Positions 1-30,222 of a stretch of DNA of 30,222 nucleotides are shown here, piece by piece. Position 1 is the stretch's first letter. Every line of letters starts with the position of its first letter. Below the pieces are notes generated by a model that saw only the letters and a list, made by a program, of their open reading frames with translations, did not search any database and was not told the origin of the DNA. This stretch comes from a virus. A program made the translations under genes and the position numbers. The stretch is from IMG/VR virus record IMGVR_UViG_3300022833_000035, positions 1 through 30,222 of that record. One strand, written 5' to 3'.

Positions 1-292
1 ACATTCCGTGATTGTCAGCTGCACTTGGCAAATCTACAAGTTCGGCATATGCTATCCAGGTTATATCGTCGTTTGTAATAGTTAGTTTTGAAAGTAAACT
101 TGCACCAGTGACATTATTTAAATCAGCACGAGCAATTTCAAAACCACCGGCAATTTTTCCGTTATACACTCGAAGGCTACTAGAATCACTATTAAAATAA
201 ACTTGACCGTTAGAACCTACGTTACGATCTAAGAAATCGTTAGGTCTTGGTATAATTCTAATTCTATCTACAATTGGTGCTGATGACGCCAT
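1..292 (-). CDS. Virion structural/fibre protein, N-terminal part (runs off left edge)
   Basis: A minus-strand frame starts at an ATG at 290-292 and stays open for 97 codons to the left edge, so only the N-terminus is visible. It begins MASSAPIVDRIRIIPRPNDF and continues with a segment containing NGQVYFNSDSSSLRVYNG. That segment resembles the short G-x-(I/V)-x-(F/Y)-N-x-D...(V/E)-Y-N-G module seen in the fibre proteins at 9373-12702 and 28377-30222. A good Shine-Dalgarno sequence, AGGAGA (303-308), lies upstream, and a late-promoter-like AATAAATA lies further upstream at 315-322. I infer a tail-fibre or other virion component of a T4-like marine phage. Most of the protein is outside the window, so its domain content and length cannot be stated. 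Confidence 0.75.
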   Translation of the reverse strand, partial: MASSAPIVDRIRIIPRPNDFLDRNVGSNGQVYFNSDSSSLRVYNGKIAGGFEIARADLNNVTGASLLSKLTITNDDITWIAYAELVDLPSAADNHGM

Positions 293-314
293 GCTGTTGC
301 TGTCTCCTATATTG

Positions 315-322
315 TATTTATT
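315..322 (-). promoter_or_regulatory. T4-type late promoter-like box, leftward
   Basis: Read on the minus strand the bases are AATAAATA, seven of eight matches to the T4 late promoter core TATAAATA. The box lies 23 bases upstream of the ATG at 292, with AGGAGA between. It is one half of a divergent pair with the box at 362-369. Short AT-rich matches can arise by chance; position is the main support. Confidence 0.45.
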
Positions 323-361
323 ACCTACAAGCCAAAATGTATAATCAGTAAAAACTTGTAC

Positions 362-369
362 AATAAATA
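362..369 (+). promoter_or_regulatory. T4-type late promoter-like box, rightward, for the halogenase/oxygenase operon
   Basis: AATAAATA on the plus strand, seven of eight matches to TATAAATA, lies about 77 bases upstream of the first plus-strand start codon (446). It is the best candidate for driving 446-8944, because every downstream gene in that block overlaps or abuts the previous one. A second, weaker candidate is TATAAAAT at 416-423. If the late box is used, the operon would be expressed late, together with virion proteins. Confidence 0.45.
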
Positions 370-445
370 TGTTAGAGGAGCTAATTCATATCTAAAAGAT
401 TATTGAAAAATTGCTTATAAAATAAACAATTAAAGGAAAAGATAT

Positions 446-502
446 ATGACCGAATTTACCCCAATTCGAGATAGAGTATTGATTGAAAAAATTAAGAGTT
501 GA
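446..502 (+). pseudogene. 18-codon leader ORF, probable N-terminal remnant of a GroES-like co-chaperonin
   Basis: The ORF encodes MTEFTPIRDRVLIEKIKS and then TGA. The segment PIRDRVLIEK matches the start of GroES-family co-chaperonins (P-L-H/R-D-R-V-L-V/I-x-K), which normally run to about 95 residues. Nothing GroES-like follows in any frame: four bases after the stop codon an unrelated gene begins. A strong Shine-Dalgarno sequence, AAAGGAAAAG (432-441), lies five bases before the ATG, so the peptide is probably translated. Its end contains AAGAG (494-498), spaced correctly for the next ATG at 506, which suggests it now works as a leader that couples translation to the downstream gene. The GroES assignment rests on about ten residues and is tentative. 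An assembly error or a chance resemblance are alternatives. Confidence 0.55.
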
Positions 503-505
503 TCT

Positions 506-1258
506 ATGTTCTTTTGTAAACCTAAAGTTCCAAACATAACATTTTCTACATTTGATCCGTTTTTATTAAAGAATTTGCCGCCAGTTTCTAGCAATAAGAT
601 GTTGCCAGATTGGTTTAAAGAAACTTCTCCAATAATTCCTACCGAACAACAAAATCCACACTTTGAACCTCATCACGGATCCACAATTAGAAAATGTCCT
701 GCAATAAACGATTATTTTTCCACCGGGATAACAGTACCACTATGGAGTGATCTTGAAGTTTATGTTGATCCAAAAAATCAAATATTAGAATGGAAATACG
801 CAAACGTATACAAAGAAATGTCTATGATATCAAGTCATTCTGCTGAACAATTTCCGCAGTTGTCTTCCAAGTACTTGCATACTAAGATTCTAAGCCCGTG
901 GATTGCACATTGCAATTCAAATGTTCAGTGGTTTATGACCAAACCTACATATCTAACTTCTGCGTTTGACGATCAAAATGTTGTGTTCTGTGATGGGAAT
1001 GTTCAATTTAGGCATAACTTCAACATGCATGTTAATTTATTTTTTCCAATCACATCATCGAGTTATACTGTAAAATTTGAAGCTGGAACGCCTTTTCTAA
1101 AATTAATTCCACTTACCGAGCACAAGATAAATATAACAACTAAATATTGCACAAGAGAATATTATGATTATGCAGCGTTGTCGGCACGGAGAATAGCATT
1201 TTCCCCTTCGGTATTGTATAACAGATTAATTAAAAATAGTAAATTTAAGGAGAAATAA
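506..1258 (+). CDS. Phage protein of unknown function, 250 aa, first full gene of the enzyme operon
   Basis: I do not recognise a named family with confidence. The protein has no signal peptide or membrane segment that I can see. Visible features are an N-terminal LPDWFKE segment (about residues 33-39), a middle segment with KCPAINDYFSTGITVPLW (about 63-80), and an aromatic-rich C-terminal half with alternating beta-type sequence (HNFNMHVNLFFP, then a short G-T-P-F-L-K-L-I-P-L strand). The pattern suggests a compact beta-rich fold, perhaps cupin- or SapC-like, but no metal-binding motif is clear. It starts four bases after the leader ORF stop codon and ends two bases before the next start codon, so it belongs to the same transcript as the halogenases. 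SapC and JmjC/cupin genes often neighbour flavin-dependent halogenases in bacterial genomes, which makes an accessory role in halogenation conceivable but unproven. Confidence 0.8.
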   Translation: MFFCKPKVPNITFSTFDPFLLKNLPPVSSNKMLPDWFKETSPIIPTEQQNPHFEPHHGSTIRKCPAINDYFSTGITVPLWSDLEVYVDPKNQILEWKYANVYKEMSMISSHSAEQFPQLSSKYLHTKILSPWIAHCNSNVQWFMTKPTYLTSAFDDQNVVFCDGNVQFRHNFNMHVNLFFPITSSSYTVKFEAGTPFLKLIPLTEHKINITTKYCTREYYDYAALSARRIAFSPSVLYNRLIKNSKFKEK

Positions 1259-1259
1259 C

Positions 1260-1580
1260 ATGAGTTCATCACCAGAAGTTGGAGCAGGTACCTGGATGCC
1301 TCCAGAACCACCGGTACATAATCTAGCAACATCTATTGATCATTTTCAAGCACAGACCACCATCCGAGAACAGAATGTTGAAGAGTTAACAAGAGTTTGC
1401 AACGTCCTGCGAGATACCAAATCAAAATTTGAATCAAACGAACTAAGTTCAGAGGCGGTACTGTCTATTCTTTCAGAATTTAAATCGGCAGAATTTAAAA
1501 TCAAACACCCTGACGCGAACATGTTGACTGCATTGGCTGCTGCAATTACTAGCTTCGAGAAAGAGGTCAGCGTTAAATGA
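1260..1580 (+). CDS. Small helical protein with a single Trp in a Gly/Pro-rich N-terminal tail
   Basis: This 106-aa protein has no family I recognise. Its first 21 residues look unstructured (MSSSPEVGAGTWMPPEPPVH) and contain the only Trp, W12, followed by four prolines (P14, P15, P17, P18). Residues from about 28 to the end are rich in Glu, Lys, Leu and Ala, with no proline except P84, and should form a helical domain. A strong Shine-Dalgarno sequence (AAGGAG, 1247-1252) precedes the ATG. The stop codon overlaps the halogenase start as ATGA (1577-1580), so the two are translationally coupled. A Trp-Pro tail immediately upstream of a tryptophan-type halogenase and a prolyl-hydroxylase-like gene makes it a candidate protein substrate or substrate carrier. 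That is inference from position and composition only. Confidence 0.8.
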   Translation: MSSSPEVGAGTWMPPEPPVHNLATSIDHFQAQTTIREQNVEELTRVCNVLRDTKSKFESNELSSEAVLSILSEFKSAEFKIKHPDANMLTALAAAITSFEKEVSVK

Positions 1581-3181
1581 TTAAACCGCTAGGCAAAATA
1601 GTCATTGTTGGTGGCGGCAGTGCCGGGTGGATGACCGCTGCTGCATTGGTTAAGGCATTTCCTGCTAAGGAGATTATTGTGATTGAAAGTCCCGATGTTC
1701 CAATTCTAGGTGTTGGCGAAAGCACGCTTGGTGGAATCAATGACTATTGCAATTTTTTAGAAATTGACGAAAAAGATTTCATGACACACACTGATGCCAG
1801 TTATAAAATGAGCATCAAATTTACCGACTTTTATGAGAAAGATTCGGGCGGATTTCATTATCCGTTTGGACATCCTTATATAAAAGACACGCACGATGGC
1901 ATGCAAGATTGGCTAACTAAAAAAGCACTGTATCCTGATACACCAGTTCAGGATTTTGTAAATTGTTTTTTTCCTGCTGCTGCATTATGGGATCAAAATA
2001 AATTTGCATTAAATAAGTACGGTCAGTTTGACAGCTATAGTCCAGATTCAGATGTAGCATATCACTTCGATGCAACTAAATTTGGTGCATGGCTGAGAGA
2101 AAGATATTGTAAGCCTAGGGGAGTTGTTCACCTTGCCAACACAGTTGTTAGCGTTAACACCAACGACAATGGCATAGAGTCATTAGTGCTGGATGACGGA
2201 CAGCAGGTAATGTCAGATCTATTCATTGACTGTACAGGATTTAAAAGTCTATTGCTAGGCGGAGCATTAAAGGAACCGTTTGTTTCATATAATCACATGT
2301 TACCAAACAACCGTGCCTGGGCCACTAGAATGCCTTACAAGGACAAAGACCGTGAAATGGAACCGTTTACCAATTCAACAGCATTGGGCAACGGATGGTC
2401 ATGGAATATTCCTAGCTGGGAAAGATTAGGCACAGGATACGTATACAGCGACAAGTACATTAGCTCAGAGGATGCATTAGAAGAATTTAAAGTGTATCTC
2501 ATGAGTGACAAGATGATTTGTCCTAGAACAAGAGAAGAAGTTGACTCACTGCAATACAGAGATATTCCTATGCGAGTAGGAATTCACCGACGAACGTTTG
2601 TTAAAAACTGTGTAGCCATCGGGCTAAGTGCTGGATTTATTGAACCACTAGAGTCTAATGGATTGTTTTCAGTACATGAATTTTTATTCAAATTGATCAA
2701 AACACTGCAACGCCCGGCTGTTACACAATGGGACATGGATGTATATAATGGAACTGTGTTTGGCTTGTGGCGCAATTTTGCTGAATTTGTTGCCTTGCAT
2801 TATGCGTTAAGTATCAGAACTGATACAGAGTATTGGAAAGCTAATGCCAACCGGGTATACGAGCCAGGCATGGAAACTCTAGAACCCAATAATGCTGTTG
2901 GATTTTTTAGACTGCAAGAAGACAAGATGTTTAATTTTAGAACTCCCGACATTGGCGGAATTACATGGGTCAGTGTGGGTATGAATTATTTTATTCTAGA
3001 CAAAGTCACTGTAGATTTAAGAGAAAAATATCAAAAAGTGTCATTGAAAAAACAGATGGATCCAATTTTTAGAATGTTTGAAGAGCGAAAAACAAGGTGG
3101 TTAGAAGCGGCAAAAAATCAACCTAGTTTATATCAATATCTAAAAACCCATATACACAAAGACAATACAAAGGAACAATAA
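1577..3181 (+). CDS. Flavin-dependent tryptophan-type halogenase 1
   Basis: At 534 aa this has the usual length of PrnA/RebH-type halogenases, which use FADH2, O2 and halide to make HOCl that is delivered through a lysine to an aromatic carbon. The FAD-binding GGGSAGW is at residues 12-18, and a GVGEST motif is at 45-50. The lysine in SYKMSIKF (K77) aligns with the catalytic lysine K79 of PrnA. HFDATKFGAWL (163-173) matches another family block. The halogenase signature WxWxIP is present as WSWNIP (274-279). The active-site glutamate is in FIEPLESNG (E359), where PrnA has ESTG, so Thr is replaced by Asn in the halide-binding turn, whose contacts are described as backbone. All key residues are intact, so it should be active. 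It overlaps the upstream gene by ATGA and the downstream gene by TAATG. No flavin reductase is visible, so a host enzyme would have to supply FADH2. Confidence 0.92.
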   Translation: MIKPLGKIVIVGGGSAGWMTAAALVKAFPAKEIIVIESPDVPILGVGESTLGGINDYCNFLEIDEKDFMTHTDASYKMSIKFTDFYEKDSGGFHYPFGHPYIKDTHDGMQDWLTKKALYPDTPVQDFVNCFFPAAALWDQNKFALNKYGQFDSYSPDSDVAYHFDATKFGAWLRERYCKPRGVVHLANTVVSVNTNDNGIESLVLDDGQQVMSDLFIDCTGFKSLLLGGALKEPFVSYNHMLPNNRAWATRMPYKDKDREMEPFTNSTALGNGWSWNIPSWERLGTGYVYSDKYISSEDALEEFKVYLMSDKMICPRTREEVDSLQYRDIPMRVGIHRRTFVKNCVAIGLSAGFIEPLESNGLFSVHEFLFKLIKTLQRPAVTQWDMDVYNGTVFGLWRNFAEFVALHYALSIRTDTEYWKANANRVYEPGMETLEPNNAVGFFRLQEDKMFNFRTPDIGGITWVSVGMNYFILDKVTVDLREKYQKVSLKKQMDPIFRMFEERKTRWLEAAKNQPSLYQYLKTHIHKDNTKEQ

Positions 3182-3804
3182 TGTTTATCAACAATTTATT
3201 TTCGGGACATATCGAAGCAAGTGCAACCGTTGGAGGTTGCATTGATATTTTTGAAAATGTTTGGCCTAATCCAGAAGAAACAATTCAACAAATAGAAACG
3301 ACCTGTGCCAATATTGAATCAGGCGTAGGATGGGGTAGGGCTACCACTGTGGGACAAGGGCATTTACAACAAGCAAGGACTAATTTACACCTTAGTGTTA
3401 CTGGGTCTGGGCAAGGTTCAAACAGTCAACCAATGCAAGACATACACAATCAAATGTATTTTTTGCTGTTGGCTGCTACTGTTCCTTATGTTAACAAATA
3501 TCAAATAAACGAACCAATATATCACGAGCCGTATAATGCATTAAAATATCGTGCCGGCGAAGGGTACAAAGAGCACTACGACGGCGGGACAGATATTGGT
3601 CGTGCAGTGAGTGCTATTATCTACCTTAACGATAATTACGAAGGTGGGGAAATTGAATTTCCAAATTTTAAAGTCAAATTAAAACCAGAAAAAGGAATGT
3701 TGATTCTGTTCCCATCAAACTACGCCTACCGACATGTTGCTCACAATGTTACAAGTGGAACAAAATATTCATTAGTTACCTGGTTGCATGATAGACCAAT
3801 ATGA
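3181..3804 (+). CDS. Prolyl-4-hydroxylase-like Fe(II)/2-oxoglutarate dioxygenase
   Basis: This 207-aa protein carries the double-stranded beta-helix pattern of P4Hc enzymes in its C-terminal half. The metal triad is H132-x-D134 (in EHYDGG) and H185 (in YRHVAHNV), with K195 in TSGTKYSLVTW as the 2-oxoglutarate anchor. The segment SAIIYLNDNYEGGEIEFP between them is typical of prolyl 4-hydroxylases. Family members hydroxylate proline or related residues in proteins or small molecules, consuming 2-oxoglutarate and O2. The N-terminal 110 residues are less conserved. The gene starts at a TAATG overlap with halogenase 1, and its own stop codon lies inside TGATATG, which also holds the next start codon. 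The exact substrate cannot be read. Its closeness to halogenase 1 and to a Pro-rich small protein suggests a peptide or protein target. Confidence 0.88.
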   Translation: MFINNLFSGHIEASATVGGCIDIFENVWPNPEETIQQIETTCANIESGVGWGRATTVGQGHLQQARTNLHLSVTGSGQGSNSQPMQDIHNQMYFLLLAATVPYVNKYQINEPIYHEPYNALKYRAGEGYKEHYDGGTDIGRAVSAIIYLNDNYEGGEIEFPNFKVKLKPEKGMLILFPSNYAYRHVAHNVTSGTKYSLVTWLHDRPI

Positions 3805-3805
3805 T

Positions 3806-4453
3806 ATGAACAATATTGAAAAATTTAAATCTAAGGGGTACGTTTACATCAAAGATGCTATTGATGCTGACCTACTCTCATTAATTTCTAACTATTCATT
3901 AATCGACGAGCAACAAAATTATAGCCCCGAAGAAGGGCCTCATTGTCAAATACGTAACTCACATAGTAGTTATGGTGATCCGCTAATGGAATCTATGCTG
4001 ATGCATATGCTTCCTGTAATGGAACAAAATACGGGTCTCAGTTTGTACCCAACATATTCTTACTATCGAGTGTATAGGCCCGGAGCCGAACTGCACAGTC
4101 ATACCGATCGACCCAGCTGCGAAGTTTCAACTACTATTACATTTAAGTTTGATTACAAAGAACAAACTGGTTCTTATTCTTGGCCTATCTTTATGGATGG
4201 TAATCTATGTGAAATGAACCCCGGAGATCTTGTAATCTATCGCGGATGCGATTTAGAGCACTGGAGAGAAAAATTTATTGCGCCAGAAGGTTCGTACCAT
4301 ATTCAGGCGTTCCTACACTATGTTGATGCTAACGGACCTTTTTCAAGTTATAAGTGGGATGGAAGACCCAGTATTGGTTTTTTAAAAACATCAAAACTTC
4401 CGCACAATAAATCAGAATCATTAACTAAATCATACATAAGGTTCACCGAGTAA
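3806..4453 (+). CDS. Fe(II)/2-oxoglutarate-dependent dioxygenase, phytanoyl/aspartyl type
   Basis: From the ATG at 3806 the protein is 215 aa. An in-frame ATG at 3788 would add six residues and overlap the previous gene by 17 bases. I prefer 3806 because the junction reads TGATATG, exactly as at the starts at 7762 and 8354. With numbering from 3806, the metal ligands are H99-x-D101 in HSHTDRPS and H152 in CDLEHWREKF, after a GDLVIYRG turn. HIQAFLHYVD follows, as in many phage and bacterial enzymes of this group. The opening KSKGYVYIKDAID is also typical of PhyH-like proteins. It probably hydroxylates a small molecule or side chain. The substrate is unknown. It lies in the operon between the prolyl-hydroxylase-like gene and an OxyA gene. 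Confidence 0.82.
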   Translation: MNNIEKFKSKGYVYIKDAIDADLLSLISNYSLIDEQQNYSPEEGPHCQIRNSHSSYGDPLMESMLMHMLPVMEQNTGLSLYPTYSYYRVYRPGAELHSHTDRPSCEVSTTITFKFDYKEQTGSYSWPIFMDGNLCEMNPGDLVIYRGCDLEHWREKFIAPEGSYHIQAFLHYVDANGPFSSYKWDGRPSIGFLKTSKLPHNKSESLTKSYIRFTE

Positions 4454-4454
4454 C

Positions 4455-5042
4455 ATGATCAAAATTTACGATGATATTCTTGAAACTGCAGAGTCAGATC
4501 ACATTGAGAAATTTTTAAAAGATTCAAAGTTTCCTTGGTTTTTTGCAAACACTGTTAGCAATCGCACAGTTGAACTAGAATATGCAGAAATAGATAGCGA
4601 TCACAATACTCGAGAGTCAGTGTTACTTGGACATAGTTTTTACCAAAACGAAAAGCAAGAATCGATCAATTATAAAATATCAGATTTTGTGCTTGATCGA
4701 TTCATAAGTAGGTCGGGTATATTGTTTAAAAATCTTATAAGATCAAAAGCAAATTTACAATTTAAGTCTTCTGAATTTGACTCTACAAATTATACAACTC
4801 CGCATGTTGATGCTCTGACACCGCATTTTGTTCTTATATACTATGTCAACAACAGCGATGGCAACACTGTAATTTTTGATAGAATTCATGGTCAGGCCAA
4901 AACAGATTATACTATTATTAAAGAAGTAGAACCAAAAAAAGGAAGATTTTTATTATTTGATGGCAAACATTATCATGCTGCCAAGTTTGCATTAACCAAT
5001 ACTGTTAGACTCAACATTAATTTTAACATTATATGCACATAG
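4455..5042 (+). CDS. Phage-type Fe(II)/2OG oxygenase, OxyA family, copy 1
   Basis: This 195-aa protein is one of three paralogues in the window (also at 7176 and 7762) that share one plan. An N-terminal helical segment with a FPWFF-type aromatic block is followed by H-x-D, a YYVNNSDGNTVIF strand pair, a distal His and an R-L-N-I-N-F-N end. The predicted ligands are H117-x-D119 (TPHVDALTPH) and H174 (KHYHAAKFA), with R185 as the 2-oxoglutarate anchor. The architecture matches small 2OG-Fe(II) oxygenases common in T4-like marine phages, whose substrates are unknown. It starts one base after the previous stop codon, and its last ten bases overlap the next gene. Compared with the other two copies, the middle (residues 60-90) is diverged and the F-D-S-T-N-Y loop before the H-x-D is different, so these are old duplications. 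Confidence 0.85.
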   Translation: MIKIYDDILETAESDHIEKFLKDSKFPWFFANTVSNRTVELEYAEIDSDHNTRESVLLGHSFYQNEKQESINYKISDFVLDRFISRSGILFKNLIRSKANLQFKSSEFDSTNYTTPHVDALTPHFVLIYYVNNSDGNTVIFDRIHGQAKTDYTIIKEVEPKKGRFLLFDGKHYHAAKFALTNTVRLNINFNIICT

Positions 5043-5614
5043 ACTATTTTTTTCCAACAGCAATTTCTGTATCTAAAAATACACAGCTGGCAACTCAATT
5101 GATGCCAGTTGCTAAAAAATATCTTGCTGATGATTCATTTATAACAAATACATGGAGCTATAAAAATACGTATACTGCCGATGGCGGACTGTCAACGTTT
5201 GATGATATTGCGCCGTTTAAAGAATTTATAGAACAAGCTGGCCACAACTATCTAACAGAGTTAGGATATGATGTTTCTGACTTAACATTTTCAGTACAGA
5301 TTTTTGCCAGTGAGATGAGAGAGAATGATTCTCACGCTGCCCATACTCATCCTAATTCCTTATTGAGTGGGGTGTTTTATCTACAAGTTCCTCCTGGTTC
5401 CGCCCCTATAGTGTTTGACGATCCTAGATCATTTAGAAAATTTGTTTCTTTACCAAAACTTGATAATTCTACAAATTGGGAACGAGTTCATTTTGTTCCA
5501 GAGGACGGATTATTCTTAATATGGGAGTCCTGGATTACTCACGAAGTTCCTAGAAATTTCAGCAAGGATGGAAGAATAACCCTAGTGTTTAATCTAGGCA
5601 GAGCATTGAAATGA
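5033..5614 (+). CDS. TIGR02466-type putative 2OG-Fe(II) oxygenase, OxyB copy 1
   Basis: This 193-aa protein shows the features of the TIGR02466/2OG-FeII_Oxy_5 group. It begins with the short MHIDYFFPTAI opening, has HTHPNSLLSGVFYLQVPPG at residues 104-122 and F-D-D-P-R soon after, and ends with a W-x-S-W-I-T-H-E-V segment followed by R-I-T-L-V-F-N. Predicted metal ligands are in H104-x-H106 and H170, with R181 as the anchor. The usual H-x-D acid is not visible, as is common for this group. The gene overlaps OxyA copy 1 by ten bases and overlaps halogenase 2 by ATGA, so it is translated as part of the same unit. Its paralogue at 8354 lies in the same relative place at the end of the second block. 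The substrate is unknown. Confidence 0.85.
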   Translation: MHIDYFFPTAISVSKNTQLATQLMPVAKKYLADDSFITNTWSYKNTYTADGGLSTFDDIAPFKEFIEQAGHNYLTELGYDVSDLTFSVQIFASEMRENDSHAAHTHPNSLLSGVFYLQVPPGSAPIVFDDPRSFRKFVSLPKLDNSTNWERVHFVPEDGLFLIWESWITHEVPRNFSKDGRITLVFNLGRALK

Positions 5615-7176
5615 ACCAATCTGTTGACACTAATTATAAATTTATCATTGTAGGAGGTGGCAGTGCTGGTTGGATCACTGCATTATTTGTTCAAAAACAA
5701 TTTCCTTCAAGTAGTATTACTGTAATACAAAGTAGCGAAATTGGTATACTAGGTGCCGGCGAAGGAACAACTCCTCATATTATAGACTTTCTAGATGAGA
5801 TTGACATACCAGTAAGCGATCTTGTTAAACATGCCAATGCTACTATAAAAAACGGTATACGATTTTCCAACTGGAATGGAGATGGAAAATATTATCACCA
5901 TTCCTTTCCAGATAATTACGATCTAGATCATACACTGATTAGTAAATTACCACATACTGATTATCCTCTTTTAGATTTAGAATATATCGCCAATGAGAAA
6001 TTATTTAACGATATCAATTTCAATACAATAGCAAGTGAAAGAAATTCTGTAAGATTTATTCCTGATTCCACAGCAGCATATAAAGATCTAGATCCAATTT
6101 TACATTTTAAAAGATTAGGTAATATAGCATTGCACTTTGATGCCACTAAGCTCGCAGCATATTTAGAAAAAGTTGGAATATCGAGAGGAATCAATGTAGT
6201 TGATGATATAATTACTAGTATTGTTACAGACGATCATGAATATATCGAATCTATTGTGTGTAAAACATCAATAATAGATGGTGATTTTATTTTTGATTGT
6301 TCGGGATTCAAAAGGTTAATCATAGGAGAATTCTATAAAACTCCTTGGATAAGTTATAAAAAATACCTGCCTGTAAAACGAGCCATGCCGTTTTTTATTC
6401 AAAATCCTACCAACATAATTCCCCCATATACTGATTCACTGGCAATGAAGCACGGATGGATGTGGCGTATTCCAGTACAAGGTAGATATGGATGCGGATA
6501 TGTATTTGACAGCGATCAAATTACCAACGATGAAGCTAAGGCAGAAATAGATACAGTACTAGGATTTGAAACTGATGTTCCGCGAACAATTGATTTTGAA
6601 CCAGGTAGATTTGAAAAAATATTTGTAAAAAACTGTTTATCTATTGGACTGTCCAGTGGATTTATTGAACCGTTAGAAGCAACTTCTATCTGGACTTCAA
6701 TTATGATGTTACAGTCATTGATAAAAAATATTGGTGCTGTCATTACTAGAGATCAAATACTAGTTGATAAAATTAACAATCGATTTTCTACATTAACTGA
6801 TAACACGTTAGGTTTTGTATATTTTCACTACATTACAAATAGATCCGATACAGAGTTTTGGTCAAATTTTACTAGCAATAATACAATTCCAGATTCTTTG
6901 TTGCCATTACTCGAACATTCTAAAACTACAATCCCATCGTACGACGACTTTAAAGGAATTGGCGAAGACTGGGGACTCAAAAGTTTTTATGCATGCGGAA
7001 ATGGTCAGCAGTTTTTTAATCCAGCTTTTGCCAAGAAAATTTTTGATTCATTAAATACTGGACAAAGACAAGGTGAGTATTGTAATATTAAAAATCAATA
7101 TTTTAAAAATTTAAATCTAAATCTTACTACCTTAATCGATCATCATTCTTTTTTAGATTATATTAGGAATAATTAA
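5611..7176 (+). CDS. Flavin-dependent tryptophan-type halogenase 2
   Basis: At 521 aa this is the second complete halogenase in the operon, only distantly similar to the first outside the motifs. The FAD-binding GGGSAGW is at residues 15-21 and GAGEGTTP at 48-55. ATIKNGIRF places K80 at the catalytic lysine position, HFDATKLAAYL is at 175-185, and the WxWxIP signature is WMWRIP at 283-288. The active-site glutamate is E356 in GFIEPLEATS. The PrnA ESTG turn reads EATS here, unlike the ESNG of halogenase 1, so the halide/substrate pocket probably differs between the two. All key residues are present. It begins in an ATGA overlap with OxyB copy 1 and ends in a TAATG overlap with OxyA copy 2. A distinct substrate, or a distinct site on one substrate, is the simplest reading of two diverged copies. 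Confidence 0.92.
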   Translation: MNQSVDTNYKFIIVGGGSAGWITALFVQKQFPSSSITVIQSSEIGILGAGEGTTPHIIDFLDEIDIPVSDLVKHANATIKNGIRFSNWNGDGKYYHHSFPDNYDLDHTLISKLPHTDYPLLDLEYIANEKLFNDINFNTIASERNSVRFIPDSTAAYKDLDPILHFKRLGNIALHFDATKLAAYLEKVGISRGINVVDDIITSIVTDDHEYIESIVCKTSIIDGDFIFDCSGFKRLIIGEFYKTPWISYKKYLPVKRAMPFFIQNPTNIIPPYTDSLAMKHGWMWRIPVQGRYGCGYVFDSDQITNDEAKAEIDTVLGFETDVPRTIDFEPGRFEKIFVKNCLSIGLSSGFIEPLEATSIWTSIMMLQSLIKNIGAVITRDQILVDKINNRFSTLTDNTLGFVYFHYITNRSDTEFWSNFTSNNTIPDSLLPLLEHSKTTIPSYDDFKGIGEDWGLKSFYACGNGQQFFNPAFAKKIFDSLNTGQRQGEYCNIKNQYFKNLNLNLTTLIDHHSFLDYIRNN

Positions 7177-7760
7177 TGTTTACTGTTGTTAAAAATGCAA
7201 TACCTGCGCAGTATCAAGAACACATTGCATCTCTTATGAATAAGATATCTTGGAAATGGCACGGTAATACTTCGTATGCTGATACCAGCAGTAGGTATCA
7301 AGAGATGCAGCAGTATCCTAATATTGTTGACAATGGGCAGTTTACGCATCCTATCTTGGATGATGGCACAGTATTTTCATCTGACATAGGGCTACTTATT
7401 CCTGTATTGTACATGTTTGCAGACAAGGTAGGTGTACATGTCAACAGTATATTAAGGATACGAATTAATCTCACGATACAAGATAAAACATTTACGCAGG
7501 AAAATTATAATTATCCTCACACGGATATGATGCCATCTAGAGCGTTTTTGTACTATATAAACGATAGCGATGGAGACACTGTATTATTCAAAGAAACTGC
7601 GGTTGATAATGCAGACGCATTACCTAAACAATTCAATATCATGGAAAGAATAACTCCCGAAGCTGGTAAAGGCGTATTCTTTGATAGCTGTAGATTTCAT
7701 GCAAGTTCTAATCCTGTAACTTGCAAAGCTAGATATGTTATAAACTTTAATTTTATTTGA
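7176..7760 (+). CDS. Phage-type Fe(II)/2OG oxygenase, OxyA family, copy 2
   Basis: This 194-aa protein is built like the genes at 4455 and 7762. H115-x-D117 is in NYPHTDMMPSRAF, the strand pair YYINDSDGDTVLF follows, and H175 is in CRFHASSNPV, with R186 in the closing A-R-Y-V-I-N-F-N. The spacing between H-x-D and the distal His (58 residues) is close to that in copy 1 (55) and copy 3 (63). The ATG shares an A with the stop codon of halogenase 2 (TAATG), and its own stop codon lies in TGATATG before copy 3. It shares the S-S-N-P-(V/I) motif after the distal His with copy 3 but not with copy 1, so copies 2 and 3 are the closer pair. Confidence 0.85.
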   Translation: MFTVVKNAIPAQYQEHIASLMNKISWKWHGNTSYADTSSRYQEMQQYPNIVDNGQFTHPILDDGTVFSSDIGLLIPVLYMFADKVGVHVNSILRIRINLTIQDKTFTQENYNYPHTDMMPSRAFLYYINDSDGDTVLFKETAVDNADALPKQFNIMERITPEAGKGVFFDSCRFHASSNPVTCKARYVINFNFI

Positions 7761-7761
7761 T

Positions 7762-8352
7762 ATGCTATATAAAGACATCCTTACCAAAGAGCAACACACA
7801 ACACTGTATAATTTAATAACTGGATTAGATTTTCCCTGGTATTATCAACCCAACATTGCATATATTGTTGATCTAACCGCAAAAGTTGATCCAACTCTGT
7901 GTCGAAGCTTTGGGCTAACACATACAATATGGGACATTGAAAAAGGTAAAGTTTCAGAAGTATTATCCCATATGGGAATACTAGCTGACAACTTTACAAA
8001 ATTATCTGGAGTTAAGCCTAATAATTTTATAAGGATTAAAATTAATTTACAAACTCCTGTAGTCAATAACAATCCTAGCAAGTATAACGGCGCACATGTA
8101 GATCGTTATACTCCTCATTCTACGCTAGTGTACTATCTTAATGACAGCGACGGAGATACATTTATTTTTAATGAAGTATTTGACGAAACTGATTCAAAAA
8201 CTTGGCCTCAGAATGTTATTCCTACCGTAAAAGAAAGGATAACTCCTGTATCAAATTCGTTATATCACTTTGATACAGGGCTTAGGTATCATTCTAGTAG
8301 TAACCCAATTACAACTGATAGACGATATACTATAAACTTTAATTTTAACTGA
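7762..8352 (+). CDS. Phage-type Fe(II)/2OG oxygenase, OxyA family, copy 3
   Basis: This 196-aa protein has the same fold pattern: a FPWYYQ aromatic block at about 24-29, H112-x-D114 in GAHVDRYTPHST, YYLNDSDGDTFIF at 124-136, H177 in LRYHSSSNPI, and R188 in the final R-R-Y-T-I-N-F-N. All predicted catalytic residues are intact. The start codon follows the previous stop codon as TGATATG, and the gene ends the same way before the last gene of the operon. With copies 1 and 2 it forms a set of three diverged paralogues. Their retention with intact active sites argues for separate roles rather than redundancy. The substrate is unknown. Confidence 0.85.
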   Translation: MLYKDILTKEQHTTLYNLITGLDFPWYYQPNIAYIVDLTAKVDPTLCRSFGLTHTIWDIEKGKVSEVLSHMGILADNFTKLSGVKPNNFIRIKINLQTPVVNNNPSKYNGAHVDRYTPHSTLVYYLNDSDGDTFIFNEVFDETDSKTWPQNVIPTVKERITPVSNSLYHFDTGLRYHSSSNPITTDRRYTINFNFN

Positions 8353-8353
8353 T

Positions 8354-8944
8354 ATGAATTTATTATTAAATCAATGGTTTACTACTCCAGTATGGAAAAC
8401 TCATATTGATATAAACGTTGACACATTGATTTCGTATCTTTACAAATTAAAAGAACATAATCCTGGATATACAGTTTCAAACCAACATGGTTGGCAAAGC
8501 AGTGAACTACCCGGAGTACCGCCAGCACATGAAGACTTATTATATAAAATTAATGAATCTCTAGTAGAGGCACACAGACAGATGGGATTAAAAACAAATA
8601 CTCCATCTATTGTTACATCACATTGGTATAACATTAATCCTACAGGTAGTTATAATGTTAAACACATACATCCGCATAGCGTATTCAGTGGAGCATTTTA
8701 TCTACAAGTGCCAGCTGGTGACTGCGGCAATATTGTATTTCATAGAGAGAATATGTTTAAAAGTTATCTACCAAGTTACATTGTAGACAAATGGAATCCT
8801 ATGACCAGCGAAACAGTGTCGTATGAGCCGGAAAAATTAATGTTACTAATTTTTCCGTCATATGTTGAACACGAAGTATTAGAGAATTTAACAAATGAAG
8901 ATAGAATATCGTTCAGTTTTAATACTAAAACACACTACTATTAA
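8354..8944 (+). CDS. TIGR02466-type putative 2OG-Fe(II) oxygenase, OxyB copy 2, last gene of operon
   Basis: This 196-aa protein is a paralogue of the gene at 5033. It shares the short opening with a T-T-P-V-W strand, HIHPHSVFSGAFYLQVPAG at residues 104-122, an I-F-P-S-Y-V-E-H-E-V segment with H173, and R184 in D-R-I-S-F-S-F-N. As in copy 1, the first ligands appear as H-x-H. Its TAA stop (8942-8944) overlaps the stop codon of the convergent minus-strand gene (8941-8943), so there is no room for an intergenic terminator between the two opposing units. It closes the plus-strand block and occupies the same position after OxyA genes as copy 1 does in the first half. Confidence 0.84.
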   Translation: MNLLLNQWFTTPVWKTHIDINVDTLISYLYKLKEHNPGYTVSNQHGWQSSELPGVPPAHEDLLYKINESLVEAHRQMGLKTNTPSIVTSHWYNINPTGSYNVKHIHPHSVFSGAFYLQVPAGDCGNIVFHRENMFKSYLPSYIVDKWNPMTSETVSYEPEKLMLLIFPSYVEHEVLENLTNEDRISFSFNTKTHYY

Positions 8945-9369
8945 AAGTTTGTAATTATTCCAGAATTCGCCGAAGTTCTGCCATTTAATACTTTTCCGTA
9001 ATTCATGTCGTTGATTCTGCCAGTAAATCTAAAATGAGCACCTTTGTTACACGGTATTCCTAATTGATCAAGTCTTTGTAGTAGTTGTGGCAATACTGCC
9101 CTACCGTAAAACGCTTCTATATCCTGTCCAAAATTATGCCTTACTAGGTAGTACTCTGCATACGGACACCAGGAAGCATACACTGCTACACCACCCCCGC
9201 GCTCAATAACAACTTCCCAAATATCAACATCTTCAATTTGCATTACTCGATCATAGGTCCAGTCTGGACTTGGAGGTAATTCAATCTTATCAGAATCCAT
9301 CCAGTTGGGATTAAAGACTTCGTCACCAAAGTCTTTAAAAATGTTCATTGTAGATTTAAACTGTGGCAT
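8941..9369 (-). CDS. Conserved phage protein of unknown function, 142 aa
   Basis: The protein starts MPQFKSTMNIFKDF and continues with N-P-N-W-M-D-S-D-K, a Q-I-E-D-V-D-I-W-E-V segment, and YASWCPYAEYYLVRH. I associate this pattern with small conserved proteins in the structural regions of T4-like marine phages. I know of no experimentally assigned function. It has no membrane segment or signal peptide. The ATG at 9369 follows the stop codon of the glycine-rich gene (9373-9375) by three bases, so it is the last gene of the leftward structural train. Its stop codon overlaps that of the convergent oxygenase gene. It is acidic in its first half and could be a virion or assembly protein, judging by context only. 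Confidence 0.8.
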   Translation of the reverse strand: MPQFKSTMNIFKDFGDEVFNPNWMDSDKIELPPSPDWTYDRVMQIEDVDIWEVVIERGGGVAVYASWCPYAEYYLVRHNFGQDIEAFYGRAVLPQLLQRLDQLGIPCNKGAHFRFTGRINDMNYGKVLNGRTSANSGIITNF

Positions 9370-9372
9370 TGA

Positions 9373-10566
9373 TTAGATATCCCTGTATCTAACAACTACA
9401 ATACCTGGGCCACCGCCACCGGCCACGTTTGGGACACTGTGAACTCCACCACCACCGCCGCCACCGGTATTGACAGCACCTGCTTGCCCGTTTGCAGCAG
9501 CTCCGTTTGGACTGCCTGGATGTATTCCAGCGCGGCCGCCGCCGCCAACTCCACCTGCTGCACCGTCTAATCCATAGTGCCCTGGCGTAGACGGGCCGTG
9601 TGTGCCATTGCCGCCACCCCCTGCATAATACGACACTGTACCACTAATTTGACTAGCAAGTCCTGCACCACCGTTACCGCTGGTGTTTGAGTTCAGTGCT
9701 GGTTTACCGTGACTTCCAGCGCCGCCACCTCCACCGCCTGCGTGTACAACTGTATTAGTTACCCAGCTATATCCGCCGCCATGTGCCCCTGCTCCGCCTG
9801 GATGTCCTTGTCCAACTATGCCCCCACCGCCACCGTTGGGACCATTTTGAAGACTGATTTGATCTCGGTTATTGGATGTGTTGTATCCTATAGTAGGACC
9901 TTCGTGCCAGAAATGATAGTTATCACTACCATGCCCCATGGGGGCTTGTGGCGTGGCGCCGCCACCACCGCCACTTGTTGGGCCGTGCGCGCCTGGACCA
10001 CCTCCACCTGATCCACCGCTGCCGTGCGGCGCAGGACTCTCGGCTCGAACATACGGCAATCCTCTACCACCACCAACTGCTGTTAGATTAGTCAGTGATG
10101 ACCCTACTATCGATGAATTTCCGCCTGGAGCAGCTAAACTGTTATGACTAGGTTCACCACCACCGCCACTACCAACGTTTACTGTGTAACTACCAGACTG
10201 TAACTGAACTTGCGATTCGTAAATCATTCCGCCGGCGCCGCCACCACCGCCAATCCCAGCTCCCCCACCTCCACCGGCTACCAATAAAACTTCAACTGTT
10301 CCGGCGTACGGCATTGTGAATGACGTGGCTCCTGCAGTGGTAAATGTGTGTATTCTATAACCGCCAACTGTGCTGACAGTGCCACCGGTTGCGTAGTTAG
10401 AACCGTTGGTCAATGCCCACTCAGTTCCTGTGTATATTTCGTTTCTGTTTAGGTCAGTGTTGAAGCGGATCATTCCTGCTTGGCCTACAGGACGCTGAGC
10501 TGTGGTTCCTTTTGCTATCTGTACAAATCCAGTATCGTTAACTGTTAAATTTTTTAATATTGCCAT
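9373..10566 (-). CDS. Glycine-rich tail-fibre/adhesin protein 1
   Basis: In this 397-aa protein residues 1-60 carry an N-terminal module, MAILKNLTVNDTG then Q-R-P-x-G-x-x-G-M-I-R-F-N-T and I-Y-T-G-T-E-W. Residues 60-96 form a short beta segment (GGYRIHTF, then VEVLLVAGGGGGAG). Residues 97-385 are dominated by runs of Gly separated by short variable loops, and the protein ends GPGIVVVRYRDI. This layout fits the glycine-rich domain of phage tail adhesins and may form polyglycine-II-like sheets, as in T-even gp38 adhesins; the loops would then contact the receptor. A GQGHPGG motif (9793-9813) recurs in the two paralogues. GC content is visibly higher than in the neighbours because of GGN codons. 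It has paralogues directly upstream at 10588 and 11662. Specific host receptor: unknown. Confidence 0.82.
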   Translation of the reverse strand: MAILKNLTVNDTGFVQIAKGTTAQRPVGQAGMIRFNTDLNRNEIYTGTEWALTNGSNYATGGTVSTVGGYRIHTFTTAGATSFTMPYAGTVEVLLVAGGGGGAGIGGGGGAGGMIYESQVQLQSGSYTVNVGSGGGGEPSHNSLAAPGGNSSIVGSSLTNLTAVGGGRGLPYVRAESPAPHGSGGSGGGGPGAHGPTSGGGGGATPQAPMGHGSDNYHFWHEGPTIGYNTSNNRDQISLQNGPNGGGGGIVGQGHPGGAGAHGGGYSWVTNTVVHAGGGGGGAGSHGKPALNSNTSGNGGAGLASQISGTVSYYAGGGGNGTHGPSTPGHYGLDGAAGGVGGGGRAGIHPGSPNGAAANGQAGAVNTGGGGGGGVHSVPNVAGGGGPGIVVVRYRDI

Positions 10567-10587
10567 TTTTGTTTATTATTCCTATTA

Positions 10588-11658
10588 TCAGTATCTGTAT
10601 CTAACAACTACAATACCTGGGCCGCCTGGACCCGAACTGTCAGGAGCAGGATGACTTGCCCCGCCACCACCACCACCACGGTTCGTACCTCCAGCTGTTG
10701 CTTGCACTGCTCCGCCGTTTGGACTTCGACCGCCTTGTCCAGTGCCATCCTGGGCGCCACCAGAACATGGACCCCATGCATATATAAAATCGTGGCCGCC
10801 TGCTCCACCGCCTGCTGCATAAATTACGCTGGATCCTGTTATGGTGCTGGCAACACCGCGACCGCCTGCTGCATCGGCACCGTTGGAAAATCTACTCACC
10901 CCTTTTGATCCTGCACCACCACCACCACCTCCAGCGTGATTGGCGCCACCACCTTGGCTGCTGCCTGGATTTGGATGACCTGGACCGGAGCCGTGATGTC
11001 CGTAACCACCTGGATGTCCTTGACCTGCTAGTCCGTAACCACCCGGATGTTCTCCAGGGTAGCTGGTGTAGTTTGTTCCCGGAGTACCCAGTCCACCAGG
11101 ACCGCCACCACCTGATCCACCATTTGTGATGGCATTGTATCCCTGGTTATACGGGCAGCCGCCGCCGCCTGCCAATGCTGTTAGTGATCCAAACTGTGAA
11201 TTGGCGCCTTGTCCGCCTACTGGGCCGTGTCCGCCCGGGCCTACCCCTCCACCTCCTACCACTGTGGTGTATGCAGTGCCGCCAACAACAGGAAAATTGG
11301 CATTGTAAATGTAGCCACCTGCACCGCCACCCCCGCCAATACCAGCTCCGCCGCCACCGCCGGCAACTACCAACACTTCAACTCTGCCAGTGTAGGGTGC
11401 TGTGAATGAATTGGATCCGTTGGCAGTATATGTGTGTATTCTGTAACCACCCACAGTGCTGACTGTGCCGCCAGCTGCAAGATTTCCTACAGATCCGTCA
11501 ACTGCTACCCATGCACCGTTTGAATACATTTCAACTCGAGAGGTAGTTGTGTTTGTTCTAATATCGCCGTTGACAGGAGAAATTCGATCACCAGTAGTAC
11601 CTGATGCAACGTTGGTTGATCCAGTATCATTAATTGTTAAATTTTTTAGCGTTGCCAT
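10588..11658 (-). CDS. Glycine-rich tail-fibre/adhesin protein 2
   Basis: This 356-aa protein is the middle member of a tandem set of three. It starts MATLKNLTINDTGSTNVASG, followed by a degenerate N-terminal module (D-R-I-x-x-x-x-G-D-I-R-T-N-T, then V-E-M-Y-S-N-G-A-W). The linker GGYRIHTYTANG and the strand VEVLVVAGGGGGAG match protein 1 closely. The glycine-rich part spans roughly residues 97-345 and is the most His- and Pro-rich, including GQGHPGGYGHHGSG (motif at 11005-11025). It ends GPGIVVVRYRY. Loop sequences between Gly runs differ from those of its neighbours while the frame segments are conserved, as expected for diversifying adhesin tips. A GAGGAT Shine-Dalgarno sequence precedes the ATG, inside the end of the upstream gene. 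Confidence 0.82.
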   Translation of the reverse strand: MATLKNLTINDTGSTNVASGTTGDRISPVNGDIRTNTTTSRVEMYSNGAWVAVDGSVGNLAAGGTVSTVGGYRIHTYTANGSNSFTAPYTGRVEVLVVAGGGGGAGIGGGGGAGGYIYNANFPVVGGTAYTTVVGGGGVGPGGHGPVGGQGANSQFGSLTALAGGGGCPYNQGYNAITNGGSGGGGPGGLGTPGTNYTSYPGEHPGGYGLAGQGHPGGYGHHGSGPGHPNPGSSQGGGANHAGGGGGGAGSKGVSRFSNGADAAGGRGVASTITGSSVIYAAGGGAGGHDFIYAWGPCSGGAQDGTGQGGRSPNGGAVQATAGGTNRGGGGGGASHPAPDSSGPGGPGIVVVRYRY

Positions 11659-11661
11659 AGT

Positions 11662-12702
11662 TTATCCTCTATATCTTACAATAACTACTCCGGGGCCGCC
11701 TGCGCCGTTTGTTCCAACATCTGGATGATTTGCAGCACCACCACCACCACCTGTGTTAGTAATGCCATTTTGCACAGGTTGATTACCTCCGTTAGCTGTA
11801 CCACTATCGCCGCCACCGCCTTTGCCGCCTTTGCTGGCCGCTCCGTGAGGAACACTTACACTGTGTGCACCTCCTGCACCACCTCCTGCACGCCACACAG
11901 TAGCTCCACTAATGCTACTGGCCTGCCCTTCCCCGCCTCGGGCTTGGCCATATCGGCCACCACGATTATATCCTTGTGTGCCAGCGCCGCCGCCGCCGCC
12001 GCCACCGTAGTGTGTGCCTTCTGGGGTGCCGTTGTAGTGACTTCCGAAACCGCCTGGGTGGCCTTGGCCTACAATGCCAACTCCGGCTGTGTTAAATGTT
12101 TGACTTTGATAGCTATAACCGCTGCCGCCACCGCCGCTGCCCCCAGCATTGGTTGGTCCCGGCCCTGGTACATAATATCCAGTGCCGGCCCCCCCAGCTA
12201 TAGCTGTAAGACCTACAGGAGTGCCGCCTCCAAATACTGAATCAGCGCCTCTATTTCCGTTTGGGCCATGGCCTGCTAATGCACCACCTCCGGCACCGAC
12301 AACAGTAGGATACGCTGTTCCGCCAGTAACTGGCACACCCTGCACATAAAGATATCCACCTGAACCGCCCCCACCGCCTAGGCCGTTTCCACTGCCGCCT
12401 CCGGCAATCACCAGCACATCTATTATGCCTGTGTTGACTGGCGTAAATGTGCCAGAACCGGATGTAAAGGTGTGTATTCTGTATCCTGCTGCTGTGGTAA
12501 TGCTGCCACCTGTGCTGGAATTACCTGCTGTTGGTTCCTGCATAGCTATCCACGCAGATCCATTATAAAATTCATTTGCACTTAAGGTTGTGTTGTATCG
12601 CATCATGCCAGCAATAGGACTACCAGGGCGTTCAGCTGTGGTACCTGATGCGATTCGTAAAAATCCAGTATCGTTAATGGTTACGTTTGTTAATGTTGCC
12701 AT
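11662..12702 (-). CDS. Glycine-rich tail-fibre/adhesin protein 3
   Basis: This 346-aa protein is the first glycine-rich gene to be transcribed. It starts MATLTNVTINDTG, then A-E-R-P-x-x-P-I-A-G-M-M-R-Y-N-T and E-F-Y-N-G-S-A-W. GGSITTAAGYRIHTF and the strand I-D-V-L-V-I-A-G-G-G match its paralogues. The glycine-rich part covers about residues 100-335, with the shared GQGHPGGFGSH (motif at 12049-12069) and the ending GPGVVIVRYRG. Its ATG abuts the TAA of the S74-domain fibre gene (TAAATG, 12700-12705). The position just after a chaperone-tipped fibre protein resembles T-even gp37-gp38, where gp38 is a glycine-rich adhesin. I see no homology to gp37 itself, so this is an analogy. Confidence 0.82.
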   Translation of the reverse strand: MATLTNVTINDTGFLRIASGTTAERPGSPIAGMMRYNTTLSANEFYNGSAWIAMQEPTAGNSSTGGSITTAAGYRIHTFTSGSGTFTPVNTGIIDVLVIAGGGSGNGLGGGGGSGGYLYVQGVPVTGGTAYPTVVGAGGGALAGHGPNGNRGADSVFGGGTPVGLTAIAGGAGTGYYVPGPGPTNAGGSGGGGSGYSYQSQTFNTAGVGIVGQGHPGGFGSHYNGTPEGTHYGGGGGGGAGTQGYNRGGRYGQARGGEGQASSISGATVWRAGGGAGGAHSVSVPHGAASKGGKGGGGDSGTANGGNQPVQNGITNTGGGGGAANHPDVGTNGAGGPGVVIVRYRG

Positions 12703-13536
12703 TTATTTGTTGCCTTTGAGTTGATAAATTTCGTCATTTAAACTCTTAACTGCTTCAATTAGATATGCTGTTAGTTTTGTATAATGAATTCCGTCATCTT
12801 TTACAAGATTAGGTAATACTTTTTCTACTTCTTCTTTGATTAAACCTGCTTCGCCTTTAGTACTACCATCTTTACGATCGTATGTAACACCCACTAGTTG
12901 AAGGATTGCATCGAGTGCATTTGTAATAGGAGTTATATTTTCTTTGTACGCAATACTTGAAGTTTCAGTAATAGTTGTAAATCTACCAGTACCTGCTGTA
13001 GTTGCACCAACATTAGCACCGTCAATAGACCCGCCGGAGATTATAGCCGAACCAGCTGTAATTGCTGTTACGCTTAGTCTTCCAGTGCTCGGTACAAATG
13101 ATAGTTTTGAGCTTGAGGTATTAACTTCAGCAGTTGTGCCACTAGTACCTGTAATTATTGTAGGATAGTATACTGTTCCATCAGCTACTTGATCAGTAAT
13201 TGATACAAATGGAGCAGCCCATGTTAATACACCGCTACCATTAGTTTGAAGCATTTGAGTATTGTCGCCGTCATTTGCTGGAAATGTCAATGTATAACTA
13301 GCACCTAATGTTGCAGGTGATTTAAAAGCAACATATGCACTAGAATCATCATCAGCAAGTCTAAGTGCGCTACCGTCGTTAATTTGCAAATGTGCTGTAG
13401 ATTGAACTATTCCAGTACCGTTAGGTTCTAGTACAAGATTTGCATTTAAAACAACTGATTGCAAACTGTTATTTAATGCAGTTAATGATCCTAATATAGA
13501 CCTTCCTGATATTCCTGATGTTATTCTTCTAGCCAT
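12703..13536 (-). CDS. Tail-fibre protein with C-terminal Peptidase_S74 intramolecular chaperone
   Basis: At 277 aa this is short for a fibre. Residues 1-190 are beta-rich and repetitive (VLEPNGTGIVQSTAHLQIND, later GGSIDGANVG-x-x-T-A-G-T-G-R-F-T-T), as in phage fibre shafts. From about residue 193 the sequence SSIAYKENITPI-x-N-A-L-D-A-I-L-Q-L, then V-T-Y-D-R-K and GLIKEEVEKVLPNLV, followed by L-T-A-Y-L-I-E-A-V-K-S-L, matches the S74 domain. That domain trimerises fibres and in several phages is cut off autocatalytically at a Ser near its start; S193/S194 are candidates. It is followed directly by three glycine-rich adhesin-like genes. A clear AAAGGAAAA Shine-Dalgarno sequence lies upstream. 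Whether self-cleavage happens here cannot be told from sequence. Confidence 0.88.
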   Translation of the reverse strand: MARRITSGISGRSILGSLTALNNSLQSVVLNANLVLEPNGTGIVQSTAHLQINDGSALRLADDDSSAYVAFKSPATLGASYTLTFPANDGDNTQMLQTNGSGVLTWAAPFVSITDQVADGTVYYPTIITGTSGTTAEVNTSSSKLSFVPSTGRLSVTAITAGSAIISGGSIDGANVGATTAGTGRFTTITETSSIAYKENITPITNALDAILQLVGVTYDRKDGSTKGEAGLIKEEVEKVLPNLVKDDGIHYTKLTAYLIEAVKSLNDEIYQLKGNK

Positions 13537-13549
13537 AATCTATTTTCCT

Positions 13550-13879
13550 TTAAGCGGTTACTGTTTCTATACCGTATACCATTGCTACAGTGTTAGCAGC
13601 CGATGAATAAGCATATATTCTTCTTCCTGCTTCAAAAACTAAACCTGTTCTTTCTAACACACCACCTGGTAGAATTTGTGCATCATATTCAAAATAATCA
13701 TCTGCTGCCGGTGTTGAAGCATTTGCCGGTTTTGTAGCTGCTAATCTAACAGTTATTGATGTTGCATTCTTATTACAAAAACTTACTGTTACTACACTAA
13801 AAGTACTAACCGGTACTTCGTAAACTTCTGTATCTGTTGTTGCTAATAGATCTGCCGATCCTAATATTCCGTTTGCCAT
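13550..13879 (-). CDS. Small beta-rich virion protein, 109 aa
   Basis: The protein opens MANGILGSADLLATTDTEVY and alternates short beta-type strands with loops: VVTVSFCNKNATSITVRLA, then Y-F-E-Y-D-A-Q-I-L-P-G-G-V-L-E-R, E-A-G-R-R-I-Y-A-Y-S-S, and a final V-A-M-V-Y-G-I-E. The plan is close to that of the 109-aa gene at 28041, including length, the N-x-T/S-V-x-V strand, the L-P-x-G turn and the closing V-x-Y/G-I/V-E. I infer a beta-sandwich virion component, a paralogue of that gene. It lies immediately downstream of the giant fibre gene at 13895 and upstream of the S74 fibre gene. A GGAG Shine-Dalgarno sequence precedes it. The role (collar, adaptor, capsid decoration) cannot be assigned. Confidence 0.78.
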   Translation of the reverse strand: MANGILGSADLLATTDTEVYEVPVSTFSVVTVSFCNKNATSITVRLAATKPANASTPAADDYFEYDAQILPGGVLERTGLVFEAGRRIYAYSSAANTVAMVYGIETVTA

Positions 13880-13894
13880 TTTTAATCTCCGTCC

Positions 13895-16800
13895 TTATCT
13901 TAAGAAATAGTTATATGCTAGAGGTAAACCAAGTACGGTTCCACTGAATACCACGTTCGCTCTTATATTTAGCAAACTTCCGCTCAGCGTTGTAATAGTA
14001 TCGGTCCCAATAAACACGTCACCTGCTGTCACGCTGTTAACGTTAAGTGTTGCGCCGCCGCCACCAATTTGTGCTTCGATGTATGCTTTAACTGCACGTT
14101 GAGTTGGCACTACACTATCACTATTAGCAGTAAAGAATGGGTCAGTGCTAAACTCGTTAATACTTGCACTGTTACCGCCTAGTGTTACTTCGCCTAGTGA
14201 TAGTTCTTGCAGTCCGGCAATATTAAACGCATCAGCATTCAATGTTGCAACACCAGTACTTTGCTCAATGCTAAACAAATCGCCAACTCTAAAGTTACCG
14301 TCTTGATCAGTTGCTGTAAAGAACACTCGTCCGCCGTTTGCGTTAACAGTTTCGTTAGATTGAACTGGTTGCTGTAACGGGGTATTTGGATAGTTAGTAC
14401 TCGTAAATCCACCAGTACCAATGTCTAAGAAATCGTGACCTGTTAACCGTGCTTGACTAAATCTAATACGTAGTTCTACAGTGTCACCGTCTGGTAGTGA
14501 GTCTTTAACTGCTATAGCAGGACTAAGTTGTAAAAAGCCTGTGTATGTTCCTGCATTAGTGCCTATAAAACTAATAGTATTAACTAGTTTATAAAATTCA
14601 CCTGGTAAACTAGCAAATTCAATATTTGACCCGTTAACTGGTCTAGCACTTAGGCGTCTAACAGCAATAAACGTTCCGGTTTGTGGGAAGTCAGCACCAC
14701 CATTTGAATTTTGTGCATCAACTTCTGCTGTTGAACTTGTAAAGCCTGTACCCCTGTTAACAAATGTTGGCTGTCCTAATACTCCGTCACCTAGTCTTGG
14801 TACTAATATAACATCGACAATATTGTTAGGATCTGTTACTGTAACACTTGGAGCAGTTGCGTATCCTGAACCAGGTTCTATAATTCTAACTTCAAATATT
14901 TGCTCATTTGCTACACTTGCGCGACCTTTTGTAGTTGCGCCAATCTTAGCGTATACTCCGCCTGTGCCGCTTGCATTCGGAAGTATCACAAACTTACCTT
15001 CTCTAGCAGGATTACCAAATGCTATTGCATTGTAGCCGCCTGTAATAGTTGTAGTAAGAGTGTATGCTTGCCAGTACAATCCGTCTTGCGAGTATAGAAC
15101 TTGATCAGTATCATCTGATGTTATAACAAACATACCTTGTCCATATGCAAGTCTACGTTCGGTTACAGTCAATGGCAATGTTAGTGCATTTTCATACCAT
15201 GTAACACCGTCTAAGCTGAACATAATACCGTTAGCGCCACCTAGTGCCACAAACTTACCGTTACCCCATACAATGTCTGTTACTGCTGCAAATGCTGCTG
15301 GAGCAGTTGCGCCTATCCAAGTAATACCATCTGCACTATATGCTGCACTAGTAGTTCCGATATTAATAGCAACAAACTTGCCTGCGCCATATGCTATGTG
15401 ATCGAATCCTATATTACTTAATGCATCTGTTGTTAGTGTCCAAGTAGCGCCGCCGTTATCACTATATGCAACATCTCTGTCTGCACTACTAATAACAACA
15501 AATCTATTAGTTACTGAGCCTACAACATTTCCGTATGCAATTCTAGTTTCTGCACTAGTATCCATTCCTACTGGTAGAGTTGATGTATTCCAAGTATCAG
15601 CATCTTCACTGTATGCAACAGTACTATCGCCGTCAGCTACAAGTACTACAGCACTTGGCTGGAAGGTTGATGAACCATCATTTTGTAAACCGCTTGCAAT
15701 TCTGCTCCAAAAACCTGCCCCTAGTGAAGGAAGTGTTTCTATACTCCATGATTCGCCATCTACGCTTAACGCACCATTTGTACCTGCACCAATAGCAAGG
15801 AACTTACCTGTTTGTGCTAGTCCGGTAAAGTCATAGTCGACTACTGCACCACTAACACTGTTAAGTGTAGTTAATGTTACAGTAATATTGTTAGCTGTGC
15901 TTGCGCCACCGACGGCTGTACCTGCAATAGTTACAGTATTTAAACGTGTATAATCTGTACCAGCATTATTAACTGTTAGGTAATATTTACTGCCGTTACG
16001 TGTTACATCAAACGTTAATCCACTGCCGCTGCCGCCTGTTGCGCTAATGCTAGTATATTGAGCTGCTGTTTCAATATATTTAACATCGCCCCAAGTAGTG
16101 GCTGCTGGTAATGTTATTGCAGCATTTGATTTTGCAGGAGCAGTAAATGCAATTCTTGGTTCAATTTTATAGGTCGAACTTGAGTTAGGTGCAATAATAG
16201 GCGTACCTGATACATAATGATCCCATCCTGCTATTCCGTCGCTTTCTCGAATAACTGTTGCTTCTTTAGTACCAGAATTGTATGTATTAACAATAGCGTA
16301 TTGGCCGTTTGCTGAGCCACCGCTAATAACTATTTTCATACCTGGATATGTACTACTTAGATTGCCGTCAGTTGCAGCTAGGAATATGCCAGTGGTACTT
16401 CCGCTTTGTGCAGTATTGCCTACTACTAGATAGTTACTACCGCCTATGATTACATCGGGATCTGCATCTTGATCTACAAATGCATAATTTACAGCATTAT
16501 CACGGAATTCATCAGCAACTAGTACTTCACCTGTTCCTGGACCAAATATATTTATTGCTGCTTCAGTATAGTCATTACCTGCATGTCCGTATTCAAGTAC
16601 AAGAATTTGATTCTGGTCTACATTAACAGTACTAATAGTAGCACTGTACTGTGTACGATTATCAACAATAGCTGTTACTGGAGTTTCATCAGCGTCGGTG
16701 CCTTCTGCAACAGAGCCAAATTCACCGTAACTATTGTTACCGTTAGTAGCACGTATACGACCACCATTTTCTGCCAAGTAACCGATATGCGAGTAGTATG

Positions 16801-19800
16801 TAAACACTGACACAAGTTCTGCTCTACCATTATTAGTAATCCACGCACCAATACCGTCACTAATAACTTGTGTAAAGTCGTTAGACACAATTGAGTCATT
16901 GCCACCGTTGTGTAAATGGCCATCAATCTTTTGACCAATTGCTGCATTACCAAATGTAGTTAGACCTTGAACATATGGCGATCGTGAAATAATCCATGTT
17001 GTAAAATCGTCTGGTCCCCATCCTGGATCAAGACTTGCGTAAGCGCCAGCAGTAACACGACTTGTACCATATATGCCTGCAGGAGTTAAATCACCGTTTA
17101 ATCCTAGTAATGTGCAATCTCTTAAGCCAGTTGCATCTCTTAGATAGAACATGTCTTCTTCTCGGCTACCTGTTACTGCATTAGCATAATAACGAGCAAC
17201 ATAGCGTGACTTGTAGTTACCTGGATATTTTAAATCATATTTTAATGCATCAATATACGTACCGACGTCTCTTAAAGATAACGATAAGTTGTAAGTATAA
17301 GAACTAAATGTATTAGTAATGTATGTTATAACATTAGTTGGTATGAAACTGTTAGCAGTCTGTATTTCACTAAATGTACTTTGTATTGTTGCAGTTTCAC
17401 CTGTTGCAACTGGATAAACTTTAGCAACTGTTCCTGCACCGTTAGTAACGATTGCAATTACATCATCTGCATTGCTTTCGACTGCTGCCTGGCTTGCTGC
17501 TTCTGCATCTGCAGATAGCAACGATTTTAGTTCTGTAAGAGCTGCCAGTGTTGCTGTTTTTTCATCTCCATCGCCAATTTGCAGAGTACCGTATGAGTAG
17601 TAACTATCACCAGCAATAACTGATTGATAATTTCCACCATATAATATGTCGAAAGTCGCAGCGTCAACAATATAGCCAACATCGCGCTGGTATGTTGCTT
17701 GACCGCCTGCGCCTAGTGCAACCCACTGTGCATTGTAGTTAGTGTTTAGATAACTTGAAATGCTAGAAACATAAGTTGCTCTATTTGCTATAAATGTTCC
17801 AGCAGTTGTACTATCAGCAGCTACCGAAGTACCATTGTCTGGGAATGTATAAGTAGGTACTGCTGTTAACCCATTTTCAAGTATGTCTAAAATAATTGCA
17901 TAAGATCGAGCAATATTAGAATATAAGCTAGAATCAGTAACTTCAATTGTCAATCTTCTTGCTTCTTTAATAGCAGCAATTGTTTGTTTTAACTGATTGT
18001 TAACAACATTTTGTGCAGATGCAACTGCTCTATAATATGCTGCGCCGGCAACACTTGATGCAAAGTTAGAACCAGTAATTAAATCATAACTTACAGCATC
18101 AATAATGTAACCAATATCACGAGCATAGGTTGCTGAATTATAAAAGTCATCAAAGTTTACATAGTTATAATTCATCCATGCAGTAACTTCTGATATAATA
18201 AACTCTCTATTGCGCTCTAGCTGTAGCATTGCATAGTATGCATTTTGATCTTCAACTTGACATACACTACCTTCATTAGTAGCGCCAAATATCATTTGAT
18301 CAATTATAGTAGCACTTAAATTAATTCTAGCAATTGCAGTAGTGTTACCACCTACGTTTGCTACTGCTTCTGTACTTAGTGCATATTTAATTGCAGCTCT
18401 AGTTACTGCTTTTTGATTTAATGTGTAAACTTCAGTAGCAGTCTTTCTTAGGTATGCATGTGCAGATTTAAGTGTCTGCCAATTAGAGTTAAACATAAAG
18501 TCAAATCTAACCGCTTTAAGAATAATACCAATGTCTCTTGAACACTTAGCACTATTGTATACTAAGGTAGGATAGTTGCTGTTGATCCAGCTAATGGTAT
18601 CGGCCTGTATAGTAGCTGCTGCTGAATCTAATGTGCCGCTTGCACTAATTAGTGCAGTAGTTGTATTAACACTGTTTGCAGGAGTTGGGTCAACTAGTGT
18701 AGTTGTTGTGCTTACAGCAGTTGGACCGTTGTCAAGAATATCAATAATGTCTTCAACATTATTTGCAATCTCTGTAATACTACCAACATTTCCAGTTAAT
18801 ACTTGTGCAACTGTAGCTTGATAAGGACTTGCAATTGAACTATTACCTGCAACACTTTGTGCTGTAGTTTTTAAGAAGTTCAAAGAGGCAATGGTAGCTG
18901 CTTTAATAGATGCTGGAATTTGTGGTATTGTATTATCATCGCCGTCCCAATATGCTAGACCAGTTTTAACTGCTTGTGCATTGCCGCCATATGTTAAATC
19001 ATAAATCAATGAATCTATTACATAACGTGAATCTCTGCGAGTGTCAGTTTTACCATAACGCAGTGTTGGGTATTGATCAGCTAGATACGCAATTACTTCT
19101 TCAACAATAAAGTTAATATTTGCTTTAATATTTTCTATAGCAGTTTCTTGTGCAGATCCAATAAATGTTACAGGTTCCGTTAAGTATGCAGTATGCATTG
19201 TGTTTAACGAGTAATCTGTTTGGTACTTCATTACATTGACTAGGTCTGTAACATTAGTTGATTGAGCTGTAATTGCGTGGGGCCAGTCTTGAAACTGTAC
19301 TGTTGTATTTCCTGTTGTTGGAGTTACTGATGTACCTACAACAATATCACTTACAACGTCTGCAATTCTATCATAAATTTCAATAGTGTACGTACTGTCA
19401 CTTGCAGGAATAGTTCCTAATGCTGCATTAATTTGTGTTGAACGAAGTTCTTCTCCCATTATTGCACAGTATGCGGGAACAATTATTGGTAGCACTTCAT
19501 AATGCTTACCTGTTGAAACTTTAAGTAGAGTTTGCGGAACATCTCGAGCAGGGATACTACTTACTAGTCCAGTGTCTATTGCATTAATAATAATATTAGC
19601 AAGTGAAGTAAGACGTGTTAATGCGCCTGCTTCTGCTGTAATGGTAATGTTAATATATTGATCAATAATAGCAGTTGAATCATCTGTTACATTTTGATAT
19701 ATTAATGTAGGAGCAGTATTAGACAATGCGTTACCAATAAGAGTAAGCATATAGTTATATGCTGCAACTGATTGATCACCTTCTGCTATTAAATTACCGT

Positions 19801-21565
19801 AAGCGCCTGTTCCGTTATTTTCTGCTGCTGTTGAGTAAGGTCCGTCGGCTAATGCATTCAAGAACGTCTGTGCGGCAGCACGAGTTTTCAAATTGCCGCC
19901 GTGTGCCATATCGTGTACTATTCTATCAAGTACAAATCCCACATCGCGCTCACATTTTATAGTGTCATATACAAAGTTTTCCCAGATACTTCCGCCAGTA
20001 GCATTATCTACTTGATCTCTAATCCAAGAACTCACTTCTCTTTGTATAAATGATCTATTAAGTTCTATTAGCTGTTGTGCAACAGGATTCTTAGTTCCTT
20101 TTTCAATTTGCTCAGCTGCATAACGGATAGTTTTAAATGGTCTATCAATTGTACCGCCACGTGTTGGAAACGGTAAATCATTACCATGTTCTGCTACAAA
20201 ATAAACATCTTCTATACTAGATAAGAACTGCCAAGCTGGAAGTCTGGCTGTATTTACTTTTAATACTTGGCCTTCTAGGCCGACTGGTAATCTTGTTGGA
20301 GCACTTCCACTATAGTAAACTAAATCGCCTGCTGTAGTAAGGACACTTTGTTCTGTTCCAATTGCAAGAATACTCCAGTATTGGCCGCTGTCTGCTAAGT
20401 CTGGACGAGATCCTTGTGCGCCGCCACCTGGCTGAACTGCTGTTTCTGTTGAATAGTCATCGCCTTCTGAAATGTGTCCAAGAACACAATAGTAGCTGTT
20501 ATCGCCGTAGCGTACAACATCACCTTGATAATATTCTTGGTCGTCAATCCATACGCCTCTCCAGCGGAAACCTTCATTAATTAGTTTCCAGTATTCTGCG
20601 TTTGGAGGTTGTTGACCTGTTTCATGGTCTTGAACACAAACATATGTAAATCCACCTAAGCGTATTACTTCACCAACTTTATAATGTTGATTAGCGCTGT
20701 CTTCATTCCAATCACCAATAAAGCGGAACCCTTCTGTAAATAAATCCCAATCATTTGGATTATCAAACGGAATACTTCCGGTGTTTGATGTTGTTGAAAT
20801 ATATTGGTTTCCACCGTAGCGCACCACATCGCCTGACTGATAAGGTACAACAGGACTCCAATCATTTTCATATTGGAAACCTTCTACAAACTTAGTCCAG
20901 TTTGCTGAGTTTGCTCCAAATGTACCTGCTGACGTATGTGCAGTTAAACAAATCCAAATACCAGCACCATAACGAACTAAGTCGTTTAGTTTATATCTAA
21001 TGCTTGCAGTCCATTCGCCTTTGTATTCTGTACTTTGATTAAATATATCCCAGTAAGATGAATTAGTTTCTAATCCGTTGGAGATAGTTGCAGCAGATAC
21101 GTGTAGTGTATTACAAACATAAGTTGAGCCGCCGTATTTTACAAAATCGTTTATACGGTAGCGAGTACTAATAGCCCAGTCGCCTTTCCAGTCAATCCCT
21201 TCAGCATAAGCATCCCACTTACCTAAATCAACTTCAAGACCGTCCGTAGCATCAATAGCAGTTGCTGCTGAGGTGTGTATAGTATTACATATATAAAGTC
21301 TTGCACCATAACTAACTATGTCATCGTATATATAATTAGTATCTACCGTCCAATCACCTTTCCAAGTCTGCCCATCACTTACAAGATTCCATTTTGCTGG
21401 AACAATGTCCAAGTCTGAAAAGAAATCTGCTTGACTTGCATGTCCTATTGTACAGATATATGTTTTGCCACCAAAAGCAATAACATCATCTTGATAATAA
21501 ACAGTAGCAGTTGCCCACTGGTTTTTCCATACAAATCTAATTCTACCTAGTTTAAATTCTGCCAT
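13895..21565 (-). CDS. Giant multidomain tail-fibre/virion protein A, 2556 aa
   Basis: A very large structural protein, paralogous to the 2014-aa gene at 21612. Domains in order: seven repeats resembling chitin-binding CBM5/12 modules (residues 10-401); a linker with V-Y-F-V-A-E-H-G-N-D and R-P-F-K-T-I-R-Y-A-A-E (about 454-485); six helical repeats around R-D-(V/I)-G-Y-I-I-D-A-x-x-Y-D-L (538-1450); a beta-helix-type segment KVSTGKHYEVLPIIVPAYC (682-700) between the first two; a conserved block with SLDPGWGPDD and ISDGIGAWITNN (1511-1580); a beta propeller with six Asp-box-like motifs (1933-2165); and a C-terminal module with GHDFLDIGTGGF (2376-2387), DQDGNFRVGDLF (2420-2431) and VPTQRAVKAYIEAQ. 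The composition fits a long fibre with carbohydrate-binding parts. No catalytic site is recognisable. No frame break was seen. The start matches MAEFKL in the paralogue and has a GGAG Shine-Dalgarno sequence. Confidence 0.88.
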   Translation of the reverse strand: MAEFKLGRIRFVWKNQWATATVYYQDDVIAFGGKTYICTIGHASQADFFSDLDIVPAKWNLVSDGQTWKGDWTVDTNYIYDDIVSYGARLYICNTIHTSAATAIDATDGLEVDLGKWDAYAEGIDWKGDWAISTRYRINDFVKYGGSTYVCNTLHVSAATISNGLETNSSYWDIFNQSTEYKGEWTASIRYKLNDLVRYGAGIWICLTAHTSAGTFGANSANWTKFVEGFQYENDWSPVVPYQSGDVVRYGGNQYISTTSNTGSIPFDNPNDWDLFTEGFRFIGDWNEDSANQHYKVGEVIRLGGFTYVCVQDHETGQQPPNAEYWKLINEGFRWRGVWIDDQEYYQGDVVRYGDNSYYCVLGHISEGDDYSTETAVQPGGGAQGSRPDLADSGQYWSILAIGTEQSVLTTAGDLVYYSGSAPTRLPVGLEGQVLKVNTARLPAWQFLSSIEDVYFVAEHGNDLPFPTRGGTIDRPFKTIRYAAEQIEKGTKNPVAQQLIELNRSFIQREVSSWIRDQVDNATGGSIWENFVYDTIKCERDVGFVLDRIVHDMAHGGNLKTRAAAQTFLNALADGPYSTAAENNGTGAYGNLIAEGDQSVAAYNYMLTLIGNALSNTAPTLIYQNVTDDSTAIIDQYINITITAEAGALTRLTSLANIIINAIDTGLVSSIPARDVPQTLLKVSTGKHYEVLPIIVPAYCAIMGEELRSTQINAALGTIPASDSTYTIEIYDRIADVVSDIVVGTSVTPTTGNTTVQFQDWPHAITAQSTNVTDLVNVMKYQTDYSLNTMHTAYLTEPVTFIGSAQETAIENIKANINFIVEEVIAYLADQYPTLRYGKTDTRRDSRYVIDSLIYDLTYGGNAQAVKTGLAYWDGDDNTIPQIPASIKAATIASLNFLKTTAQSVAGNSSIASPYQATVAQVLTGNVGSITEIANNVEDIIDILDNGPTAVSTTTTLVDPTPANSVNTTTALISASGTLDSAAATIQADTISWINSNYPTLVYNSAKCSRDIGIILKAVRFDFMFNSNWQTLKSAHAYLRKTATEVYTLNQKAVTRAAIKYALSTEAVANVGGNTTAIARINLSATIIDQMIFGATNEGSVCQVEDQNAYYAMLQLERNREFIISEVTAWMNYNYVNFDDFYNSATYARDIGYIIDAVSYDLITGSNFASSVAGAAYYRAVASAQNVVNNQLKQTIAAIKEARRLTIEVTDSSLYSNIARSYAIILDILENGLTAVPTYTFPDNGTSVAADSTTAGTFIANRATYVSSISSYLNTNYNAQWVALGAGGQATYQRDVGYIVDAATFDILYGGNYQSVIAGDSYYSYGTLQIGDGDEKTATLAALTELKSLLSADAEAASQAAVESNADDVIAIVTNGAGTVAKVYPVATGETATIQSTFSEIQTANSFIPTNVITYITNTFSSYTYNLSLSLRDVGTYIDALKYDLKYPGNYKSRYVARYYANAVTGSREEDMFYLRDATGLRDCTLLGLNGDLTPAGIYGTSRVTAGAYASLDPGWGPDDFTTWIISRSPYVQGLTTFGNAAIGQKIDGHLHNGGNDSIVSNDFTQVISDGIGAWITNNGRAELVSVFTYYSHIGYLAENGGRIRATNGNNSYGEFGSVAEGTDADETPVTAIVDNRTQYSATISTVNVDQNQILVLEYGHAGNDYTEAAINIFGPGTGEVLVADEFRDNAVNYAFVDQDADPDVIIGGSNYLVVGNTAQSGSTTGIFLAATDGNLSSTYPGMKIVISGGSANGQYAIVNTYNSGTKEATVIRESDGIAGWDHYVSGTPIIAPNSSSTYKIEPRIAFTAPAKSNAAITLPAATTWGDVKYIETAAQYTSISATGGSGSGLTFDVTRNGSKYYLTVNNAGTDYTRLNTVTIAGTAVGGASTANNITVTLTTLNSVSGAVVDYDFTGLAQTGKFLAIGAGTNGALSVDGESWSIETLPSLGAGFWSRIASGLQNDGSSTFQPSAVVLVADGDSTVAYSEDADTWNTSTLPVGMDTSAETRIAYGNVVGSVTNRFVVISSADRDVAYSDNGGATWTLTTDALSNIGFDHIAYGAGKFVAINIGTTSAAYSADGITWIGATAPAAFAAVTDIVWGNGKFVALGGANGIMFSLDGVTWYENALTLPLTVTERRLAYGQGMFVITSDDTDQVLYSQDGLYWQAYTLTTTITGGYNAIAFGNPAREGKFVILPNASGTGGVYAKIGATTKGRASVANEQIFEVRIIEPGSGYATAPSVTVTDPNNIVDVILVPRLGDGVLGQPTFVNRGTGFTSSTAEVDAQNSNGGADFPQTGTFIAVRRLSARPVNGSNIEFASLPGEFYKLVNTISFIGTNAGTYTGFLQLSPAIAVKDSLPDGDTVELRIRFSQARLTGHDFLDIGTGGFTSTNYPNTPLQQPVQSNETVNANGGRVFFTATDQDGNFRVGDLFSIEQSTGVATLNADAFNIAGLQELSLGEVTLGGNSASINEFSTDPFFTANSDSVVPTQRAVKAYIEAQIGGGGATLNVNSVTAGDVFIGTDTITTLSGSLLNIRANVVFSGTVLGLPLAYNYFLR
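15071..15769 (-). repeat. Six Asp-box-like motifs, predicted beta propeller, in giant protein A
   Basis: S-x-D/N-G-x-x-W motifs lie at residues 1933 (LSVDGESW), 1985 (YSEDADTW), 2034 (YSDNGGATW), 2076 (YSADGITW), 2116 (FSLDGVTW) and 2158 (YSQDGLYW), each near an A-Y-G-x-G-x-F-V-x-I/L strand. Six evenly spaced Asp-boxes suggest a six-bladed sialidase-like propeller. Fold only: catalytic residues of sialidases were not recognised. Confidence 0.72.
17216..19954 (-). repeat. Six divergent helical repeats (R-D-x-G...Y-D-L-x-x-G-G-N) in giant protein A
   Basis: The motif recurs at residues 538, 843, 1009, 1148, 1293 and 1431: CERDVGFVLDRIVHDMAHGG, RRDSRYVIDSLIYDLTYGGN, SRDIGIILKAVRFDFMFNSN, ARDIGYIIDAVSYDLITGSN, QRDVGYIVDAATFDILYGGN and LRDVGTYIDALKYDLKYPGN. 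Units two to six are spaced 166, 139, 145 and 138 residues apart. Giant protein B has a single counterpart (KNDIHSLIRAIKRDLQYTGN). The array therefore accounts for most of the 542-residue length difference between the two proteins. Confidence 0.8.
20363..21538 (-). repeat. Seven CBM5/12-like repeats in giant protein A
   Basis: Residues 10-401 hold seven units of 50-70 aa with the pattern W-K-G-D-W-x(5)-Y-x(3)-D-x-V-x-Y-G-G-x-x-Y-x-C-x-x-x-H-x-S, ending in a Trp-containing E-G turn. Good examples are WKGDWTVDTNYIYDDIVSYG and WKGDWAISTRYRINDFVKYG. The pattern resembles carbohydrate-binding module families 5 and 12 (ChiC-type), which bind chitin-like polysaccharide through surface aromatics. The last unit has a Gly-rich loop insertion. 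Confidence 0.75.
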
Positions 21566-21584
21566 TTTTATTACTCCGCTAGTA

Positions 21585-21592
21585 TATTTATC
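21585..21592 (-). promoter_or_regulatory. Late promoter-like box upstream of giant protein A
   Basis: On the minus strand the bases read GATAAATA, seven of eight matches to the T4 late core TATAAATA. It lies 20-27 bases before the ATG at 21565, inside the longest gap (21566-21611) in the minus-strand gene train. A GGAG Shine-Dalgarno sequence follows. It could give giant protein A and downstream genes their own late transcript. Confidence 0.5.
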
Positions 21593-21611
21593 ATTATGTT
21601 AACCGTTGCTA

Positions 21612-24600
21612 TTATTGCATGGTATCGTCGAATTTTTTAAGGAACAACATTTGTGATACAATTGTTCCTGAAATATTTGTTTGTTCAGTTGTTATATTTC
21701 CGGCACCGTCATCAGTTTCAAACGAGCCTTCAAAATTTACATTGGAAGGAATGTGTAAATAACCTCCAATTGTGCTTATTTCGTTATCAGTGCCGCCTAT
21801 AATAACAGCTCCTGCTTGTAATCTATTGACTTCTAAACTCTCACCACCAACTGATAGTCTGTTTGCAAGGAAGGATGCAATAGCTCGCTGTGTTGGAATA
21901 ACATTATTTGAATCTGCAGAGAATGTGCTGTCTGTTGAAAATTCATTAACAACTGTTCCTGATCCGCCTAATCTTACACCGCCTAAGGCAAGTGCCGATA
22001 GCCCATCTAATTGGAAAAATTGAGCACTAATAGTAACAACACCAGTTGCTTGTTCAACACTAAACAATTCGCCTGCTCTAAAATTTCCGTCTTGGTCGGT
22101 ACTTACATAGAATACTCTACCACTATTTGTTTCATAAACTTCGTTTTCAGGCGATGCAACAAAAAATCCGCCGCCTGCATATAGTGTTGGGTAGTTAGTT
22201 TCTTCAAAATTGCCCGTTCCTATGTCTAAGAAATCATGTCCACTAATTCTACATTGACTAAATTTTTCTCTTAATGTTATTGCTGTCCCGTGTTCAGTAT
22301 TATAAAAAGTTTCTAAACTTGGCGAAATTGTAAGTTGTACTAGTCTAGTTTCGTTTCCTGTTCCGTCGTCGCCTAAGTCTGTTACTGTTACTCCACTAAA
22401 GATAGACAAATCATTAGGTGTGTCTGTTACAGTATTTAAAACTCCCGCAATTTGTATTTGTACTCCGGGACTTGGAAGATTTACAATACCTGATATAGTG
22501 ATTATATTTTCGTCAGGGACAATGTCTGCATAACCGTTACCAGATATTGTAATGGTACTAGTAGTACGTCTATATCCTGCACCTCTATTAATGAAGTCTG
22601 GTTGACTTAATACTCCATTACTTATTCTACTTTCATAAGCTACTTCAGTAACAAAATTAGGATCGGTGATTGTTAGTACAGGTAAATTACTGCTCGAATA
22701 ACCACTACCACTATCCCATATTTTAATAGTCTTAAACGAACCTACAATAACATCTGCTCTACATTTTGCACGAGCACCTGTACTAACATGAGCAACAGCA
22801 CCTGTACTTCCAGCTGAGGCAAGTAATACCCATTTGCTAGTTCCATTAACATCTCCGTATGTTAATGCACTCCATCGCTGCGAGGCAGGCAGTACTCTAT
22901 TAGTCCATAGGATACCGTCTTCTGAAGTAGCGCATTGATTTGTTGCTGCTGCGGAATCTAGTCCAATAGCAAAAAATATTCCTTGTGCATACTTAATTTC
23001 ACTATATGTTAATACTGCACTTGCAGTAGTTCCAGCATACCAAGTTACGCCATCAAAGCTATATGCAGTTGTACCGTCAGCTGCTAATAATAAAAATCTA
23101 TTATTTCCGTATGCTAGAGATGCTGCCGTCCAATCTACGTTCGGTAATACTTCGTCGTTTCTAGTCCAAGTTACGCCGCCATTTGTTGACGTTGCTGTTG
23201 CAAGATCGTTCCTACTTACAGCAACAAATCTGCCTTTACCATAAACAACTTTTGACCATTGACTAATAGTACTGTCTGCACCACCGGTATCATCTGAAAT
23301 AGTTGCTGTTGTCCAAGTAGTGCCGTTTGCACTTACTGCAACGTCATTTGTATCGTCTGCTACTAGAACAAATTTTCCGCCGCCGTAAACGCCATCTGTC
23401 CATGATGCAGTTATTGGAAGATCAACTGTTGTCCAAGTTTGTCCATTTAGACTTGAACTTACACGACTTTCATTATTAGCTACTGCAATAAATCTATTGT
23501 TGCCGTTAATTAGTGCTCTATTGTCACCTATAAATGATAAACTAACTTCAGTCCAATTTTGACCATTTTCACTATATCTACTATATTCACTATTAGTTAA
23601 AGAAACAAATATTCCTGTTTTGCCTGTACCTGTAAAAGTAAATGTTTGAATACTGCTTGTACTATCTAAACTTACATCTGTGATTGTAATAGTTATATCA
23701 TTAGCGGGGGTTGCTCCGCCGAGCGAAGTACCTAAAATAGTTATAACATCATTTATATTGTACCCAGCTCCTGTATTTGTAAGAGATACTAAATAAGATT
23801 CACCTTGTCTGACCACTGTAAATCTAGCAGCAATAGGATCATCATCATATGTGTTGCCTGACCCTGAAACAAATACAAGATCTATTTCTTCGCCAACAAT
23901 AAAACTACTTCCGTTAGCAGAAATTGTAACATTTATAGTTTTGCCTGTGTTAGTAGATATAGCTGTTGCAACTGCTGTTGCTCCGCTAGTTCTTCCTTTA
24001 ATATTAAAAGGCACACTAGGATTAGTTGCAAACTCTGCTGTAAATTGTAAAGATGTGTTTGATATAATTTCAGCTAGTGCTATACGTGTATTAGTATCAT
24101 CTCTCCATATTAAATCACTGCCAGCAGTTATATTAGTATATGTTTGCGTAGTATCACCATAAACTACATCAACATATGATCTATTAGTAAACAAGTCAAA
24201 AGAAGCTGTACTGTATGGTGGCGCACTTACACTAATACGAGGTTCAATTCTATATCGAGTCGTAGTGTCTAAATCTGCTGCAAGGGGAGTACCCGGAATA
24301 ATATTATCCCAACCTAGTTCAGCATCGCTGTCTCTACGTACAGTTACTAGTTTTGTAGCAAATACAAAATTGTCAATGTAACCGTATTGGCCTACTCCAG
24401 TGCCGTCTATAATAATGATTCTCATACCTTCAATTTCTGATAAAAACTGAGTTGTATCATTAGTAGATAATACAATAGTACTTGACGCTCCTATTGTTGC
24501 TTGTGAATTTGCTTGTTTAACTACGTATCCAGAACCGCCTTTATTACTAGAACCATCCGGTGAAATTAGTCTAGCTTCGAATAATGCACCGTCTCTAAAA

Positions 24601-27600
24601 TCTGTATATTCAACAGTTGCATCTTCTCCAGCACCGACAACAGTTGCCGTTGCACTAGTATAGTGTTCTCCTGCATTAGAATATTCAAATGCTATTAATT
24701 CATCTGCATTGCCACCAGCAATTGCTTCTTTTACCTGTGCTTGATTATTTCGATTAAAGAAAGTTGCAGTTTGAGGAATCTCAGTACTGTCAACACCATC
24801 AGCAACGGATCCGTAACGTCCGTAACTGTTATTGCCGTTTGCAGCACGGATAATGCCGCCATTTTCGGCAAAATAACCAATTTGACAATAGTAACTAAAC
24901 ACTGACACAAGTTCTGCTCTTGCATTATTTGTGATCCAAGCACCAATACCATCACTTAAAACTTGTGTAAAGTCGTTAGCTGTCATAGACCTGTTACCGC
25001 CATTGTGCAATGCGCCGTCTACCTTCATACCAACACACCCAAAACCAATATTAGTAACGCCTTGGATATAAGGAGAGCGATTAACAATCCAAGTACGCTC
25101 ATCGTCTGGTCCCCACCCTGGATCAAGACTTACAAGTGCCCCGCCTGTTGGCTTTTGATAAAGCTCAAAGACTCCCGGAGGATTAAGAGTTCCTTGTAAT
25201 CCTCCTGTTGTACAATCTCTTAAACCTGTGGTATCTCTTAAGAAGAATAAACTATCAAGTTGAGAACCTGTGACCGCATTTGAATATCTTCTAGCAGCAA
25301 AAGTCGTAGCATAGTTGCCAGTGTATTGCAAATCTCGTTTTATTGCTCTTATTAAAGAGTGTATATCGTTTTTAGTTTTTATTTCAGAGAATGTCACACT
25401 AGGATATTCTAATCTCAAGAACGCTAAAATTTCTTGTTGTACAAATTCTTCGTTAACTTCTAATGCTAGTCCAGCATTAACAATTGGCTGATTTGTATTT
25501 AAAATATTTGATCCTGTTATTGTAGGATTTATTTCGCCATCTGCAATTCTAAAAGAAATATAGTTAGTAAACGTAGTAAATAAATTTACTACGGCGTTTG
25601 CGCCGGCTACACTTGAGATTGGAAAAGTATCTTCAGTTAATATTTCGCTAGTATTTAAATCTACTTGAGCTATTCCTGTAATATTAAGAACTGGAGTAAA
25701 TATTTGTGTAATTTGCAATACACTATTTCCAGATGTAGGAGTTATAGGACGTCCAATAATTATATCTGCTAGTATTGTAACTAAATGATCTAAGTATGCT
25801 GTAACATATTGAAAATCGTTTTGATATTCGGCTATAGCCGAATTAGCTAATACCGTTGTTGATCGCAATTCATCACCGTTAATTGCGCAGCCTGCCGGAA
25901 CAATAATAGGACCAATTTCTTCAAATTTACCGGTACTTACTTTAACAATAGTAGGAGTTAACGGCGGAAAGTTATCTTCTACATACTCTGCTGCATATCG
26001 AATTGTTTTAAAAGGATTTTGAGATGTACCTTTTCCGGTATCATCAATTCCATTAGTTGCTACATATACAGTATCTGCATCAATAACAATATCTCTCCAA
26101 TATGCTTCTAAATCACTCGAAACAGATAATAGTTGAGCAATCTCTCCAATAGCTAATCTAGTATCGCCGAATGTACTATCGTCAAAAACAGTACTGCCGT
26201 CATTATCAAGTAGCCTTGTTGGGCCATAGGTTAGCATATCACCTTTTGTATTTAAGGCCGCTGGTCTACCAGCTTGTAGTAGCAAGTCCCAGTAAAAATA
26301 TCCGCTACCGTTATCTTCAGGAGCATCAATAATTGAAGACTCGTGCTCAAAATTACAAGTATACGCACTACCTTTAAAGTAAACAACATCGCCTACACTA
26401 TAATACTCGTTAAGGATCCATTCGCTTTTGAAACTTTTCCCTGGTAAAATTAATTCCCAAATAGTATCATCAAGATAATCTAATGTACTTCCATCATCAA
26501 ATCCATCAGCAATATCTCTTAACGCTAGATAAAGATTTCCGCCTCGTAATACAATATCACCAGTCTTATAAGCTGTAGATGCACTATTAGCCGATGTTAA
26601 AGATACTGATAATGTGTCTAAAGTGGCAGTAGCATTTACATTGCTAATAGTTGCAGTTGGTTTCTTTAAAATTGTAAACTGGGTAGCGTTTAATACAGTA
26701 ACTACTGTTGTATTTGTTTGGAATACTCCAGTACCGCTAGTTTTAGTTAATACCATTCCAGGTATTAACCCTGCTGTACTTGCAACAGTAATAGTTGTAG
26801 GCGCCCACGATCCTATAAAACTATAACTTCTTGAAACTAGTATCCAGTTAACGTTGCCATTATCGTCATATGGTCTTGAGCTTGTATTGTTGTTAACTGC
26901 ATAGTACATAAATCCTCTGTGTCGGACAATGTCGCCTATGTTATAATAAGTTGAAGTATTCCATTCTCCGTCGTACTGAGATCCAAATACTTCAATTTCA
27001 AATTTGGTATCATCTAAACTAGAACCACTAGATGTATGTATATCTATACAACGGAAAACTGTTCCGCCATATTTTACTAGATCATTTAATCGGTATTCTG
27101 ATCCAGCTACCCAGTCACCGAGAATTTCTATGCCTTCGTGATAAACTTCCCAATCGTTAATATTAGTTTCTAATGTAGTATCTGCTGTATGAGCAATTAC
27201 ACATTTATAAGACATACCGTTATATTTTACAATTGCTCCAGGACCGTATGTAGTACTGCTAGTCCAGTTACCTACAAATCCTAATCCTTGAGCAAATGTT
27301 TCCCAGTTATCAAAGTCTGTTGCAAAATTAGATGCAGCATGCGACACAGTACACAACCAAAGCGATCCGTCATATTTAACAACATCACCTAAATTGTAGT
27401 CAGTGCTGCCTGTCCAGTTTCCTACAAAACTGCGACCACTGGTCATTACTACCCACCTTGGCTGAGGTTGTAAGGGAGATGATCCAGGAAGTGTTGCTGT
27501 TAGATCTGTTCTAAATGCTGCACTTGCACTATGTGTTACAACACATACATAACTTTTACCATTAACTCTTACTACATCATCTCTTTTATAAGCTGCACTT

Positions 27601-27656
27601 GTAGTCCAAGCGCCTCTCCAGTTGTACTTAAATCGTTCTAGTTTAAACTCAGCCAT
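21612..27656 (-). CDS. Giant multidomain tail-fibre/virion protein B, 2014 aa
   Basis: Paralogue of giant protein A. Domains: seven CBM5/12-like repeats (residues 10-463), the sixth split by about 70 inserted residues; a beta-helix-type region with VYVATNGIDD and KVSTGKFEEIGPIIVPAGC (530-590); one helical repeat (762-782) followed by AARRYSNAVTGS and FFLRDTTGLRDC; the shared SLDPGWGPDD and LSDGIGAWITNN block (843-911); a propeller with six Asp-box-like motifs (1361-1584); and a C-terminal module with GHDFLDIGTGNF (1806-1817), DQDGNFRAGELF (1854-1865) and IPTQRAIASF. After that the tail (1930-2014) is unlike that of protein A. The start MAEFKLERF is preceded by AAGGA. It is probably a fibre or other elongated tail appendage acting in host recognition. 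The shared plan with separate C-termini suggests different partners or receptors. Confidence 0.88.
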   Translation of the reverse strand: MAEFKLERFKYNWRGAWTTSAAYKRDDVVRVNGKSYVCVVTHSASAAFRTDLTATLPGSSPLQPQPRWVVMTSGRSFVGNWTGSTDYNLGDVVKYDGSLWLCTVSHAASNFATDFDNWETFAQGLGFVGNWTSSTTYGPGAIVKYNGMSYKCVIAHTADTTLETNINDWEVYHEGIEILGDWVAGSEYRLNDLVKYGGTVFRCIDIHTSSGSSLDDTKFEIEVFGSQYDGEWNTSTYYNIGDIVRHRGFMYYAVNNNTSSRPYDDNGNVNWILVSRSYSFIGSWAPTTITVASTAGLIPGMVLTKTSGTGVFQTNTTVVTVLNATQFTILKKPTATISNVNATATLDTLSVSLTSANSASTAYKTGDIVLRGGNLYLALRDIADGFDDGSTLDYLDDTIWELILPGKSFKSEWILNEYYSVGDVVYFKGSAYTCNFEHESSIIDAPEDNGSGYFYWDLLLQAGRPAALNTKGDMLTYGPTRLLDNDGSTVFDDSTFGDTRLAIGEIAQLLSVSSDLEAYWRDIVIDADTVYVATNGIDDTGKGTSQNPFKTIRYAAEYVEDNFPPLTPTIVKVSTGKFEEIGPIIVPAGCAINGDELRSTTVLANSAIAEYQNDFQYVTAYLDHLVTILADIIIGRPITPTSGNSVLQITQIFTPVLNITGIAQVDLNTSEILTEDTFPISSVAGANAVVNLFTTFTNYISFRIADGEINPTITGSNILNTNQPIVNAGLALEVNEEFVQQEILAFLRLEYPSVTFSEIKTKNDIHSLIRAIKRDLQYTGNYATTFAARRYSNAVTGSQLDSLFFLRDTTGLRDCTTGGLQGTLNPPGVFELYQKPTGGALVSLDPGWGPDDERTWIVNRSPYIQGVTNIGFGCVGMKVDGALHNGGNRSMTANDFTQVLSDGIGAWITNNARAELVSVFSYYCQIGYFAENGGIIRAANGNNSYGRYGSVADGVDSTEIPQTATFFNRNNQAQVKEAIAGGNADELIAFEYSNAGEHYTSATATVVGAGEDATVEYTDFRDGALFEARLISPDGSSNKGGSGYVVKQANSQATIGASSTIVLSTNDTTQFLSEIEGMRIIIIDGTGVGQYGYIDNFVFATKLVTVRRDSDAELGWDNIIPGTPLAADLDTTTRYRIEPRISVSAPPYSTASFDLFTNRSYVDVVYGDTTQTYTNITAGSDLIWRDDTNTRIALAEIISNTSLQFTAEFATNPSVPFNIKGRTSGATAVATAISTNTGKTINVTISANGSSFIVGEEIDLVFVSGSGNTYDDDPIAARFTVVRQGESYLVSLTNTGAGYNINDVITILGTSLGGATPANDITITITDVSLDSTSSIQTFTFTGTGKTGIFVSLTNSEYSRYSENGQNWTEVSLSFIGDNRALINGNNRFIAVANNESRVSSSLNGQTWTTVDLPITASWTDGVYGGGKFVLVADDTNDVAVSANGTTWTTATISDDTGGADSTISQWSKVVYGKGRFVAVSRNDLATATSTNGGVTWTRNDEVLPNVDWTAASLAYGNNRFLLLAADGTTAYSFDGVTWYAGTTASAVLTYSEIKYAQGIFFAIGLDSAAATNQCATSEDGILWTNRVLPASQRWSALTYGDVNGTSKWVLLASAGSTGAVAHVSTGARAKCRADVIVGSFKTIKIWDSGSGYSSSNLPVLTITDPNFVTEVAYESRISNGVLSQPDFINRGAGYRRTTSTITISGNGYADIVPDENIITISGIVNLPSPGVQIQIAGVLNTVTDTPNDLSIFSGVTVTDLGDDGTGNETRLVQLTISPSLETFYNTEHGTAITLREKFSQCRISGHDFLDIGTGNFEETNYPTLYAGGGFFVASPENEVYETNSGRVFYVSTDQDGNFRAGELFSVEQATGVVTISAQFFQLDGLSALALGGVRLGGSGTVVNEFSTDSTFSADSNNVIPTQRAIASFLANRLSVGGESLEVNRLQAGAVIIGGTDNEISTIGGYLHIPSNVNFEGSFETDDGAGNITTEQTNISGTIVSQMLFLKKFDDTMQ
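22905..23576 (-). repeat. Six Asp-box-like motifs, predicted beta propeller, in giant protein B
   Basis: Motifs at residues 1361 (YSENGQNW), 1401 (SSLNGQTW), 1441 (VSANGTTW), 1489 (TSTNGGVTW), 1532 (YSFDGVTW) and 1577 (TSEDGILW), with Y-G-x-G-x-F-V-x-V strands between. The number and order match those of protein A, so the propeller predates the duplication. Confidence 0.72.
26268..27629 (-). repeat. Seven CBM5/12-like repeats in giant protein B, one interrupted
   Basis: Units of about 50 aa follow F-V-G-N-W-x(5)-Y-x-x-G-D-V-V-K-Y-x-G-x-x-x-x-C-x-x-x-H, e.g. FVGNWTGSTDYNLGDVVKYD and ILGDWVAGSEYRLNDLVKYG. In the sixth unit the opening FIGSWAPTT (280-288) and the closing AYKTGDIVLRGGNLYLALRD (362-381) are separated by a Thr/Val/Ala-rich segment. 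That segment reads like a small beta domain (TVASTAGLIPGMVLTKTSGT). Confidence 0.73.
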
Positions 27657-27666
27657 TTTTTATTCC

Positions 27667-28041
27667 TTAGTATCCTGGTCCTGAAATATTATCAGGATAT
27701 GTGTAATCTTCTGAAATTCTTGCAATAAATTGTCCATCAACTGGGTCAATATAATATGTCAACAATCTACCATCCCATTTCATCTGCGTATAGCGCAAGT
27801 TTTCATATACAATGTCATGGTCTATATTAACGCCTTCTAGAAAGTCAATACCTTCTTCAAAATCAATAAAGTTATTTTCACCAATACCGATATCGTTAAT
27901 AACAACAGAGCCAGCGCCTCTTAATTGATCAACTCTGACCAAGAATAATTCTCCATCATCGTTTCTACGTAAACCGTAAAAATATCTTTTAATAAAGCCG
28001 TTAATAACAGCTTCTGGACTTGTACCAATATAATAACTCAT
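27667..28041 (-). CDS. Small virion structural protein, 124 aa
   Basis: The protein opens MSYYIGTSPEAVINGFIKRY and later has RRNDDGELFLVRVDQL, an acidic stretch around INDIGIGENNFIDFEEGIDF, and a closing Y-I-D-P-V-D-G-Q-F-I-A-R-I. Similar small proteins beside fibre genes are typical of T4-like marine phage structural regions; I recall no experimentally assigned role. It starts in a TAATG overlap with the 109-aa gene at 28041 and ends eight bases before the start codon region of giant protein B, so the three are co-transcribed. The acidic beta-type sequence and the absence of a membrane segment fit an adaptor or tail component. Function not assigned. Confidence 0.75.
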   Translation of the reverse strand: MSYYIGTSPEAVINGFIKRYFYGLRRNDDGELFLVRVDQLRGAGSVVINDIGIGENNFIDFEEGIDFLEGVNIDHDIVYENLRYTQMKWDGRLLTYYIDPVDGQFIARISEDYTYPDNISGPGY

Positions 28042-28370
28042 TATGTAATCTCCACGTAACTAACAATGACGTCAACTGAATCATCTAAACTAGATCTAAC
28101 TAACAATCTATTGCTAGGCGCTAATACTAATTTTTCACCCGTTGAAACTGCTCGTAAACTTGTACCAGCTGGTAAAAGAGAATCTTTTAAATAATAACCT
28201 GAAACACTTGTGTCATCTTCTACTAACACATCAACATAAACAAATTTATCTGTTAGGTTAGTAAAACTTAAACCCAACACTGTTACTCGTGCAGTAGGAA
28301 GTGTTTCATAGATTAACACCGGAACTGTTCCGCAATTTTTAATTACTGTATTTTTTAGTACTGTTGCCAT
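28041..28370 (-). CDS. Small beta-rich virion protein, 109 aa, paralogue of 13550-13879
   Basis: The protein opens MATVLKNTVIKNCGTVPVLI and continues with strands VTVLGLSFTNLTDKFVYVDV, G-Y-Y-L-K-D-S-L-L-P-A-G-T-S-L, K-L-V-L-A-P-S-N-R-L-L-V-R-S-S and a final V-I-V-S-Y-V-E. The order of strands, the L-P-x-G turn and the exact length match the gene at 13550, although identity is low. It follows the solenoid fibre gene by six bases (stop codon at 28377) and overlaps the next gene as TAATG at 28039-28043. Like its paralogue it is the first gene after a long fibre gene, which suggests a shared job such as capping or attaching the fibre. The role is inferred from context only. Confidence 0.78.
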   Translation of the reverse strand: MATVLKNTVIKNCGTVPVLIYETLPTARVTVLGLSFTNLTDKFVYVDVLVEDDTSVSGYYLKDSLLPAGTSLRAVSTGEKLVLAPSNRLLVRSSLDDSVDVIVSYVEIT

Positions 28371-28376
28371 TTTCTT

Positions 28377-30222
28377 TTACCCAAATATTAATACTTTTTC
28401 AATTGCAATATCTTCTGCGTCTGCAAAGCTAATACCGCCACTTGCACCTGCAACAGATACCCAATTAGTACCATCATATAATTCAACTCTTTTATCAACT
28501 GTGTGATATCTAATCATTCCCTGTGTTGCTACCGCTGGTCTGGTTGTATCATCACCTACCGGCAATACAATTCCGTACGGATCTGCAAATTCTACATACC
28601 CAGTTCCAGTATTTTGAAGTACAGTGTTACTATTAGAAACTCTGTTTAAAATTACATTGTCTTTAATGGCAATGTTATCTACAACTACTCTACCAGTGCC
28701 ATTAGCATCTAATACTAAATCTGTGTTTGCTGTTATAGTACTTATCACATTTCCATCAAGCTGTATATTATCTACTATTACCTTAGTAGTAGCAAGTCTT
28801 GACGCATTGATATCAACAATAGTAGCATCTTCTACAATAAATCTAATAATATTATCGTTTGCGCCCTCAGTTAGTTCGGCAGTTACTTTAGTATTGCCAT
28901 CTAAGTCTTCAACCCCTTTTAGGTTAATCCAATTAGATCCGTTATATCCTTCAAATCTTGTTAACTGAGTGTTATATCTTATTTGTCCGGCAGCAGCACT
29001 CGGGCGCTCACTTGTATTACCTAAAGGAAGTGTTAAAGCTCCAGTTCCAATAATATTTACTACACCGCTACCTGGTTGTATGGTAAAATTACCAGTAGTT
29101 GTTAATGTACTATCATTAAATGTAAAATTATCAATAACAATATTACCAGTTCCGGCAGCACGTAATTCTAAATTACTATTTGAAATAGTAGTTGTAATAA
29201 AGTTATCATCAATTAAAATATCACCGGTAGTAAAATTGTTAGCTTGTATAGTACCAATACTATCAATATTACCAACATTTAATACTCCGCTAACAGTTAA
29301 GTTGTTATATATAATAACATTATTAGGAATTAATATGTTGCCTGTGCCGTTAGCACGTAATTCTAAATCTGTATTACTTGTAGTTGTAGTAATAAAATTG
29401 TCATCAATTAATATTTCTTCAAACTGTGCTGCTGCGTTAACTACTAGGTCTTGAGATACTCCAACATCTCCTGTTATTGTAGTATTGCCTGTTTGATTAA
29501 ATGCACCAGTAAGCGTTACGGTTCCCGTGATGTTTGTATTTGCAAGTGTAGCAGTACCGTTTACAGTTAGATTATTATCAACTTGTACATTGTTATTAGG
29601 TACTAGGATTCTGCCTGTGCCACTTGCACGTAGTTCTAAATCTGCATTTGAAGTAACAGTTTCAATGTAGTTGTCTCTAATTACAAGTCCGTCAATGTTT
29701 GCTTGATTAGTCCAAACATTATTCCAACGCTTACTAGGCATACCTAAACTATATGTACTGTCTAGTCTAGGAACAAGGTCACTATCGATACCTGCTACGA
29801 TTTGAATTGTATCACTTGCTTCATTACCAATTGTAATATTGCCACCGATAGTAACGTTACCGGTTACATCTAAGTCGCCTGTAATATTAACATTGTTTAA
29901 TAAATCAATTTGATCGTTAAATGCGCTAAAGTTAATATTTCCACTTAAACTTTCAATAGTGTTTCCGCTAATGCGCAAATTACCAGTATCAATTCTTTCA
30001 CCATTTACAAATGTATTATTGCCGCCGGTTGTAAATGTTACGCCGTTAGTAATGTCAATATTTAAATTGTTTGCTGCAAAATTTACAGTACCACTTTCTT
30101 GGTTTACATAAAATAAATCACCAACTCTAAAGTCGCCTTTGTGGTCAACTGAGTTATATCTTACTTTAGCTCCGTTTAATTCTGTAACTTCGTTAGCCTG
30201 TATTACTTCTAATGGATCGTTA
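28377..30222 (-). CDS. Beta-solenoid-like tail-fibre protein, C-terminal 614 residues (runs off right edge)
   Basis: The frame is open from the right edge (first full codon at 30221) to the stop codon at 28377. The TTG at 29978 is an internal Leu, not a start codon. The visible N-terminal part contains HKGDFRVGDLFYVNQESGTV, the same module found near the C-termini of giant proteins A and B. Then follow G-D-L-D-V-T-G-N-V-T-I-G-type solenoid sequence, L-G-M-P-S-K-R-W-N-N-V-W, five repeats with D-N-x-I-x-T-x-x-S-N-x-D-L-E-L-R-A-x-G-T-G (29684-28581), and two R-P-x-x-x-x-G-x-I-R-Y-N/H-T modules that end in Y-N-G-S-N-W or Y-D-G-T-N-W. The true start and total length lie outside the window. It is most likely a long fibre or baseplate-associated protein and the first visible gene of the leftward train. 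Confidence 0.85.
   Translation of the reverse strand, partial: NDPLEVIQANEVTELNGAKVRYNSVDHKGDFRVGDLFYVNQESGTVNFAANNLNIDITNGVTFTTGGNNTFVNGERIDTGNLRISGNTIESLSGNINFSAFNDQIDLLNNVNITGDLDVTGNVTIGGNITIGNEASDTIQIVAGIDSDLVPRLDSTYSLGMPSKRWNNVWTNQANIDGLVIRDNYIETVTSNADLELRASGTGRILVPNNNVQVDNNLTVNGTATLANTNITGTVTLTGAFNQTGNTTITGDVGVSQDLVVNAAAQFEEILIDDNFITTTTSNTDLELRANGTGNILIPNNVIIYNNLTVSGVLNVGNIDSIGTIQANNFTTGDILIDDNFITTTISNSNLELRAAGTGNIVIDNFTFNDSTLTTTGNFTIQPGSGVVNIIGTGALTLPLGNTSERPSAAAGQIRYNTQLTRFEGYNGSNWINLKGVEDLDGNTKVTAELTEGANDNIIRFIVEDATIVDINASRLATTKVIVDNIQLDGNVISTITANTDLVLDANGTGRVVVDNIAIKDNVILNRVSNSNTVLQNTGTGYVEFADPYGIVLPVGDDTTRPAVATQGMIRYHTVDKRVELYDGTNWVSVAGASGGISFADAEDIAIEKVLIFG
28581..29684 (-). repeat. 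Five D-N-x-I...N-x-x-L-x-x-x-G-T-G repeats in the solenoid fibre protein
   Basis: Examples are IRDNYIETVTSNADLELRAS, IDDNFITTTTSNTDLELRAN, IDDNFITTTISNSNLELRAA, LDGNVISTITANTDLVLDAN and the weaker IKDNVILNRVSNSNTVLQNT. Each is followed by G-T-G and a short strand. Units two and three are nearly identical, so they look like a recent duplication. The pattern suggests one strand-turn layer per unit of a trimeric beta-solenoid shaft. Confidence 0.78.

Follow-up and report, generated by a model that had tools for sequence, protein, structure and literature searches.

A small phage protein co-inherited with a flavin-dependent halogenase and a prolyl-hydroxylase-like oxygenase is a candidate client of both enzymes

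SrpI brominates Trp on proteusin peptides, which combine a structured, helical portion with a Pro-rich linker and a disordered portion (PMC10858898), and MibH chlorinates a peptide Trp and relies for its activity on the hydroxylation of proline in that peptide (PMC12615548). The active site of the viral halogenase VirX1 is large and accessible, and the enzyme takes bulky substrates (PMC8407142). Reviews treat cyanophage-type halogenases as auxiliary metabolic genes, and one suggests an antibiotic-like protection.

The DNA analysed here (the window) is the 30,222-base virus record IMGVR_UViG_3300022833_000035, a fragment of a T4-like aquatic phage; T4-like genes, including tail sheath and tube, are present in the relative record G003 (locus L132). 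An earlier note on this sequence had proposed that a short ORF overlapping the start of a halogenase gene encodes a RiPP-like or carrier substrate with a single Trp in its N-terminal tail.

The operon and its enzymes

The enzyme operon of the window lies on the plus strand in the order PHROG_7084-like gene, small protein gene, halogenase gene (FDH1) and P4H-like 2OG oxygenase gene (Table 1), followed by other 2OG enzymes, a second halogenase (5611) and further 2OG enzymes up to 8944. FDH1 has the features of a flavin-dependent (Trp) halogenase: in addition to its match to PF04820, the GxGxxG motif is present as GGGSAGW and the WxWxIP motif as WSWNIP. At the level of sequence alignment, its similarity to RebH and PrnA ends at about residue 433, before the C-terminal free-amino-acid lid, and its similarity to VirX1 reaches residue 524. 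The second gene downstream of the small protein, which the earlier note had described as prolyl-hydroxylase-like, indeed matches PF13640, with HYD...H visible in the alignment; prolyl specificity of this enzyme is assumed from its family. Computation shows that the predicted sequences of both enzymes carry intact family motifs.

Genes for PHROG_7084-superfamily proteins (for example 506-1258 in the window, L146 8580-9368 and L057 5246-5995) accompany about 28 of the viral FDH loci that were fetched, with relatives also in haloarchaeal viruses. A PHROG_7084-like gene lies directly 3' of the VirX1-like halogenase gene in Syn10, and this protein may partner viral halogenase/2OG clusters in general; its predicted structure (pLDDT 31) gave no usable model.

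Convergent with the operon, on the opposite strand, three paralogous genes for Gly-rich fibre-tip-like proteins containing His, Tyr, Pro and some Trp (9373-12702, minus strand) adjoin the enzyme cluster, and these proteins are possible substrates. The FDH/2OG cluster of Sf-CH11 is also adjoined by a Gly-rich gene (L145 4782-5840). The PHROGs labels "ferrochelatase" and "DNA endonuclease V" at 3788-5042 and 7176-8352 look like carried-over misannotation, since several of these genes also match 2OG oxygenase families. A full GroEL gene is often found just 5' of the Trp-tail trio cluster (L018 2685-4274; L025 4409-6001; L026 5058-6647). Other viral FDHs are preceded by tail-assembly-chaperone-like proteins with SDWTQ..D..LS motifs and Trp-Pro ends (Table 1).

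Table 1. Coordinates of the trio, its parts and associated genes (window positions unless a locus is named)
Feature	Location	Strand	Evidence or remark
PHROG_7084-superfamily protein, 250 aa, function unknown, first operon gene in the Trp-tail sub-clade	506..1258	+	phrog_7084 E 4e-22
Shine-Dalgarno AAGGAG of the small gene	1247..1252	+	direct reading; SD-like sequence also 5' of homologues
Small protein, 106 aa, FDH1/P4H-linked family	1260..1580	+	ORF, homologue alignment
N-terminal tail, residues 1-21, Pro-rich, predicted disordered	1260..1322	+	AlphaFold, Pro counts
W12-MPPEPP segment, the window's version of the IPPGTEHVWTPPE motif	1293..1313	+	Trp 8/8 in sub-clade, top-conserved stretch
Helical body, residues 22-105, four predicted helices	1323..1574	+	AlphaFold
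ATGA overlap of small-gene stop and FDH1 start	1577..1580	+	direct reading; also L005, L018, L025, L026, L032
FDH1, Trp_halogenase family PF04820, closest solved structure VirX1	1577..3181	+	Pfam E 1.6e-103
P4H-like 2OG-Fe(II) oxygenase, HxD...H	3181..3804	+	PF13640 E 2e-15; ortholog beside FDH1 in all 15 small-protein loci
Tandem paralogue of the small protein	L041 2875-3177; L038 3800-4102; L042 4540-4842; L043 918-1220
Tail-assembly-chaperone-like proteins before FDHs	L094 5365-5916; L097 5372-5932; L104 338-886; L071 5524-5937

A co-inherited trio

The small protein belongs to an undescribed family with 15 distinct members, a count that may miss distant relatives because no stretch was conserved enough for a five-member profile. 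IMG/VR was queried with the small protein, the halogenases and the PHROG_7084 protein; 14 members were placed in one alignment, to which L142 was added. All homologues are in metagenomic viral contigs of IMG/VR, some with cut flanks. When the small proteins of the window, L018, L004 and L008 were searched by tblastn against 50,697 phage records, no relative was returned. The lone match in 84,980 prokaryote genomes, in a Rhizobiaceae MAG (L118), was antisense to a sulfatase-like gene and was rejected as spurious. In the six larger records searched, the small gene is present as one copy per genome.

All 15 small genes are located directly 5' of FDH1 or one tandem paralogue away. Within the fetched flanks, a small gene accompanies 15 of the 16 FDH1-clade halogenases and none of about 92 other viral FDHs; the count covered 111 distinct rows of FDHs, of which three were truncated duplicates. 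In the FDH tree, every FDH1 with a small-protein partner falls in one supported clade (100/99), and the Trp-tail and no-Trp sub-clades separate. An ortholog of the P4H-like gene lies no more than 20 nt 3' of FDH1 in every small-protein locus (L039 was substituted here for L038, whose contig ends at this point). This ortholog is absent from the closest outgroup FDHs, and also from L007, the sole FDH1-clade member without a small gene. The FDH1 of L007 adjoins several radical-SAM-like genes (19-4884, minus strand).

The small protein, FDH1 and the P4H-like enzyme are therefore a co-inherited trio. On the tree this amounts to one gain and one loss, which is strong as linkage but does not represent many independent events. 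The question raised by the earlier note, whether homologues are always next to a halogenase, could be answered positively: every homologue neighbours a member of the one FDH clade and the P4H-like ortholog, and the searches returned none lacking these two genes. Identity to the window's small protein is only 11-25% among the other members, compared with 67-78% for their FDH1 neighbours, so that a fast-changing small protein holds a fixed place beside a slowly changing enzyme.

The stop codon of the small gene (TGA, 1578-1580) overlaps the halogenase ATG at 1577, and the same ATGA arrangement is present in six type I loci, including the window (Table 1). On computational evidence, most FDH1 genes in the window's sub-clade are translationally coupled to the small gene. 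That the small protein is linked exclusively to two modification enzymes, and coupled in this way, argues for a direct partnership. Since the small protein is found only in aquatic phages with that halogenase and the neighbouring hydroxylase-like enzyme, it probably serves these two enzymes as a dedicated partner or target. Its absence from most viral FDH/2OG clusters indicates that FDHs in general do not need it.

We also considered that the small protein merely shares the operon and acts in virion or fibre assembly without direct involvement of FDH1; it would then be a helical protein, either a chaperone or a decoration protein, with a fibre-binding tail. The position of the locus in the tail region of a T4-like phage, adjoining fibre genes, is consistent with this, as are the tail-chaperone-like ORFs 5' of some other viral FDHs. 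However, the small protein is strictly confined to the FDH1/P4H clade and absent from other phages, and profile and fold searches gave no structural-protein family or fold match, which makes such a role improbable.

The N-terminal tail and the role of the small protein

The window's small protein begins MSSSPEVGAGTWMPPEPPVHN... (translation of ORF 1260-1580, plus strand, 106 aa). The earlier note had described this ORF exactly in all points checked, namely its length, W12 as sole Trp, the four prolines that follow (P14, P15, P17 and P18) and the overlap with the halogenase start. Its impression that the rest looks helical agrees with the AlphaFold model, in which residues 1-21 are disordered (pLDDT about 48) and helices are predicted at 22-36, 40-58, 64-78 and 86-105, at low-to-moderate confidence (mean pLDDT only 66.7, pTM 0.48). 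A fold search with this model gave no match below E 0.001, and family and fold searches gave no match to carrier proteins. An acyl-carrier (ACP/PCP) role, which would call for a conserved phosphopantetheine Ser (DSL) in a four-helix bundle, was rejected, as the alignment of the Trp sub-clade has no conserved Ser in the helical part. Weak family matches (phrog_1596, KH_GLD-3, sigma-70 and XopF; E 0.014-0.1) received no support from the homologues and were also set aside.

The family divides into two types by its tails. In type I (n=8; window, L004, L005, L018, L025, L026, L027 and L032) the tail consensus is IPPGTEHVWTPPE, with Trp in 8/8. A single Trp in a 21-residue tail would arise by chance in roughly 20-25% of cases at 1.2-1.5% Trp, by arithmetic, and is unremarkable alone; it is conservation that places W12 beyond chance, as no stretch of the alignment is better conserved than the 12 columns around the Trp (mean pairwise identity 0.68 versus 0.39 overall). 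This stretch is predicted to be disordered (AlphaFold, low confidence) yet is the most conserved in type I, as would be expected of a motif for binding or modification. In the window itself the tail deviates from the consensus, with GAG in place of PPG and no TEH.

The sister type II (n=7; L008, L040, L041, L038, L142 and the divergent L042 and L043) has a proline-rich tail of the form MPYNPEDPNSD..., from which the motif Trp is absent in 7/7, with an uncertain tail alignment between the two types. Four of these tails have Tyr3 and others have His, with no fixed aromatic position, and L042 and L043 have a different Trp near residue 30. Despite the missing Trp, the FDH1s of type II share about 70% identity with those of the Trp sub-clade. 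The genomic context also differs: the PHROG_7084 gene is directly 5' of the small gene in 7/8 type I loci and was not found in type II loci. Four type II loci encode a second, tandem small paralogue (Table 1) with a PP-containing tail lacking the motif Trp, and two of these four pass the family profile. The tandem paralogue is divergent, and has an invariant Trp in [HF]W[HY]A where its helical part begins. Its match to MIOX (E 8e-4) was below the cut-off and was taken as chance. The conservation anticipated by the earlier note thus holds for the proline-rich tail, which is the sole tail element common to all 15 members, and fails for the Trp, which is present in 8 of the 15. W12 as a universal target is contradicted by the sequences of the sister sub-clade. 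The note had named Trp-less homologues as a refutation; a dedicated client or carrier of the enzyme pair survives their discovery, whereas a universal Trp-substrate model does not.

The explanation we favour, with a rough probability of 0.43, is that FDH1 and the P4H-like enzyme share the 106-aa protein as their dedicated client, its tail being modified by one or both. The helical body would serve as a recognition handle for the enzymes, and the flexible proline-rich N-terminal tail would enter one or both of them and be modified by Trp halogenation where Trp is present, and/or by prolyl or other hydroxylation. Physical contact, modification, the residue modified and the role of the modified protein are steps that we infer; the phage context suggests that this role may be virion or fibre-related. 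As prolines are the only tail element shared by all members, hydroxylation would be the likelier modification if one is universal. That W12 itself is the halogenated residue is doubtful. A bolder version, in which the phage protein is the natural substrate of the viral halogenase, with exchangeable N-terminal Trp-Pro tails halogenated and hydroxylated on the folded full-length protein, and which involves neither a RiPP nor small-molecule metabolism, is on balance unlikely. A client role is supported by the linkage within the trio, by the conserved tail motif of type I and by the kinship of FDH1 with VirX1, whose active site admits bulky substrates. Against it are the 7/15 homologues without the motif Trp, the lack of such a protein in most viral FDH/2OG clusters, the departure of the window's tail from the consensus and the failure to find a protease, transporter or RRE nearby.

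A close alternative is that the helical protein is an adaptor or docking subunit that binds FDH1, and perhaps the P4H-like enzyme, and uses its unmodified tail as a short linear motif to recruit the enzymes to the real substrate, for example tail-fibre proteins encoded nearby. FDH/2OG clusters without the small protein are located in cyanophage tail-fibre modules (Sf-CH11 and Syn10), suggesting that the general substrate may be a fibre, and the window's cluster ends beside the three Gly-rich fibre-tip-like genes. Swappable docking motifs would fit exchangeable tails on one body, and the paralogue in L038 and L041 (also L042 and L043) retains a PP-containing tail without Trp; loss of Trp in the sister sub-clade is neutral for an adaptor. 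However, this leaves unexplained why Trp-Pro-Pro is the most constrained part beside Trp-halogenase-family and prolyl-hydroxylase-like enzymes. In addition, a recruiting motif shared with other proteins was not found: a scan for W-PP and PPG..W in other ORFs of the relative phage records returned only the small proteins and one unrelated match. Sequence cannot separate client from adaptor. We slightly favour the client because of this constraint, and because there are known FDHs (SrpI, MibH) whose peptide substrates a structured leader presents; we give it no more weight because the Trp is missing from half of the members although FDH1 varies little.

The RiPP-like proposal of the earlier note fared less well. 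In a RiPP-type precursor, the tail would be a core that is cleaved off a C-terminal follower and set free as a peptide carrying halogen and hydroxyl groups. The size of the protein, its coupling to tailoring enzymes (co-located in 15/15) and a body with interchangeable tails are compatible with this. As to a conserved modifiable residue in such a core, Trp is present in 8/8 of one sub-clade and absent from 7/7 of the other, and prolines occur in all. However, the scanned neighbours were 2OG enzymes, FDHs and PHROG_7084, with no protease, transporter, cyclising enzyme or RRE (the last checked by Pfam only) among them, and Pfam and NCBIfam gave no precursor family. We consider a RiPP-type precursor very improbable.

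The trio offers a concrete, testable candidate for a protein partner of a viral halogenase. Matched natural controls are available in the sister sub-clade without the motif Trp and in L007, where the small protein is missing. Should the tail prove to be modified, phages would possess a means of halogenating a protein, and the system could supply halogenases that act on peptide tags.

Comparison with known systems

In bottromycin-type precursors the core is N-terminal and the follower C-terminal, a topology that the small protein resembles by analogy only, as there is no shared sequence and the locus has no YcaO or P450 genes. VirX1 of cyanophage Syn10 (PDB 6QGM) is the closest solved relative of FDH1 and lies in a fibre/2OG cluster beside a PHROG_7084-like gene; Syn10 differs in that tblastn of the phage collection detected no small-protein family member there. 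The MibH/NAI-107 (microbisporicin) system differs in that its substrate is a leader-free lanthipeptide, in contrast to a larger helical phage protein without lanthipeptide enzymes here. What it offers as a parallel is a peptide Trp halogenase that depends on proline hydroxylation of the same peptide, which is a feature of MibH. In the SrpI/proteusin system (SrpE, MprE7) the Trp is C-terminal, after an N-terminal leader, whereas the tail here is N-terminal, the Trp is missing from half of the members and no set of RiPP maturation genes is present. The two systems nevertheless share the pairing of an FDH with a small protein that has a helical part and a Pro-rich disordered part, and in the proteusins the substrate of the halogenase is Trp.
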